From assembly GCA_033763975.1 (NCBI GenBank), contig JANRJM010000017.1, positions 186,001 through 250,000 on the forward strand: a DNA stretch of 64,000 nt, written 5' to 3'. The notes below the pieces were generated by a model. That model saw only the letters and a list, made by a program, of their open reading frames with translations. It was not told the origin of the DNA and searched no databases. Source of the DNA: Planctomycetota bacterium (GTDB lineage: Bacteria; Planctomycetota; Phycisphaerae; Phycisphaerales; UBA1924). Positions 1 to 64,000 of this stretch are shown here, piece by piece; the first letter of the stretch is position 1; every line of letters starts with the position of its first letter. A program made the translations under genes and the position numbers.

Positions 1-2
1 GG

Positions 3-923
3 TTGATCGACGCGATCGACGAGGCCGGCTCGACGGACGCGGAACTGAAGTTGGGCGCGGTGGCGCGGGTGGCGAGGGTGTTGGCGGATCTCGAGCGGCC
101 GGGCCCGGTGCTGCGCTTTCTGCCGCGGGCCGCGGGCCTGTTCACGCCGGTGAACATCGAACTGCTGTTCGAGTGGTTCCGCCTGACGGTGGTGCGGGGG
201 ACGGCGGAGGACGTGCGTCGGTTCGTCGACGAGGCGGACCCGGGCGTGATGTTCGACGTGCTCGAGCAGGTCGAGGTCGAGGTCGATCGTCCGGATGATC
301 CGGCGCTGTACCGCGGGGCCCTGGCGTACTACCTGGGCGTGAATCTCAGTTCGCTCGAGCGGACGCCCGAGGCGATCGCGGCGTACCGGCGCGCGCTGGA
401 ACTCGACCCGTCGCACGCCTGGACGATGAACAACCTCGGGTACGTGCTGCTCGAGACCGGGGGCGACATCGCCGAGTGCGAGCGGCTGATCGAGCGCGCG
501 CACGAACTGCTGCCGGGCGAGCACAACGTGACGGACTCGCTGGCCTGGGTTCGGTACCTGCGGGGGCACCTGGAGGATCGGCCCGATGCGCCCGGGGCGG
601 TCTCGCTGCTGCGCCGGGCGGTCGAGGAAGAGGGCGGGGACGACAACCCGACCATTCTCGATCATTACGCGGACGCGTTGTGGCGTGTCGGGCGCCGGGC
701 CGACGCGCTCGTCCGGTGGCGGCAGTCGCGCCAGATCCTCGACCTGCTGGCGGCCCAGGCCGACGCGCAGCGCCGCCCGGGGACGGCCGACAACCCGGTG
801 ATGTCGCGCCTGCGGACGGATCGCGACCGCGTGCGCGAGAAGATCGAGGCGGCGGAGAACGGGCGTGAGCCGGGCGTCGCGCCGATGACGCACGCGCCGG
901 GCGTGCAGGGCGGGAAGGAGTAG
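3..923 (+). CDS. TPR-repeat protein, 5' end outside window
   Basis: The visible 306 residues are mostly helical and contain tetratricopeptide repeats. The clearest runs from about residue 115 to 150, with the A-x-A-x-Y-R-x-A-L-E-L-D-P-x-x-A-W pattern and then N-N-L-G-Y. TPR arrays are protein-protein interaction scaffolds, so no specific reaction can be assigned. The frame is open to the window edge, and the TTG at position 3 is only the first usable codon, so the true start is probably upstream. The stop lies 2 bases before the GTG of yebC, and a GGAAGGAG ribosome-binding site sits inside the end of this gene. The two are therefore very likely co-transcribed and translationally coupled. The C-terminal 30 residues are Gly/Pro-rich and look disordered. 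Confidence 0.8.
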   Translation: MIDAIDEAGSTDAELKLGAVARVARVLADLERPGPVLRFLPRAAGLFTPVNIELLFEWFRLTVVRGTAEDVRRFVDEADPGVMFDVLEQVEVEVDRPDDPALYRGALAYYLGVNLSSLERTPEAIAAYRRALELDPSHAWTMNNLGYVLLETGGDIAECERLIERAHELLPGEHNVTDSLAWVRYLRGHLEDRPDAPGAVSLLRRAVEEEGGDDNPTILDHYADALWRVGRRADALVRWRQSRQILDLLAAQADAQRRPGTADNPVMSRLRTDRDRVREKIEAAENGREPGVAPMTHAPGVQGGKE

Positions 924-925
924 CG

Positions 926-1684
926 GTGGCCGGGCACAACAAGTGGAGCAAGGTGAAGCACCGCAAGGCGGTGGTGGACAAGCGCCGCTCGAAGGTGTGG
1001 AGCAAGGTCTCGCGCGCGATCATCGTCGCCGCGCGTCACGGCGGGGGCGACCCGAACTTCAATCTGCCCCTGCGCTACGCCATCGACGAGGCGCGGTACG
1101 CCAACATGCCGCGCGATGTCATCGACCGGGCGGTGCAGAAGGGCGCGGGCGGCGGCGACATGTCGGCCTACGAGAACGTGCGGTACGAGGGGTACGCCCC
1201 CGGGGGCGTGGCGGTCATCATCGACGCCCTGACGGACAACCGCACCCGCACCGCGACCGACGTGCGCAACGCCTTCAACGACAACGGGGGCAACCTCGGC
1301 ACGGGCGGGTGCGTGGCGTACCTGTTCGCGGCGCGGGGGCGCATCGGCGTCAAGGCCGCGGGCGTGACGGAGGATGCGATCGTCGAGGCCTCGCTGCAGG
1401 CGGGGGCGCTCGACGTGCTCTCGCCCGACGACGCGGGCGACGAGGACGCCGAGTGGACGGTGCTCACCGACGTGCCCGCGTACCACTCGGTGCGCGACGC
1501 GCTGGAGAAGGGCGGGTTCACGCTGGGCGAGTGCGAGCTGGGCATGCTGCCCGAGCAGTGGATCGCCGTCCGGGGCGAGCATGCGAAGCAGGTCATGGAC
1601 CTAGTCGAGCAGCTCGAAGACCTCGACGACGTGCAGAAGGTCTACACCAACGCCGAGATCGCCGACGAGCCTACGGAGCGCTGA
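926..1684 (+). CDS. yebC: YebC/PmpR family protein
   Basis: A protein of 252 residues, the usual family length. It opens with the family signature MAGHNKWSKVKHRK and continues with a helical N-terminal domain and the typical V-R-Y-E-G-Y-A-P-G-G-V-A region near residue 90. YebC-family proteins were first described as transcriptional regulators; more recent work on the family also assigns some members a role in translating difficult peptide motifs on the ribosome. Which applies here cannot be told from sequence. The start is GTG at 926, chosen because the signature begins there and a strong GGAAGGAG lies upstream. Its 3' end overlaps the convergent gene ending at 1671 by 14 bases. Confidence 0.95.
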   Translation: MAGHNKWSKVKHRKAVVDKRRSKVWSKVSRAIIVAARHGGGDPNFNLPLRYAIDEARYANMPRDVIDRAVQKGAGGGDMSAYENVRYEGYAPGGVAVIIDALTDNRTRTATDVRNAFNDNGGNLGTGGCVAYLFAARGRIGVKAAGVTEDAIVEASLQAGALDVLSPDDAGDEDAEWTVLTDVPAYHSVRDALEKGGFTLGECELGMLPEQWIAVRGEHAKQVMDLVEQLEDLDDVQKVYTNAEIADEPTER

Positions 1685-2411
1685 GCGTCTGCGCCGCAGC
1701 CGCGGGCTCGCGCAGGTGCCGCACATCGACGACGAGCGGGCCCTCGAACGAGCGTGCCGACAGCGCGCCCTCGTACAGCAGCACGTCCAGGCGCCCATCG
1801 CCCGCGGGCACGCGTCCGGCGGCCGAAAGATCGCTCAGGCGCGCGGTGGCGGGTGTCCCGGCCAGCGTCGTCACGCCTTGCACCGGGTCGGCGCCCGCGC
1901 CGAGCATCGACGCGGGGTCGATGCCGATGGCGAGCGACGCGTCGGGCCGCGCGGGCCACGCGTGGTCGGCAAGGCGTACGCCCCGACGCTCGGCCGCCAT
2001 GCCCAGCGAACGGGCCACGTCCGCCGTCGCGCCCGGCGACACCTGGATGCAGACCACCGGCGGCGGCGTGCCCGCCAGCGCGCCCAACTCGGACGCGAGA
2101 TCGATGGCGTCGGTCACGGCCTCGCACGCACGCTGCACGTGCGCGCCGGATGCGAAGTGCTCGGGCGGGATCCAGAGGTCAAGCCCGGCGGGAAGAAGCG
2201 AGAGCCGGCGCAGCACCGCCGCCAGGTCGCGCCGCGCGGATCGCGAGAGATCGCGGGCGCGCGTGTCGGGCGACGCCGCGTCGAGGTGGACCGACCGGTA
2301 GGCGAGCGAGGCGGCCCACGCGAGCGCGTCGCGCGTACCGCCCGACCACGGATGCCCGGGCGTGCGGGGCAGGCCGGCGATGGAGAGCGCTCGCGGCGTG
2401 CGGTTGATCAT
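1671..2411 (-). CDS. Sugar-phosphate isomerase/epimerase-like TIM-barrel protein
   Basis: A 246-residue soluble protein read from the ATG at 2409-2411. The pattern S-V-H-L-D near residue 40, L-D-L-W-I-P-P-E-H-F near 80, a long central helix and late V-Q-G-V and L-Y-E-G strands fit a xylose-isomerase-like TIM barrel. The usual metal ligands of that family (Glu/His/Asp at fixed strand ends) are not all evident, so an active isomerase should not be assumed. It is convergent with yebC, with a 14-base tail overlap, and divergent from nth. About 117 bases separate its start from the nth start, so a shared divergent promoter region is likely. Function is uncertain. Confidence 0.55.
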   Translation of the reverse strand: MINRTPRALSIAGLPRTPGHPWSGGTRDALAWAASLAYRSVHLDAASPDTRARDLSRSARRDLAAVLRRLSLLPAGLDLWIPPEHFASGAHVQRACEAVTDAIDLASELGALAGTPPPVVCIQVSPGATADVARSLGMAAERRGVRLADHAWPARPDASLAIGIDPASMLGAGADPVQGVTTLAGTPATARLSDLSAAGRVPAGDGRLDVLLYEGALSARSFEGPLVVDVRHLREPAAAAQTLSAP

Positions 2412-2528
2412 CGGCGGAACGGTACACCGCGGGTTCCGCGGGGTCGCATTCAACCCGCGCGTTCGACGGAGGACGGGCGTCCGGGGCTCGGCCCCAACGC
2501 GCGCAAACTGGGCCCGTACGCTGGTCGC

Positions 2529-3365
2529 GTGGGCACGCCGCCGAAGCCGCCGTCCGCCGACGACCTGCCGTTCGACCTGCCGCGGGTGACGCGCGCGCAG
2601 CGGGCGCGGGCGGCGCGCCTGGGCGAGATGTTGCGACGGTCGTACCCGGACGCGCACTGCGAACTCCGGTACACGACGCCGCACGAACTGCTCGTGGCGA
2701 CGATTCTCTCGGCGCAGAGCACCGACGCGGGCGTGAACCGGGCGACGCCCGCGCTGTTCGAGCGTTTCCCGACGCCGGCGGACTACGCCCGCGCGACGCC
2801 CGAGGAGATCGAGCCGTACATCCGGTCGCTGGGGTTCTTCCGCAACAAGGCGCAGGCGGTGCACCGGTCGATGACGGACGTCGTCGGGCGCTTTGGTGGC
2901 GAGGTGCCGCGGACGATGGGCGAACTGCTGACGCTGCACGGGGTGGCGCGCAAGACGGCGAACGTGGTGCTGGGGAACGCGTACGGGGTGCAGGCCGGGA
3001 TCCCGGTCGACACGCACGTGGAGCGATTGTCGGTGCGGCTGGGGCTGGTGAAAGCGGGCACGACGACGCAGATGATCGAACGCCACCTGATGGCGCTCTT
3101 CCCGCGCGAGACGTGGTGCGACCTCTCGCATCAGATCATCTGGCACGGGAGGCGGGCGTGCAAGGCGCGGATGGCGTGCTGCTCGGGGCACGACATCTGC
3201 CGCGAGTTCGGGCGGGCGTGCGAACTGCCCCGGGGCGGCAAGGCGGCCCCCACCGTCACCGACGCGTCGGAAACCCCGACGGATGCCGCCGGCCAGGCGC
3301 CGGGCCCCGTGAAGCAGCCCGCTCGGAAGGCGGGCGCCCTCAAGCGGCCCGGCAGAAAAGCCTGA
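2529..3365 (+). CDS. nth: Endonuclease III (DNA glycosylase/AP lyase)
   Basis: A 278-residue base-excision repair enzyme that removes oxidised pyrimidines and nicks abasic sites. The helix-hairpin-helix is clear ([13 protein letters not shown], residues 136-148), with catalytic Lys142 and catalytic Asp161 in VDTHVERL. I place the start at GTG 2529 because the frame is open far upstream but the recognisable protein begins shortly after it. The C-terminal cluster cysteines are unusual: they read C211-X6-C218-X5-C224-X6-C231 with His221, whereas Escherichia coli Nth has C-X6-C-X2-C-X5-C. The last 45 residues form an Ala/Pro/Lys-rich basic tail, typical of extra DNA-contacting tails. A tRNA gene follows on the opposite strand. 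Confidence 0.9.
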
Positions 3366-3368
3366 AAC

Positions 3369-3441
3369 GTGCTCGGCGGGAGTCGAACCTGCAACCTTCG
3401 GCTTCGGAGGCCGACGCTCTATCCAGTTGAGCTACGAGCAC
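3369..3441 (-). tRNA. tRNA-Arg (anticodon CCG)
   Basis: Read on the minus strand, the 73 bases fold as a complete cloverleaf. The 7-bp acceptor stem pairs GTGCTCG with CGAGCAC. The D arm contains the AACTGGATA loop. The anticodon stem is TCGGC/GCCGA around the loop CTCCGAA, and the T arm contains the GGTTCGACTCC core. The anticodon is CCG, which decodes CGG arginine codons, a heavily used codon in a genome this GC-rich. The 3' CCA is not encoded. Confidence 0.96.
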
Positions 3442-3541
3442 TCGGATGTCGCCCTGCGGCGGTTGAGCTTACCTCCGTCGATCCTACGCTCTTGCCCCTG
3501 AGCCCGCCACGCGGAGACGGCGACACCCGCCGAGTGGACAC

Positions 3542-4807
3542 ATGACAGCCGACGTTCGCACCACCGCCCGGACCACCCCCGCGTGGACGGCCAACACCTT
3601 CACGTTCGTCAACAGCCTGGGCACGTACGTCGTCACCAGCAGCGGGCTCTACTTCCTCACGAAGAACGGCTACGGCTTCACCGACCAGGGCAACTCGCTC
3701 CTGGGCGTCGTGCTGGGCATCACGTACATCTTCGGCGCGCTCGGGGCGGCGCGCGTGCGCCCGGCGCTGGCGGGCGCCCTCGGCGGCTTTACGCCCCGCG
3801 CGATGCTCGGCTCGCTCATGGTGCTCATGGGCGGGGCGTGCCTGCTGCCCGTAGTCGCCAAGTTCATCGGCGGCGACGCCGACCCGCCCTCCACCTGGCC
3901 CATCTGGACGCTCGTGCTGCTGTACAGCTCGCTCTCCGGCATGCTCTGGCCGGTGGTCGAGAGCTACATCTCGGGCGGGAAGAGCGCCGGCGATCTCCGC
4001 CGCGCGATGGGGTTCTGGAATGTCGTCTGGTCCGCCGCGGGCGTGGTGTCGACGATTGTCGTCGCCCCGATGGTGGAGACGGCCCCGGCTCTGGCGATCG
4101 CGCTGGTCAGCCTCATGCACGCCGGCGCTCTCGTGCTGCTGCCCAGGTTCGCCCCCGAGCCCGCGCCCCACCTCGACGGCGCCCACGAGCCTCACCCGCC
4201 GGTGTACGCCCACCTGCTGTTCACCTTCCGACTGCTGCTGCCCATGAGCTACGTCGTGATGGCGGCGTTGGGGCCCTACCTGCCCCGGGCGGCCGAACGC
4301 GTCGAGATCCCCGGGGCGTGGCAGGCATTCATCCCCATCGCGTGGCTGCTGCCGCGCGTCCTCACGTTCGAGGTCATGCGCCGCTGGGAGAGGTGGCACG
4401 GGCGGTGGTACCTGCCGATCGCGGGCGGGTGCCTGCTGGTGGGGTCGTTCGCGCTCACCCTCGGCTCGGCGTGGTTCGCGCCGGGCATAGACGCGGCGGT
4501 GCTCCTCGCCGGGCTCCTGGGCTTCGGGGTCGCGCTGGGCGTCATTTACACCGCGGCGATCTACTACGCCATGGAAGTGGGTCAGGCCGAGGTGAACGCC
4601 GGGGGCACGCACGAGGCGCTCATCGGCGTGGGGTACACCATCGGCCCGGCGTTCGGCCTGGCCGCCCTGCTGGCCGAGGAGCACGGGCTTCTGCGGGTCG
4701 GGCAGGGCGAGGCGCTGGTCATGGGCGCGGTGTTCGTGCTCGCCCTCGCCACCGCGGGCGTGGTCGCCAGGCACGTGGCCCGCGTCTCGGGGCGCTCGGA
4801 ACGGTAG
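3542..4807 (+). CDS. MFS transporter
   Basis: A 421-residue polytopic membrane protein with about 12 hydrophobic segments, a short charged N-terminus and a polar central region (around residues 200-215, rich in His, Pro and Glu) as seen between the two six-helix halves of major facilitator carriers. The segment after the first helix (Y-F-L-T-K-N-G-Y-G-F-T-D) and the glycine-rich second helix fit the fold, but no signature identifies the substrate. It starts at ATG 3542, just inside an intergenic stretch shared with the tRNA promoter on the other strand. It is followed by 168 bases before the S41 protease and is probably monocistronic. Confidence 0.8.
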   Translation: MTADVRTTARTTPAWTANTFTFVNSLGTYVVTSSGLYFLTKNGYGFTDQGNSLLGVVLGITYIFGALGAARVRPALAGALGGFTPRAMLGSLMVLMGGACLLPVVAKFIGGDADPPSTWPIWTLVLLYSSLSGMLWPVVESYISGGKSAGDLRRAMGFWNVVWSAAGVVSTIVVAPMVETAPALAIALVSLMHAGALVLLPRFAPEPAPHLDGAHEPHPPVYAHLLFTFRLLLPMSYVVMAALGPYLPRAAERVEIPGAWQAFIPIAWLLPRVLTFEVMRRWERWHGRWYLPIAGGCLLVGSFALTLGSAWFAPGIDAAVLLAGLLGFGVALGVIYTAAIYYAMEVGQAEVNAGGTHEALIGVGYTIGPAFGLAALLAEEHGLLRVGQGEALVMGAVFVLALATAGVVARHVARVSGRSER

Positions 4808-4975
4808 AAACAGGGCCTCCCGCGCCGCGGGAACGGCTTTGACCGAACCGCACGCCTGGAACGGTCCTATATCATGCTGGACGGAAGTCTCTCCGGCGCG
4901 CATCTGCATGATGCGGGCGTGTCGGCCGATGACCGCCCCGCGAACGTCGGCCGCGCCGACGCCTGGAGAGAACGT

Positions 4976-7210
4976 ATGACGCGAGTCGCCGGTCGTTTGG
5001 TCGCTGTGGGCGTGCTTGCGGTCGGTTCGCTCCTCCCCTCCTTCGGTTCGACGTGCCTGGCGCAGGCCAACCAGTCCTTCCGGGCGGCCCCGCCGGTTGA
5101 GTCCCGCGAGATCTGGCGGCTGGCGTCGGTCGGCGACGAAGCAGGCTTCTCCGACCTCCTCGAGCGCCTCGCCGAGATGCCCCAGGAAGGCCTCCCGCGC
5201 CACGCGTCCACGCTGGTCGAGCACTACGCCGACCGCGAGTCCACCCGCGCGGTGCGCCTGGGCGAAGTCCGCGAGGAGTTCGCCAAGGCCCTGGACGAAG
5301 GGGGCGAGGACCTGTCCCTCGCCAAGGCCCTGCGCGCCGCGATCGAGTGGCACACGCTCACGCCCGATGACGCCAAGGCGAGCGTGCTCGCCGAGCCGCG
5401 CGTGCAGACGCTCGTCACGCGAGCGGCCTCGGCGGGGCGAGCGGCCGAGTCGCGCGGGGACGTGCTCGTCGCGGGCGAGCTGTTCGTGCTGCTCGACCTG
5501 CTGAACGAAACTTCCGGCACCTACAAGGCCGACGTGCGGCGCGTCGCCCAGCGTCAGGAGATGCTCCGCCTGTACCTGCCCAAGCGCATGTACGACCTGC
5601 GCGAGGCGCGCAGCAAGGCCGACGGCGGCAAGCCCATCCCGCCCTACAACCCGTTCGGCGACGACTGGAAGGTGAAGCTCGACCAGGTGGACACGGTGAC
5701 GGTGGAGCGGGCGCTGGCGTACACGCAGCGTCACATCGAACGCCGCCCGGTGACGGAACTGCTCGCCGCGGGGCTCGAGGCCGTGCGGACGATGATCACC
5801 ACCGACGACCTGTCGGAGGTCTTCCCGGGCATCAACGACGCGCCGGCCCGGGCGCGGATGCTGGCGTACCTCGACGCCGAGGCGAAGCGGCTGTCGCTGA
5901 AGGCGGGCGCGGGCGCGAACGAGATCGACCTGGTGGTCGACCGCCTGATCGACGAGAACGACGCGAGCGTGCGCGTCGATCGGCGGGCGCTGCTGCACGA
6001 GTTCGGCAACGGCGCGATGGCGCGCCTCGACGAGTTCTCGCAGATCATCTGGCCCGACGAGGTCCGGCGCTTCAAGAAGAGCACGGAGGGACGCTTCGTC
6101 GGCGTGGGCATCCAGATCGAGTACGACGAGATCCAGAACATCCGCGTGGTGACGCCCCTGGAGGGCACCCCCGCCCAGCGCGCGGGCGTGCACCCGGGCG
6201 ACATCATCACCAAGGTCGACGACCGTGTGATCTTCGGGCTCTCGCTCGACCAGGCGGTCGACGTCATCACCGGGCCCGTCAACACCAACGTCAAGCTCAC
6301 CATCGAGCGCACCGCCGAGGAGCCCGACGAGACCGGCGAGAAGCCCAAGTCCACGCTCGAGTTCACCCTGCGCCGCAGCATCATCAGCGTGCCGACGGTG
6401 AAGGGCTGGACGCGCGACGGCGTGCAGGAAGACGCCTGGGACTGGTTCATCGACCGCGACGCCCGCATCGGGTACATCCGCCTCTCGCAGTTCTCCGACT
6501 CCACCACCGCCGAGCTCGACCGCGCGATCGGCGACCTGAAGCGGGGCGGGGTCCGCGGGGTGATCCTCGACCTGCGCTTCAACCCCGGCGGGCTGCTCGA
6601 GCAGGCCGTCACCGTCTCGCAGCGGTTCCTCGACATCGAGAACGGCTACATCGTCATGACGCAGGGCGCCTCCGGGCGCATCGAATCGCCCGAGTACACG
6701 TCCCCGTCGCGCGCCACGATGGCGGGCGTCCCGCTGGTCGTGCTCGTGAACGAGGGCTCGGCGAGCGCCAGCGAGATCGTCTCGGGCGCCATCTCCACGT
6801 ACGCCTCGCAGGGAAAGGCCGACGCGATCGTGCTCGGCGCCCGCAGCTACGGCAAGGGCAGCGTCCAGAACGTCTGGCCCCTCACCTCGTCGGCCATCCT
6901 GAAGCTCACGACGGCGTACTACATGCTGCCCGACCGGCGGATCATCCACCGCCGCCCGGGCGCGGAAGCCTGGGGCATCGAGCCGAACCTCTCGGTGGAG
7001 ATGCTGCCCAAGCAGACGAGCGACGCCATTCTGCTGCGCCGGAACGCCGACATCGTGCCGCTCGATGAGAAGGGCGCCGCCCAGCGGGCCGAGCCCGCCC
7101 CGGACCCCAACGACCTGCTCGCCAAGGGGCTGGACCTGCAGCTCGAGACCGCCCTGTTCGTGCTGCGTGCCCGTGCCCACGAGGGCGTGATCGTGCAGAA
7201 CGAGCGGTAG
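4976..7210 (+). CDS. S41 C-terminal processing protease (CtpA/Tsp type)
   Basis: A 744-residue exported serine protease. An N-terminal signal peptide ends near A-L-A-Q-A; I chose ATG 4976 rather than an earlier in-frame ATG at 4874 because the signal peptide begins there and GGAGAG precedes it. A long helical region is followed by a PDZ domain (about 375-460, with V-G-V-G-I-Q and T-P-A-Q-R-A-G-V-H-P-G-D) that recognises substrate C-termini. The S41 core has the Ser/Lys dyad: Ser597 in GSASASE and Lys627 in YGKGSVQ. The family trims or degrades periplasmic proteins from the C-terminus. At 744 residues it is nearer Tsp/Prc (about 680) than short CtpA enzymes. It stands alone between an MFS gene and a small atypical locus. 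Confidence 0.93.
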   Translation: MTRVAGRLVAVGVLAVGSLLPSFGSTCLAQANQSFRAAPPVESREIWRLASVGDEAGFSDLLERLAEMPQEGLPRHASTLVEHYADRESTRAVRLGEVREEFAKALDEGGEDLSLAKALRAAIEWHTLTPDDAKASVLAEPRVQTLVTRAASAGRAAESRGDVLVAGELFVLLDLLNETSGTYKADVRRVAQRQEMLRLYLPKRMYDLREARSKADGGKPIPPYNPFGDDWKVKLDQVDTVTVERALAYTQRHIERRPVTELLAAGLEAVRTMITTDDLSEVFPGINDAPARARMLAYLDAEAKRLSLKAGAGANEIDLVVDRLIDENDASVRVDRRALLHEFGNGAMARLDEFSQIIWPDEVRRFKKSTEGRFVGVGIQIEYDEIQNIRVVTPLEGTPAQRAGVHPGDIITKVDDRVIFGLSLDQAVDVITGPVNTNVKLTIERTAEEPDETGEKPKSTLEFTLRRSIISVPTVKGWTRDGVQEDAWDWFIDRDARIGYIRLSQFSDSTTAELDRAIGDLKRGGVRGVILDLRFNPGGLLEQAVTVSQRFLDIENGYIVMTQGASGRIESPEYTSPSRATMAGVPLVVLVNEGSASASEIVSGAISTYASQGKADAIVLGARSYGKGSVQNVWPLTSSAILKLTTAYYMLPDRRIIHRRPGAEAWGIEPNLSVEMLPKQTSDAILLRRNADIVPLDEKGAAQRAEPAPDPNDLLAKGLDLQLETALFVLRARAHEGVIVQNER

Positions 7211-7286
7211 TCCGCGAACTGACTGGTGGAACCTATAGATCTAGTGATATCATCTGCAGCACCTCCGGAGGACGGCGAAGAAAGCG

Positions 7287-7706
7287 ATGATGCTCGGGTT
7301 TTCCGTGCTCATATTGGCGATGAGTGCGTCCTCGGCGCTGGAGAAGAATCCGGCCGCGGCCCCCGCGTGCCCGCCGTGGTCAATGATTGTCGATCCCGCC
7401 GAGGGAATGGCGACCGACCTCGACGCGTCGTTCCGGTTTGCTGAACTGCGCGTCGCTCGCCGGAGCGCGGTTGATCCGGGGCCCCGCGAGCGACGGCTCG
7501 TCGTCGGCCTGAGCGTCTTGCGGCCGGCAGCGGTGTTGCTCGTAGGAGACCCGGTCGTTGTGACCGCACGGACGGACAACGGCCGGAAGATCGAGTGTGT
7601 GGCGGAGTTCTCACGGGACGCCACCGACATCAGCCTGATCATCGAAGGACTGCCGAAGGATGTGCGGTGGGTGTCGTTCGACACGTCCGTAAGTTGCATC
7701 GCCTAA
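7287..7706 (+). CDS. Hypothetical exported protein, upstream half of an interrupted reading frame
   Basis: 139 residues starting MMLGFSVLILAMSASSAL, a short signal-peptide-like stretch, then a beta-rich soluble region with two cysteines. I recognise no family. A GGAGG lies about 17 bases upstream of the ATG and a purine run (GAAGAAAG) is nearer. The frame ends at a TAA (7704-7706), but it then stays open in the same frame through to 8069 without any other stop, running straight into the next entry. The base composition is visibly less GC-rich than the flanking genes. It may be a genuinely short gene, a gene cut by a nonsense mutation, or a sequencing error. Confidence 0.45.
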   Translation: MMLGFSVLILAMSASSALEKNPAAAPACPPWSMIVDPAEGMATDLDASFRFAELRVARRSAVDPGPRERRLVVGLSVLRPAAVLLVGDPVVVTARTDNGRKIECVAEFSRDATDISLIIEGLPKDVRWVSFDTSVSCIA

Positions 7707-7778
7707 GCGGAGTCGTCGGAAGAGTTTTCGTTTGTCAGGGCTGATTGGACCCCGCTGTTCCAGAACACCCCGCCCGGA

Positions 7779-8069
7779 ATGACACCGGTCTCGCGGGTCA
7801 CGATGGACGGCGGGCGCGCCGCGATTGAGGTCAGGCCGTCGTCGACGGTCTGGGATGTTCTCGGCGACAGCTGCAACATGTGGGCGCGCTCGAACAAAGG
7901 TCAGAAAGTTCGCGTCCGGGGCATCTCCAGCGATCAAACGAGCGCCTATCTCACCTTCGATGAAGAACTCGGGCAAAGCACGGTTCTGTGGTACACGCCG
8001 AAGCGTGAGCGGGTGAAGTGCTCGGTCACGATCCGGCTGGACCGTGTGGACGTGCCGCGCGACGAGTGA
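7779..8069 (+). CDS. Hypothetical protein, downstream half of the interrupted frame
   Basis: From ATG 7779 this gives 96 residues, with a beta-rich pattern (E-V-R-P-S-S-T-V-W, V-K-C-S-V-T-I-R-L). It lies in the same frame as the preceding 139-residue product. The codons between the TAA at 7704 and this ATG are all sense codons, so a single 260-residue protein would result if the TAA were not there. No clear ribosome-binding site precedes ATG 7779, which favours the view that this is the tail of one broken gene rather than a second gene. It is convergent with the E2 gene, whose stop lies 16 bases further on. No family is recognised. Confidence 0.4.
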   Translation: MTPVSRVTMDGGRAAIEVRPSSTVWDVLGDSCNMWARSNKGQKVRVRGISSDQTSAYLTFDEELGQSTVLWYTPKRERVKCSVTIRLDRVDVPRDE

Positions 8070-8085
8070 TCGGAAACGTCGCTCT

Positions 8086-9438
8086 CTACACCAGCAGCGT
8101 CGCGGGCTTCTCGAGCAGTTCCCTGACCGTCGCGAGGTACTGGGCGGCCATCGCCCCGTCGACCACGCGGTGGTCGCTGCTCATCGTCATGCTCATGACG
8201 TGCCCGACGACGACCTGACCCTTGCGCACCACCGGGCGTTCCATCGCCGCGCCCACCGCGAGGATCGCGACGTTGGGCGGGTTGATGATCGCGGTGAAGT
8301 GCGAGACGCCGAACATGCCGAGGTTCGAGATCGTGAACGTGGTGTCGCTCATCTCGTCGGGCGCCAGGCCCTTGGTGCGGGCCTTCTCGCTCAGGCGCTT
8401 GCTCTCGCCCGAGATCTGGCGAAGCCCGATGGAATCGGCCTTCCGCACCGTGCCCACGACCAGCCCGCCCCCGCGCTCCATCGGCAGGGCGATCGCGATG
8501 CCGACGTTGACGTCGGCCAACTTCTGGATGGCCGCCTGCCCGTTCTGCATCACCCAGCGGCTGTTCACGAACGGGTGCTGGTGCATCGCCAGCGCACACG
8601 CACGCACCAGGAAATCGTTCACGCTCAGCTTCACGCCCTGGCTCTCGAGCTGCTCGTTGAGCTGTGCGCGAAGCGTGAGCAGCGCGTCCATGTCCACCTC
8701 GACCGTCACCTGGTAGTGCGGGATGGTGGTCTTGCTCTCCACGAGGCGCTCGGCGATCACCCGGCGCATGTTCGACAGCGGGACCAGTTCGCCCGAGAGC
8801 CCCGCGCCGGGCGCCGTCGGCGGGCCCTGGGGCGCGGTCGCCGGTGCGCTCTTCGCGCCGGTGGCCGGCGGCGGCGCCGCGCGGTCGTCGGCACGGGCGG
8901 GGGCGCTCGCGCCCTGCCCGATGGCGTCCTCGACGTCCTTGCGGACGATGCGGCCTCCCGGGCCGCTGCCACGCACGCGGGCAAGGTCGACCCCGCTCTC
9001 CGCCGCGACCTTGCGCGCGAGGGGCGAGGCGAAGATCCGCTCGCGCGGCGTGTCGTGCGGCGCGTGCTGGCCGTTGGAAGGCGCGGCGGGAGCGCCGTGG
9101 GACGGTGCGTCGCTCGGGGCCTGCGCGGGCGCGTCGTTCTGTGCGGGGGCCGCGGCGGCGCCCTTGCCGGCTCCGGCCTTCACCGTGTTCACGTCCTCGC
9201 CCTTCGACGCGAGCACCATGATGAGCGTGCCGACGGGCACCTGCTGCCCTGCGGCGACGGCGAGCGACGCGACGGTGCCGTCGTCGAACGTCTGGAGCTC
9301 CATGGTCGCCTTGTCGGTCTCGATGTCGGCGATGACATCACCGGACTTGACCTGCTGCCCTTCCTTCACGTTCCACTTGACGATGGTGCCCTGCTGCATG
9401 GTGTCGGACAGGCGAGGCATGGTCACGGTGATCGGCAT
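8086..9438 (-). CDS. pdhC: Dihydrolipoamide acetyltransferase, E2 of pyruvate dehydrogenase
   Basis: A 450-residue E2 subunit that transfers acetyl groups from lipoyl-lysine to CoA. The domain order is: one lipoyl domain at the N-terminus with the modified Lys43 in DIETDKATMELQ; an Ala/Pro-rich linker; the peripheral subunit-binding domain with F-A-S-P-L-A-R-K and G-S-G-P-G-G-R-I; a second linker; and the catalytic core ending in SDHRVVDGA, with His423 and the DHRxxDG motif. The start is taken at the ATG giving MPITVTMPRLSDTM, the conserved lipoyl-domain opening; an upstream in-frame extension is Arg-rich and unlike the family. The E1-beta gene lies 1.1 kb upstream on the same strand, separated by a secreted-protein gene. 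No E1-alpha or E3 gene is in the window. Confidence 0.95.
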   Translation of the reverse strand: MPITVTMPRLSDTMQQGTIVKWNVKEGQQVKSGDVIADIETDKATMELQTFDDGTVASLAVAAGQQVPVGTLIMVLASKGEDVNTVKAGAGKGAAAAPAQNDAPAQAPSDAPSHGAPAAPSNGQHAPHDTPRERIFASPLARKVAAESGVDLARVRGSGPGGRIVRKDVEDAIGQGASAPARADDRAAPPPATGAKSAPATAPQGPPTAPGAGLSGELVPLSNMRRVIAERLVESKTTIPHYQVTVEVDMDALLTLRAQLNEQLESQGVKLSVNDFLVRACALAMHQHPFVNSRWVMQNGQAAIQKLADVNVGIAIALPMERGGGLVVGTVRKADSIGLRQISGESKRLSEKARTKGLAPDEMSDTTFTISNLGMFGVSHFTAIINPPNVAILAVGAAMERPVVRKGQVVVGHVMSMTMSSDHRVVDGAMAAQYLATVRELLEKPATLLV

Positions 9439-9534
9439 TCGCGGGCTCCGTCGGGTGCGGTCGATGATACGCGGGCGCATCGCGACGACGACGGCACAGG
9501 GCCGCACGCCGCGGGGCCGGCGGATGCGTGGGGA

Positions 9535-10458
9535 TCAGCGCCGGCGGCGCGCCGCGTGCAGGAGCGCGAGGCCCAGCATCGCCGCCGGGCCGGGCGCGGG
9601 CACGACACCGATGAACTGATCCAGCGAGCGCGTCACCTCGCGGAGCGTGATCATCGTCGCCTGCGTGCCCACCCCGACGTTGAGCTGGCTGCCGACGTGC
9701 ACGTGCCCGGACATCACCATCCGGAACGGATCGCTCGGGTCGTTGTGCGCGTCGCGGTGCCGGGCGGCCAGGTACGGCAGGTAGCCGGACAGGAACGCCC
9801 CGCCGTAGTCGAACGTGTCGGGGGTCGCCGGGTTGTACGCCGGGATGAACGGGTTGATCTGGCTCGCGGGAAGGGCCGCGGCGACGGCGTCGCGGATCGC
9901 GGTCATCGGCAGGGTCGACACCCGCACGTCGCCGATGGGGATGCCCGCCAGCGCCTCGGTGGGGTACCGGTTGCCGAAGTAGTCCTGCGTGTAGGTGGGG
10001 ATCGTGCGCCCGGGCACTTGCGCCTCGCCCGGCAGACGGAACCGCTGGTACGCCGGCTCCATCTCCCAGCCGATCGTCGTGTTGGCGCGGCTGAAGGACA
10101 CCACCGCGACGGGCCTGAGCTCGTCGATCAGGCGGGCGAGGTCCGCGGCGGTGTCCTGGTAGTCGACCTCGAAGTCACCGGTGCCGCGCGGGTTGGTGCC
10201 CGTGCCGCCCGGGAACTCGGGGAAGTACGCCTTGATGTCGTACCCGCGTCCTTCCCAGTTCGAGCCGATCCACGAGCCGGGGTTCTGCGCGGGGTTCGGG
10301 CTGAAGGGGCGCAGCATCTCGTTGGTCGGGGGCCAGTAGCCGGTCACGAGGATGGTGCGCCGTTCGGCGCCCCAACTGGGCGCTTCGATCGCGTGGGGGC
10401 CTTGCGCCGCGGCGCTCGCGGAGCACACAACGGTGGCGAACAGGAACGCTCGGCGCAT
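9535..10458 (-). CDS. Secreted PEP-CTERM-like protein resembling peptidase C15
   Basis: 307 residues with a signal peptide (cleaved near A-S-A-A-A-Q) and a sorting tail: PAPGPAAM, a short hydrophobic stretch, then ARRRR. This is the PEP-CTERM layout read by exosortase systems. The body resembles pyroglutamyl peptidase I in several blocks: an early T-I-L-V-T-G-Y strand, then V-S-T-L-P-M-x-A-I-R-D-A, then G-G-A-F-L-S-G-Y-L-P-Y, where the family has its catalytic Cys followed by Asn-His, and a later G-H-V-H-V-G. In my alignment the nucleophilic Cys is a Ser here, so activity may be lost or changed. The fold assignment is by eye and tentative. It lies between the E1-beta and E2 genes with no evident functional link to them. 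Confidence 0.6.
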   Translation of the reverse strand: MRRAFLFATVVCSASAAAQGPHAIEAPSWGAERRTILVTGYWPPTNEMLRPFSPNPAQNPGSWIGSNWEGRGYDIKAYFPEFPGGTGTNPRGTGDFEVDYQDTAADLARLIDELRPVAVVSFSRANTTIGWEMEPAYQRFRLPGEAQVPGRTIPTYTQDYFGNRYPTEALAGIPIGDVRVSTLPMTAIRDAVAAALPASQINPFIPAYNPATPDTFDYGGAFLSGYLPYLAARHRDAHNDPSDPFRMVMSGHVHVGSQLNVGVGTQATMITLREVTRSLDQFIGVVPAPGPAAMLGLALLHAARRRR

Positions 10459-10532
10459 GGCGGAAGGTCTCCCTGGCTGCGAAAGTCTCTGCCGGCACAG
10501 AGGATACACGCCTCGTCAAGCCCCCGGGCCGA

Positions 10533-11579
10533 TCACCCGACCACGCGGCGCACCGCCGCCATGATCTTGTCCTTGTTCGGCAGGTAGGCGTATTCGAGGT
10601 TCTTGGCGTAGGGCGTGGGCACGTCCTCGGTGTTGACGCGGACGGGCGGGTGGTCGAGCCAGTCGAAGCAGCGTTCGCAGACCTGGGTCACGACCTCGCT
10701 GGCGACGCTGGCGAAGGGCCACGACTGATCAACGACGACGATGCGCCCGGTCTTCTTGACGCTGGCGATGATCGAGTCGATGTCGAGCGGCCGGATGGTG
10801 CGCATGTCGAGAACGTCGGCTTCGATGCCGTCCTTCGCGAGTTCCTCGGCGGCCTCCATGCAGAAGTGCACCGGGCGCCCGAACGAGACCAGGGTGCAGT
10901 GCTCGCCCTCGCGCGCCAGGCGCGCCTGGCCGAAGGGGATGTAGTACTCCTCGGCGGGGACGTGGGCCTTGTCGCCGAGCATGCGCTCGCTCTCGAGGAA
11001 GAAGACCGGGTCCATCTCGCGCAGGGCGGTCTTGAGCAGGCCCTTGGCGTCGTAGGGGTTGCTGGGGATGACGATCTTGACGCCCGGCACGTTGCTGTAG
11101 AGCCCCTCGACGCACCAGGAGTGCGTGGAGCCCAACTGCCCGCCCGCGCCGTCGTTCCCGCGGAAGACGACCGGGCAGCCCCACTGCCCGCCGCTCATGT
11201 ACAGCATCTTCGGCACGTTGTTCAGGATCTGGTCCGCCGCGACGAGCGAGAACGACCACGACATGAACTCGATCACGGGCTTGAGCCCGTACATGGCGGC
11301 CCCCACCGCCAGCCCCGCGAAGCCGTTCTCGCTGATGGGCGCATCGATGATCCGCAGGGGCCCGAACTCGTCGAGCATCCCCTGGCTCACCTTGTACGCG
11401 CCGTTGTACTGCGCGACCTCTTCGCCCATCAGGAACATGCGCGGGTCACGCCGCATCTCCTCGCTCAGCGCCTCGCGCAGCGCTTCGCGGAACTGGATCA
11501 CGCGATCGCCCTCGCGCGGCGGCAACTCGCCGAACTCGGGCAACTGGATGGGAGGCAACTCAATCTTGGCGGTGGTCAT
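10533..11579 (-). CDS. pdhB: Pyruvate dehydrogenase E1 component, beta subunit
   Basis: A 348-residue transketolase-like beta subunit. It opens with the family's F-R-E-A-L-R-E-A-L-S-E-E-M and F-L-M-G-E-E-V-A-Q-Y-N-G-A-Y-K-V-S-Q-G, the region that contributes the glutamate activating thiamine diphosphate. It continues with I-D-A-P-I-S-E-N-G-F-A-G and ends with the transketolase C-terminal domain (V-V-V-D-Q-S-W-P-F-A). With E1-alpha it decarboxylates pyruvate and acetylates the E2 lipoyl group. I chose the ATG at 11577-11579; an upstream ATG would add 15 residues. The usual E1-alpha neighbour is absent: the gene upstream is divergent and unrelated. Confidence 0.95.
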   Translation of the reverse strand: MTTAKIELPPIQLPEFGELPPREGDRVIQFREALREALSEEMRRDPRMFLMGEEVAQYNGAYKVSQGMLDEFGPLRIIDAPISENGFAGLAVGAAMYGLKPVIEFMSWSFSLVAADQILNNVPKMLYMSGGQWGCPVVFRGNDGAGGQLGSTHSWCVEGLYSNVPGVKIVIPSNPYDAKGLLKTALREMDPVFFLESERMLGDKAHVPAEEYYIPFGQARLAREGEHCTLVSFGRPVHFCMEAAEELAKDGIEADVLDMRTIRPLDIDSIIASVKKTGRIVVVDQSWPFASVASEVVTQVCERCFDWLDHPPVRVNTEDVPTPYAKNLEYAYLPNKDKIMAAVRRVVG

Positions 11580-11823
11580 GCGCGGTGGTATCCGGAAAAT
11601 GTTCGGTATTCGTGCGTCCCTCATGCTAGCCCGTGCGCCGCCCGCTTGGCGCCCCCCGCGCCCGCGCGTCCGCGTGCACGTCCCATACTCCGCGCCCGCG
11701 CGCGAGTTGCGCGGCGCGGGGCGGGTTATTCCGTGTGTGCGGCTTGCACCGCGTGGAGGGCGTGTCATGGTGGTACGGGGCCGCCGCTGCGTGTCGGGGC
11801 CCCTCCACCTCCGGGGGAACGCC

Positions 11824-12384
11824 ATGCTCGAAGTGCTCGCCATCGCCGCCGCCGTCCACGCCATGCAGCCCGTGCAGCCCGGGTACCTGAACCGCTACCA
11901 GGGCACGCGGAACATCGCCGGGTGCCCGATCGTGCCGGAGATCAACGGGCGCGTGTGGGAGAGCGATCACGCCGGGCACGACACGTGCGAGACGCCCGGG
12001 GCCGCCGCGTACGGCGCGCACGACGACGGCCAGACGGTGTACGCCCGGGTCGGCGAACTGACGATCGGCATCAGCCCGTGGCAGCGCTGGAACGACGAGT
12101 CGTTCCCGATGCACGAGGCCGCCCGTCAGCAGTGGCTGAAGGAGCAGGGCTACACCGGGGGCGTGCGGACGTTCGTGAACGACCTGTCGCACGCCGAGGG
12201 TCACGTGACGCAGCCGCGCGAGATCCGCCCGCACTTCATCATCCCCGTGCCGGAAGACGCGGTCCGCTTCCGCTCGCGGATGGAAGTGAACGCCGAGCAG
12301 GTGCGCAAGGCCCTGCACCGTCTGGGCGCGATGCGCGTCGCGACGACCGTGGTGCGCACGGGCGGCGTGGCCGACGCGCGGTAG
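11824..12384 (+). CDS. Hypothetical protein
   Basis: 186 residues from ATG 11824, preceded by GGGGGAAC at good spacing. The first 15 residues (MLEVLAIAAAVHAMQ) are mildly hydrophobic and could be a weak signal peptide or just a helix. The rest is soluble and well mixed, with two cysteines (C-P-I-V-P-E, T-C-E-T-P) and several Trp/His residues, so it looks like a folded domain. I recognise no family. It is divergent from the E1-beta gene, sharing a 244-base intergenic region, and lies 20 bases before xseA, so it could share a transcript with the exonuclease genes. Confidence 0.65.
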   Translation: MLEVLAIAAAVHAMQPVQPGYLNRYQGTRNIAGCPIVPEINGRVWESDHAGHDTCETPGAAAYGAHDDGQTVYARVGELTIGISPWQRWNDESFPMHEAARQQWLKEQGYTGGVRTFVNDLSHAEGHVTQPREIRPHFIIPVPEDAVRFRSRMEVNAEQVRKALHRLGAMRVATTVVRTGGVADAR

Positions 12385-12404
12385 CCTCGCCCTAGCATCG
12401 GGCG

Positions 12405-13928
12405 GTGTCCCGACTGCCGTTCGATCCCGCGAAGATGCAGGGGCCCGCAACGCCCGCGCCGCAGCCCGCGCCGGCGCCGGCGGGCGTGTCTCCGCCGCTC
12501 ACCGTCTCGCAGTTGTGCGCGCGCGTGAAGGGCGCGCTCGACGCCGGTTTCCCGGCCTCGGTGCGCGTCGCGGGCGAGGTCAGCGGGTTCTCGGATCGCA
12601 CGCACTGGTACTTCGCGCTCAAGGACGCCGAGGGGCTCATCAACTGCGTGATGTTCGCGTCGGCGTCTCGCCGGGCGGGCTTCACGCCCGCGACCGGAAC
12701 GCAAGTGGTCGCGACAGGCCGGGTGGACTTCTACGCCCCCGCGGGCAAGGTCACGCTGCTGGTCGAGAAGTTGGAGCCCGTCGGCGCGGGCGCCCGCGAG
12801 GTGGCCTTCCGGGCGCTCGTGGACGAGGCCCGCGCGCTGGGCTGGCTCGACCCATCCCGCAAGCGCGCGCTGCCGATCATGCCGCGGCGGGTGGGCATCG
12901 TGACCAGCGCGACCGGGGCCGCCTTGCAGGACGTGCTCGTCACCATGCGCCGGCGGTGCGCGGGCGTCGAGGTGCTGGTGCTCGACATCCGGGTGCAGGG
13001 CGAGCGGGCGGCGCCAGAGGCGGCCCGCGCGATCGATTACCTCGGACGCGAGGCGGTGCGACTCGGGCTCGATGCCCTGCTGGTGACGCGGGGCGGGGGC
13101 TCGCCGGATGACCTCTGGGCGTTCAACGAGCGCGTGGTCGCGGACGCGATCGTGAAGTGCCCGATCCCGGTTGTCGCGGCGATCGGGCACGAGACCGACA
13201 CGACGCTCGCCGAACTCGTCGCCGACGAGCGCGCCGCCACGCCCACGCAGGCGGCGATGCGCCTGACGCCCGACGCGGGGGCGCTCGGGCGCGAGGTGCG
13301 GGCGATCTCTTCGCGCCTGACGCTGCTCGCGGGGCGCGTGCTCTCCAACGAGCGGACGCGCGTGCGCCACGCGGCGCAGTCGCTCGGCACCGGAGCCCGC
13401 GCGGGGCTGCTGCGCCGGGCGGCGCGCCTCGATGATCTGGGCGCCCGCCTCGCCCGCCGTTCCCCCGCGGCGACCCAGGCCCGGGCGCTCGCCCGCGTCG
13501 ACGCCGCCCTGCGTGCGCTCGGCGGGGCCGCCCGCGAGGCGCTCGCCCGGGCGAACTGCGAGCGCACGCTGGGCCTGCTCGAGGACGCGATCGACCGCCG
13601 GCTCGAGCGCGCCGCCGACACGCTCGACCGCACGAGCCGGCACCTGGAGGGCGTCGGCCCGCTCCGCGTGCTGGAGCGCGGGTACTCCGTGACCATGACC
13701 GGCGACGGGCGCGTGGTGCGGGCGCCGTCGGACGTGCAGATGGGCGCCCCGCTGCTCACCCGGGTGGCGCAGGGCGTGGTGCGGTCGGTGGTGCTGGACG
13801 CGTCGGCCCCGCCGCCGATGGCGCCGGCGCCCGCCGCGCCCCGGCGTTCGCGTCGCGGGCGAAAGGCGTCTCCGACAGACGGCCCCGGGCTGTTCGAGAG
13901 CGCCCCCCTGTCCGATCCCGCGCCGTAG
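12405..13928 (+). CDS. xseA: Exodeoxyribonuclease VII large subunit
   Basis: A 507-residue catalytic subunit of the single-strand exonuclease. The N-terminal OB-fold domain (about 20-120) contains R-V-A-G-E-V-S-G-F and H-W-Y-F-A-L-K-D. The nuclease core has P-R-R-V-G-I-V-T-S-A-T-G-A-A, then R-G-G-G-S-P-D-D-L-W-A-F-N and A-A-I-G-H-E-T-D-T-T-L, all family hallmarks. A long helical arm follows, and then V-L-E-R-G-Y-S-V near the C-terminus. The protein ends in a basic Pro/Ala-rich tail. GTG 12405 is the start that places the OB fold at the usual distance. The small subunit gene follows after 23 bases, so the pair is an operon. Confidence 0.95.
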   Translation: MSRLPFDPAKMQGPATPAPQPAPAPAGVSPPLTVSQLCARVKGALDAGFPASVRVAGEVSGFSDRTHWYFALKDAEGLINCVMFASASRRAGFTPATGTQVVATGRVDFYAPAGKVTLLVEKLEPVGAGAREVAFRALVDEARALGWLDPSRKRALPIMPRRVGIVTSATGAALQDVLVTMRRRCAGVEVLVLDIRVQGERAAPEAARAIDYLGREAVRLGLDALLVTRGGGSPDDLWAFNERVVADAIVKCPIPVVAAIGHETDTTLAELVADERAATPTQAAMRLTPDAGALGREVRAISSRLTLLAGRVLSNERTRVRHAAQSLGTGARAGLLRRAARLDDLGARLARRSPAATQARALARVDAALRALGGAAREALARANCERTLGLLEDAIDRRLERAADTLDRTSRHLEGVGPLRVLERGYSVTMTGDGRVVRAPSDVQMGAPLLTRVAQGVVRSVVLDASAPPPMAPAPAAPRRSRRGRKASPTDGPGLFESAPLSDPAP

Positions 13929-13951
13929 GCGGGCGCTACGCTGGGCGCGTC

Positions 13952-14242
13952 GTGGCACCCCCGAAGAAATCCGGTCCGGGCGCGGCGTCAGAGCCCGAGG
14001 GCAGCGGCGCCCCCGCGCCCACGTACGAACAGGCGATCGCTCGCCTGGAGGACATCGTGCGCCGTATCGAATCCGGCGAGGCCGGGCTGGAAGAGTCCAT
14101 CCGCCTGTACGAGGAGGGCGTGGCGCTGGGGCAGCGATGCCGCGAGATCCTGGCGCGGGCCGAGCAGCGGGTCGAGCAGGTGTCGCGCGAGGCGGCCGGC
14201 CTCGACAGCCCGCCCGCGCCGGGCGCCGAGGGCGGGGCATGA
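13952..14242 (+). CDS. xseB: Exodeoxyribonuclease VII small subunit
   Basis: A 96-residue protein, helical, with the family core Y-E-Q-A-I-A-R-L-E-D-I-V-R-R-I-E-S-G-E-A-G-L-E-E-S-I-R-L-Y-E-E-G, split by natural turns. XseB binds along the helical arm of XseA and is needed for a stable enzyme. The N-terminal 25 residues are Pro/Ala/Gly-rich and the C-terminus is Ala/Gly-rich, both beyond the usual domain. The start is GTG 13952. Its stop overlaps the next gene's start as ATGA, so the prepilin peptidase is translationally coupled to it. Confidence 0.93.
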   Translation: MAPPKKSGPGAASEPEGSGAPAPTYEQAIARLEDIVRRIESGEAGLEESIRLYEEGVALGQRCREILARAEQRVEQVSREAAGLDSPPAPGAEGGA

Positions 14243-15654
14243 CCCACGCGACGCTGGGGGCTTCGGAGTGGATCTTGTGGGTGGCGCCGATCGTGACGGC
14301 GTTGTGGGTGGGCGCGTTCGGGGCCTGCGTGGGGTCGCTCGTCAACGTGCTGGTGTACCGCCTGCCGCTGGGGCTCGACGTGGTCGCTCCGACGTCCCGC
14401 TGCCCCAACTGCGAGACCAAGCTGACGTGGCGCGAGAACATCCCGATCTTCGGCTGGCTGATGCTGCGCGGGAAGTGCCGCTTCTGCCGCTCGCCCATCT
14501 CGCCCGAGTACCCGATCGTCGAGACGTTCACGGCGTGCCTGTGGATGCTCGTGTTCCTGGCGTTGTACGCCGAGCAGGGGCGGTTCCTGGGCGTGCCGGT
14601 CGGGGTGCTGGGGCCGACATGGGGCGATTCGGGGTTCGTCGCGACGTGGCCGAGTTTCGTCGTCGTCGTCGGGCTGTTCTCGTGCCTGATCGCGGTGACG
14701 CTGATCGACGCCCGGACCTTTCACATCCCCATGTCGCTCATGGTGTTTCCCGTGGTGCTGGGATTGCTGGCCCATGGCGGGCACGCGCTGTGGATCGAGT
14801 ACGGCGGGCGGGGCACGCTCCCGCGAACCTCGCCCGGCTGGACATGGACGATCCCCACGCCGTCCGCCGAGAGCTGGCGGCTGATCGGGGCGGCGTTCGG
14901 CGGGGCGATCGGGGTCGTGGTGTCGAACGTGCTGCTCGCTACGGGCGTGATCAAGCGGTCGTTCGCGGACTACGACGACTGGGTGAAAGCCGCCGAGGCC
15001 GAGGGCAAGGCGGCGGCGGCGGAGGGCGCCGGGGCGACACCGGACGCCGGCGTGCCGGCGCCGGGCCCGGATGGGGCGCCGACCGGCGGCGAGCCCGTGC
15101 CGGCCGACAGCCCGGAGATGTGGACCCGCTACCCGCACGCGCGCCGTGAGATGATCCGCGAGTTGGTCTTCCTGGGACCGATCGTCGCGCTGGCGTTGGC
15201 CGGGTCGCTGCTGGCGTACCGGCTGGCGGGCCCCTGGGCGTTCGACCCGGTGGAGTTCGTGGAGCGTCCGAGCGTGCAGGCGCCGCTGTGGGTGACGGTG
15301 CTCGCCGGGGTGTGCCTGGGGTACCTCGTCGGGGGCGGGGCGGTGTGGGCGATGCGCCTGTTCGGCAGCCTGGCGTTCGGGAAAGAGGCGATGGGGCTGG
15401 GCGACGTGCACCTGATGGCGGCGGTCGGCGCGTGCGTCGGGTGGATCGACTCGGTGCTGGGGCTGTTCGGGGCGGCGTTCGTCGGGCTGGCGTGGGCGAT
15501 CCTGGGGCGGGTGTTCTCCGGCGTGTTCCAGCGGCACATGCCGTTCGGGCCGTACCTGGCCATCGCGACCGTGCTGATCTGGTTCGCGAAGCCGTGGGTC
15601 AGCCAGGCGGTGGCGCTGCTGTCGCCGGCAAGGCCGGCGCTGACGATCCCGTAG
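14239..15654 (+). CDS. pilD: Prepilin peptidase (A24 family) with long central insertion
   Basis: A 471-residue inner-membrane aspartic protease and N-methylase that processes type IV pilin-like precursors. The N-terminal domain has the zinc-type cysteine pairs C55/C58 and C80/C83 and the opening G-S-L-V-N-V-L-V-Y-R-L-P. The two catalytic aspartates are Asp157 in LIDARTFHIP and Asp389 in GLGDVHLM. The family is normally about 260-290 residues; here roughly 170-200 extra residues lie between the two aspartates, including a charged Ala/Gly/Pro-rich stretch (about 245-300) and an additional membrane segment. The gene overlaps xseB by four bases. A likely substrate is the pilin-like protein at 30495-31253. 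Confidence 0.9.
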   Translation: MTHATLGASEWILWVAPIVTALWVGAFGACVGSLVNVLVYRLPLGLDVVAPTSRCPNCETKLTWRENIPIFGWLMLRGKCRFCRSPISPEYPIVETFTACLWMLVFLALYAEQGRFLGVPVGVLGPTWGDSGFVATWPSFVVVVGLFSCLIAVTLIDARTFHIPMSLMVFPVVLGLLAHGGHALWIEYGGRGTLPRTSPGWTWTIPTPSAESWRLIGAAFGGAIGVVVSNVLLATGVIKRSFADYDDWVKAAEAEGKAAAAEGAGATPDAGVPAPGPDGAPTGGEPVPADSPEMWTRYPHARREMIRELVFLGPIVALALAGSLLAYRLAGPWAFDPVEFVERPSVQAPLWVTVLAGVCLGYLVGGGAVWAMRLFGSLAFGKEAMGLGDVHLMAAVGACVGWIDSVLGLFGAAFVGLAWAILGRVFSGVFQRHMPFGPYLAIATVLIWFAKPWVSQAVALLSPARPALTIP

Positions 15655-15843
15655 CGGGGAGGCGTGGCGAGTGAGCGGGCGGAACGTTGTCAATTGCGCG
15701 CCGTTTTTACGCCGGGCGCGCACGGATCGTCGATACCCTTCGCGCGTCCGAGGCGGCGGGGTTCGCCCGGACGAAGTCGCACGCGGCGGCCGGCGCGGGA
15801 GCCGGAGGCGCGGCGGGGCCACCAGAAAATGGAAGGATCGAAC

Positions 15844-16482
15844 ATGATTCGGCGCGGAGGGATCGTGACGTCGCTGCTGCTGCTGGGTGGCGCCGTGCTG
15901 CTCGGTGGGTGCAACAAGTCGGGCAAGCAGATCGAGCTTGCGCAGCAGGAGGCCGCGGAACTCCGGGAGAAGAACGCGGCCCTGGAAGCGCAGCTCGGCG
16001 AGCGCAACACGCGGATCGCGGACCTGGAGGGTCGCCTGGCCGCCGCGACGGCGGCGCCGCCGCCGGTCGACACGGGGTGGGAACGCCCCGCGTCGGGGCG
16101 CTCGTCGCGCACGAGCGACGGGGGCGGGTCGTTCGACCGCAGCGGACGCGCGACGATCAGCGGCGACGTGCTGTTTGATTCCGGGCAGGTGACGATCAAG
16201 TCGTCGGCGCGGAGCCAGCTGGACCGGATCGCGGCGGACATCCAGCGTCAGTACGGGGATGCGGATGTTCGCGTCGAGGGGTACACGGACACCGACCCGA
16301 TCCGCAAGAGCAAGTGGGGTTCGAACGAGGCGCTGAGCCAGGCGCGGGCCGACGCGGTGCGGGATTACCTGATCCGCAAGGGCGTGTCGAGTTCGCGGAT
16401 CTCGTCGGTGGGCATGGGCTCGGCGAGCCCGAAGGCGACCAAGGCCGCCAGCCGGCGCGTCGAGGTCGTGATCCTGCGGTAA
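15844..16482 (+). CDS. OmpA-domain lipoprotein (Pal-like)
   Basis: A 212-residue lipoprotein. The signal peptide ends in the lipobox L-L-G-G-C, so Cys22 or thereabouts would be lipidated. A helical, coiled-coil-prone segment follows (about 30-65, L-A-Q-Q-E-A-A-E-L-R-E-K-N-A-A-L-E). Then comes a Ser/Gly linker and a C-terminal OmpA-like peptidoglycan-binding domain with D-V-L-F-D-S-G-Q, V-E-G-Y-T-D-T-D, L-S-Q-A-R-A-D-A-V-R and S-S-V-G-M-G-S. It should tether the envelope to peptidoglycan. The ATG at 15844 is chosen because the lipoprotein signal begins there. It is followed by a good terminator hairpin, so the transcript ends here. Confidence 0.88.
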   Translation: MIRRGGIVTSLLLLGGAVLLGGCNKSGKQIELAQQEAAELREKNAALEAQLGERNTRIADLEGRLAAATAAPPPVDTGWERPASGRSSRTSDGGGSFDRSGRATISGDVLFDSGQVTIKSSARSQLDRIAADIQRQYGDADVRVEGYTDTDPIRKSKWGSNEALSQARADAVRDYLIRKGVSSSRISSVGMGSASPKATKAASRRVEVVILR

Positions 16483-16531
16483 TCACCGTCGGAACGACCA
16501 ATCGCCGGCGGATACGACACGGTTCATTCAG

Positions 16532-16558
16532 CACCCCGGGGCTCTGACGCCCGGGGTG
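16532..16558 (+). terminator. Rho-independent terminator after the OmpA-like lipoprotein gene
   Basis: A perfect 9-bp GC-rich stem, CACCCCGGG with CCCGGGGTG, around a 9-base loop, followed by the T-rich TTGTATTT. It lies 50 bases past the stop at 16482. Confidence 0.75.
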
Positions 16559-16715
16559 TTGTATTTGGCGGTGACGTCGCCGATTGAATCCGGGCGGGAG
16601 GGGTGCTCGAAATGCTCGGCGTCGGGGGCCGCGGCGCGTCGCCGCGACGAAACCCCGAAGACCACGGCGGGAGGCGTCCGCGCCCGGATGCCCCGCCTAT
16701 CCGGAAAGGTGCAGC

Positions 16716-17660
16716 ATGAACCGTGTGAACGTGTGCGGAATCGCGTTTTCTCTCGTCGCCCTTCCCTCGCTGGCGTTCGCGCAGTGCGGGGGTTCGACGG
16801 CGGAGGCCCCCGGGGCGAACATCGTGATGGCCTCGCACGAGCAGGCGGGGGACATCGTGGACACGGCGGTCGGCGCCGGGAAGTTCAACACGCTCGTGGC
16901 CCTCGTGAAGGCGGCGGGCCTGGTCGACACGCTGAAGGGCCCGGGCCCGTTCACCGTGTTCGCCCCGACCGACGAGGCGTTCGCGAAGATCCCCGCCGCG
17001 ACGCGTGAGTCGCTGCTGAAGCCGGAGAACAAAGCGCTGCTGACCTCGATCCTCACGTACCACGTGGTGCCGGGCAAGGTCATGGCCAAGGACGTCAAGA
17101 CCGGCGCCGCCGGCACGGTGAACGGGCAGCGCGTGGACCTGGTGGCCAAGGACGGGAAGGTCACCGTCGACGGGGCGACGGTCACCGCCGCCGACGTGGG
17201 CGCGACCAACGGCGTCATCCACGTGATCGACACGGTGATCATGCCCTCGACCGACACGGTCGTGCAGACGGCGGTCAAGAACGGCAACTTCAAGACGCTC
17301 GCGTCGCTGCTGGAGAAGACCGGGCTGGTGGGCGCCCTGAACGGCGCCGGGCCCTTCACGGTCTTCGCCCCCACGGACGAGGCCTTCGCCAAGCTCGGCC
17401 CGGCCAAGCTCGCTGAGCTGGCCAAGCCGGAGAGCGCCGAGACGCTCAAGAAGATCCTGACGTACCACGTTGTGCAGGGCCGCGTCTTCTCGCCCGAGGT
17501 CGCCAAGGGCTGGACCGGCTCGACGCTGGCGGGCCCCGAGCTGGTCAGCAAGTCGGCGGGCGGCAAGGTCACTGTGAGCGGCGCGACCGTCACCGCGACG
17601 GACATCGACGCCTCGAACGGGGTGATCCACGTCATCGACACGGTGCTCCTGCCGAAGTAA
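16716..17660 (+). CDS. Secreted protein with two fasciclin (FAS1) domains
   Basis: 314 residues with a signal peptide cleaved near A-F-A-Q, then a Cys-containing linker and two tandem FAS1 domains (about 45-175 and 185-314). Each has the hallmark [13 protein letters not shown] and the second conserved block (L-T-Y-H-V-V then [10 protein letters not shown]). The two copies are close to each other, consistent with internal duplication. FAS1 proteins are extracellular adhesion or matrix proteins. The ATG at 16716 has GGAAAGG upstream. Immediately downstream are an ECF sigma factor and an anti-sigma gene of the RskA type. A strong terminator separates them, but the neighbourhood recalls the mycobacterial SigK/RskA system that controls FAS1 proteins. 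Confidence 0.92.
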
Positions 17661-17674
17661 ACAGCGTTCATCCG

Positions 17675-17702
17675 CACCCGGTGCGCTGCCGCGCACCGGG
17701 TG
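17675..17702 (+). terminator. Rho-independent terminator after the fasciclin gene
   Basis: A perfect 11-bp stem, CACCCGGTGCG with CGCACCGGGTG, around a 6-base loop, followed by TCTTT. It lies 14 bases past the stop and should end the fasciclin transcript before the sigma-factor gene. Confidence 0.85.
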
Positions 17703-17769
17703 TCTTTGCGGGGGTCGAGCCCCGGCGGACGCCGGGTGTGGAGGGCGGGTGGGCACTGCGGAAGCGACA

Positions 17770-18423
17770 ATGCGCGACACGCGTGCGACGAGGTGGGGAA
17801 TCGGGGAGTATCATCCGGTCCGCCCCACGGCGCCGCGCATGAACCGCGCCGCGCCGCGCCGGGCATCACCCGTGCCGGACCTTCTTCTCCATCGAGTGTG
17901 CGAGGGCGATAACCAGGCCGTCCGCGAGTGCATCTCGCGGTACGGCGGGCTCGTGTGGACGCTCGCGCGTCGCGCGGGCATCCCCGAGTCTGACATCGAA
18001 GAGGCCGTCCAGGAGATCTTCGCCGAGATCTGGCGGAGTGGTTCTCGGTACGACCCGACCATCGCGTCGGAGACGGCGTTCATCGCCACGATCGCGCGTC
18101 GCCGCCTCATCGACCGGCGCCGGCGCGCCGGAAGGCGTCCGGCGACGCAGGCGATCGGCGATGAACCGTCGATCGAAGCACGCCCCGCGCCGCTGCCCGA
18201 ACTGGGGGAAGAGGCCGCCACCGCCGCCCGGGCGCTCGAGAGCCTGAGCCCGGAGCAGCAACGCGTGCTTCGTCTATCTGTGTACGAAGGGCTCTCGCAC
18301 GAGTTGATCTCGCGCACGACCGGGCTCCCGCTGGGCACGGTGAAGACGCACGCCCGGCGCGGGCTGATGCGCCTTCGCGAGATGTTGGGCGTGGAGCCGC
18401 CGCCCGGGGGGGCGAGCGCATGA
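17770..18423 (+). CDS. ECF-type RNA polymerase sigma factor
   Basis: 217 residues from ATG 17770, which has GGAAG at good spacing; an upstream GTG (17749) or a later ATG (17839) are alternatives. Region 2 spans about 45-105 (V-R-E-C-I-S-R-Y-G-G, E-E-A-V-Q-E-I-F-A-E-I-W, F-I-A-T-I-A-R-R-R-L-I-D-R-R-R). Region 4 spans about 155-205 (L-S-P-E-Q-Q-R-V-L-R-L-S-V-Y-E-G, then L-P-L-G-T-V-K-T-H-A-R-R-G). Regions 1.1 and 3 are missing, as in all ECF factors. It overlaps the next gene as ATGA, and that gene looks like its membrane anti-sigma factor. The pair therefore forms a signal-responsive switch. Target promoters are not identifiable here. Confidence 0.88.
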   Translation: MRDTRATRWGIGEYHPVRPTAPRMNRAAPRRASPVPDLLLHRVCEGDNQAVRECISRYGGLVWTLARRAGIPESDIEEAVQEIFAEIWRSGSRYDPTIASETAFIATIARRRLIDRRRRAGRRPATQAIGDEPSIEARPAPLPELGEEAATAARALESLSPEQQRVLRLSVYEGLSHELISRTTGLPLGTVKTHARRGLMRLREMLGVEPPPGGASA

Positions 18424-19217
18424 ACGCCTCGCGGATTCCATCCGATGAGCGCGTGCAAGACCTCCTCGCCGAGCGCGCCGGGGCGGGCCTCTCGCCAGCC
18501 GAACAGGCCGAGCTGGATGGGCACTGCCGCCGGCTCGGGCTGCGCCCCCCGCCCGACGACCTCGACCTCGCCGCGGCGTCGCTCGAACTGGCGTACCTGC
18601 GGCGCGACGACATGGTCGGCATGCCGCCGGACGTGCTGGCACGCCTGATCGCCAAGGGCGACGCGTACTGCGCCGCGGTGCGCCCGGGTCCCATCCCGTT
18701 CCCCACGCCCGCGCGGGCGCCCGACACCGCCCGCACGCTCAAGTTGTTCCCGTGGGTCGCGGCGGCGGCGATCGTCATCGCATCCGTGGCGTGGCTTACG
18801 CGGCCCGCGATGACCCCCGCGGCACCCTCGCCCGACATCGTGGCGCAGCTCGCGAGCGCGTCCGACGCCATCACGCTGCCCTGGAGCCCCTGGTCCGACG
18901 GCGAGGTGACTTCCGAATGCCCCGCCGCCACGGGGCGGGTCGTTTGGAGCGAGTCGCTCCAGCGCGGCTACATGATCTTCGACCGCCTACCCCCGCTTCC
19001 GGGCGCGCAGTACCAGCTCTGGATCGTCGATTCCCGCGGCATGGGACAACGCATCAGCGGCGGGGTCTTCGACGGCGCGGGCGGGCCGCAGGTCGTGCCG
19101 ATCACGCCGGGCATCGCCGTGCAAGGGGCGGCGGCGTTCGCCGTCACGATCGAGGCGCCCGGCGGGACCTGGGTCTCCGACATGTCTCGCCGCGCGGTGA
19201 TCGCGTCAAAGGGCTGA
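18420..19217 (+). CDS. Membrane anti-sigma factor, RskA-like
   Basis: 265 residues. The N-terminal 90 residues are cytoplasmic and include an L-S-P-A-E-Q-A-E-L-D-G-H-C helix, like an anti-sigma domain. One membrane segment lies at about 110-130 (W-V-A-A-A-A-I-V-I-A-S-V-A-W-L). The periplasmic C-terminal domain has L-P-P-L-P-G-A-Q-Y-Q-L-W-I-V-D and a late F-A-V-T-I-E-A-P-G-G, the typical RskA C-terminal (anti-sigma-K) pattern. It is translationally coupled to the ECF factor (ATGA overlap). By family analogy it holds the sigma factor at the membrane until cleaved. The zinc-binding HxxxCxxC motif of ZAS anti-sigma factors is not present. Confidence 0.83.
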   Translation: MNASRIPSDERVQDLLAERAGAGLSPAEQAELDGHCRRLGLRPPPDDLDLAAASLELAYLRRDDMVGMPPDVLARLIAKGDAYCAAVRPGPIPFPTPARAPDTARTLKLFPWVAAAAIVIASVAWLTRPAMTPAAPSPDIVAQLASASDAITLPWSPWSDGEVTSECPAATGRVVWSESLQRGYMIFDRLPPLPGAQYQLWIVDSRGMGQRISGGVFDGAGGPQVVPITPGIAVQGAAAFAVTIEAPGGTWVSDMSRRAVIASKG

Positions 19218-19233
19218 GCAGCGACTCGTTCGC

Positions 19234-19455
19234 TCACCCGCGCCCGCACGAGCCGGGCGCCTTCCCGCACGCGCACGACGAGGTGTGGACGTGCGAGCCC
19301 CCGGCCGCGGCGAACACGGACAGCCGACGCGTGAACACGCGTCCGCGCCCCTCGGGATCGGGGACCGGATCGTCGGCCTGGGCGACGCTGCGGAGCAGCT
19401 CGATGACGACGGGCGGCTTGCCGGGCTCGGTGTGGACGTACTCGTACAGAGGCAT
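19234..19455 (-). CDS. Small FmdB-like zinc-ribbon protein
   Basis: 73 residues opening with MPLYEYVHTE, the FmdB-family start, preceded by a perfect AGGAGG. The C-terminus has S-C-A-C-G-K and S-C-G, one knuckle of a zinc ribbon. The N-terminal C-x-x-C normally found right after MPxYEY is missing (residues there are V-H-T-E-P-G), so the metal site is at most partial. FmdB family proteins are small putative regulators of unknown mechanism. It is convergent with the anti-sigma gene, with 16 bases between, and divergent from the flagellin gene. Confidence 0.7.
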   Translation of the reverse strand: MPLYEYVHTEPGKPPVVIELLRSVAQADDPVPDPEGRGRVFTRRLSVFAAAGGSHVHTSSCACGKAPGSCGRG

Positions 19456-19573
19456 GCGCGCGGACCTCCTGAACCGGGGAGAGTGTAGTTCTCGCCCCTG
19501 CCCGCACACGCGGCGCACCCGGCGCAGGACGATCGGCCTGGCCGGAATGACTGGTCTGCGCCGCACCGCCGTG

Positions 19574-19600
19574 TCAACCGTCAGACGTGGAGCCCCGATA
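19574..19600 (+). promoter_or_regulatory. Possible sigma-28-type flagellar promoter
   Basis: TCAA at 19574-19577 and CCCCGATA at 19593-19600 resemble the TCAA/TAAA and GCCGATAA boxes of flagellar (FliA) promoters with roughly normal spacing. They lie about 45 bases before the flagellin ATG. The match is partial and the assignment is inference from position. Confidence 0.4.
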
Positions 19601-19644
19601 GTCGGGCCGGGTGACCGAATCCTCCCCGAAGTCGTGAGGCCGAT

Positions 19645-21183
19645 ATGGGACGCATCAACACGAACGTGCAGTCGCTGCTGGCGCAGCGTGTGCTCGGGAC
19701 GAACAACCGGGCGCTGAACACGTCGCTCGAGCGGCTGAGCACCGGGCTGCGGATCAACCGCGGCGTGGACGATCCCGCCGGGCTGATCGCGTCCGAGAGC
19801 CTGCGCGTCGAGCAGCGCGGGATCAACGAGGCGATCCGGAACATCGACCGCGCTGACCAGATGGTGAACATCGCCGAGGGCGGGCTGCAGGAGATTTCGT
19901 CGCTGCTGATCGAGGTGCAGGGGGTCGTGGCGTCGCTGGCCTCGCGGGCCGGGCTGTCCGACGAGGAACGCAACGCCGGGCAGCTCCAGATCGATTCGAT
20001 CCTCCAGACGATCGACCGCCTCGCGTCGAGCACGAACTTCCAGGGCATCAAGCTCCTGAACGGCAACTTCGACTTCCAGCTCACCTCGATCGCCGGCGGG
20101 ATCGCCGACGTGCGCGTGGGCGGGGCCCGCTACGACGGGGCGAGCCTCGACGTGAACATGCTGGTGACGGCGTCCGCGCAGCAGGGGGGCCTCTTCCTAT
20201 CCGCCGGCGGATCGGGGCTGGACCTGAGCGCGGGCAGCGCGCTCGTGCTCGACGTCGCCGGCAGCCTGGGCTCGCGCGAACTCTCGTTCAGTTCGGGCAC
20301 CAGCCTGGCACGCATCCGCGACACGATCAACACGTTCACCGACGTCACGGGCGTCGAGGCCGTCGTCTCGGGCACGGGGGTGCTGCTGCGGTCCAAGGAG
20401 TACGGGTCGAACGAGTTCGTCTCGGTCCGCGTCGTGAACGCCGGGGGCATCAACAGCACCAGCAACGGCGACTCGGGCACGCCCGCGCGCGGCATCTACA
20501 ACCGCCTCGCGTCGGCGTTCAACTCGAACAACACCACCATCGCCAGCACCTTCACCAACGCCACCAACGCCGTCCGCGACGCCGGCCAGGACATCCGCGC
20601 CACCGTCAACGGGATCCAGGCGACGGCCCGTGGCAAGAGCGTCTCCGTCCGGTCCGACACGCTCGACCTCGACGTCGAGCTCAACGCCTCGACGGCGCAG
20701 GCGCTGGGCTCGGTCGGGGGGAGCGGCCCATCGTTCACCATCGCGGGCGGGGGCGCGCAGTTCCAGATCGCCAGCCGCGTCGACATCGGCGGGCGCGTGT
20801 CGATCTCGATCCCCGATGTCGGCGTCAACTCGCTGGGCAACTCGTCGGTCGGCTACCTGAACTCGCTGGCCTCCGGCGCCCCGCGCAACGGCGTCGACGG
20901 CGACCTGGTCGCGGCGCAGAAGGTCATCTCGACGTCGATCCGCCAGGTCTCCGACCTCCGCGGGCGCCTGGGCAACTTCCAGCGCAACGTGCTGGGCGCG
21001 ACGGTGCGCAGCCTGAACTCGGTGTCCGAGAACACCGCCGCCGCGCAGTCCGTCATCCGCGACGCCGATTTCGCCACCGAGACCGCCACGCTCACGCGAT
21101 CGCAGATCCTCGTGAGTTCGACGATCAACGTCCTCTCGCTGGCGAACCAGGCGCCGCAGAGCGCCCTCTCGCTGCTGGGCTAG
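19645..21183 (+). CDS. fliC: Flagellin
   Basis: A 512-residue filament subunit. The N-terminal D0/D1 region has the classic I-N-T-N-V-Q-S-L and L-S-T-G-L-R-I-N-x-x-x-D-D-P-A-G-L patterns followed by a helix ending in F-Q-G-I-K-L-L-N-G. The C-terminal D1/D0 region has A-A-Q-S-V-I-R-D-A-D-F-A-T-E-T-A-T-L-T and ends in S-A-L-S-L-L-G. Between them a beta-rich variable part of about 300 residues forms the exposed domains. The family ranges from about 270 to over 500 residues, so this is a long version. No other flagellar gene lies in the window; flagellins are often unlinked in planctomycetes. It is convergent with the peptidase gene, with only 4 bases between stops. Confidence 0.95.
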   Translation: MGRINTNVQSLLAQRVLGTNNRALNTSLERLSTGLRINRGVDDPAGLIASESLRVEQRGINEAIRNIDRADQMVNIAEGGLQEISSLLIEVQGVVASLASRAGLSDEERNAGQLQIDSILQTIDRLASSTNFQGIKLLNGNFDFQLTSIAGGIADVRVGGARYDGASLDVNMLVTASAQQGGLFLSAGGSGLDLSAGSALVLDVAGSLGSRELSFSSGTSLARIRDTINTFTDVTGVEAVVSGTGVLLRSKEYGSNEFVSVRVVNAGGINSTSNGDSGTPARGIYNRLASAFNSNNTTIASTFTNATNAVRDAGQDIRATVNGIQATARGKSVSVRSDTLDLDVELNASTAQALGSVGGSGPSFTIAGGGAQFQIASRVDIGGRVSISIPDVGVNSLGNSSVGYLNSLASGAPRNGVDGDLVAAQKVISTSIRQVSDLRGRLGNFQRNVLGATVRSLNSVSENTAAAQSVIRDADFATETATLTRSQILVSSTINVLSLANQAPQSALSLLG

Positions 21184-21187
21184 GCGC

Positions 21188-23425
21188 TCAGCGTCCGTTC
21201 CCCGTGAGCATCCCCAACTGACGCATCAGGAAGATGCGCTCGTCCGCGACCTCGCGGATCCGCAGGTTCAGCGGCTTGCCCTGCCCGTGCCCGGCCTCGC
21301 GGTCGACCCACAGCAGCACGGGACGCTCGATCGGGTCGCTGGCGGTCGCCGCCCGCAGCGCGGCGGCGTACTTGCGCGCGTGCATCGGGTGCACGCGCGC
21401 GTCGTTCTCGCCCGCCGTCACCAGCACCGCCGGGTACTTGATCCCCGGGCGGATGTTCTGGTAGGGCGAGTACTTCAGGATGTACTCGAACTGCGTCGGG
21501 TCCGCCGCGCTCCCGTACTCGGGCACCCAGTACTTCGCCATCAGGAAGTCCTGGAACCGGATCATGTCGAGCAGGGGCACGTACACCAGGGCCGCGGCGA
21601 ACAGCTCGGGACGCTGCGTGACGAGCGTGCCGGTCAGCAGCCCGCCGTTGGAGCCCCCGCGGATCGCCAGGCGCTCGGGGCGCGTGTAGTTCTCGCGGAT
21701 CAGGTACTCCGCGGCGGACGCGAAGTCGTCGAACACGTTCTGCTTGTTCTCCAGGCGCCCGGCGTGGTGCCACTTCTCGCCGTACTCGCCCCCGCCCCGC
21801 AGGTTGGCGACGGCGTACACCCCGCCCGCGTTCAGCCACTGGAACAGGCTGGCCGAGAACGACGGCGTGATCGACACGTTGAACCCGCCGTAGCCGTACA
21901 GGATCGTCGGGTTGTCGGCGTTGCGCTTCGTCCCCTTCTTCGAGATGATGAACATGCTGACCTTGGTCCCGTCCTTCGACGGGTACCACACCTGCTCCAC
22001 GCGCACCGACTCCGGGTCCACCGGCACGGCGGGGCGCTCCCACAGCTCCGGGGCGGCGTTCGGGCTGGCCAGGTCGACGCGGAAGACCGTGCTCGGGTAG
22101 TTGAAGCTCGTGAACGACAGGAACGCCTCGGTGCGGTCGAGGTGGGTCGAGAGCCCCGCCGAGCCGATGCCCGGCAGACGCAGGCTGCCCTTCGACCCGC
22201 CGTCGAGATCGAACAGCTCGATCGTGCTCGACGCGTTCTTGAGGTACGTCACCGCCAGCACGTTGCCCGCGACGTCGAAGCCCTGGATCACCGCGTCGTC
22301 GCGCGTCGGCACCAGCGTGCGCCAGTTCGCGCGATCGGAGTTGTTCAGGTCGACCTTCACGATCCGCCCGTTGGGCGCGTCGATCGTCGTGAACATGTAG
22401 TACGTGTCGCCCACCGCCACGCCGTTGCTCTGCGCCTGATCACCCACGCTCAGGAACTCGGCGAACAGCTCGCCCGTCCGCATCCAGCGCGGGAAATCCA
22501 CCACCCACAGGTCGTTGTTCCGCGTGTCCGTGGCGTAGCTGATCGACAGCCAGCGACCGTCGTCGCTCAGCGACGAGTACGGCCCGTACGTCGTCGCCAG
22601 CTTCTGGTCCTCTTCCGGCAGGTACTGCCGGAAGATCAGGCGATCGCTCGACACCGGCGAGCCGACCTGGTGGAACATGATCTGCCCGGAGTACGGATTC
22701 GCGATGTCCTTGAGGTTGCGGTAGACAAACCCCGAGCCGTCCGGCAGCCAATCGACGCCCGACACCTTGCCCGGGATGACGTCCCCGAGCATCCGCCCGG
22801 TGTCCACGTCCATCAGCGAGACCGTCGTGTTCTCATCGCCCGAGCGGTAGGTCCCCACGGCCGCCAGACGCCCGTCGTGGCTCGGGATGACGTACGTCAC
22901 GGTGGTGAGGCCGGTCGCGTCGAGCTGCGCGGGATCCACGAGCACGCGCGGCTCGCCCTTGTACCCCTCGCGCCAGTAGAACACCGGCTGGTTCTGATTC
23001 CCCTCGCGCTTGGCGTAGAAGTAGCGGTTGCCGCGCATGCCGGGGGCCGAGACCGACCCCACTTCCATCAGCGGGCGAAGTTCCGCCTCGATCGCCTCGC
23101 GCCCGGGCAGCCCGTCGAGGAAGGCCCGCGTGTAGGCGTTCTGCGCGTCGGTCCACGCCGCGACCTCGTCGGTCATCGTGCCCATGGCGGCGGGGTTGGA
23201 GTTGTTCCCCTCGAGCCAGCGGAAGTTGTCGGTGAGCTGCACGCCGTGCACCGTGTCCGTCACGGGCTCGACCCGCGTCGGGGGCGGGGGCTCGCCGACC
23301 GCGCCGGGGGCGATCGTCACCGGGCCGCTGGCTCGCTGCGCGGCGCACCCGGCGAAGATCGAGAACACAACCATCGAAAGGACACCCACCGGCACGGTCA
23401 CCGACACACCCGACTGCGTGTTCAT
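21188..23425 (-). CDS. Prolyl oligopeptidase family lipoprotein (S9A)
   Basis: A 745-residue serine peptidase with an N-terminal lipoprotein signal (I-F-A-G-C). The N-terminal part (to about 470) is the seven-bladed propeller that filters substrates. The C-terminal alpha/beta hydrolase holds the triad Ser592 (GGSNGGLL), Asp675 (GENDARVHP) and His713 (EAGHGQGKP). Family enzymes cut short peptides after proline. Membrane anchoring in the envelope is inferred from the lipobox and suggests peptide scavenging outside the cytoplasm. The length is about normal for S9A. The gene is isolated, convergent with flagellin and followed upstream by an unrelated PEP-CTERM gene. Confidence 0.93.
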
Positions 23426-23636
23426 GAAACGGATCTCCAGGTTGCGATGACTTTATCCGCAGGATCGGAGTTCTGCGCAGGAGCAGCCCTGGGGCACCCG
23501 GGGGACCCGTCTGCTTCCCTCGCGCCGGCGCAGCGACCACACCGCCAAGGCCTTTTGGCCAAGGCGGGCCCGGAGGGTCAAAGCTGTCATTCCGCGGGCG
23601 GGCGACGCGAACGGACGCGTGCTGCGTCGGCGCGGC

Positions 23637-24428
23637 TCAGGAGCGCCGACGGCGCGACGCCAGAAGCCCCGCGACGAGCACGGTCCCGGTGATGCCCGGG
23701 GCCGGGACGGCGCTGCCCGGGTTCTGCGCAAGGAACACGATCTCGTCTGCCGCGAGCACGCGGTCATAGACCTGGAGATCGTCGACAAGGCCGTTGAAGG
23801 TGTTGACGATCGCACCGCTCGGTGTGAAGAACGCGCCGCCGACGACAAACGGCGCATCGTTGCCGAGGATCGGCGTGGAGCCGATGCTGGCCTCGAGAAG
23901 GCCGTCCACGTAGAGAGAGAGGTTGCCGCTGATGTCGTACGTGGCGAGCAGGTGATGCCAGGCGCCGTCGGTCACGGTCGAGGTTCCGACCGCGGTCTGC
24001 GCGGGCGAGTTCGACTGATAATAGCTCGCCCGCCCCGGCAGGCCGTAGCCGGCGCCGTCCTGGTTGAGACGCATCATGTGCCCGTTGAACGTGCCGGTGT
24101 TGTGGCGAGTGACGATGGCCGTCGACGTGCCGTCTGCCACGGTCGTCTGAATCCAGACCGACATGCTGAAGTTCGTGCCCGTCAGCGGCAGCACGTCTCC
24201 CATGTTTGCCCAGCCTCCGGAACGCACGTCCAGAGCGCCACCCGCGACGCCGCCAGCGATCATCGCGCTCGCGCCAGCGAGGGCGCCCGGGGCGGTGCCG
24301 GCGCTGTCCAGCGCCACGGACGACCCGACCTCGTCGAACGTCCACCAGTTGATGGGGGTGATCGAAGCCGAGGCATGCCCGGCCAGACCGACGACGAAGA
24401 CGACGGACGCGGTAGACCACATGTTCAT
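23637..24428 (-). CDS. LamG-like secreted protein with PEP-CTERM tail
   Basis: 263 residues: signal peptide (cleaved near A-S-A-S), then one concanavalin-like LamG domain (about 25-230) with W-W-T-F-D-E, the S-M-S-V-W-I-Q-T strand, G-A-W-H-H-L-L-A-T-Y-D and V-D-D-L-Q-V-Y-D-R-V-L. The tail is PAPG followed by a hydrophobic segment and S-R-R-R-R-S, a PEP-CTERM-type sorting signal for surface delivery and processing. LamG domains bind carbohydrates or other proteins. The ligand is unknown. It shares the sorting tail with the C15-like protein at 9535, suggesting the same exosortase-type pathway. Confidence 0.85.
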   Translation of the reverse strand: MNMWSTASVVFVVGLAGHASASITPINWWTFDEVGSSVALDSAGTAPGALAGASAMIAGGVAGGALDVRSGGWANMGDVLPLTGTNFSMSVWIQTTVADGTSTAIVTRHNTGTFNGHMMRLNQDGAGYGLPGRASYYQSNSPAQTAVGTSTVTDGAWHHLLATYDISGNLSLYVDGLLEASIGSTPILGNDAPFVVGGAFFTPSGAIVNTFNGLVDDLQVYDRVLAADEIVFLAQNPGSAVPAPGITGTVLVAGLLASRRRRS

Positions 24429-24824
24429 TGCTCACTCCCTCGGCCTGCGACCTCGCACGAAGGGAGGAGTCTACCGAAGGGCGTCGGCATGGCAATGTCC
24501 GCCGGTCCCGCTCGACCGCTTCTTCGCGCTCGGCGAACAATGCCGGGCCCGAGAACACGCCGACGCGCGCCCAGGGTGCGCGCGTCCCGCGAGGCCGGCA
24601 GTCGCGCGCCGTCGAGGCGATTATCGGGCCCGGACTCCCCCGAGCACTTCCCGACACCCTGGCCGTGCGGCGCTTCGCACCTTCACGCCTCGCGCGGTCC
24701 GAACCGAAGAGCCACCCGCGCGGGAACGACGGTCATCGGTGTTGCGATCACCACGTGCGACGTCTCACGCGCTCCTCGTGAGCTCAGCGTCGTGCGGCGA
24801 TCTGCCGGCAGGATTCTCATCGCC
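24429..24824. other. Intergenic stretch without a recognisable gene
   Basis: 396 bases upstream of the LamG gene and downstream of the ABC ATPase gene, both on the minus strand. It holds a plus-strand open frame of 117 codons, but its product is Arg/Ser-rich with no structure, so I do not call it. The LamG promoter should lie near its left end; I see no clear boxes, repeats or terminator. Confidence 0.5.
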
Positions 24825-25787
24825 TTACTGCACCAGCCCCTTGGTCAGGCGCATGAACGCCGTCTCGAGGTTGACCGGCTCCTCGGCGAACTTGGTGACG
24901 CGGAAGCCGTTGTTGACCAGCACGCTGGGGATGTCGCTGAAGGCGTGCCCGGGCGAGTCGTCGAACTGCAGGTGCAGGACGCGTCCGCCCCGCCCGTTGA
25001 CGGTGGTCGGATCGTCGGGCGCGACGGTGACCTTCTTGACGCCCTGGATCTTGGCGAGCAACTGGGCCGCCTGCTCGACGCGCTCGGTGACGCCCACGTG
25101 CAGCACGTGCCCGAGCTTGGCGCGCCGGAGGATCTCGTCGACCGTGCCGTTGAAGAGCAACTGCCCGCGCTCGATGATGCCCACGACGTTGCACAGCTCG
25201 GCCAGCTCCGGCAGGATGTGGCTCGAGATGAGGATGGTCTTGCCCATCCGGCGCAGTTCCTTGAGCAGCTCGCGCATCTCGATGCGGGCGCGGGGGTCCA
25301 GCCCGCTGGCCGGCTCGTCCATGAGCAGCACCTTGGGGTCGTGCAGGAGCACACGCGCGACGCTCAGGCGCTGCTGCATGCCGCGCGAGAGCGAGTTCAC
25401 CTCGGCCGTGGCCTTGTACGTGAGGTCGGTCAGTTCGAGGACGTCCGCGACGACCTTGCGCCGCTGCTGCCCGTGGATGCCGTACGCCGCCGCGAAGAAC
25501 TCGAGGTACTCGGTGACGACCATGTCCTCGTACGCGCCCATGAAGTCGGGCACGTAGCCGATGAGCGGGCGGATCTGGCGGTTCTGATAGCCGATGGTGA
25601 GCCCGGCGATGCTCGCCTGCCCGCTGCTGGGCTTGAGGAGCGTCGCGAGGATCTTGATCGTCGTCGTCTTGCCGGCCCCGTTGGGGCCGATGAACCCGAA
25701 GCAATCGCCCTCGTTGATCGTCAGGTTGAGGTTGTTGAGCGCGACAAGCTCCGCGTATCGCTTCGTCAGGTTGATCGTCTCGATCAT
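24825..25787 (-). CDS. ABC transporter ATP-binding protein
   Basis: A 320-residue ATPase of the ABC-2 exporter type. Walker A is GPNGAGKTTT (about 34-43). The signature is L-S-R-G-M-Q-Q-R-L-S-V-A-R and Walker B is K-V-L-L-M-D-E-P, followed by S-G-L-D-P-R-A-R (D loop) and S-S-H-I-L-P-E (switch His). The C-terminal extension of about 95 residues fits the regulatory tail of multidrug/Nod-type ABC-2 ATPases. I chose the ATG at 25785-25787 because the sequence before it is unrelated. No permease gene is adjacent downstream in the window; the next gene upstream is a large membrane protein of unknown function that may belong to the same operon. Confidence 0.9.
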   Translation of the reverse strand: MIETINLTKRYAELVALNNLNLTINEGDCFGFIGPNGAGKTTTIKILATLLKPSSGQASIAGLTIGYQNRQIRPLIGYVPDFMGAYEDMVVTEYLEFFAAAYGIHGQQRRKVVADVLELTDLTYKATAEVNSLSRGMQQRLSVARVLLHDPKVLLMDEPASGLDPRARIEMRELLKELRRMGKTILISSHILPELAELCNVVGIIERGQLLFNGTVDEILRRAKLGHVLHVGVTERVEQAAQLLAKIQGVKKVTVAPDDPTTVNGRGGRVLHLQFDDSPGHAFSDIPSVLVNNGFRVTKFAEEPVNLETAFMRLTKGLVQ

Positions 25788-25822
25788 CGGCACGATCAAG
25801 GTCTCCGGCCCGGCCGCACGCC

Positions 25823-28396
25823 TCAGCGCGGGTCGGCGGGCGATTCCACGGGTGGGGCCGTCGGCCCTGCGTCCGGCGCGTCCTCCACCGACCCCGCAAA
25901 CCCCGGAGGCGAGGGAGGCAGAGGATACACCCAGCGGACGACCGTCCGCCCCAGCACCGGGGCTTCTTCCCCGTTGACGGTCAGGGGCACCGGCGGCGCG
26001 AGGCCGTCTCCGTCCCCACCCAGGTGCCCGATGACGATGACACAGGGCTGCGTGAACCAGCGGGCCAGGTCCCAGCCGTGCGTGGCGCGCCGCTCGGCGA
26101 TGTAGTCCTGGGCCATGTTGCTGTCGAGTTCCGGGGGCGGGAGCAGCGGGAAGAGCGCCAGCGCCGTCAGGCGTTCGGGCGCCCGCGCCACGTCCGTCGC
26201 TCGTTCCTGCACCATGGTGAAGCTCTGCTGCCCGTAGAAGGAGGGCCGCAGCCCGCGGAGGTACGACTCGAGCAGCGCCCCCTCGCTCCCGCCGTCCTCG
26301 CGGCGTTGGCGGGGCGTGGTGAGCAGCCCGACGTCCAGCGGCGTGTTCGCGGGCCAGTCGCGCACCGAGTACGCGTACGCCGAGGCCAGCACGGCCGACT
26401 GCACCGCGCCGCTGCCCGACACGGGACGCGGGAGCGTCACCTGCCCGCGCACCACGATCAGCGTGACGTCCGTCAACGGGCCCGGCAACTTGTGCACCAG
26501 CGTCCCGTCGAGCACCGGGCGATCGCTCCCGGGCCCGCTGCCCGGCACGAGCGTGAGCACCCCCGGCCCGCCGTCGGCGCTCACCGGGATCGGCATCTCC
26601 CAGCGCGGCCCGCCCGCCCAATCGACCTGCACCTGCTTCGAGGTCGAACGCGACGGGACCGTCACCTCGTCCATCTTGCGCGTGCGGATGACGTACGACC
26701 GAAGATCCGTGAACCCCGACCATGACGTCTCGTCGCCGGGCCCGTCCCACGGCGCAATCGCCGTCAGGCTGCGCCCGTCATCGACCCCGCCGGGCACGGC
26801 GAAGGTCGCCTGCCCGTACCAGGGCACGAGCACGCTGGCCCACATCCGCGCGCGCTGCACCGGCTGCCCGTAGACGTGGTCCAGCAGCGTCACGTGGCGC
26901 CCTTCCACGCGCCCCGGCCGCAGCAGCGTCGCCCCGCCCCACGCCAGGCCCGTGAACGCCAGCCCGACCCCGAGGAACGCGAGCCACGCGTGACGCTGGT
27001 GCCCGCGGGCCCGCAGCGCGGCGAAGCCCAGCGGGCCCGCGACGAGCCAGTACGTCACGAACACCACGAACCCCGCCAGCACGCCCACCGCCGCCCGCCC
27101 GCGCAGCGCGATGAGCCGCTCGATGTCCTGGTCGTACGCCCAGGGCTGGCGAGACAGCGCCAGCGGCGCCGGGCCGCTCGTCGTGGTATCGCGCAGTTCT
27201 TCCTTCAGGCGTCCGCGCTTGCCCAGAATCCGATGCCAGAACACCTCCGCGTCGATCAGCCCGCCCTGCGACAGCGACGTCTGGTTGAGATCAAGCCCGA
27301 CCAGCGTGACGGCCCCCGCGCCCACCAGCCGGCGCACCGCCACGCACCGCCCGTCGGGCCCGTTGAGAATCTCCATCGCGTCGTTCAGGCGCGCGTCCTC
27401 GAGCCGGCGGAACGTGTGCACCACGCCCGACCGGGGCCAGTTCACGCCCGTGTTCAGCCGCACGTTGACCAGCGGGCGGTACGGCGCGAGATCGACGTTC
27501 TCGTTGCGCTGCACCGCCACCAGCGGCATGATGTCGTGCAGGTCGTTGCTCTGCGCGTTGGTCCATGTCTGGCCGACCTGCGGGAGCACGATCACCAGGT
27601 GCCCGCCCCGCGTCACCCAGTCGCGCACCGCGCGGGCGCGTTCGCCCCGGACCTCAGCCGGGTCGCCCTTGCCCCACACGAGCGCGTCCAGGCTGGCGAA
27701 CCCCATCCAGCGATCGGGCAGGCGCGACGGGGAATCGACCAGCGCCAGTTCGATCCGCTCGTGCCCGCGGGGGTGGTACGCCGAACCCTGGTCCGCCTCC
27801 GCGTTGTACACGCCCAGGCCCAGCGGGTTCGAACCCACCAGCCCCATGACGCCCACGCGCGGGTCGAGCACAGGCTTGCCGCTCACGCCCGGCTGCAGCA
27901 CCGTTCGCGCCAGCAGCGTGCCGGCGCGGAATCCCTTCGTGGCGAGGTCCTCCTCGGCCTCGTGCACCGTCACGACGAACGCCTCCGACACGCCCTCGCG
28001 GAACGGCAGCCGCACGTACACCCATTCCAACTGCTCGACGCCCGGGTTCAGCGTCCGCTCGATCTCGTACGAAGGCGAATCGCCGTCGGGGTCGGTCAGG
28101 GCCACGCGGATGAGCACCTGGCGCTGCGTGGATCCGTTGTCCCGGATCCGCAGGCGCACGCCCGCCCAGTCGCCCCGGCGCGAGAGGTTCCCCACGCCGA
28201 ACTCGGCGAGGTCGATCGAGATGTCTCCGAAGACGCTCGGCGCGGGCGCGTTGGTGCCGCCCGGGTCCGCGCCGGTGGGCACGCCGTCCTGCCCACGGGC
28301 CGGCGCCGCCGCGACCGCGAGTCCGAGAAGCCACGACAGGCAGGCGATCCAGCCTGCCCAGCCCGCCCCGATGATCCGTGGTTCCGCGCGATGCAC
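25823..28396 (-). CDS. Large membrane-anchored protein of unknown function
   Basis: 857 residues with a signal peptide (ends near P-A-R-G-Q), a long periplasmic beta-rich N-terminal part, a glutamine-amidotransferase-like middle region (W-V-T-R-G-G-H-L-V-I-V-L-P) and two membrane segments at about 430-450 and 470-490 (V-G-V-L-A-G-F-V-V-F-V-T-Y-W-L-V). A long C-terminal domain follows. The arrangement recalls planctomycetal proteins found beside ABC-2 transporters, but I cannot name a family with confidence. It lies 35 bases upstream of the ABC ATPase gene on the same strand and probably shares its transcript. An export or envelope role is inference from that pairing. Confidence 0.7.
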   Translation of the reverse strand: MHRAEPRIIGAGWAGWIACLSWLLGLAVAAAPARGQDGVPTGADPGGTNAPAPSVFGDISIDLAEFGVGNLSRRGDWAGVRLRIRDNGSTQRQVLIRVALTDPDGDSPSYEIERTLNPGVEQLEWVYVRLPFREGVSEAFVVTVHEAEEDLATKGFRAGTLLARTVLQPGVSGKPVLDPRVGVMGLVGSNPLGLGVYNAEADQGSAYHPRGHERIELALVDSPSRLPDRWMGFASLDALVWGKGDPAEVRGERARAVRDWVTRGGHLVIVLPQVGQTWTNAQSNDLHDIMPLVAVQRNENVDLAPYRPLVNVRLNTGVNWPRSGVVHTFRRLEDARLNDAMEILNGPDGRCVAVRRLVGAGAVTLVGLDLNQTSLSQGGLIDAEVFWHRILGKRGRLKEELRDTTTSGPAPLALSRQPWAYDQDIERLIALRGRAAVGVLAGFVVFVTYWLVAGPLGFAALRARGHQRHAWLAFLGVGLAFTGLAWGGATLLRPGRVEGRHVTLLDHVYGQPVQRARMWASVLVPWYGQATFAVPGGVDDGRSLTAIAPWDGPGDETSWSGFTDLRSYVIRTRKMDEVTVPSRSTSKQVQVDWAGGPRWEMPIPVSADGGPGVLTLVPGSGPGSDRPVLDGTLVHKLPGPLTDVTLIVVRGQVTLPRPVSGSGAVQSAVLASAYAYSVRDWPANTPLDVGLLTTPRQRREDGGSEGALLESYLRGLRPSFYGQQSFTMVQERATDVARAPERLTALALFPLLPPPELDSNMAQDYIAERRATHGWDLARWFTQPCVIVIGHLGGDGDGLAPPVPLTVNGEEAPVLGRTVVRWVYPLPPSPPGFAGSVEDAPDAGPTAPPVESPADPR

Positions 28397-28449
28397 GGGC
28401 GATTCTACCGGGACTCAAGCCGCAGGGTTCACCGATCGATGACTTCCGC

Positions 28450-28713
28450 ATGGAGGAGTTCTCGGGTCCGGCCTGGGTGGTGCTCGCGATCATCGCCTTT
28501 GCGGCGGTCGTGGGCATCCTGCACAGCGTCGCCGCGGCTGCCCGCAACGACATCTACCTGCACGACCTGCGCGTGCAGGTGAACCGCCTCCGCCAGGAGC
28601 AGTTCGACCGCCTCCGCAAACTCGCGGACAGCGCCGGGCGAACCCTCCCCAAGGCCGCGCCCCCCGCCGCCAAACCCGCCGAGCCGACGCAGCAGCACCG
28701 GAAGGCGGCGTAA
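28450..28713 (+). CDS. Small single-span membrane protein
   Basis: 87 residues from ATG 28450. One membrane helix lies at about 8-28 (W-V-V-L-A-I-I-A-F-A-A-V-V-G-I-L). It is followed by a charged amphipathic, coiled-coil-like stretch (V-N-R-L-R-Q-E-Q-F-D-R-L-R-K-L) and a Pro/Ala/Lys-rich tail. The family is not recognised. It is divergent from the 857-residue membrane protein and 59 bases upstream of the first adenylate kinase, so co-transcription with the kinases is possible. Confidence 0.65.
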   Translation: MEEFSGPAWVVLAIIAFAAVVGILHSVAAAARNDIYLHDLRVQVNRLRQEQFDRLRKLADSAGRTLPKAAPPAAKPAEPTQQHRKAA

Positions 28714-28772
28714 AGTCCTCGCCGCGATCGCTCGCCCCCTTTCGCCTACCGATCGCCGCGCGGAGTCCACCC

Positions 28773-29537
28773 ATGGCGCGCTTTCAGTCCATTCTTCTCT
28801 TCGGGGCGCCCGGCGCGGGCAAGGGCACGCAGGGCAAGATCCTCGGCCAGATCCCCGGCTTCTACCACCTCTCCTGCGGCGAGGTCTTCCGCACGCTCGA
28901 CATCAACAGCGACCTTGGCCGCACCTTCGTCCAGCACTCCTCCAAGGGCCTTCTCGTGCCCGACGACGTCACCGTCAAGATGTGGCACCAGAACATGCAC
29001 GCCCGCACCGTGCTCAGCGACTACAAGCCCAACGTCGACCTGCTCGTGCTCGACGGCATCCCCCGCAACGTCAACCAGGCGCGCCTCCTCGAGAAGCACA
29101 TCAACGTGCTCCAGGTCATCCACCTCGTCTGCCCCAACAAGGAGGAAATGGTCCAGCGCCTCCACCGGCGCGCCCTCAAGGAAAACCGCTTCGACGACGC
29201 CAAGGAAGACGTCATCCGCAAGCGTTGGCAGATCTACGAGAAGGAAACGTTCCCCGTCCTCGAGTACTACCGCGCCGATCTCGTCCGCGAGGTCGACGCC
29301 ACCGGATCTCCGGCCCGCGTGCTCGAGCACATCCTCGAGTGGGTCGTGCCCATCCAGGAAGCACACTTCAACAACCCCATCACCGGTGAGAAGATCGCCG
29401 ACCCGGCGCCCCCCAACGGCGTGCACCCCGCCCCGCCCTCGACTGTCCGCGTCGAGGGGCCCCCGCCCGCCCGCACGCGCGCACCGAGCACCGGCACCCG
29501 TCGCGGCGCCCGTGCCGCGGCCCGCGGACGCACCTAA
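28773..29537 (+). CDS. adk: Adenylate kinase family protein (first of a tandem pair)
   Basis: A 254-residue nucleotide kinase that would interconvert ATP + AMP and 2 ADP. The P-loop is GAPGAGKGTQ (about 11-20), followed by the NMP-binding region (L-S-C-G-E-V-F-R) and V-L-D-G-I-P-R-N, with the family's D-G-x-P-R. A later R-x-R-x-D-D helix region (R-F-D-D-A-K-E-D-V-I-R-K-R) carries the phosphate-contacting arginines. The long LID with zinc cysteines is absent, so it is a short-LID form. The C-terminal 45 residues are Pro/Ala/Arg-rich and disordered, longer than the usual 215-residue enzyme. A paralogue follows after 135 bases. Confidence 0.87.
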   Translation: MARFQSILLFGAPGAGKGTQGKILGQIPGFYHLSCGEVFRTLDINSDLGRTFVQHSSKGLLVPDDVTVKMWHQNMHARTVLSDYKPNVDLLVLDGIPRNVNQARLLEKHINVLQVIHLVCPNKEEMVQRLHRRALKENRFDDAKEDVIRKRWQIYEKETFPVLEYYRADLVREVDATGSPARVLEHILEWVVPIQEAHFNNPITGEKIADPAPPNGVHPAPPSTVRVEGPPPARTRAPSTGTRRGARAAARGRT

Positions 29538-29672
29538 CCCGCCCGCCACCGCCGCCCGCCCGCCCGAGAACCCGGCGACCATCCGCGCGCGTCGGTTCGG
29601 CGCTGCGTTTTGACCGGCGTCTGGGTACACTCACGCCCTTCGCCCGCCACCGTCGCCGATCGGGGGAACGCC

Positions 29673-30296
29673 GTGTCCGGACCGTACCAGACCATCCTGC
29701 TGTTCGGCCCGCCCGGCTCGGGCAAGGGCACCCAGGGCGAGATCCTCGCGAAGATCCCCGGCTTCTTTCACTGCTCCACCGGCGCGATCTTCCGCTCGCT
29801 CGACATGTCCAGCGACATCGGCAAGCTGTTCTACCAATACTCCTCGCGGGGCGAGCTCGTCCCCGACGACGTCACCATCCGCATCTGGAGCCAGAACCTC
29901 TACGCCCACGTCATCCTCGGCACCTTCAAGCCCAGCCAGGACCTGCTCGTGCTCGACGGCCTGCCCCGCACCGTCAACCAGGCGAAACTGCTCTACAAGT
30001 ACATCAACGTCCTGCGCATCATCAACCTCGTCGCGAAAGACCGCGAGGCGCTCTTCGAGCGCATGAAGAAGCGGGCCCTCAAGCAGAACCGGGTTGACGA
30101 CGCCCAGGACGATGTCATCCGCCGGCGTTTCGAGGTGTACGAGGCCGAAACGCGCCCGATGCTCGAGTTCTACGACCCCGACCTCATCAGCGAGGTCGAC
30201 GCGATGGGCTCACCGGCCGAGGTGCTCACGCAGATCCTGGAGGCCGTGGTGCCGATCCAGAGCGCCCACTTCAACAACCCGCTGGGGGGTGGGTGA
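29673..30296 (+). CDS. adk: Adenylate kinase family protein (second of a tandem pair)
   Basis: A 207-residue paralogue of the preceding gene, colinear over its whole length but without the basic tail. The P-loop is GPPGSGKGTQ, the NMP region S-T-G-A-I-F-R-S-L-D, then D-G-L-P-R-T and R-V-D-D-A-Q-D-D-V-I-R-R-R, and both end in V-V-P-I-Q-x-A-H-F-N-N-P. The start is GTG 29673 with GGGGGAAC upstream. Both copies keep the catalytic arginines visible to me, so both could be active. A duplication followed by divergence in NMP preference (AMP versus CMP/UMP/GMP) is possible but not shown. No other purine gene is adjacent. Confidence 0.87.
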   Translation: MSGPYQTILLFGPPGSGKGTQGEILAKIPGFFHCSTGAIFRSLDMSSDIGKLFYQYSSRGELVPDDVTIRIWSQNLYAHVILGTFKPSQDLLVLDGLPRTVNQAKLLYKYINVLRIINLVAKDREALFERMKKRALKQNRVDDAQDDVIRRRFEVYEAETRPMLEFYDPDLISEVDAMGSPAEVLTQILEAVVPIQSAHFNNPLGGG

Positions 30297-30494
30297 GCGT
30301 CGCGCAGGGCGACACTGCGCACGCTGCGTTCCCCAGGAGCGGAGATTCCAAGGCGAAGTCGAGCGACCGTTGCCGAATCTGCGGAAGAGCCGAACCGCTT
30401 TCCGATTCTCGACAGTGTACTTGCGCGTTCCCCGCCTTCGCGGGGCCCTGCCATTCAGCGGCGACCCCGACCGCGCCCGAAAACTGGGCTCAAG

Positions 30495-31253
30495 CTAAGG
30501 CAGGAACGTGTACTCCGCCGTCGTGTTCTCGACGCCCGGTGGCACGGGCACGCGCGTCCGCACGTGCATGTCGACGAACAGCAGCCCCGCTTCGACCCGG
30601 TTCGGATGGAACCAGCGCATCCCGCGGTCGCCCCCTTGTTGATAGTTGTAAATCGAGTGCGTCCCGATCACCCACGTCTTGGACGTGTTGGTCACCGGCG
30701 GCATGCGCCCGCCCCCGAGCGGCACCAGCGTCGCCTGCTCCTCGCCCGCCAGTGTGTGGTCGTTCAGCGTGTACGAGCATCCGATCAGGTCGTACATCGA
30801 GTCCGTCCGCTCGAACCCGGGGATCGGCACGCCCGTGCTCGACGCTCCCTTGTCGCTCGGCGACCGTGCCCACGCGAGGTCCACCGAGCCTGGCGTCTTT
30901 TCGTCCTCGTACGCCTGCTCGGACAGATACCCGTTCAGCGGGCGCCGCGCCGCCCCGATCTCGTCGATGGCGTAGAACGGCAACTGCCCCTTCTTGCCCG
31001 CGAAGAGCGCGCCGATGACGCTTTCTCCCCCTTCGGGCAGCGGCCCCTTCATCTGCGGCAGGCGCTCGGGGAAGTCGTTCAGGTAGGCCGTCAGCCCCAC
31101 GCCGATCTGCTGGAGCCGCGCCCCGCACACGGTGGCCCGGGCGGTCATGCGCGCCTGCCCGAGGGCGGGCAGCAGGATGCCGATGAGCACGGCGATCACC
31201 GCGATCACGACCAGCAGTTCGATGAGCGAGAACGCGTGCCGGCGGGTGATCAC
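30495..31253 (-). CDS. Type IV pilin-like protein (prepilin-type cleavage signal)
   Basis: 252 residues beginning [16 protein letters not shown]: a short basic leader then the [18 protein letters not shown] helix of class III prepilin signals. Cleavage would fall after Ala7 (family consensus Gly), leaving Phe8 for N-methylation. The globular part ends with a H-P-N[12 protein letters not shown] region, a variant of the H-X9-DG motif common in planctomycete pseudopilins. The start is GTG at 31251-31253; a longer frame upstream is not pilin-like. It probably assembles into a type II secretion or pilus-like pseudopilus, and the prepilin peptidase at 14239-15654 is the obvious processing enzyme. 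Confidence 0.85.
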
Positions 31254-31435
31254 GGGCGGATGGTACCCCCGCCCCGCGCGCGGGCCCGGCGACGTCCCCG
31301 GCGCCAGCGCGATGCCCCGAGGCCCGCGCGACGCGCTTTCCCCTCGGGCGGGCAAGTCTGTAGACTGGCCCGCTTCCACGCCGCGCGTCGGACGGCATTC
31401 GCCCGTCCGCGCTCGACAGCACGGGGGACTCCTCG

Positions 31436-32755
31436 ATGGATCACTCGAACACGGGCAATCCGAACGCCGCCGGCGGCGTCGGCGTCGTCGCCCGCCTCAG
31501 CGTCATGATGTTCCTGCAGTTCTTCGTCTGGGGCGCCTGGTACGTCTCGATGACCGGGTTCATGAACCGCACCGACATGGGCGGGCTGATCCCGGCGGCG
31601 TACTCCGTGGGCCCGATCGCCGCGATCCTCTCGCCGTTCTTCCTCGGGCTCATCGCCGATCGCTACTTCCCCACCGAGCGCGTGCTCGCCGTGATGATGC
31701 TGCTGGGCGGGGGCATCCTCTTCGCCGCCCCGGCGGTCGCCGAGGCGTACAACCCCGAGACCGACGGCTCGGCCTTCTTCCACCCCTACACGCTCGTGCT
31801 GCTGGGACACATGCTGTGCTTCATGCCCACCCTGGGGCTGACGAGCAGCCTCTCGTTCCACAACCTGCCCAACCGCGAGAAGCAGTTCCCGCTCGTGCGT
31901 GTCTGGGGCACGATCGGCTGGATCGCCGGCAACATCGCCGTGAGCTTCCTGCCCGGAAAGGACCAGGCCGCCGAGCAGTTCTACCTGGCCGGCGTCGCGG
32001 CGATCGCGCTGGGGCTGTACTCGTTCACGCTGCCCCACACGCCCCCGCCCGCGCGGGGCAGCAAGCCCAGCGTCCGCGAGATCCTTGGGCTCGACTCGAT
32101 CGCGCTCCTGGCCAAGCCCAACTACGCGGTCTTCATGGTGTGCTCGTTCCTGCTGTGCATCCCGCTGGCGGGGTACTACGCCTTCGCGCGGAACTATGTT
32201 GAGGCGGCCGGGGCGGTCGTGAACGACTCGGCGGTGTTCACGATGTCGTTCGGGCAGATGTCCGAGATCCTGTTCATGCTGGTGATGCCGCTGTGCTTCG
32301 CGCGCCTGGGCGTGAAGTGGATGCTCGCGATCGGCATGCTCGCCTGGGTCGTGCGCTACGGGCTCTTCGCCGGGGCGTGGGACGGGCGGGTGGAGTGGAT
32401 GATCCTGGGCGGCATCCTGCTGCACGGCATCTGCTACGACTTCTTCTTCGTGACCGGCATGATCTACGTGGACAAGGCCGCCAACCCCCGGATCCGCAGC
32501 CAGGCTCAGGGGTTCCTCGTGCTCGTGACGCAGGGCCTGGGCATGTTCATCGGGGCGCAGGCGTTCGGACGCCTCGTCGGGCACTTCACGACCGACGGGC
32601 CCGACGGCGCGACCGTCCTGGCCTGGAAGGACATCTGGCTGTGGCCGTGCGTCTTCGCCGGCGTCATCATGCTCGTCTTCATCGCGCTGTTCCGCGAGCG
32701 TGCCGCGAGCGCGGCCCCGCAGACAGGGCTTGAACCGCCCGGCCCGACCCGGTAG
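31436..32755 (+). CDS. MFS nucleoside-type permease (NupG-like)
   Basis: A 439-residue transporter with 12 membrane segments. The opening [17 protein letters not shown] is characteristic of the nucleoside:H+ symporter (NupG/XapB) group. Other shared blocks include [11 protein letters not shown] and R-V-W-G-T-I-G-W-I. The group imports nucleosides; planctomycete members may carry sugars, which is inference from the downstream sugar-oxidoreductase operon. The ATG at 31436 lies 182 bases past the divergent pilin start. The next gene starts 76 bases later, so it may head the 32.8-37.2 kb operon. Confidence 0.8.
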
Positions 32756-32831
32756 CCTGCGCGGGGCGCGCGTCCTTCGCGCGTTCCTTCCCCGATCGTT
32801 CCGCCTCGCACGACCTCCAGGAGCGCACTCC

Positions 32832-34181
32832 ATGACGCACGAACCCGCCCCGCACGCCGAGCACGGGCAGTCCCGGCGCTCGTTCCTCTCCACCGCGGCG
32901 CTCATCGCCGGCGCGGGCGCCCTCGCGGCGTGCGCCACCAAGGGCAAGCCCGTCGCCAGCGCGGGCGCCACCTCCCCCGCCCCCACCGCCAAGCCCCGCG
33001 TCCCGCTGAGCGAGGGCGAGACGATCCGCATCGGCGTCATCGGCACCGGCGGCATGGGCACCGGGCACGTGCACGCCTTCTGCAACATCATGAAGAAGAA
33101 CCGCGAGAAGGTCCACGTCGTCGCCCTCGCCGACGTCAACGACCTCTTCGTGCAGAAAGCCCAGGCGCACTGCCAGAAGGAATACCCCGACGTCAGCGTC
33201 GAGACCTATCGCGACTACCGCCAGCTCTTGGCACGCCAGGACATCCACGGCGTGCTCATCGCCAGCCCCGAGCACTGGCACGCCGACCACGCCATCGACG
33301 CGCTCCTCGCCGGCAAGGACGTCTACCTCGAGAAGCCGATGACGCTCAACCTCGCCGACGCGCTGCGCCTGCGCAAGGTCGTGCGGGCCAACCCCGAGCT
33401 CATCATGCAGGTCGGCACGCAGTACGCCGCCCAGCCCAAGTACCTCGAGGCCAAGAAGCTCATCGAGAGCGGCGAGCTCGGGCCGGCCCTGTGGAGCCAG
33501 TGCTCCTACTGCCGCAACACGCCCAAGGGCGAGTGGAACTACTACGGGATCGACGACAAGTGGCAGCCGGGCGTGAACCTCGACTGGGAGCAGTGGTGCC
33601 GCCCGATCGGCAAGCGCGCCTGGGACCCCAAGGTCTACATCCGCTGGCGGCGCTACCGCGAGTGCTCGACGGGCATCGTGGGCGACCTCCTCGTGCACGA
33701 GATGACCCCGCTCTTCGCCGCGATGAACAACTGCGGCTGGCCGGTTCGGGTCAGCGCCATGGGCGCCCACCATGTCGACAAGGAGATGGAGAACCACGAC
33801 CAGGTGAACCTGACCGTGCAGTTCGAGAACGGGCACACCATGATTGTCGCGGGCAACACGAACAACGAGGCCGGGCTCGAGAAGATGATCCGCTGCCAGA
33901 AGGGCAACATCTTCCTCAACAGCCGGCACTGCGTCGTCCGCCCCGAGCGCGCCTGGCAGGCCGAGGTCGAGGAACGCACGATCAACTGCCCCGACGTCGG
34001 CGACGAGCAGGACCAGCACCGCGTCAACTGGCTCTCGTGCATGCGCACCCGCCAGCAGCCGTTCAGCGACATCGAGCAGGGCACCAAGGTCATGGTCTGC
34101 GTGGACCTCGCCACCCGCGCGATGTGGGAGGGCGGGTCCTGGTCGTTCGATCCCAAGACCATGAAGGCCACCCGCGCCTGA
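32832..34181 (+). CDS. Tat-exported Gfo/Idh/MocA oxidoreductase (lipoprotein)
   Basis: 449 residues. The signal has a twin arginine (S-R-R-S-F-L-S-T) followed by a lipobox L-A-A-C (Cys34), so a Tat-secreted envelope lipoprotein is predicted. The Rossmann domain starts at about 66 with I-G-V-I-G-T-G-G-M-G, and the conserved catalytic motif is E-K-P with Lys168 (Y-L-E-K-P-M). The C-terminal alpha/beta domain contains the substrate site. The family oxidises sugars or inositols with NAD(P), the cofactor staying bound in exported members such as glucose-fructose oxidoreductase. It is followed within 15 bases by an ApbE gene. The substrate is unknown; the neighbouring permease makes a carbohydrate plausible. 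Confidence 0.88.
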   Translation: MTHEPAPHAEHGQSRRSFLSTAALIAGAGALAACATKGKPVASAGATSPAPTAKPRVPLSEGETIRIGVIGTGGMGTGHVHAFCNIMKKNREKVHVVALADVNDLFVQKAQAHCQKEYPDVSVETYRDYRQLLARQDIHGVLIASPEHWHADHAIDALLAGKDVYLEKPMTLNLADALRLRKVVRANPELIMQVGTQYAAQPKYLEAKKLIESGELGPALWSQCSYCRNTPKGEWNYYGIDDKWQPGVNLDWEQWCRPIGKRAWDPKVYIRWRRYRECSTGIVGDLLVHEMTPLFAAMNNCGWPVRVSAMGAHHVDKEMENHDQVNLTVQFENGHTMIVAGNTNNEAGLEKMIRCQKGNIFLNSRHCVVRPERAWQAEVEERTINCPDVGDEQDQHRVNWLSCMRTRQQPFSDIEQGTKVMVCVDLATRAMWEGGSWSFDPKTMKATRA

Positions 34182-34195
34182 GCACGCCCGACCTC

Positions 34196-35185
34196 GTGCG
34201 CCTCGCGGCGTACGCCATGGGTTGCCGCTTCGAGCTCGTCCTCGCCGGGACCGACGCGCCCACGCTGCGCGCCGCCGGCGACCGCGCGCTCGACGAGATC
34301 GCCTCCCTCCACGACCGCCTCTCCGCGTTCGACCCCGTCAGCACCCTCTCGCGCATCAACCGCGAGGCGCACACGGCGCCCATCGCCGTCGCGGGTGATC
34401 TCTTCGACCTGCTCGCCCTGGCGCACCGGGTCTGGGCCGAGAGCGCCGGCGCGTTCGATCCCACCATCGGCCCGCTCATGCGCCTCTGGGGCCTGCGGGG
34501 CGAATCCCCGAACTGTCCCCCCGACCACGCCGCCCTCGACGCGGCCCGCGCTCGCGTCGGCTTTGCGCACGTCGATCTCGACGCCGCGTCCTGCTCCGTA
34601 CGACTCGCCCGACCCGGCATGCAGCTCGACCTGGGCGCGATCGCCAAGGGGCACGCCATCGACGTCGCGCTGGCGATCCTCCGCGACGCCGGCGTTCCCG
34701 CGGCCCTCATCCACGCCGGCACCAGTTCCGTCGGCGCCATCGGGGCGCCCCCGGGGCTGCAGGCCTGGCACGTCCGCGTGCGCCCGCGGGCGCCCGGGCC
34801 GACCCTGGGCGTGCGCCTGCGCGATGCGTGCCTGGGTGTCAGCGAGCCGGGCGGGCGGGTCGCGCACGTGGGGAGTCGCGATGTCGGACACGTCATCGAC
34901 CCGCGATCGGGCGTACCCGTCGAATCCGCCGGGGCCGCCCTCGTCGTCGCCCGAAGCGGCGCGCTCGCCGACGCGTGGTCGACGGCGCTGCTGGTCCTCG
35001 CCCGGCGGCCGACTACCCTCGACGCGGCGTCCGACGGGCCCGCGACGGGCCCCACGACGAGCACCACGACGAGCGCCGTGCTCGCGCGCGGCGCCTGGAC
35101 CATCGACGACCCGCGCGGGTGCATAGACGTGGACGCGCCCGCCGATTCGCACACCACTCCCCCGCCTCTCGGAGGTTCCACATGA
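34196..35185 (+). CDS. apbE: ApbE-family FAD:protein FMN transferase
   Basis: 329 residues from GTG 34196; ATG 34217 would remove 7. The family opening M-G-C-R-F-E-L is present, then S-T-L-S-R-I-N-R-E and F-D-P-T-I-G-P-L-M-x-L-W. The core L-D-L-G-A-I-A-K-G-H-A-I-D and the late T-x-x-x-A-D metal-site region (S-G-A-L-A-D-A-W-S-T-A) are visible. ApbE covalently attaches FMN to Thr/Ser of exported flavoproteins. No FMN-binding target domain lies in this operon, so the substrate protein must be elsewhere or is one of the neighbours by an unusual site. Its 3' end overlaps the next gene as ATGA. The C-terminal 45 residues are Thr/Ala-rich. Confidence 0.85.
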   Translation: MRLAAYAMGCRFELVLAGTDAPTLRAAGDRALDEIASLHDRLSAFDPVSTLSRINREAHTAPIAVAGDLFDLLALAHRVWAESAGAFDPTIGPLMRLWGLRGESPNCPPDHAALDAARARVGFAHVDLDAASCSVRLARPGMQLDLGAIAKGHAIDVALAILRDAGVPAALIHAGTSSVGAIGAPPGLQAWHVRVRPRAPGPTLGVRLRDACLGVSEPGGRVAHVGSRDVGHVIDPRSGVPVESAGAALVVARSGALADAWSTALLVLARRPTTLDAASDGPATGPTTSTTTSAVLARGAWTIDDPRGCIDVDAPADSHTTPPPLGGST

Positions 35186-36396
35186 GCCAGTTCGACCGCC
35201 GAACGTTCCTCGCCACCGCCGCCGGGGCGGCACTCGTCGCCCTGACGCCCGGCTCGCTCCCCGCCGCCGTCCGCGCCCACGGCGCGCCGCTCGGGGTGGG
35301 CATCGTCGGGTGCGGGCGCCAGGGGCGCCGGCTGCTGCTCGAACTGGTGGAGCGCCTGGGCGCGGGCGCGAAGGTCGTGGCGCTGTGCGACACGGTGGAG
35401 CGCAACGCCGAGAGCCAGGCCAGCCGCGCGCGGGGGGCCAGGGTCTTCGCCGATCACGCGGCGATGCTGCGCGACGCCCCCGAGGTCGAGGCGGTGATCA
35501 TCGCGACGCCCACGCACCTGCACAAGGACATCGCGTTGGCGTGCATCGCCGCCGGCAAGCACGTGTACTGCGAGGCGCCGATCGCCCACACGGTGGAGGA
35601 CTGCGTGGCGATCGCCAAGGCCGCCCGGGGCTCGGGCAAGGTCTTCGCCGTCGGGTGCGAGGGGCGTTCGAACCCGGTGTACCAGCTCGCGCGGACGTTC
35701 TTCCGGTCCGACGCGGTGCGAGACCTGGTGTCGATGTACGCGCAGAACCACTACAAGACGCCCTGGGGGCGCCCGGGCGACTGGTGGCTCGATCCCTCGG
35801 TCTCGCTTGGGCTCGCGGGCGAGTGGGGCGTGCAGCAGTTCGACGTGCTGCACTGGTACCGGGGCTCGTACCCCGCGAGCGTCAGCGGGCACGGGTCGAT
35901 CCGCCTGCACCAGGACGGGCGCGAGGTCCACGACGCCATCCGCTGCACCTTCCGGTGGGACGATGATCGCGAGGCCCACTACGACGCGACGTGCGCGAAC
36001 TCCTTCGGCGGGCGGCACGAGACCTTCACGGGCGTCAACGCCGCCATCAAGCTCGCGTGGTCGCATGCCTGGATGTTCAAGGAGGCCGACGCGCCCACGC
36101 AGGGCTGGGAGGTCTACGCGAACCGTCAGCAGTTCCACAACGACGAGGGCATCACGCTCATCGCCGGCGCCACCAAGCTCGCCGAGCAGGGCAAACTCAA
36201 GGAGGGCGTCGGCCTTCCCTACCCGCCCCACTACTACGCCCTCAACGACTTCCTCGCGTCGATCATCGACAAGGCCGAGGTGCGCTGCTCGGCCAGCGAG
36301 GGCGCCCGCGCCACGATCGTCGCCATCCACGCCGCCCGCGCCGTCAAGGAAGGCACGCGCGTCGACATCGACCCCGCGCTGCTGAGGGAGGTCTAG
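35182..36396 (+). CDS. Tat-exported Gfo/Idh/MocA oxidoreductase lacking the EKP lysine
   Basis: 404 residues with a Tat signal (F-D-R-R-T-F-L-A-T-A-A-G, no lipobox). The Rossmann motif is V-G-I-V-G-C-G-R-Q-G (39-48). Where the family has E-K-P, this protein reads C-E-A-P-I-A-H (E131-A132-P133), so the Lys that normally orients the substrate is missing. The rest of the fold, including G-V-Q-Q-F-D-V-L-H-W-Y in the C-terminal domain, is intact. It may use another proton relay or serve as a binding or partner subunit. Its start is fused to the end of apbE by a four-base overlap and the cytochrome-like gene follows after 4 bases, so it is embedded in the operon. Confidence 0.87.
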   Translation: MSQFDRRTFLATAAGAALVALTPGSLPAAVRAHGAPLGVGIVGCGRQGRRLLLELVERLGAGAKVVALCDTVERNAESQASRARGARVFADHAAMLRDAPEVEAVIIATPTHLHKDIALACIAAGKHVYCEAPIAHTVEDCVAIAKAARGSGKVFAVGCEGRSNPVYQLARTFFRSDAVRDLVSMYAQNHYKTPWGRPGDWWLDPSVSLGLAGEWGVQQFDVLHWYRGSYPASVSGHGSIRLHQDGREVHDAIRCTFRWDDDREAHYDATCANSFGGRHETFTGVNAAIKLAWSHAWMFKEADAPTQGWEVYANRQQFHNDEGITLIAGATKLAEQGKLKEGVGLPYPPHYYALNDFLASIIDKAEVRCSASEGARATIVAIHAARAVKEGTRVDIDPALLREV

Positions 36397-36400
36397 CCAG

Positions 36401-37204
36401 ATGCCCGTCTCGGTTCTCCGTCGTCTCCCCACCGGCGCGCGTCTGGGCGTCGTCTTCGCCTGCCTCGTGCTGGCCATCGGCCTGGGCGCCTCGGCGCTCC
36501 ATATCAAGTGGCACTACGAGAAGCGCGACGAACGCCCGGGCCTCTCGCCCGACGACATCCAGGGCGCGTACCACGGGCTGCGCACCCGCGCGCCGCTCGT
36601 CGAGGCACTGGAACGCAACCACCCCGAGACCCAGCCCGCGGCGCGGCGTGACGCCCTGCTCGACTGGCTGCTCGGCAAGAAGGACGCCAACGGCCAGCGC
36701 CCCGCCGGCGGCAACCCGCGCCTCAGCACCGAGTACGACAACCTCGACCTGGGCGACATGGCCCCCGCCGAGATCATCCGCGCCGACTGCCTCTCGTGCC
36801 ACGCCCGCTCCGTCGCCGAGCAGCACCCCATCGCGAAGACCATCCCCCTCGACTACTGGGACGACGTGCGGGCCCTGGCCACCTCGCGCGACGTGAAGCC
36901 CGTCGACCCCAAGGTCCTGGCGATCTCCATCCACGCGCACGCCCTGAGCCTGGGCATCATCGCCATCGGCGTGGGCGCGCTGCTCTGCCTCACCCGCTGG
37001 CCGCGCGGGCTCGTCGGGGGCCTGACCGCGCTGGCCGGTCTGGGCCTGCTGCTGGACTTCGTCGGCCAGATCGGCGCGCGCGAGATCGCCGGCGCCTTCT
37101 GGCTCATCATCGTCGGGGGCGGCGTGTTCAACGCGCTCACCGCCCTCATGCTCGTGCTCATCTCGCTCGACGTCGTGCTGCCCCGCCAGCGAGACCCCGC
37201 CTAG
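36401..37204 (+). CDS. Membrane protein with one c-type heme motif
   Basis: 267 residues. Membrane segments lie at about 13-33, 172-195, 205-222 and 232-258. Between the first and second is a soluble stretch holding C130-L-S-C133-H134, the c-type heme attachment motif C-x-x-C-H, preceded by I-I-R-A-D. If secreted to the periplasmic face, it would bind one heme. The gene is the last of a tight operon with two exported oxidoreductases and ApbE, and it is a natural candidate to pass electrons from them to the membrane chain. That role is inference. Its stop overlaps the stop of the convergent gene in the palindrome CTAG. Confidence 0.75.
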   Translation: MPVSVLRRLPTGARLGVVFACLVLAIGLGASALHIKWHYEKRDERPGLSPDDIQGAYHGLRTRAPLVEALERNHPETQPAARRDALLDWLLGKKDANGQRPAGGNPRLSTEYDNLDLGDMAPAEIIRADCLSCHARSVAEQHPIAKTIPLDYWDDVRALATSRDVKPVDPKVLAISIHAHALSLGIIAIGVGALLCLTRWPRGLVGGLTALAGLGLLLDFVGQIGAREIAGAFWLIIVGGGVFNALTALMLVLISLDVVLPRQRDPA

Positions 37205-40200
37205 CGCGTCCACTCCGGCAGTCGCCCGGGCGTCCACGGCGCGCCCGCCGCCTCCATGTCTCGCTCCAGCGCCGCCAGGTCTTCGGTGATCAGCCGGCGC
37301 AGGTCCGCGAGCGTCCGCTCGAACTCGTCGCACGCGAGCGCGTACTGCTCGCGCTGCGTCGTCGTCGGCGCCTGCGTCGTGAACAGCAGCGACGAGACCG
37401 CCTCCGACACGCGCGACGAGATCGACGGCGGCTCGGGCTCGGCACGGCGCGACAGCGTCGGATCGCCCCGCAGCGACGCCTGCACGTCGGCCACGCGCCG
37501 TCGCACCGCCTCGATGCGCGCGAGCACCGCGCCGTCGAGCCCGGGCGTCATCTTCGCGCCCTTCAGCAGGTGCTCCAGGCGTCCCTGCACCTCGCCCGCC
37601 ACCGACGACGCGCCCTCGACCGCACGCTGCAGGTTCGCGAGCTTGCGCTCGAAGTCGAACTTGTCGTCGCGCGCCTCGTCGCGCACCGAAAGGGGCGACA
37701 GGTTCGCGTCGACCACCGTCACCTCCACACGCTCGCCCAGCGGCGTTTCCACGCCGTCCACCAGCGTCGCCAGTTGGGCCCCGTACGTGCCCGGCGGCAC
37801 GAGCGTGCCGTCCGTCTCCACGTCCCAGGGGTCCAGCCCGCGCGTGCCCAGCGAGACGGGCGAGCTCGACGCGTACCGCAGGTTCCACGCCACGCGGTGC
37901 AGCCCCGCCTCCCGCGGCACTTCCAGCCGCCGGATCACCTCGCCCGATCCGTCGCGGATCACCAGCAGCACCTTGGGCTCGGGCTCGCGGTCCTCCGCGC
38001 GGAAGTCGTCCACGCTCGGGTACGTCCACCCGTCCTTCTTCTCGGCCTCGGCACGGCGCTCCTTGCGCGACATCACCTTGTCCTTGAGGTAGTACGTAAA
38101 CACCGCGCCGAAGGGCGGGTTCTTGGCCGCGTAGTGATCGGCCCCCACCCACCCGCGTCCGAACGTGCCCCCCAGGCGCGAGGTCTCGATGTAGCTCAGC
38201 GCCGGGCGGGGCGTCAGCAGCAGCGCGTCCTGCTGCAGCGCGTCCTCGTTCAAACTCCGCAGGGGCGAGTAGTCGTCGAGCACGTAGAACCCGCGCCCGA
38301 ACGTCGCGATCACCAGGTCGCTCTCGCGCCGCTGGATCTCCAGGTCGCGCACCGCGATCGTCGGCACGCCCCCGAGTTTGAGCCACGTCTGCCCCGCGTC
38401 CAGCGACGTGTACACGCCGAACTCGGTGCCCACGAACAGCAGCTCGGGCCGCACGTGGTCCTCCACGATCGACAGCACCGTGTCCTTCGCCGGCAGGTCG
38501 CCCGCGATGGGCGTCCACGTCCGCCCGCGGTCGTCGCTCCGCAGCACGTAAGGCGTGAAATCCCCGTTCTTGTGGTGGTCGAACGTCGCGTACACCCGGT
38601 CCGGGTCGTGGCGCGACGCCTCCAGGTCGCTCACGTACGTCATCTCGGGCACGCCGGGCACCTTGTCGATCTTCCGCCAGGTCTTCCCCGCGTCCTCGGT
38701 CACCTGGATCAGCCCGTCGTCGGTGCCGACGTACAGCAGCCCCTCCACCATCGGTGATTCGCTCAGCGACACGATGTTCCCGTAGATCGAGGTCGACATG
38801 TGCTTCGCCACGGCGTCGGGCTTCTGCACCACGCCCATCACCGTGAGCCGGTTGCGATCAACGCCCCGGGTCAGGTCCGGGCTCACCGTTGTCCACGTGT
38901 CGCCCCGGTCGTCCGAGCGGTGCAGCACGCGCGAGCCGAAGTACAGGCGCTTCCCGTTGTGCGGGCTGATGGTGAGCGCCGAATCCCAGTTCCACACGAA
39001 GGGCGCTTCGCCCGCCTTCTCGCGCGGCTTGATGTCAACGATCTCCCCCGTCCGCCGGTCGAACCGGATCAGCCCCGCGTGCTGCCACTGGCTGTACACG
39101 ATGTTCGGATCGTCGGGGTCCACCGCCGGCTCGAACCCGTCGCCCCCCACCGTGACGAACCACGACTCGCTGGGGATGCCGATGCGGTCGATCGTGCGGC
39201 TGGGGCCGCCGAGCGTGTTGTTGTCCTGCGTCCCGCCGTACACGTTGTAGAAGGGCTTCGCGTTGTCGACCGCCACGCGGTAGAACTGCATCACGGGCAG
39301 GTTCGGGACGTGTCGCCAGTTGGCACGGTCGAAGGTCTCGTAGATGCCCCCGTCGTTCCCGGCGATCAGGTGGTCGGTGTTCTTGGGGTCGATCCACAGC
39401 GCATGGAAGTCGACGTGCGTGTCGGCGATCGGCACGCGCGTGAGCGTCGCCCCGCCGTCGTCGGTCACGTGCATGAACGTGTCCATCGTGTAGAACCGGT
39501 CCGCGTTGTGCGGGTCGGGCACGAGCTCGTTGTAGTACTGGGGGCTGCTCGTCATGTACGAGCTGCGCTTCTCCCAACTCTCGCCCCGATCGGTCGACCG
39601 GAACACGCCCCCCTCGCCCTGGGCCGCCTCGACGATCGCGTACACGATGTCCGGGTTCGCGGGGCTCACCGCCATCCCGATGCGTCCCTTGTCGACGCTC
39701 GGGAGGCCCTTCTCGATCTTCCGCCAGGTCGCGCCCGCGTCGGTGCTCTTGTAGATCGCCGACTCGGGCCCGCCGTTGATGAGCGTCCACACGTGGCGCC
39801 GGCGCTGGTAGGCGCTCGCGTACAGCACGTCGGGGTTGCGGGGGTCCAGGTGCACCTCGTTGACGCCCGTGTCGTCGGAGATGTGCAGCACGCGCGCCCA
39901 CGTCTGCCCGCCGTCGGTCGTCTTGTAGAGCCCGCGGTCGCCCCCGCTCCGCCAGAGCGGGCCCTGCGCCGCGACGTACACCACGTTCGAGTCGCGCGGG
40001 TCGACGACGATCTCGCCGATGTGCTCCGATTCCTTCAGCCCGACGTTCGTGAACGACTTACCCGCGTCGCGAGAGACGTACACGCCGTCGCCCCACCCCA
40101 CCGAGCGCTGCGAGTTGTTCTCCCCCGTGCCCACCCACACCACGCTCGGGTTGCTCGGGTCCATCGTGACCACGCCGATCGAGTACGACCCGTACGAGTC

Positions 40201-40608
40201 GAACACCGGCGTCAACGTCACGCCCCCGTTGGTCGTCTTCCACACGTTGCCCGACGCCACCGCCACGTAGAACTCGTGCGGCCTGGCCGGGTGCATCGCG
40301 AAGTCGGCGATCCGCCCCGAGAACAGCGCCGGCCCGATCGACCGCAGCGGCATGCCCGCCAGCAGCCCCGCGTTCAGCTTCGGCTCCTTCTTCTCCGCAC
40401 CGTCCGCCGGCTTCTTCTCCGGCTCCGCCGGCGTCGGCGCAGGGGGCTGCGGCGGGGGTGTAGGGGTCGGCGTGGGGGTTGGCGTCGGGGTTGGCGTCGG
40501 GGCCGGCTGCGACGCGGGCTTCTGCCCCTGCCCCGCCAGCACCGCGCTCAGCACCAGCGCACCCGCGGCCAATGCCGCGCCACGCAACGTCATCCGGGCT
40601 TCTTGCAT
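37201..40608 (-). CDS. Secreted BNR/sortilin-like propeller protein
   Basis: 1135 residues from the ATG at 40606-40608; a second ATG 15 bases downstream is possible. It has a signal peptide, then a Pro/Thr-rich linker of alternating P-T repeats encoded by a short G+C repeat. The large central part carries many Asp-box motifs of the S-x-D-x-G-x-T-W type (T-D-G-G-Q-T-W, T-D-A-G-A-T-W, S-D-D-R-G-D-T-W, T-E-D-A-G-K-T-W, S-D-D-R-G-R-T-W, L-D-A-G-Q-T-W), giving VPS10/sortilin-like beta-propellers. A coiled-coil-prone C-terminal 200 residues follow. Related bacterial proteins are annotated as glycosyl hydrolases, but I see no defined catalytic residues. Extracellular location is likely. The gene is convergent with the cytochrome gene and not clearly in an operon. 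Confidence 0.83.
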   Translation of the reverse strand: MQEARMTLRGAALAAGALVLSAVLAGQGQKPASQPAPTPTPTPTPTPTPTPPPQPPAPTPAEPEKKPADGAEKKEPKLNAGLLAGMPLRSIGPALFSGRIADFAMHPARPHEFYVAVASGNVWKTTNGGVTLTPVFDSYGSYSIGVVTMDPSNPSVVWVGTGENNSQRSVGWGDGVYVSRDAGKSFTNVGLKESEHIGEIVVDPRDSNVVYVAAQGPLWRSGGDRGLYKTTDGGQTWARVLHISDDTGVNEVHLDPRNPDVLYASAYQRRRHVWTLINGGPESAIYKSTDAGATWRKIEKGLPSVDKGRIGMAVSPANPDIVYAIVEAAQGEGGVFRSTDRGESWEKRSSYMTSSPQYYNELVPDPHNADRFYTMDTFMHVTDDGGATLTRVPIADTHVDFHALWIDPKNTDHLIAGNDGGIYETFDRANWRHVPNLPVMQFYRVAVDNAKPFYNVYGGTQDNNTLGGPSRTIDRIGIPSESWFVTVGGDGFEPAVDPDDPNIVYSQWQHAGLIRFDRRTGEIVDIKPREKAGEAPFVWNWDSALTISPHNGKRLYFGSRVLHRSDDRGDTWTTVSPDLTRGVDRNRLTVMGVVQKPDAVAKHMSTSIYGNIVSLSESPMVEGLLYVGTDDGLIQVTEDAGKTWRKIDKVPGVPEMTYVSDLEASRHDPDRVYATFDHHKNGDFTPYVLRSDDRGRTWTPIAGDLPAKDTVLSIVEDHVRPELLFVGTEFGVYTSLDAGQTWLKLGGVPTIAVRDLEIQRRESDLVIATFGRGFYVLDDYSPLRSLNEDALQQDALLLTPRPALSYIETSRLGGTFGRGWVGADHYAAKNPPFGAVFTYYLKDKVMSRKERRAEAEKKDGWTYPSVDDFRAEDREPEPKVLLVIRDGSGEVIRRLEVPREAGLHRVAWNLRYASSSPVSLGTRGLDPWDVETDGTLVPPGTYGAQLATLVDGVETPLGERVEVTVVDANLSPLSVRDEARDDKFDFERKLANLQRAVEGASSVAGEVQGRLEHLLKGAKMTPGLDGAVLARIEAVRRRVADVQASLRGDPTLSRRAEPEPPSISSRVSEAVSSLLFTTQAPTTTQREQYALACDEFERTLADLRRLITEDLAALERDMEAAGAPWTPGRLPEWTR

Positions 40609-40651
40609 CCGCTCAGGATACCGGCCCGCCCGCACGCCGTCCCGCCCCCAC

Positions 40652-41173
40652 CTACCGCGCCGCCCGCTCGCGCTCGTCCGCCGCCATGTCGCTGTACGAC
40701 CGGTCGATCAACTCTCCCAGCGCTGGCCCGAGCTGTCGGCGCAGTTCCTCCACCGCCGCCCGCGCCCGCGCCTCGGTGTGGTCGCGCGTCACGAGCGCCT
40801 CCAGCTCGAGGAACGAGCCCAGCCCGTCGACCTCGTCCAGGTGCACCCGCACGCCGCCGAGCATCCACACCTCGCGCCGCTTGCGCACCACCACCCACAC
40901 CGGCAGCGCCTCGCGCCCGTACCGCTCCAGCGCCTGCTCGTCGGTCAGAATCGTGAACTCGCTGGCCCGAGGCCCCGCCACGTTCGCCCGGTCGTACGAG
41001 ATCCACTCCGCCGGCTCGTCGTCCGTCTCCCGGCGCTTCAGCCGCCCGCTCGTCACCCGGTAGTACGTGTCCGTCTGCCCGAATGTCAGGATGTACGCCG
41101 CCTGGATCGCGCGCAGGATCGTCCGCGCCAACGCCCCGTCCCGCAACTCCGCCTTGAACTCGATGTTCCGCAC
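40652..41173 (-). CDS. CYTH-domain phosphatase/cyclase family protein
   Basis: 173 residues beginning M-R-N-I-E-F-K-A-E-L, the charged opening of CYTH domains (class IV adenylate cyclase / thiamine triphosphatase / triphosphate tunnel enzymes). Basic and acidic strand residues follow (Y-Y-R-V, R-L-K-R-R, V-R-K-R-R-E-V-W, V-R-V-H-L-D-E-V-D-G-L-G-S-F-L-E-L-E), matching the eight-stranded tunnel that binds a triphosphate with a metal ion. Which substrate (ATP, ThTP, tripolyphosphate) cannot be told. The stop of ligA lies 4 bases upstream, so the two are co-transcribed. Confidence 0.8.
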   Translation of the reverse strand: MRNIEFKAELRDGALARTILRAIQAAYILTFGQTDTYYRVTSGRLKRRETDDEPAEWISYDRANVAGPRASEFTILTDEQALERYGREALPVWVVVRKRREVWMLGGVRVHLDEVDGLGSFLELEALVTRDHTEARARAAVEELRRQLGPALGELIDRSYSDMAADERERAAR

Positions 41174-41176
41174 CCG

Positions 41177-44951
<3,775 letters not shown>

Positions 44952-45024
44952 CCGTCCCCCTCCTGCTCACCTTCCGCCGGACGCCGTACCCCGGTCACCG
45001 TACCACAGTGCCCGGTGCCTGCCT

Positions 45025-45945
45025 CTACCGCAACCCCCGCGCGTCGCGCACGCCGAGGTTCGCGAAGATCTCCCGCGTCGCCGTCGAACGGTTCAGCGTG
45101 TAGAAGTGAATGCCCTTGACGCCGTGGTCCAGCAAGTCGCGGCATTGCTCCGTCGCCCAGTGCACGCCCACCCGCTTCACCGCCTCTTCGTCCCCCGCCG
45201 TCCGGTTGATCGCACGCACCAGCGGCGCCGGGAAGCGCGATCCCAGCGCCAGGTCCGCCATGCGGCGCATCCCGGGCAGGCTCGTCACCGGCATCACGCC
45301 CGCGATGATCGGGATCCGGATCCCCGCCAGTTCGCAGCGTGCCCGGAAGTCGTAGAAGTCCCGGTTGTCGAAGAACAACTGCGTGACGATGAAGTCCGCG
45401 CCCGCGTCGACCTTCGCCTTGAGGTGGTCCAGTTCCTTCAGCCGGTTGGGCGTCTCGGCGTGCCCCTCCGGGTAGCCCGCGACGCCGACCCCGAACCCGC
45501 GCCGGTCCGGGTGCAGCCGCCGATCGCCGAACGCGCGGATGCGCGCGACCAGGTCGGCCGCGTACCGCAGGCCCTTCCAGGGCGAATCGCCGTTCGTCAG
45601 CGTGCGGGGCACGTCGCCCCGCAGGGCCATGATGTTGCCGATCCCCGCGCCCGCGTACCGCGCGAGGATCCCATCGATGTCCTCGGGCGAGTGGCACACG
45701 CACGTGAGGTGCGGGATCGGGTCCAGCGTCGTCTCGCTGCGCAGGCGCACGACCAGTTCGTGCGTCATCTCGCGCGTGGAGCCCCCCGCGCCGTACGTCA
45801 CCGACACGAACGAAGGCCGCAGCGGCTCCAACTCGCGGATGTTCGCGAACAACTCCCCGAACGCGTCCCCGCTCTTGGGCGGGAAGAACTCGAACGAGAA
45901 CGTCGTCCCTTGCTCCGCGATGATGTCCCGAATGTGCATGCCCAC
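45025..45945 (-). CDS. metF: Methylenetetrahydrofolate reductase
   Basis: 306 residues, the usual bacterial length. The FAD TIM barrel shows F-S-F-E-F-F-P-P-K (active-site Glu), V-S-V-T-Y-G-A-G-G-S-T, L-R-G-D-V-P, D-F-I-V-T-Q-L-F-F-D and the late G-I-H-F-Y-T-L-N-R-S. It reduces methylene-THF to methyl-THF for methionine synthesis. ATG 45945 is the first start, and a second Met lies two codons on. A sequence matching the operator of the ArsR-methyltransferase gene lies 40-62 bases upstream, so this gene may be controlled by the SAM/SAH cycle. It appears to be transcribed alone. Confidence 0.96.
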   Translation of the reverse strand: MGMHIRDIIAEQGTTFSFEFFPPKSGDAFGELFANIRELEPLRPSFVSVTYGAGGSTREMTHELVVRLRSETTLDPIPHLTCVCHSPEDIDGILARYAGAGIGNIMALRGDVPRTLTNGDSPWKGLRYAADLVARIRAFGDRRLHPDRRGFGVGVAGYPEGHAETPNRLKELDHLKAKVDAGADFIVTQLFFDNRDFYDFRARCELAGIRIPIIAGVMPVTSLPGMRRMADLALGSRFPAPLVRAINRTAGDEEAVKRVGVHWATEQCRDLLDHGVKGIHFYTLNRSTATREIFANLGVRDARGLR

Positions 45946-45985
45946 GTCCTGTGCTGCCGCGTCGCGGAACCCGCCCGACGGCCAT

Positions 45986-46007
45986 GATAGCCGTCCATGC
46001 GGATGAA
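45986..46007. promoter_or_regulatory. Candidate operator upstream of metF
   Basis: The 22 bases match the perfect inverted repeat at 55855-55876 at 15 positions, including all of CGGATGAA (46000-46007) and CCGT in the left half. On the metF strand a TATCAT box lies just downstream of it. A second, weaker dyad TCCAT-N8-ATGGA (45994-46011) overlaps it. The role as a shared repressor site is inference. Confidence 0.45.
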
Positions 46008-46098
46008 TGGATAAAAGCCCTTCGCCGTTCGGCCCGAGAACATCGGCCGCCCGCGCTCGCCCCTCCAGCCTGCCCCCGGGTCGAGTTGCCCGCGGCCC

Positions 46099-46995
46099 CT
46101 AGTTCTTGCCCGGCAGCAGCTTCTTCAGGGCGTCTTCCGCGCCTTTCCGCAGGTCGTCCGTGGCCTTGTCGAGTTTTTCGCCCGCGTCCGCGCCCATCCG
46201 CGACAATCCCTCGGTCAACTTCTGCGCCGCCTCGCCGGCCTTGCCCACGACCTCCACGCCAAGGCCCTTGATTTCTTGGAGTTGCGCCAGCGACCCCCGA
46301 ATCTCGCCCAGAATCTCCGGCGGGAAGAGATCCCCGCCGCGCTCCGATGCAGATTCGAGCACCGCCTTTACGACCACCGCCGTGATCTGCCCGGCGGTCA
46401 TGCCGCCAGAGGCCGATCCGACATTGGACAGCCGGATCTCATGAATGGGCACCGTGACGGCGGCGAGGTCTCCGGGCAGGCCCGTCAACTGCAGCCGCAC
46501 TTCGACATCGGTGATCACGAGTTCGCGGACGATGAACTTCTTGGCGTCACCCTCCGAGGGCGCGTCGGGCGTGGTGGCGCCGCCGCCGCTCTCGAAGCGC
46601 TTGAGGTTGTCGAGAATGACCCCGTAGTTCGAGCCCGCGGCGGAGCGTTCCAGGTTGACGCGAATCCCGTCGAGCGCGAGGCGGGGAACCTCGACCACGG
46701 GGGCACGCACGGAGCCGAGGTCGGCGGCCACGCCGCCGGACGCCAGGCGGACGAAGTGGTCTCCCGTGAACCCGGCCGGGTTGGCGATCTGCAGTTCGCG
46801 CATGGCGAACGTGCCCGAGCGCAGCCCGACATCAACGTCGGACACGGTGGTGGGCACGCCCATCGCGTACGTGCCCCCCTTCTCGATCGCGCTCTTGGCG
46901 ATGGAATCGATGTAGACGGCCGCGAGCACGACGCCCCCGACCAGCAGCACCCCCAGCACGCCGAGCACGATGACCAGACGCTTGACGAGTTTCAT
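46099..46995 (-). CDS. AsmA-like membrane-anchored protein
   Basis: 298 residues with one N-terminal membrane anchor (about 5-30). A periplasmic domain follows with V-S-D-V-D-V-G-L-R-S-G, L-Q-I-A-N-P-A-G-F and an amphipathic beta pattern, as in AsmA/DUF748 proteins thought to shuttle lipids or help outer-membrane biogenesis. The C-terminus is helical and charged (G-A-D-A-G-E-K-L-D-K-A-T-D-D-L-R-K). Full AsmA proteins are larger, so this is a short relative. Its start is 23 bases from the stop of the upstream MFS gene on the same strand, so they share an operon. Confidence 0.72.
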   Translation of the reverse strand: MKLVKRLVIVLGVLGVLLVGGVVLAAVYIDSIAKSAIEKGGTYAMGVPTTVSDVDVGLRSGTFAMRELQIANPAGFTGDHFVRLASGGVAADLGSVRAPVVEVPRLALDGIRVNLERSAAGSNYGVILDNLKRFESGGGATTPDAPSEGDAKKFIVRELVITDVEVRLQLTGLPGDLAAVTVPIHEIRLSNVGSASGGMTAGQITAVVVKAVLESASERGGDLFPPEILGEIRGSLAQLQEIKGLGVEVVGKAGEAAQKLTEGLSRMGADAGEKLDKATDDLRKGAEDALKKLLPGKN

Positions 46996-47017
46996 GGCGT
47001 TCTCCGGATCAGCGCGA

Positions 47018-48394
47018 TCATACGGAGCGGGCCGCGGACGCCTCCGCCAGGGCGGTTGCATCGCCGGCGCGCCGGCGCAGGAAGAACGCCCACGCCACCA
47101 CCACGCCGACCACGCACACCGAGAGCATCACGACGCTCGCGGAGGTGAAGAACTCGAGCACGTTGCTCCCGCGGTTCACCAGGTTCTTGCCGAGCAGCAC
47201 GAGCACGTAGCCCAGGTAGCCGAAGGCGTCGGCGAGGTACATGAGGAACCCCAGGTTGCCCTTCTCGCGGGTCATGGCGAGCATGCGCTCGAAGACCGTC
47301 GTGTGCATCGCGACGTACGGCAAGTACAGCCCCAGCCCCATGAGCACCATGTACCAGTACGCGCCGATCGCCCCGGCACGATGGGCCAGGAACAGCGCCC
47401 CCAGCACGGCGAACCCGACCAGGCACATGCCCAGGGAGGTGAAGAACGCCAGGCGGTTGTCCTTCATCACCACGATCGCCCCGTTCAGCACGAGGACGAC
47501 CGCCGCCACGAGCATCTCGGTGCGGGTAAAGACGCCCGGCGTGCTCTCCACGCCCAGCGCCTTCCACAGTTCGGGCATGAAGTCCGCGCGCATGCTGCGC
47601 AGCACCGTGAGCGCCAGGTACATCGCCACCAGCGGGACGATCGCCACCGCGTACCGCATGAACAGCGCCCGGCGTTCGTGCTTCGTCATCACCGTTCGCG
47701 CGGAGCGGGCGGCCTCGTCGGCCTCGGTCGGCCGGGGGATCCGGCGGAGCATCACCACCCCCACCGCCAGCGCCGGCGCCGAGATCAGCCCCGCGAGCGC
47801 GGGCATCCAATCCTCCGCCACGCCCGACTTGAGCAGCCACGACCCGAGCGATTTCGTCACGCCGTCGGCCAGGATAAAACTCGCGCACAACCCGGCGGTG
47901 AGCAGTTCCGTCAGGCGGCGGCCTTCCAGGAACCCGAGCACAAGCCCGAAGACCATGCCCAGCGGCAGGCCGTTGAGGAACAGGCAGGCCGCGTTCCACG
48001 GACGCGGCACGACGCCGAACAGCACGAGCGCCCCCTGCGCGATGCCGATGAGCACGATGATGGCGATCGCCCGTCGCGCCGGGGGCATCTCGGCGATGAC
48101 CTTGATGCCGATGAACTTCGACAGCGTGTAGCCCAGCACCTGCGCCACGACGACGATGATCTTGAACCCGTAGCCGAAGAACTCCTCGTCGAACGAGGCG
48201 GCGGTGAACGGCTTGCGGAAGCCGTACATCGCGAAGTAGGTGACGAACGCCGCGAGGATCGACCACGTCGCCCAGAACGCGTCGCGCGACACGGACCGGG
48301 GCGCGGGCGTCGCGCCGTTCGGGGGCGTGTGCGATGGCTGGAGCGTGGGCCAGGTTTCCCCGGGCGTTCCCTGCGGCGTGGTGTCCTTGGTCAT
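47018..48394 (-). CDS. MFS-type transporter (DUF5690-like)
   Basis: 458 residues with 12 membrane segments. A 40-residue polar N-terminus is followed by F-V-T-Y-F-A-M-Y-G-F-R-K-P-F-T-A, which matches the opening of DUF5690 transporters, themselves distant relatives of MFS carriers. Later blocks L-T-V-L-R-S-M-R-A-D-F and D-A-F-G-Y-L-G-Y fit too. The substrate is unknown. The gene is the first of a two-gene minus-strand unit with the AsmA-like gene, and is divergent from the HD-domain gene with 153 bases between. Confidence 0.75.
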   Translation of the reverse strand: MTKDTTPQGTPGETWPTLQPSHTPPNGATPAPRSVSRDAFWATWSILAAFVTYFAMYGFRKPFTAASFDEEFFGYGFKIIVVVAQVLGYTLSKFIGIKVIAEMPPARRAIAIIVLIGIAQGALVLFGVVPRPWNAACLFLNGLPLGMVFGLVLGFLEGRRLTELLTAGLCASFILADGVTKSLGSWLLKSGVAEDWMPALAGLISAPALAVGVVMLRRIPRPTEADEAARSARTVMTKHERRALFMRYAVAIVPLVAMYLALTVLRSMRADFMPELWKALGVESTPGVFTRTEMLVAAVVLVLNGAIVVMKDNRLAFFTSLGMCLVGFAVLGALFLAHRAGAIGAYWYMVLMGLGLYLPYVAMHTTVFERMLAMTREKGNLGFLMYLADAFGYLGYVLVLLGKNLVNRGSNVLEFFTSASVVMLSVCVVGVVVAWAFFLRRRAGDATALAEASAARSV

Positions 48395-48547
48395 GGGGGA
48401 GGTAGTGTGCCAGCGTTGGCCCTCGCGTGCGCGGGTGCGGGCAGGTTTGACGAAATCTCAACACGCCCGCGGCGCGCGGGGCCCCGCGCCCTCTGCTAGC
48501 GTGTGGGCTTGTCGTCGCCCGGGATCGCCCGGGGCGAAAGGAGCGCC

Positions 48548-49114
48548 ATGCACCCCATCACCGCACAGATCATCGAGATGTTCCGCTCGCGGGGCTCGTC
48601 GCAGTACGGGCACGAGGCGGTCACGCAGTTGCAGCACGGCCTGCAGGCCGCCTGGCTCGCGGAGAAGGAGGGCGCCGACGCGGAGTTGATCTCGGCGGCG
48701 TTGCTGCACGACGTCGGGCACCTGCTGCACGACCTGCCCGACGACGCGCCCGACCAGGGGATCGACGACCGGCACGAGGTGCTGGGCGAGCGCTGGCTGG
48801 ACAAGCACTTCTCGGATCGCGTGGTGGAGCCGGTCCGGCTGCACGTGGACGCGAAGCGGTACCTGTGCGCCGCGGAGCGCGGGTATCTGGAGCTGCTGAG
48901 CGAGCCGTCGCGCCAGAGCCTGATGCTGCAGGGCGGGCCGATGAAGGGGAATGAACTGGCGGCGTTCGAGTCGCACCCGCACCGCGATCGTGCCGTGCGC
49001 CTGCGCCGGTGGGACGACCAGGCGAAGGACCCGGCGCTCGAGACGCCCCCGATCGAGCACTTCGCGCCGTACCTCGACGAGGCCGCCGGCCTGGCGTCGG
49101 AGCACGCGCGATGA
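48548..49114 (+). CDS. HD-domain oxygenase resembling PhnZ
   Basis: 188 residues from ATG 48548, preceded by GAAAGGAG. The HD motif L-L-H-D-V-G-H-L-L-H-D (H54/D55 and H58, H61) and the earlier Y20-G-H-E23-A-V-T-Q-L-x-H30 match the phosphonate-degrading mixed-valence diiron oxygenase group, in which a Tyr and Glu three residues apart gate the iron site. The best-known member, PhnZ, splits a hydroxyphosphonate to glycine and phosphate. The partner PhnY gene is not in the window. The start of a PhoD-type phosphatase gene overlaps its stop (ATGA), which also points to phosphorus scavenging. The substrate itself is not proven. Confidence 0.75.
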   Translation: MHPITAQIIEMFRSRGSSQYGHEAVTQLQHGLQAAWLAEKEGADAELISAALLHDVGHLLHDLPDDAPDQGIDDRHEVLGERWLDKHFSDRVVEPVRLHVDAKRYLCAAERGYLELLSEPSRQSLMLQGGPMKGNELAAFESHPHRDRAVRLRRWDDQAKDPALETPPIEHFAPYLDEAAGLASEHAR

Positions 49115-50220
49115 GCCGACCGCGCACGATGCGCACGGCACGGATGTGGCGGGCCGCCGTCGCGGCGGGCGCGTGCGTCACGGGAGCCGCGGCGGCGCAG
49201 AACGCCCCGCCGGGCCCGAGCGTCGCCGGGCAGGCGCAGCCCGCGCGCACGCTGCCGGTGCCCGCGAAGGACCCGCGCGATTTCCGCGTGTCGGTGCTCG
49301 GGTGCCTGCGTCAGAACAAGCCCGCGCCGGGGCTGGCGCGCTACGTCGAGCATCGCCCGGATCTGGCGCTGTGGGTGGGCGACAACATCTACGCCGACGC
49401 GAAGGACGACCCGGGCATCATCCAGCGCTGCTACGACCAGCTCGGCGCGAACCCGGACTTTCAGCGCCTGCGGGCGATCGCCCCGGCGATGGTGACGTGG
49501 GACGACCACGACTACGGCGACAACAACGAGACGAAGCACTACACGCTCAAGAACGAGAGCCGCGAGATGTTCGTGCGGTTCTGGGGTCTCGAGAAGGAGA
49601 TCCCGAGCACGCAGACGGGCATCTGGTGGTCGCGGGTGATCGAGACGTCGGGCAAGCGGCTGCAGGTGATCCTGCTCGACTGCCGCTGGCATCGCGACGA
49701 GCCGGGCCCGAGCGCGGACATGCTGGGCGAGGCGCAGTGGGCGTGGCTGGGCGAGCGCCTCGCGGAGCCGGCGGACCTGCGCCTGCTGGTGACGGGGTCG
49801 CAGGTGCTGCTGCCCAAGGAAGCCGGCTCGGAGACGTGGGACGAGTACCCCGCGGCCCGGGACCGACTGTTCGCGCTCGTGCGCGAGAAGCGGGCGCAGC
49901 GGGTGCTGCTCGTCACGGGCGACCAGCACTACGCGGAAGTCTGCCGCCGGCGCGGCTCGTTCGGGTACGACGCGATCGAGCTGCAGTTCGCGGGGATCAA
50001 CCAGACCGAGAAGCCCGAGTTCAACCCGTTCCGCGTCTCGCCCTGCGCGACGGCGCTGCACAGCGACGCGATGATCGACATCCGCTGGGACGCCGACGAC
50101 TACGAGCCGGCGCACGTGCTCTTCCGCGTCTTTAACAGCAGCACCGGGCAGGTCGAGATCGCGTACCGCGTGAACTTCTCGGAGATCGAGGCTGGCTCGG
50201 CGGCGAGCGGCGGGAAGTAA
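49111..50220 (+). CDS. Exported PhoD-like metallophosphatase
   Basis: 369 residues with a signal peptide (ends near A-A-A-A-Q). The metallophosphatase blocks are L-W-V-G-D-N-I-Y-A-D (metal-site Asp and Asn), V-T-W-D-D-H-D-Y-G-D-N-N (the PhoD W-D-D-H-D motif) and V-T-G-D-Q-H-Y (C-terminal His). The family hydrolyses phosphate mono- or diesters in the periplasm. Its twin-Arg signal is not obvious; residues 1-12 are Arg-rich but lack R-R-x-F. It is translationally coupled to the PhnZ-like gene. Confidence 0.87.
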   Translation: MSRPRTMRTARMWRAAVAAGACVTGAAAAQNAPPGPSVAGQAQPARTLPVPAKDPRDFRVSVLGCLRQNKPAPGLARYVEHRPDLALWVGDNIYADAKDDPGIIQRCYDQLGANPDFQRLRAIAPAMVTWDDHDYGDNNETKHYTLKNESREMFVRFWGLEKEIPSTQTGIWWSRVIETSGKRLQVILLDCRWHRDEPGPSADMLGEAQWAWLGERLAEPADLRLLVTGSQVLLPKEAGSETWDEYPAARDRLFALVREKRAQRVLLVTGDQHYAEVCRRRGSFGYDAIELQFAGINQTEKPEFNPFRVSPCATALHSDAMIDIRWDADDYEPAHVLFRVFNSSTGQVEIAYRVNFSEIEAGSAASGGK

Positions 50221-50260
50221 CACCGGCGGGCCCGGCCCACGCGTTCCCATACAGTGCGCC

Positions 50261-50953
50261 GTGCGTACCCGCGACCGGCGCCCGGAACTGATGGACGATC
50301 CGGGCATCGACCCTGCCGAACACCGCCGGGCGCTGCGGGCCCTCTCACGTCTGAACGCTGTTTCGGGCGTGGCCTCGTCGATCCGCCCGCACCTCCTCGA
50401 GCTCGCCGCCCGCCACCGGCCCGTGCGATGGCTCGACGTGGCGACCGGCGCGGGCGACATCCCCGTCGCAGTCGGGGCGTGGTGCGCCCGGCGGGGCATC
50501 GCGCTCGACGCGCACGCGTGCGACATCTCGCCCGTAGCGCTCTCGCACGCGTCGCGGCGCGCGCAGGACGTCGGGGTTTCACTCACATTCCATGAGGCCG
50601 ACGCAATCCGGGGTGAACTGCCGGAGGGCTTTCACCTGGCGACGTGCAACCTGTTCCTGCACCATGTCGACGAGGCGGACGTCGTCCGTGTGCTGCGAGC
50701 GCTTGCTCGCAGCGGCGCGCGGGTGCTCGTGAACGACCTGCGCCGCACGCGGCTCGGGCTGGCGTTGGCGTGGGCGGCGTCGCGCGTCGGCACGCGCTCG
50801 CGGGTGGTGCACATCGACGCCGTGCGATCGGTGCGCGGGGCGTTCACGTCGCGCGAACTGGGCGCGATGGCGGACGAGGCGGGAATGCGGGGGCATCGCA
50901 TCCGCCATGTCTGGCCGCAGCGAATGCAACTGGAGTGGAACCGCCCGTCATGA
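50261..50953 (+). CDS. SAM-dependent methyltransferase of a type III PKS cluster
   Basis: 230 residues from GTG 50261. The class I fold shows W-L-D-V-A-T-G-A-G-D-I-P (SAM motif I), then C-D-I-S-P-V-A-L and later N-L-F-L-H-H. It resembles the methyltransferase of phenolic-lipid gene sets. Downstream are a flavoprotein overlapping as ATGA and a type III PKS overlapping as GTGA, so this is a three-gene operon. By analogy with the Streptomyces srsABC set it would methylate a phenolic or pyrone lipid after the PKS acts. The product is unknown. Confidence 0.85.
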   Translation: MRTRDRRPELMDDPGIDPAEHRRALRALSRLNAVSGVASSIRPHLLELAARHRPVRWLDVATGAGDIPVAVGAWCARRGIALDAHACDISPVALSHASRRAQDVGVSLTFHEADAIRGELPEGFHLATCNLFLHHVDEADVVRVLRALARSGARVLVNDLRRTRLGLALAWAASRVGTRSRVVHIDAVRSVRGAFTSRELGAMADEAGMRGHRIRHVWPQRMQLEWNRPS

Positions 50954-52140
50954 CCCTCGCCCCCTCGATGTCGCCCGCCGTGCCCACGTCGGTCGAGGCC
51001 ACGCCGCTCGAGCACGCCGCCATGCAACGGTGGGACGCGATTGTCATCGGCGCTGGCCCGGCGGGCGCGCTCGCGGCGGTGCACCTGGCCCGCGCGGGCG
51101 CGCGCACGCTGCTCATCAACCGCGATCCGCTGCCCCGGCGCAAGGTCTGCGGCGGGTGCCTGTCCGACGCCGGCGCCGCGCTGGTGCGTGAGGCGTGCGG
51201 GCCGGACGCGCTGCGCGACCATCCCACGCTCGGCGAGTTCGCGCTGCGCGTGCGAGGCCGCTCGCTGCGCGCGACGGTGACGCCCTTCGTGTCGATCCCT
51301 CGCGCGGACCTGGACGCGTGCGTGGCCGGCGCGGCGGTGCGCGCGGGCGCGACGTTCGTCGTCGCGCGGGCGCGCTGCATCGCGACGGGCGTCGTCGAGG
51401 CCGACGACGGCGCCGGCGTGCATGCCCTGCGAGGCGGCGTGGTGATCGCGGCCGACGGGCTGGCGGGGTCATCCCTTTCGCACGACCCCCGATTCGCGTG
51501 GCGCGTCGCGCGCGGGCCACGCGTGGGGCTGGGCGCGATCGCGCCAGCGGACGGCCTTCCCGTGCGGGACGGCGCGATCACCATGCTGTGCGCCCGCGCG
51601 GGCTACGTCGGCATCGCGCCGCTGCGCGACGGGCGCGCATCGGTCGCGGCGGCGGTCAACCCCGCCACGATCCGCGCCCGCGGGCCCGCCGGGGCGCTCG
51701 GCGCCATCGCCGCGTCGTGCGGCGTGGACCCCGCGCCGTTCGAACGCCTGACGCTCGCCGGCACGCCCGCGCTCACCCGCATGCGCCGGCGCGTCGAGGG
51801 CGACCGGCTGCTCCTGGTCGGCGACGCCGCGGGCTACGTCGAGCCCTTCACCGGCGAGGGCATGACCTGGGCGCTGCGGTGCGGGGCGGCGTGCGTGCCC
51901 GTGGCGCTCGAGATGCTGCACGCCCGCGCCCCGGCGGGCGCGTGGACCTCGCACCTGCGCCGCCTGCTCGCCCCTGCGCGCCTTCGCTGCCGGGTGGTGT
52001 CATTGGGCGTGCGCAGCGCGCCGGTCCTGGCCGGCGTCGTGCACGCCGCGGGCGCCGTGGCGCCGGGGATCGTCAACGCGATCGCGCGGCGTATGTCGCG
52101 ACCGGTGTTCATGGGCGCGCTCGCGGGGACGCGCGGGTGA
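50950..52140 (+). CDS. FAD-dependent monooxygenase/reductase of the type III PKS cluster
   Basis: 396 residues. An N-terminal Rossmann motif (A-I-V-I-G-A-G-P-A-G-A-L-A-A, about 30-43) binds FAD. R-K-V-C-G-G-C-L-S-D recalls the geranylgeranyl-reductase/hydroxylase group, and L-L-V-G-D-A-A-G-Y-V-E-P-F-T-G-E-G-M is the second FAD motif. It is probably a flavoprotein hydroxylase or reductase acting on the polyketide lipid. It overlaps both neighbours by four bases, so expression is tightly coupled. A reductase of isoprenoid-like double bonds is an alternative. Confidence 0.86.
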   Translation: MTLAPSMSPAVPTSVEATPLEHAAMQRWDAIVIGAGPAGALAAVHLARAGARTLLINRDPLPRRKVCGGCLSDAGAALVREACGPDALRDHPTLGEFALRVRGRSLRATVTPFVSIPRADLDACVAGAAVRAGATFVVARARCIATGVVEADDGAGVHALRGGVVIAADGLAGSSLSHDPRFAWRVARGPRVGLGAIAPADGLPVRDGAITMLCARAGYVGIAPLRDGRASVAAAVNPATIRARGPAGALGAIAASCGVDPAPFERLTLAGTPALTRMRRRVEGDRLLLVGDAAGYVEPFTGEGMTWALRCGAACVPVALEMLHARAPAGAWTSHLRRLLAPARLRCRVVSLGVRSAPVLAGVVHAAGAVAPGIVNAIARRMSRPVFMGALAGTRG

Positions 52141-53219
52141 CGGCCACCCTGCGAGCGATCGGGACGTGCGTGCCCGAGCACGCGCTCACGCGCGCCGAGG
52201 CCGCGCGACTGGCGGGCGAGATCTCCGGCGCCGACGAGCGCCGCGCGCGGATGCTGCGCGCCCTGGCCGACCGAACGGGGATCGACCGTCGCGGGCTGAC
52301 GATCGCCGACGGCACGGGCGGGCAGTCGTTCTACCGCGCGGGGCGCCCGCCGACCACGGGCGAGCGCATGGAGGCCTACCGCGGGGCGAGCCTGGGCATG
52401 GCCGAGCCGGCGTGCCGCGACGCGCTGCGGCGTGCGGGCGTCGACGCCTCGTCCGTCACGCACGTCGTGGTCGCGTCGTGCACCGGGTTCGGCGCGCCGG
52501 GGATCGACCAGGCGCTGATGCGCGGGCTCGGCATTCCGCGCGACGCGCGACGCACGATCGTCGGGTTCATGGGGTGCCACGGCGCGATCAACGCCCTGGC
52601 CGTGGGCGCCGCGTTCACGCACGCCGACCCCGACGCCGTCGTGCTCGTGTGCGCGGTCGAGGTCTGCGGGCTGCACTTCTCGTTCGACGATGAGCCCGAT
52701 CATGTCCTCGCCAACACGCTCTTCGCCGACGGCGCCGCGGCCGCAATCCTCACCGGGCGCCCCGCGCCGGGATGCCCGCACATCTGTTCGACCGCCAGCG
52801 TGCTCATCCCGGATTCACACACCCTCATGCGCTGGGACATCGGCGACCACGGCTTTCGGATGCGGCTGTCGCCCAAGGTGCCCGACGTGCTCGCGACCCA
52901 CGTCCCCGCCTGGATCGACGGCGTGCTGCGCGACCGAGGCCTCGCCCGCGCGGACGTCGGCGGGTGGGCGATCCACCCGGGCGGCCCGCGCATCGTCGAC
53001 GTGCTGCGAGAATCGCTCGGGCTCCGCGACGATCAGGTCGAGCCCTCACGCAAGGTGCTCCGCAGCCACGGGAACATGTCGTCCGCGACGGTGCTGTTCA
53101 TCTTGCGCGACCTCTGGGCGCGCGACGCCGCCACGCCCTGGGTCGGCATGGCGTTCGGCCCCGGGCTCGCGGGCGAGGCGGTCGTGCTCGGCGCGCCACA
53201 GAAGGCGAGTGCTCCCTGA
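52137..53219 (+). CDS. Type III polyketide synthase
   Basis: 360 residues, the normal chalcone-synthase-fold length, from GTG 52137. The catalytic triad is visible: Cys147 in F-M-G-C-H-G-A, His280 in I-H-P-G-G-P-R and Asn313 in S-H-G-N-M-S-S. The thiolase dimer pattern (V-V-V-A-S-C-T-G-F-G-A-P-G-I-D) is intact. Such enzymes extend long-chain acyl starters with malonyl-CoA to make resorcinols or pyrones. It sits downstream of methyltransferase and flavoprotein genes as a complete operon. A hairpin in the gap to the convergent ahcY gene may end both transcripts. Confidence 0.93.
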   Translation: MTATLRAIGTCVPEHALTRAEAARLAGEISGADERRARMLRALADRTGIDRRGLTIADGTGGQSFYRAGRPPTTGERMEAYRGASLGMAEPACRDALRRAGVDASSVTHVVVASCTGFGAPGIDQALMRGLGIPRDARRTIVGFMGCHGAINALAVGAAFTHADPDAVVLVCAVEVCGLHFSFDDEPDHVLANTLFADGAAAAILTGRPAPGCPHICSTASVLIPDSHTLMRWDIGDHGFRMRLSPKVPDVLATHVPAWIDGVLRDRGLARADVGGWAIHPGGPRIVDVLRESLGLRDDQVEPSRKVLRSHGNMSSATVLFILRDLWARDAATPWVGMAFGPGLAGEAVVLGAPQKASAP

Positions 53220-53251
53220 AGAGCACCCGCCTGCGGCGTGGTGAGTCAACT

Positions 53252-53269
53252 GCGGACCGTGGGGTCCGC
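53252..53269. terminator. Hairpin between the convergent PKS and ahcY genes
   Basis: A 7-bp perfect stem GCGGACC/GGTCCGC with a 4-base loop fills much of the 50-base gap between the two stop codons. T runs are short, so termination in either direction is only likely. Confidence 0.45.
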
Positions 53270-54802
53270 TCAATAGCGGTAGTGGTCGGGCTTGTACGGG
53301 CCGTCCTTCGGCACGCCGAGGTACGACGCCTGGTCGTCGCGGAGCGTGGTGAGGCGCACGCCGAGCTTCTCGAGGTGCAGGCGGGCGACCATCTCGTCGA
53401 GCTTCTTGGGCAGCGTGTAGACCTTGCCCGTCTCGTACTTGATGCCGGCCATCGTCGGCTTGCCCTGCGCGTTCGCCCACAGGTCCATCTGCGCGACGAC
53501 CTGGTTCGTGAACGACGCGGACATCACGAACGAGGGGTGCCCGGTGGCGCAGCCCAGGTTCATCAGGCGGCCCTCGGCGAGGATGAGGATCGACTTCTCG
53601 CGCCCGCCCGCTCCGGCGGCGGGGAAGACGAACTCGTCGTACTGGGGCTTGATGTTCACGCGCTTCACGCCCGGGTGCTTCGCCAGCCCGGCCATGTCGA
53701 TCTCGTTGTCGAAGTGCCCGATGTTCGCGACGATCGCCTTGTCCTTCATCGCGCGCATGTGGTCGACGGTGATCACGTTTCTGTTGCCCGTGGCGGTGAT
53801 GAAGATGTCCGCCGTGCCCAGCACGTCCTCGAGCGTCACGACCTGGTACCCCTCCATGGCGGCCTGGAGCGCGCAGATCGGGTCGATCTCCGTCACCACC
53901 ACGCGGGCGCCCTGGCCCTTGAGCGCCTGGCAGCAGCCCTTGCCCACGTCGCCGTAGCCCAGCACGACCGCGACCTTTCCGCTCAGCATCACGTCGGTCG
54001 CGCGGTTGAGCCCGTCGACCAGCGAGTGCCGGCAGCCGTAGAGGTTGTCGAACTTGCTCTTGGTGGCGCTGTCGTTCACGTTGATCGCGGGGAACATGAG
54101 CTTCCCGCTCTTCTGCATGTCGTAGAGGCGGTGCACGCCGGTGGTGGTCTCTTCCGACACGCCCTTGATGCCCTGGATGACGCGCGTCCAGCGCCCGGGC
54201 TTGTTCGCCTGGTCCTGGCGGAGGAGTTTGAGGATCACGCCCCACTCCTCGGGGTCGTTGGCCTCGTCGAACGCGGGCACCTTGCCGGCGCCCTCGAACT
54301 CAAAGCCCTTGTGCACGAGCAGCGTGGCGTCGCCCCCGTCGTCGAGGAGCATGTTGGGCCCCTGCCCGCCGGCGAAGTTGAAGATCTGGTCGGTGCACCA
54401 CCAGTACTCGTCCAGCGTCTCGCCCTTCCAGGCGAAGACGGGCGTCCCGCGCGGGGCCTCGGGAGTGCCGTGCCGCCCCACCGCGACCGCGGCGGCGGCG
54501 GAGTCCTGCGTGCTGAAGATGTTGCACGACGCCCAGCGCACGTCCGCGCCGAGCTCGACGAGCGTCTCGATCAGCACCGCCGTCTGCACGGTCATGTGCA
54601 GCGAGCCGGCGATGCGGGCGCCCGCGAGGGGCTTGCCCGGGCCGTACTTCTCGCGGAGCGCCATCAGCCCGGGCATCTCGTGCTCGGCAAGGCGGATCTC
54701 GTGGCGCCCGAGCGTGGCGAGCGACAGGTCGCGCACCTTGAAGTCGGGCGCGTCGGTGCGAACGGTGGAGGGCGTCACGGGCTTGGCGGCTGCGGTGGTC
54801 AT
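53270..54802 (-). CDS. ahcY: S-adenosylhomocysteinase
   Basis: 510 residues. It hydrolyses SAH to adenosine and homocysteine, keeping methylation reactions running. The substrate-binding blocks [13 protein letters not shown] and [10 protein letters not shown] and the NAD-binding [10 protein letters not shown] are clear, and the C-terminus K-P-D-H-Y-R-Y is the family end. It is longer than many (about 430-470), mainly by an N-terminal extension and an internal insert around 160-200 that is usual in bacterial long forms. An ArsR-methyltransferase regulator lies 100 bases upstream on the same strand, so SAH-responsive control is likely. Confidence 0.96.
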
Positions 54803-54902
54803 TCGTGTCTCCGTTGCGGCGTCGCACGCCGCGGTTCGATGGGTGATTCGTCCGACCGGATCTCTCCGGTGCTTCGTCTGTCGTGCGCTTCGGATTCCCT
54901 GC
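54803..54902 (-). promoter_or_regulatory. Leader of ahcY with two hairpins
   Basis: The 100 bases between the regulator gene and ahcY hold two perfect 6-bp stems: ACCGGA/TCCGGT (54855-54870) and GCGGCG/CGCCGC (54816-54832). The second lies directly upstream of the ribosome-binding site GGAG. A half-site TTCGTCCG similar to the operator lies at 54847-54854. I could not match the SAH-riboswitch core with certainty. Confidence 0.35.
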
Positions 54903-55859
54903 CTACTTCACTCGTCCCGTGGCGGCGAACAACCCGGGACCCTTGGCGCCCGGATCGCCCGGGAGTTCGTGGTACACGCAATCGGCGAACCCCGCCGCCT
55001 GCATCAGCCCCAGGATCTCCTCGCGCGAGAATCCCAGCTTCTTGTGCCCCATCAGGCGGCGGTATTCCTCACGCTCGTGCTCGATCATGTCCACGATGAG
55101 CACCTTCCCGCCCGATCGCTCCCGACGCAGGATCCGCCGGATCTCCGCCAGCGCCTGGTCCGGGTGATCGATGTGGTGCAGCACCAGCACGCAGACCGCG
55201 GCGTCGACGCACGCGTCGGGCAGCCCGGTTTGCTCGAGCCCCGCCTCGACAAAGTCCACGTTCGCCACGTGATCAAGACGCTTGCGGGCCGCGTCCAGCA
55301 TCGGGCCCGACAGATCCACCGCGTACACGCGCTCCACGAACGGCGCGAGAAACTCCGACGCGTTCCCCGTCCCGCAGCCCAGGTCGGCGATGACCCAGTC
55401 GCGGTGGATGAGGCTCAGCAGCGCCACGCTCGTGAACCGCCCGCCGAAGAGCTCGGCCCGCAGCGTGTCCCACTCGCCCGCGTGACGCCCGAAAAACGCC
55501 TGACTGTCCGTTCGCCGCTCGGCCAGCACGCCCTTGAGGCGGCGGAGATCGTCGGCCAGATCGGCATCGCCCCCGATCTGATCGCGCACCGCCGACCACA
55601 GCGTGCGCGCCTCGGGCGACAACTCGTCGGGCACGAGGCTGAAGTAGCTCGCCGTGCCCTCCTGCCGCCGCACCAGCCAGCCCGCGTCGGCCAGGGTCTT
55701 GAGGTGCCGGCTCACCGTCGATTGCGGGAGCTGCAGCACCTGGGCGATCTCGCCCACCGACAGCTCCTGCATCTCCACAAGGCGCAGCAGACGCAGCCGC
55801 GCAACCTCGCTGAGCGAGGCGAGCCGGTCAAGCAGAGATGATTCGCGGCGGGCTTTCAT
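54903..55859 (-). CDS. ArsR-type regulator fused to a SAM methyltransferase domain
   Basis: 318 residues. The N-terminal winged helix-turn-helix (about 10-80) has [21 protein letters not shown] and then Y-F-S-L. The C-terminal methyltransferase fold has [14 protein letters not shown] (SAM motif I) and [10 protein letters not shown]. No metal-binding C-V-C motif of classic ArsR sensors is present, so the effector is probably SAM or SAH bound by the second domain. A perfect inverted repeat overlaps its promoter and start, indicating autoregulation, and ahcY follows. ArsR-family SAH sensors (SahR) are known in Proteobacteria; this is a plausible analogue. Confidence 0.85.
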
Positions 55860-55876
55860 CCGTGTATCCGGATGAA
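55855..55876. promoter_or_regulatory. Candidate operator of the ArsR-methyltransferase gene
   Basis: A perfect 8-bp inverted repeat TTCATCCG-N6-CGGATGAA covers the start codon (55857-55859) and touches the -10 box. Repressor binding here would block transcription initiation. A 15/22 match occurs upstream of metF at 45986-46007. Confidence 0.7.
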
Positions 55877-55903
55877 GCGTAGAACGCCCCCCACGCTTGT
55901 CAA
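55876..55903 (-). promoter_or_regulatory. Promoter of the ArsR-methyltransferase gene
   Basis: On the minus strand a perfect TTGACA (55898-55903) and a TACGCT (55876-55881) are 16 bases apart, giving a sigma-70-type promoter whose start site would fall inside the inverted repeat. The 5' leader would be only about 10 bases. Confidence 0.55.
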
Positions 55904-55916
55904 GCGCCCTGGCGGA

Positions 55917-56645
55917 TTATCGCGCTCCGGTGCTCAACTCCCGAAGTTCCTCTGGCGGGATCCCGAAGGTCGGTCCGGGAACCTCGCCCAGGCGGCGGGC
56001 CTCCTCGATGATCTCCGGGTTATCGGGGTTCAGGAAGTACGCCATCCGCAGCCGCCGCACCTGCCGCGGGCGATCGTTGATCGCGCCGTAGAAGTCGGCG
56101 ATCTCGCGCTGCACCTGCCACGAGCGGCCCTGGTCGAGCTTCGACGCCGTCAGCAGCGCTTGGCGGGCCTCGTCGAGGTTGCCCAGGCGCGTGGCGTAGC
56201 GGGCCTGGCGGAGGAAATCGAACACGCGCCCGCGCTCGGTCGTGGCCCGCGCCAGCAGCACCTGCAGCGCCTCGCGCTCGCCCGCCTGGTACATCGCCTC
56301 GGCCAGCGCGTCGGTGTAGTCGTCGCGCAGCGGGAAGACGTCGGTGCAAATGGTGAGTTGCTCGATGGCCTCGCGAGGCTGGCCGGAACGGATCAGCGCC
56401 ACGCCGTAGCGGTACCGGGCCTCGACCGCCTCGGGGCGACGATCGACATACGTCGCGTAGTCGGGCACCGCCTCGGCGTAGTTCTGCCGCCCGAAGTTGT
56501 CGTCGGCGTCGGCGAGCACCTTGTGCAGCGGGCGACCTTTCGCGCAGCCGCCCAGCGCCAGGAGCCCGGCGAGCGGCAGGCACACGGCGAGCGCGGCGAG
56601 CCGCGCGGAGCGGCCGGAACAGGCGGTGAAACGAGGAATCGGCAT
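55917..56645 (-). CDS. TPR-repeat lipoprotein
   Basis: 242 residues. A lipoprotein signal ends in L-A-L-G-G-C (Cys around 34). About five helical repeats follow, with A-x-x-x-Y-x-x-A-V-P-D-Y-A-x-Y-V-D-R-R-P, then A-R-Y-R-Y-G-V-A-L-I-R-S-G and later L-G-N-L-D-E-A-R-Q-A-L, consistent with TPR units. It would sit in the envelope as a scaffold; no partner is evident. Upstream is a 147-base intergenic region shared with a divergent gene. Confidence 0.82.
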   Translation of the reverse strand: MPIPRFTACSGRSARLAALAVCLPLAGLLALGGCAKGRPLHKVLADADDNFGRQNYAEAVPDYATYVDRRPEAVEARYRYGVALIRSGQPREAIEQLTICTDVFPLRDDYTDALAEAMYQAGEREALQVLLARATTERGRVFDFLRQARYATRLGNLDEARQALLTASKLDQGRSWQVQREIADFYGAINDRPRQVRRLRMAYFLNPDNPEIIEEARRLGEVPGPTFGIPPEELRELSTGAR

Positions 56646-56792
56646 CGAGCGGTCTCCGGGCGTCCCTCGCGGGCGGACGCGGGGATGATGCTATCGTGCG
56701 ACGGGACGCGGCAGCGTGAATGGCCGGCGGGCAGTTCTCCCGCAGGCCGGGCTGGATTCCCGGGCCGCCGGACCGGCGAAGGGGTGCGGCCG

Positions 56793-57188
56793 ATGGGACG
56801 CATGGTGCTGCTGCGGCACGACCTGCCCGATGGATCGTCGCACTACGACTGGATGATCGAGGCGACGCCGGGCGCCGAGCGGCTGCTGACCTTCAGGGTC
56901 TCGGCGCGGATCGACCTGGCGCGGAGCGACGCGACGTCAGAGATGCGCACATTCCGCGCGGAACGCCTGCCCGACCACCGCCGCGCGTACCTGGAGTTCG
57001 AGGGCGACATCGGGGGCGGGCGCGGCACCGTCACGCGGGTCGCCCGCGGCGAGGCCACGCGGGTCTCGCTCACCGGCGACGACGGGCTCGCGACCGTGGA
57101 GATCGTCGCGGACTGGGGTGCGGGAGCCGTGCGGCTGCGTGGGAGGCGGGAGGGAGTGGAGTGGGTGTTTGAGGCGGAGTTCGCGTAG
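56793..57188 (+). CDS. LigD-type 3'-phosphoesterase-like small protein
   Basis: 131 residues from ATG 56793. It opens V-L-L-R-H-D-L-P-D-G-S-S-H-Y-D-W-M-I-E, with the His and acidic residues seen at the metal site of LigD 3'-phosphoesterase (DNA polymerase ligase N-terminal) domains. It continues R-L-P-D-H-R-R-A-Y-L-E-F-E-G-D-I-G-G-G-R-G-T-V, a block familiar from planctomycete stand-alone versions. In full LigD the domain trims DNA ends for repair. No Ku or LigD gene is adjacent. Whether the protein is active is not known; the assignment is by motif only. Confidence 0.6.
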   Translation: MGRMVLLRHDLPDGSSHYDWMIEATPGAERLLTFRVSARIDLARSDATSEMRTFRAERLPDHRRAYLEFEGDIGGGRGTVTRVARGEATRVSLTGDDGLATVEIVADWGAGAVRLRGRREGVEWVFEAEFA

Positions 57189-57246
57189 ACTCGTGCGGCC
57201 GGTGGGAAGCAAGCGGGTCTTCCAGTGATCGGTACACTCAACATCC

Positions 57247-60042
57247 ATGCGTCTATCGCTGTCTGAGATCCGCGCTCGAGCGATGAAGTTCGCGGCCGAG
57301 TGGACGAACGTCGCGAGCGAACGCGCCGAAGCCCAATCCTTCTGGACCGATCTCTTCGATGTCTTCGGCATCCGCCGCCGCGCCGTCGCCAGTTTCGAGG
57401 AAAAGGTCAAAAACCTCAAAGGGGCCTACGACCGCATCGACGTCTTCTACGCAGGCGTCATGCTGGGCGAGCACAAGAGCAAGGGAGAAGACCTCTCCAA
57501 GGCCGCAAGCCAGGCGTTCGATTACGTGCAGTCGCTGCAGCGCGAAGGGCGGGACGCCGACCTGCCGCAGTTCATCGTCGTCAGTGACTTCCAGACCATC
57601 GTTGTGTACGACCTGGACAGCAAAGACTCATCGGTGCCGGTGGCGTCGTTCAAGACCGCCAATCTGCACGACAACATCAAGCACCTTGGCTTCCTGTCGG
57701 GCTACACCACCAAACCCGTTGATCCCGAAGACCCCATCAACATCGAGGCGGTCGAAGTCCTCGGCAAGCTGCACGATGCGCTGGAAAAGGGCGGCTATTC
57801 GGGCCATCAACTCGAACGCTTCCTCGTGCGCGTCCTCTTCTGCCTCTTCGCCGACGACACGGCCATATTCGAGAACGAAGAGTTCAAGGCGCTTGTCAAA
57901 GGCTCCCGCGAAGATGGGAGCGACCTGGGCCCGCTGCTGGCCCGCTTCTTCAAGGTGCTCGATCAGGAGAAGGGGGACCGCCCCGCCAAACTCCCCGAAG
58001 AACTGCGTGAACTGCCGTACGTGAACGGCGAGCTCTTCCGCGAGGACCTGGGCTTCGCCGAGTTCGATGCCGCCATGCGGGCCGCGCTGCTGGAGTGCTG
58101 CGAGTTCAACTGGTCCCGCATCAGCCCCGCCGTCTTCGGCTCGCTCTTCCAGTCCATTATGGCGGGCGAGAGCGGCGCGAGGAAACGCCGCCAGATCGGG
58201 GCCCACTACACCAGCGAGCGGGACATCATGAAGCTGGTGCGCAGCCTGTTCCTCGATGACCTCAAAGCCGAGCTCGCCGCGTGCGGCAAGGACAAGAAGA
58301 AACTCCAGGCCTTCCAGGACAAGCTGGCCTCGCTGCGCTTCCTCGACCCGGCCTGCGGCTGCGGCAACTTCCTTGTGGTCACCTACCGGGAACTGCGGCT
58401 CTTGGAACTCGAAGCCCTGATGCTCCTCTCCGGCGGCAAGGTGGACTCCGCCCGCCTGCTGCTGGATTCGCTGCTCAAGGTGGATGTGGACCAGATGCAC
58501 GGGATCGAGATCGAGGAGTGGCCCGCGCGCATCGCCGAGGTGGCGATGTGGCTCATCGACCACCAGATGAACCAGAAGGTCGGCGAAGCCTTCGGGCAGC
58601 CGGTGCGGCGCTTGCCCCTCAAGAAGAGCGCGAAGATTGCCCACGCCAACGCGCTGCAAACCGATTGGAACACGGTGCTGCCCGCGAGCAAGTGCAGCTA
58701 CGTGCTGGGAAATCCGCCATTCGTGGGCGCGAAGTACCAAAGCGATGCCCAACGTGCCGATATGGAGCACGTCTGCAAAGGCATCAAGAACGAGGGCCTC
58801 CTCGACTTCGTCTGCGGCTGGTACGTCGTCGCCTCGACGTACATCCGCGGCACACAAATCCGTTGCGGCTTCGTCTCGACGAACTCGATCACGCAGGGGG
58901 AACAGGTCGGCGTCCTCTGGCCGGAATTGTTCAGTCGCGGCATCAAGATTCACTTCGCCCACCGCACCTTCCAGTGGATGAGCGAAGCACGCGGGAAGGC
59001 CCACGTGCACGTAGTCATCATCGGCTTCGGCGCATTCGACAGGCCGGGCAAGATCATCTACGACTACCCCGACAGCGACGCCGACCCGATTCCTGTCGCG
59101 GCCGCCAACATCAGTCCGTACTTGGTCCCCGGACCGGATGTCGCCATCACGAATCGCTCATCGCCCCTGTGCGAGTCGCCAGACATCGGCATCGGCAACA
59201 AGCCCATCGACGACAGCAACTACTTATTCACGACGGAAGAAATGAAAGCCTTCGTGAAAGTTGAGCCAGGGGCCAAGAAGTACTTCCACCCGTGGTACGG
59301 ATCGGAAGAGTTCATCAACGGTGGGCACCGCTGGTGCCTATGGATTGGCGACGCGGACCCCGACGAGCTGCGCGCCATGCCCAGCGTCATGCAGCGGATC
59401 GAAAACGTGAAGAAGTTTCGCCTTGCCAGCAAGAGCAAGCCGACTCGCGACCTCGCCAAGAACCCGACACGCTTCCACGTCGAGAACATGCCCAAACGGC
59501 GGTTCTTGGTGATCCCCAAAGTGTCCTCGGAGCGCCGCACGTACATTCCGATGGGGCTCATGGAGCCCTCGGATATCGCCAGCGACCTTCTCTTCGTACT
59601 CACTGGAACCACGCCCTACCACTTCGGCGTCCTGACCAGCGAGATGCACATGGCCTGGGTCCGCCAAGTCTGCGGGCGGCTCAAGTCCGACTTCCGCTAC
59701 TCCAACAAGCTGGTCTACAACAACTTCCCCTGGCCCCAAGATGCCACACCCAAGCAGCAGGCCGCCGTCAGCGCCGCCGCCGAGCATGTGCTCGCCGTCC
59801 GCGACACGTTCAAGGGCCAGACGCTCGCCGACCTCTACGACCCGCTCGCGATGCCCAAGTCTCTGCGTGATGCCCACAAGGACCTCGACAGAGCCGTCGA
59901 CAAGTGCTATCGCGCCCAACCCTTCACGAGCGAACGCCAGCGGGTGGAGTATCTCTTCGACCTGTACCAGAAGCTCATCACGCCGCTGACTGCGCCGGTC
60001 AAGGGACGCAAACGCGCGGCCGAGGCCGAGCCCGAGGACTGA
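57247..60042 (+). CDS. Type IIL-like fused restriction-methyltransferase
   Basis: 931 residues in one chain. The N-terminal nuclease domain has D65 followed by G-E75-H-K77-S-K-G, a PD-(D/E)xK active site. The methyltransferase has L-D-P-A-C-G-C-G-N-F (367-373 region, SAM binding) and N489-P-P-F492, typical for adenine methylation. The last 300 residues should recognise DNA. This is the layout of MmeI-like enzymes that cut and methylate with one protein. No separate restriction or modification gene is near, as expected for this type. The base composition is clearly lower in GC than the flanking genes, a sign of horizontal acquisition. Confidence 0.87.
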   Translation: MRLSLSEIRARAMKFAAEWTNVASERAEAQSFWTDLFDVFGIRRRAVASFEEKVKNLKGAYDRIDVFYAGVMLGEHKSKGEDLSKAASQAFDYVQSLQREGRDADLPQFIVVSDFQTIVVYDLDSKDSSVPVASFKTANLHDNIKHLGFLSGYTTKPVDPEDPINIEAVEVLGKLHDALEKGGYSGHQLERFLVRVLFCLFADDTAIFENEEFKALVKGSREDGSDLGPLLARFFKVLDQEKGDRPAKLPEELRELPYVNGELFREDLGFAEFDAAMRAALLECCEFNWSRISPAVFGSLFQSIMAGESGARKRRQIGAHYTSERDIMKLVRSLFLDDLKAELAACGKDKKKLQAFQDKLASLRFLDPACGCGNFLVVTYRELRLLELEALMLLSGGKVDSARLLLDSLLKVDVDQMHGIEIEEWPARIAEVAMWLIDHQMNQKVGEAFGQPVRRLPLKKSAKIAHANALQTDWNTVLPASKCSYVLGNPPFVGAKYQSDAQRADMEHVCKGIKNEGLLDFVCGWYVVASTYIRGTQIRCGFVSTNSITQGEQVGVLWPELFSRGIKIHFAHRTFQWMSEARGKAHVHVVIIGFGAFDRPGKIIYDYPDSDADPIPVAAANISPYLVPGPDVAITNRSSPLCESPDIGIGNKPIDDSNYLFTTEEMKAFVKVEPGAKKYFHPWYGSEEFINGGHRWCLWIGDADPDELRAMPSVMQRIENVKKFRLASKSKPTRDLAKNPTRFHVENMPKRRFLVIPKVSSERRTYIPMGLMEPSDIASDLLFVLTGTTPYHFGVLTSEMHMAWVRQVCGRLKSDFRYSNKLVYNNFPWPQDATPKQQAAVSAAAEHVLAVRDTFKGQTLADLYDPLAMPKSLRDAHKDLDRAVDKCYRAQPFTSERQRVEYLFDLYQKLITPLTAPVKGRKRAAEAEPED

Positions 60043-60197
60043 GTATCAGCGTCCGATGGCAAATGGGCCGCGCCGAGGACGTGGCGATGGGGGTCGCATG
60101 GATGCAGTGGTACTCCCGGGGTCGGCTTGGTAGGCTGACGGCGCGTGCCGCGGTCGCGGCGTGTGAGGAGGGGGGGCGAAGCGGGAGGCTTGTCGCC

Positions 60198-60548
60198 ATG
60201 AGTCACATCGCGGAGGGTCGGACGATTCGGCTGCATCCTGAGGGGACGCCGGGGCTGCCGGCGGAGCCGCCGCCGCCGAAGATCCAGGCGTTCGAGTCGA
60301 AGATCGGGTCGAAGCGGCACGAGGACACGTGGAAGCGCACGCCGACGATCAGCGGGCACGGGGCGATCCACGTGCGGACGTTCCACTGCAAGCTGTCGGA
60401 CGACGCGATCGGGTACCTGGACCAGCAGATCAACGAGTGGCTGGACGCGCACCCGCAGTACGAGGTGAAGTTCACGTCGTCGAAGGTGGGCGAGTGGACG
60501 GGGAAGCTGGGGAAAGAGCCGCACTTGATCGTGCAGGTGTGGGTGTGA
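60198..60548 (+). CDS. Hypothetical protein
   Basis: 116 residues from ATG 60198. The N-terminal 40 residues are Pro-rich. The remainder is a compact mixed fold with G-A-I-H-V-R-T-F-H-C-K-L-S and Y-L-D-Q-Q-I-N-E-W-L-D-A-H-P, ending in H-L-I-V-Q-V-W-V. I recognise no family. It lies in the 630-base gap between the restriction enzyme and asparagine synthetase genes, and its GC-rich composition matches the core genome rather than the restriction gene. Confidence 0.6.
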   Translation: MSHIAEGRTIRLHPEGTPGLPAEPPPPKIQAFESKIGSKRHEDTWKRTPTISGHGAIHVRTFHCKLSDDAIGYLDQQINEWLDAHPQYEVKFTSSKVGEWTGKLGKEPHLIVQVWV

Positions 60549-60551
60549 GGA

Positions 60552-60591
60552 AAATGGCCAAATGGTCAAATGGCCAAATTGCCAAATGGGG
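60552..60591. repeat. Five tandem 8-bp AAATGGCC-type repeats
   Basis: Five direct copies, AAATGGCC, AAATGGTC, AAATGGCC, AAATTGCC and AAATGGGG, run without gaps immediately after the stop of the hypothetical gene. They are AT-rich against the surroundings. Function is unknown. Confidence 0.8.
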
Positions 60592-60672
60592 ATGGGGGCT
60601 GCGGCCACGCGGTCATGCGGCGACGCGGTTCGCGGGTGATGAGACACCGTCCGGCGGTCCGATGATCTCGGC

Positions 60673-62526
60673 GTGTGCGGCATTCTGGGCATCGTGACGT
60701 CGGTCGGGCAGCGCGTGGCGGTGACGCCGAGCGAGGTCGTGCGATGCCGCGACCGGATGGCGCATCGCGGGCCCGACGGCGCGGGGGTGTGGGACGGCGG
60801 GCACGTCGTGCTGGCGCATCGGCGCCTCGCGGTGATCGACCCGAGCGAGGCCGGCGCGCAGCCGATGCTCGCACGCGCGGCGGCGGCTGACGCCGGGTGC
60901 CCGGGCGTGCTGGTGTACAACGGCGAGTTGTACAACGACGCGGCCCTGCGTGAGGAGTTGAGCCGCGCGGGGTGGACGTTCCGTTCGCAGGCCGACAGCG
61001 AGACGGTGCTGGCGGCGTTGATGACGTGGGGCGAGGATGGGCTCGATCGGCTGCGCGGGATGTACGCGCTGGCGTTTGTCGAGGCGGGCGGGCGGCGCGT
61101 GCTGCTGGCGCGCGATCCGCTGGGGATCAAGCCCCTGTTCTGGACGCGGCTCACGCGGGGCGGGGTCGAGCACGTGGCGTTCGCCAGCGAGATCGCGGCG
61201 CTGCTGGAACTGCCCGGCGTCGTGAAGCGGGCGGACATCGTCGCGGCGAGCGCGTATCTCACGACGATCCGCACCACGCTGGGCGAACGCACGTTGTACG
61301 AGGGCGTGCGCACGCTCGAGCCCGGCGGGGCGGCGTGGGTCGAGGCCGGCGCGGGGCGCGTGCGGATGCGGGCGATCGAGCGCCGGGGCGTGCCGGTGTT
61401 TCGCGGGACGGGCGAGGATGCGCGGGCTCGCGTGCGCGAGGTGATCGAGGCCTCGGTGTCGGCCCACCTGCGCGCCGACGTGCCGACGTGCACGCTGCTG
61501 AGCGGCGGGCTGGACAGCACGATCATCACGGGCATCACGCGGCGCGTCTGCCCGCGGGTGCGGACGTACTGCGCGGGAGCCGCGGACGGCGAGGATCTGG
61601 TGTTCGCGCGGCGAGCGGCGGCCTCGCTCGGCACGCGTCACGCGGAGGCGATCATCGAGCGCGACGATTTCGTGGGCACCTGGGCGCGGATGGTGGCGCG
61701 GCTCGGCGTGCCGCTGTCGACGCCGAACGAGGTGGCGATCGAGCGCGTCGCGACGCGACTGCGGGCGGACGGGCACGTGGTGGCGTTGACGGGCGAGGGT
61801 GCGGACGAGTTGTTCGGCGGGTACGAGGCGCCGATGCGGGCCGCGGCGGCGTTCGAGCGCGGCGCGTGGAGCGGCGGTGGTGACCCGCCGGCGAACGGGG
61901 GCGCGTTCCAGTTGCTGGATGCGGCGTGGGTGCCGCCTTCCGCGAAGCCGGGCGTGCTGCGCGACGAGGTGTGGCGCGGGATCGAGGGCGACGCCGAGCT
62001 GCAGCGCTGGTATGTCGAGACGTTTGATGCGTGCGCCGCCGAGGCGCGCGGCGCGGCGGACCGAGGGGCGCATCCGCTGGACCCGCACCTGCGGTTTCTG
62101 CGGCGGGTGAACCTCGCGGGGCTGTTGGGGCGGCTCGACACGGCGACGATGCTGGCGGGCGTCGAAGGACGCACGCCGTTCGCGGATGTCGAGGTCGCGT
62201 CGCTGGCGGACGCGCTGCCGATGGACGAGAAGTTCGACGAGCGGACGCCGGGCACGGCCGGCACGAAGGTGGCGCTGCGCCGGGCGTTCGCCGATGGCGT
62301 GCCGCCCGAGGTGCTGCAACGGGCGAAGGCGAGCTTCCCGCTGCCGTTCCAGGCGTGGGTGGGCGCCTGGGTGGGCGGCGATGGCGCGAGTGTGCTCCGG
62401 GAGAGCGGGCTGGTTCGCGAGCTGTTCACCGAGGCAGCGATCGAGACGGTGATCGCGCGCGGGCGGGATCTCTGGCGCCTGTCGTGGCCCATGGCCAACC
62501 TGGCGCTGTGGTCGCGGACGTTCTGA
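60673..62526 (+). CDS. asnB: Glutamine-hydrolysing asparagine synthetase
   Basis: 617 residues from GTG 60673, chosen so that the mature enzyme begins at Cys2 (M-C-G-I-L-G-I). The glutaminase domain has R-M-A-H-R-G-P-D-G and V-Y-N-G-E-L-Y-N. The synthetase domain has the ATP pyrophosphatase loop S-G-G-L-D-S (277-282) and G-E-G-A-D-E-L-F-G-G-Y-E. It makes asparagine from aspartate, glutamine and ATP; paralogues can also amidate cell-surface sugars or peptides, so a non-housekeeping role is possible. A C-terminal linker is Arg/Trp-rich. No cluster partners are obvious. Confidence 0.92.
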   Translation: MCGILGIVTSVGQRVAVTPSEVVRCRDRMAHRGPDGAGVWDGGHVVLAHRRLAVIDPSEAGAQPMLARAAAADAGCPGVLVYNGELYNDAALREELSRAGWTFRSQADSETVLAALMTWGEDGLDRLRGMYALAFVEAGGRRVLLARDPLGIKPLFWTRLTRGGVEHVAFASEIAALLELPGVVKRADIVAASAYLTTIRTTLGERTLYEGVRTLEPGGAAWVEAGAGRVRMRAIERRGVPVFRGTGEDARARVREVIEASVSAHLRADVPTCTLLSGGLDSTIITGITRRVCPRVRTYCAGAADGEDLVFARRAAASLGTRHAEAIIERDDFVGTWARMVARLGVPLSTPNEVAIERVATRLRADGHVVALTGEGADELFGGYEAPMRAAAAFERGAWSGGGDPPANGGAFQLLDAAWVPPSAKPGVLRDEVWRGIEGDAELQRWYVETFDACAAEARGAADRGAHPLDPHLRFLRRVNLAGLLGRLDTATMLAGVEGRTPFADVEVASLADALPMDEKFDERTPGTAGTKVALRRAFADGVPPEVLQRAKASFPLPFQAWVGAWVGGDGASVLRESGLVRELFTEAAIETVIARGRDLWRLSWPMANLALWSRTF

Positions 62527-62621
62527 TAACCGGGCGAGACCGGCACAGGCGGCATGTGCGACGCGGGGGATTCCCGGGCGGCCGCATCCGCCCGGGGCGG
62601 CGGGCCGATGTGGGGGACACC

Positions 62622-63293
62622 ATGCTCGACTGGCTCAAACGACGGGCAGCGCCCGCGAATCGCTCGCGTTCGGCCGAGCGATTCCGGACCGTCGGGCTTC
62701 GGTGCGCCATCGGCGAGGTCGTGGACCTGTCGGCGCTGGGCGTGCGGGTGCGCTTCGTGCAGGCGCCGAGCGTGCAGCCGGGCGACATGTTCGACATGGT
62801 GATCGCCTCGGAATCGCAGCGCGTGCGCGTGCCGGCGCGGGTGGCCTGGGTGCGGCGCTCGGGCATGCGGGGCGGGGAACTGGGCGCGAAGTTCGAGCAG
62901 GTGCGCCCGGGCGTGGCGGCGGCGCTCGTGCAGCTCGCGCGGTTCGGGTTCATCACAACCGACGCCGACGCGTGCGTGCTGCCGCCGGAAGACCCGGCGC
63001 GGGCCGAAGCGCCCGCCGAGAAGCCGGCCACGCCCGATGGGGCGCGTCCGCCGATGACGGCGTCGATCGAGGTCGAAGACCTGTACTCGATGCTCGGGGT
63101 GCCGCGGACCGCGACCGAGGACGAGATCAAAAAGGCGTACCACGCCCGTGCGCTGGAACTGCACCCGGACCGGAACTCGTCGGACGACGCGGCGGCGCGG
63201 TTCGCCGACCTGGCGAAGGCGTACAAGGTGCTGCGCGCGTCCGACCTGCGGGCACGCTACGACGCGCTGCTCTCCAGCGCCCAGGCCGCGTGA
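62622..63293 (+). CDS. PilZ-domain protein with C-terminal DnaJ domain
   Basis: 223 residues. The N-terminal domain (about 15-110) has the PilZ c-di-GMP motif R16-x-x-x-R20 and D35-L-S-A-L-G40 with the right spacing. A Pro/Ala-rich linker leads to a J domain (about 150-215) with L-Y-S-M-L-G-V-P-R-T-A-T, H181-P-D183 and A-Y-K-V-L-R-A-S-D-L-R-A-R-Y-D-A-L. The HPD motif activates DnaK-type Hsp70s. The combination would let c-di-GMP control chaperone recruitment; I know of no standard family with it. Its 3' end overlaps the convergent ABC ATPase gene by 37 bases. Confidence 0.82.
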   Translation: MLDWLKRRAAPANRSRSAERFRTVGLRCAIGEVVDLSALGVRVRFVQAPSVQPGDMFDMVIASESQRVRVPARVAWVRRSGMRGGELGAKFEQVRPGVAAALVQLARFGFITTDADACVLPPEDPARAEAPAEKPATPDGARPPMTASIEVEDLYSMLGVPRTATEDEIKKAYHARALELHPDRNSSDDAAARFADLAKAYKVLRASDLRARYDALLSSAQAA

Positions 63294-64000
63294 GGGTCGG
63301 GGCTCTCGGCCAGCAGGGCCCGCGTGTACTCGGATGCGGGCTCGTGCAGCACGCGTTCGCGCGGGCCGAGTTCGACCATGGAGCCGGTGCGCAGCACGCC
63401 GATGTCGTCGGCCATGTGGCGGACGACGCCGAGATCGTGCGTGATGAGGAGGATGGCCACGCCCGCGTCGCGCTGGAGTTCGACAAGGAGATTCAGGATC
63501 TGGGCCTGCACGGAGACGTCGAGCGCGCTCGTGGGTTCGTCGCAGATGAGCACGCGGGGCGAGGGGGCGAGCGCGCGGGCGATGGCGATGCGCTGGCGCT
63601 GCCCGCCGCTGAACTGGTGCGGGTACAGCCCGCCCTGCGCGGGATCGATGCCGCACCGGGCCAGCAGTTCGTTCGCGCTCCGCACAGCGCGAGAGAGCGG
63701 CGTGCCGCGGACCACCAGCGGCTCGGCCACCGCGTCACGCACGCGCTGGCGCGGATTGAGCGACCCGCCGGGATCCTGGAAGACCGCCTGCACGGCGTCT
63801 CGCAGCGCCCGCCGAGACGACCCGACGCCCGGCACCACCGGCGAGCCGTCGAGCAGGATCTCGCCGGTGAAAGGCACCAGCCCGAGGATGGCGCGGGCGA
63901 CGGTGGACTTTCCTGATCCTGACTCGCCGACGAGGCCCAGCGTCCGCGACGCGTGCAGGTCGAACGAGATGTCCCGCACGGCGACGTGCGCGGGATGCCG
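63257..64000 (-). CDS. Oligopeptide/dipeptide ABC transporter ATPase, 5' end outside window
   Basis: The visible 248 residues contain Walker A G-E-S-G-S-G-K-S-T, the Q loop V-F-Q-D-P-G-G-S-L-N-P-R, the signature Q-F-S-G-G-Q-R-Q-R-I-A-I-A-R-A-L and Walker B L-I-C-D-E-P-T-S-A-L-D. N-P-R and D-E-P-T-S-A-L-D-V-S-V are typical of DppF/OppF peptide ATPases. The frame continues beyond the window, so the start is not seen. The stop overlaps the end of the PilZ-DnaJ gene, convergently. The C-terminal zinc-finger-like R-R-P-x-C tail of some OppF proteins is not found; the tail here is short. Confidence 0.88.
   Translation of the reverse strand, partial: RHPAHVAVRDISFDLHASRTLGLVGESGSGKSTVARAILGLVPFTGEILLDGSPVVPGVGSSRRALRDAVQAVFQDPGGSLNPRQRVRDAVAEPLVVRGTPLSRAVRSANELLARCGIDPAQGGLYPHQFSGGQRQRIAIARALAPSPRVLICDEPTSALDVSVQAQILNLLVELQRDAGVAILLITHDLGVVRHMADDIGVLRTGSMVELGPRERVLHEPASEYTRALLAESPDPHAAWALESSAS

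Follow-up and report, generated by a model that had tools for sequence, protein, structure and literature searches.

A three-gene, hid-like operon that very probably makes and then decorates a 5-alkylresorcinol lipid is present in a 64,000-nucleotide stretch of planctomycete DNA (the window) from the class Phycisphaerae. The locus has the gene content, the gene order, the overlapping gene ends and the intact active sites of such an operon, and it has its ancestry in common with an operon type already described. Its closest described counterpart is the planctomycetal methyltransferase/oxidoreductase/type III polyketide synthase operon of Milke et al. 2024 (PMC10896814), and not the Streptomyces srs operon.

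Gene layout and recurrence of the trio

Three co-directional genes on the forward strand, recognized from their open reading frames and Pfam domains as methyltransferase, FAD oxidoreductase and type III polyketide synthase (PKS) in that order, occupy positions 50261-53219. The first (50261..50953, GTG start, 230 aa) encodes a class I SAM-dependent methyltransferase in the HidA-like position, the second (50950..52140, ATG start, 396 aa) an FAD-dependent oxidoreductase in the HidB-like position, and the third (52137..53219, GTG start, 360 aa) a HidC-like type III PKS with the residues C147/H280/N313, W233 and M242. Stop and start codons overlap as ATGA between methyltransferase and oxidoreductase (50950..50953, forward strand) and as GTGA between oxidoreductase and PKS (52137..52140, forward strand), confirming the three overlapping genes of an earlier sequence-only reading, whose description of a phenolic-lipid type gene set is likewise supported. 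The same frames also carry longer ORFs of 498 aa and 674 aa, which reflect the high GC content of the sequence; the short forms are the ones to which relatives align. A PhoD-like gene (49009-50220, forward strand) lies upstream and ends 40 bases before the methyltransferase gene, and downstream an adenosylhomocysteinase gene (53270-54802, reverse strand) is oriented towards the operon. Our scan found no promoter-like site, a result with little meaning at this GC content, and a single terminator-like site on the minus strand within the upstream gene (1 found versus 0.6 in shuffles).

The trio is a real set and not a chance assembly, since the Pfam domain matches are joined by a recurring gene order: methyltransferase, oxidoreductase and PKS lie in this order on one strand in 59 of 80 named relatives, these being the best 80 of 589 confirmed candidate loci from the named-genome scan. 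In another 7 of the best 80 of 589, an oxidoreductase lies upstream and the contig ends before any methyltransferase is visible; the other 14 are without the arrangement despite enough sequence, and among these 14 an oxidoreductase is found upstream in three (L067, L102, L112) and a methyltransferase downstream of the PKS in two Hymenobacter and one Pseudanabaena. Within the phylum the full order is seen in 23 of the 29 best loci, the other 6 having too little upstream sequence; order counts use matches above 40 bits, and the loci of the source genome itself (L001-L003) are left out of all counts of relatives. Plasmid records hold an annotated trio in the same order in Paludisphaera borealis and rearranged trios in Deinococcus proteolyticus and Psychrobacter urativorans.

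A protein search with the PKS at E <= 1e-20 gave matches in 104 of 294 genomes of the phylum, the source genome included, a list in which weak matches may be other type III PKSs. Six of the seven genomes of the window's family have a match (again counting the source genome; G270 has none), and none of the seven genomes of the same class but a different order has one at the same threshold. Milke et al. report a lower abundance of type III PKSs in Phycisphaerae (PMC10896814). The source genome, of 3.27 Mb and 97% complete, has no further PF00195 match above cut-off; its second PF00195 match (L002), at 19.9 bits, falls short of the cut-off, and we did not take it for a type III PKS. Two AMP-binding proteins of this genome are generic.

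Nine neighbouring ORFs of the window have no tblastn match at 1e-6 in 122 loci (L004-L125), which reach the close neighbours only (each of L004-L032 spans only ~2-4 kb, and L119-L125 share sequence with loci already in the set), while the methyltransferase, oxidoreductase and PKS match 94, 97 and 122 of these 122. Within the reach of these loci, the absence of the nine ORFs makes the conserved unit look confined to the trio itself; operon neighbours are described by Milke et al. as not conserved except among close relatives (PMC10896814).

Ancestry and likeness to described operons

Phylogenies of the three proteins were built as quick maximum-likelihood trees with SH-aLRT support, midpoint-rooted for display. 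In the PKS tree of 120 rows, assembled from sequences other than SrsA, ArsB and HidC (LEGE 06113), the window groups with L037, L092 and six further rows (9-row fork, support 82), and a larger fork of 17 rows (83) also takes in L033, L034 and rows of the window's own family; both forks are drawn open. Further out, a fork of 105 of the 120 rows (SH-aLRT 92; inner forks 81-90) includes Gimesia, Pirellula and Gemmata rows together with picocyanobacterial ones (Synechococcus, Cyanobium, Vulcanococcus), which places the window PKS, in this midpoint-rooted quick tree, in the clade of picocyanobacterial and Gimesia operon enzymes. A position outside the alkylresorcinol/pyrone clades, which the sequence-only reading had named as evidence against itself, is not what the tree gives: the enzyme groups with those of hid-like/planctomycetal operons. 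Loci from the same phylum pair closely with a Gimesia locus, and the picocyanobacterial operon enzymes are nested within the planctomycetal PKS tree. Outside the 105-row fork, PKS18, 7cb3 and the Ectocarpus PKS cluster together (99); Pks11, Nonomuraea and Steely1 make up a second outside group, flagged as a possible long-branch join, and a long-branched Streptomyces row with Leu at the Trp233 position adjoins the family.

The oxidoreductase and methyltransferase trees hold 87 and 60 rows besides the window, after removal of rows below 200 bits or too short. The window oxidoreductase adjoins L033 (84), and L037, L092 and L107 complete a 5-row fork around the two (88); the window methyltransferase falls in a 5-row fork with L033, L037, L092 and L106 (86) within an 11-row set (98). 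Because L033, L037 and L092, which are Phycisphaerae/Planctomycetota rows, stand near the window with moderate support in each of the three trees, the genes of the trio have probably moved together.

Of the 96 type III PKS genes that Milke et al. count in planctomycetes, 58 come with the planctomycetal operon, whose genes are arranged as in hidABC, the hierridin operon of picocyanobacteria (PMC10896814). As far as the planctomycetal operon is described there, the window copy agrees with it in phylum, in PKS type, in the kinds and order of its genes and in having non-conserved neighbours, and it sits in a subclade with Phycisphaerae MAGs. Its identity to four picocyanobacterial rows per protein is 44-46% for the PKS, 40-45% for the methyltransferase and 30-35% for the oxidoreductase; these values are lower than the 48-55% that Milke et al. 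give for planctomycetal operon proteins against cyanobacterial ones (PMC10896814), a figure obtained by another method.

The likeness to the Streptomyces srs operon that the sequence-only reading had drawn holds for the gene categories alone (type III PKS, methyltransferase and flavoprotein/monooxygenase, as in srsABC of Streptomyces griseus); it fails in that the methyltransferase is of class I, the gene order is another and a closer operon type has been described. An operon of the srs type would produce a methylated alkylresorcinol or alkylquinone with methylmalonyl extension, and the Trp found in the window PKS is reported in SrsA too (PMC5916927). On the srs side, the available descriptions give an isoprenylcysteine-type methyltransferase in an srs-like operon, another gene order, and extension with malonyl and methylmalonyl units (PMC6669644, PMC5916927). 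The srs-like operon in question is that of Marisediminicola antarctica, with genes that share 51-63% identity with those of S. griseus and an srsB homologue annotated as isoprenylcysteine carboxyl methyltransferase (PMC6669644), whereas at E <= 0.001 in Pfam the methyltransferase of the window hits class I families and no isoprenylcysteine-methyltransferase family. The Pks11 and Nonomuraea rows, with SrsA absent the nearest stand-ins for the methylmalonyl-using group, fall outside the family by the join flagged above. Of seven ORFs scanned in the Nonomuraea and Streptomyces reference loci, none matches an srs-like methyltransferase, although one from Nonomuraea hits families of class I methyltransferases; these loci therefore represent srs poorly. 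Together, these observations leave an srs-type operon highly improbable.

The polyketide synthase and its ring closure

Both the chalcone/stilbene synthase fold and the Cys-His-Asn triad of type III PKSs are present in the third protein, as judged by Pfam (Chal_sti_synt_C, 7.9e-22; Chal_sti_synt_N, 2.3e-20), alignment and fold search. The triad Cys147/His280/Asn313, which the sequence-only reading had called intact, is so by position, and the alignment finds it identical in 108 of 108 relatives and in 10 of 10 reference rows; here and below, residue counts cover 108 of the 109 loci L004-L112, with L032 out as a PKS fragment of <330 aa and L001-L003 out as loci of the source genome. The top fold match of the predicted model (pLDDT 91.7) is Pks11 (4jao, Z 48.5, rmsd 1.9, 344 aligned); because the 50 listed matches all lie within Z 47.0-48.5, the fold search cannot place the enzyme among type III PKSs, and the absence of ArsC from these 50 listed matches excludes nothing.

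Five NCBIfam models match the PKS, and the one type III PKS model among them is NF042429 (DpgA), at 4.1e-53, as might be expected of a DpgA-like enzyme making 3,5-dihydroxyphenylacetyl-CoA. The match scores 180.5 bits, however, against an NCBIfam equivalog cut-off of 425, and the same model matches 22 of 22 rows scanned, window included, so that it marks the superfamily. DpgA is accompanied by dpgBCD-type partners, whereas the Pfam assignments here give a methyltransferase and a flavoprotein; the chance of a DpgA-like enzyme is very small.

Two further residues bear on the type of ring. All 108 family rows keep Trp233 and 107 of the 108 keep Met242, and we take these to be the positions of CHS Gly256 and CHS Phe265; their spacing of nine residues is that of Gly256-Phe265 in CHS numbering. 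Trp233 is replaced by Leu in PKS18, 7cb3, the Ectocarpus PKS (4b0n) and one Streptomyces row, and the first three of these carry Cys in place of Met242; Met there is not exclusive to the family, being found also in the Deinococcus, Sphingobium and Streptomyces reference rows. A Trp at the position of ArsB Trp281 and CHS Gly256 is likewise present, by an equivalence that runs through the CHS numbering, with ArsB outside the alignment.

The Trp at the ring-closure position is in common, by this alignment made without ArsB, with ArsB of Azotobacter vinelandii, in which the W281G substitution is reported to lose alkylresorcinol and gain alkylpyrone, with the opposite shift in ArsC G284W; the ArsB operon differs in having its own fatty acid synthase (PMC6274091). 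The same Trp is described as conserved in the resorcinol formers FtpA, SrsA, PKS10 and PKS11 (PMC5916927). As a sign of resorcinol ring closure, Trp233 is suggestive only, because the alignment gives Pks11 a Trp at this position as well, yet its structure entries are titled for alkylpyrones, at odds with the resorcinol former of PMC5916927. Met at the Phe265 position has been reported as a gatekeeper of the HidC clade (PMC8086630); it is present here as Met242, and the window operon shares it, along with the gene order, with hidABC of Cyanobium sp. LEGE 06113 (PMC10896814, PMC8086630).

The products reported for related enzymes point to the same ring type. Expressed in C. glutamicum, the PKSs of G. 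maris and R. baltica, from three-gene operons, and of S. maiorica, where the operon is a two-gene variant, yielded pentadecyl- and/or heptadecylresorcinols, and that of 'S. ferox' likewise gave alkylresorcinols; two PKSs from outside such operons are reported to have given no product on expression (PMC10896814). Given Trp233 and these products, a resorcinol is favoured over an alkylpyrone as the product of the window enzyme, so that of the pair 'alkylresorcinol or alkylpyrone' in the sequence-only reading the alkylresorcinol-type pathway is supported and the equal standing of the two is not. That the PKS makes mainly alkylpyrones, as lactonised tri-/tetraketides in the manner of PKS18 or ArsC that the other two enzymes then modify, we consider distinctly improbable: although PKS18 and its M. 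marinum orthologue are among the solved structures that match best by sequence, and Pks11 with its alkylpyrone-titled entries has the same Trp, the enzymes PKS18, 7cb3 and Ectocarpus PKS differ at both positions (Leu for Trp233, Cys for Met242) and branch outside the family, and the operon-type enzymes that yielded a product gave resorcinols (PMC10896814). A PKS18-type pyrone synthase, DpgA and an srs-type operon were accordingly set aside as first choice.

An alkylresorcinol synthase followed by methylation is the best reading, given Trp233, Met242 and the products of Milke et al. (PMC10896814). Counterpoints to it are the Trp of Pks11, the long-branched Streptomyces row with Leu next to the family, the lower picocyanobacterial identity and the 14 of 80 named relatives (best 80 of 589) lacking the arrangement.

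Decoration steps and the proposed pathway

The methyltransferase matches Methyltransf_25 in Pfam (5e-11) and NF004851/PRK06202 in NCBIfam (3e-55; 187 bits, below the 243-bit cut-off), and the latter model matches 16 of 16 aligned methyltransferase rows, window included, across which H134-H135 and D159-L160-x-R162 are invariant. Methylation may differ from that of hidABC: the methyltransferase and oxidoreductase of G. maris together introduced a single methyl group, probably at a carbon, whereas two oxygens are methylated by HidA (PMC10896814).

The flavoprotein matches FAD_binding_3 (4e-11) and, at 8.6e-32 and 111 bits, below the cut-off of 158.8, the geranylgeranyl-reductase superfamily model TIGR02032, which matches 25 of 25 aligned oxidoreductase rows, window included. 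Its AlphaFold2 model (pLDDT 90.2) resembles FasV (8zop, Z 34.6, rmsd 3.5, 356 aligned), the reductase-like 3oz2 (Z 31.7, rmsd 3.1, 342 aligned) and the hydroxylase 1ykj (Z 31.0, rmsd 4.0, 357 aligned). FasV and other halogenases top the fold ranking (Z 31-35), with p-hydroxybenzoate hydroxylases at about Z 29-31; the model thus appears slightly closer to halogenases than to the reductase-like protein and the hydroxylases, which does not settle the reaction, and by profile 3oz2 comes first (1.7e-27) and the halogenase CmlS second (5.4e-25). Flavin-dependent halogenases carry the motif WxWxIP. The region of the flavoprotein where it would be expected reads GYVGIAP. Hydroxylation would be the likeliest reaction; hierridin B bears an additional ring hydroxyl, and Milke et al. 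leave the role of the G. maris oxidoreductase open (PMC10896814).

We infer the starter, the ring closure, the order of decoration and the final product as follows. With acyl-CoA or acyl-ACP as donor, the PKS would take up a long-chain acyl group on Cys147 and then add three malonyl units to give a tetraketide. With Trp233 as a wall favouring the aldol fold, the tetraketide would be closed by C2-C7 aldol condensation with loss of CO2, yielding a 5-alkylresorcinol. The methyltransferase would then add one or more methyls, to a ring carbon or to phenolic oxygens, and the flavoprotein would oxidise the ring, most likely by hydroxylation, to give a decorated phenolic lipid or its quinone.

A bolder reading is that the divergent flavoprotein of this subclade acts on a C-methylated alkylresorcinol in a way not yet described, halogenating it or oxidising it to a lipid quinone, to give a new phenolic lipid, and moreover that the cyanobacterial hierridin operon came from planctomycetes, an origin suggested by the nesting of the picocyanobacterial operons in the planctomycetal PKS tree. 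Taken as a whole, this we think unlikely.

The operon type, its spread in Planctomycetota and its alkylresorcinol products are already in print (PMC10896814), and a 2025 review traces the compounds reported to date to members of the class Planctomycetia (PMC12078418). On sequence grounds, the window copy is a new and fairly divergent member of the planctomycetal alkylresorcinol operon type. With the existing picture of the pathway unchanged, it adds a well-supported and divergent operon copy from beyond the species tested in the work cited here, supplies sequence for the pathway's open step, the role of the flavoprotein, and draws attention to Trp233 and Met242 as residues bearing on ring type.

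Genes flanking the PKS operon

A gene for a PhoD-like phosphatase (49009-50220, + strand) lies on the same strand as the type III PKS operon and ends 40 bases before it; no copy was found next to the operons of relatives within the reach of the loci compared. On the other side, domain matches identify an adenosylhomocysteinase gene (ahcY) and a regulator-like gene that precedes it on the same strand (together 53270-55859, - strand). The latter gene (54903-55859, - strand) encodes a protein that joins an ArsR-type HTH to a SAM-methyltransferase domain, an architecture similar to that of the SAH-sensing regulator SahR; because of this resemblance, ahcY is probably part of a separate regulated unit, outside the PKS operon. 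The gene at 57247-60042 (+ strand) codes for a restriction-modification enzyme of the MmeI type, in which five MmeI Pfam domains score above the cut-off.

Variant gene arrangements in relatives

The methyltransferase, oxidoreductase and PKS trio is rearranged at several loci. In Deinococcus (L114) the PKS gene comes first, followed by those for the methyltransferase and oxidoreductase; in Psychrobacter (L117) the methyltransferase-oxidoreductase pair is on the opposite strand, convergent with the PKS gene; and in two Hymenobacter (L102, L112) and one Pseudanabaena (L104) the methyltransferase gene is located after the PKS gene. On a Sphingobium plasmid (L118), carrier-protein and ketosynthase genes stand ahead of the PKS gene, and genes encoding a methyltransferase and an NAD(P)-binding protein come after it; in this variant a dedicated carrier may feed the PKS.

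Cyanobacterial PKSs in the tree

Fourteen hid-like PKSs of cyanobacteria, named after the hierridin operon hidABC (L035, L041, L044, L045, L046, L049, L050, L053, L055, L057, L070, L072, L077 and L085), join Paludisphaera and Schlesneria amid planctomycetal rows of the PKS tree (SH-aLRT 96); the cyanobacterial rows L075 and L104 are placed elsewhere, apart from this group. In a midpoint-rooted tree with moderate deep support and sampling biased to relatives of the window, this nesting hints at transfer from planctomycetes to picocyanobacteria.
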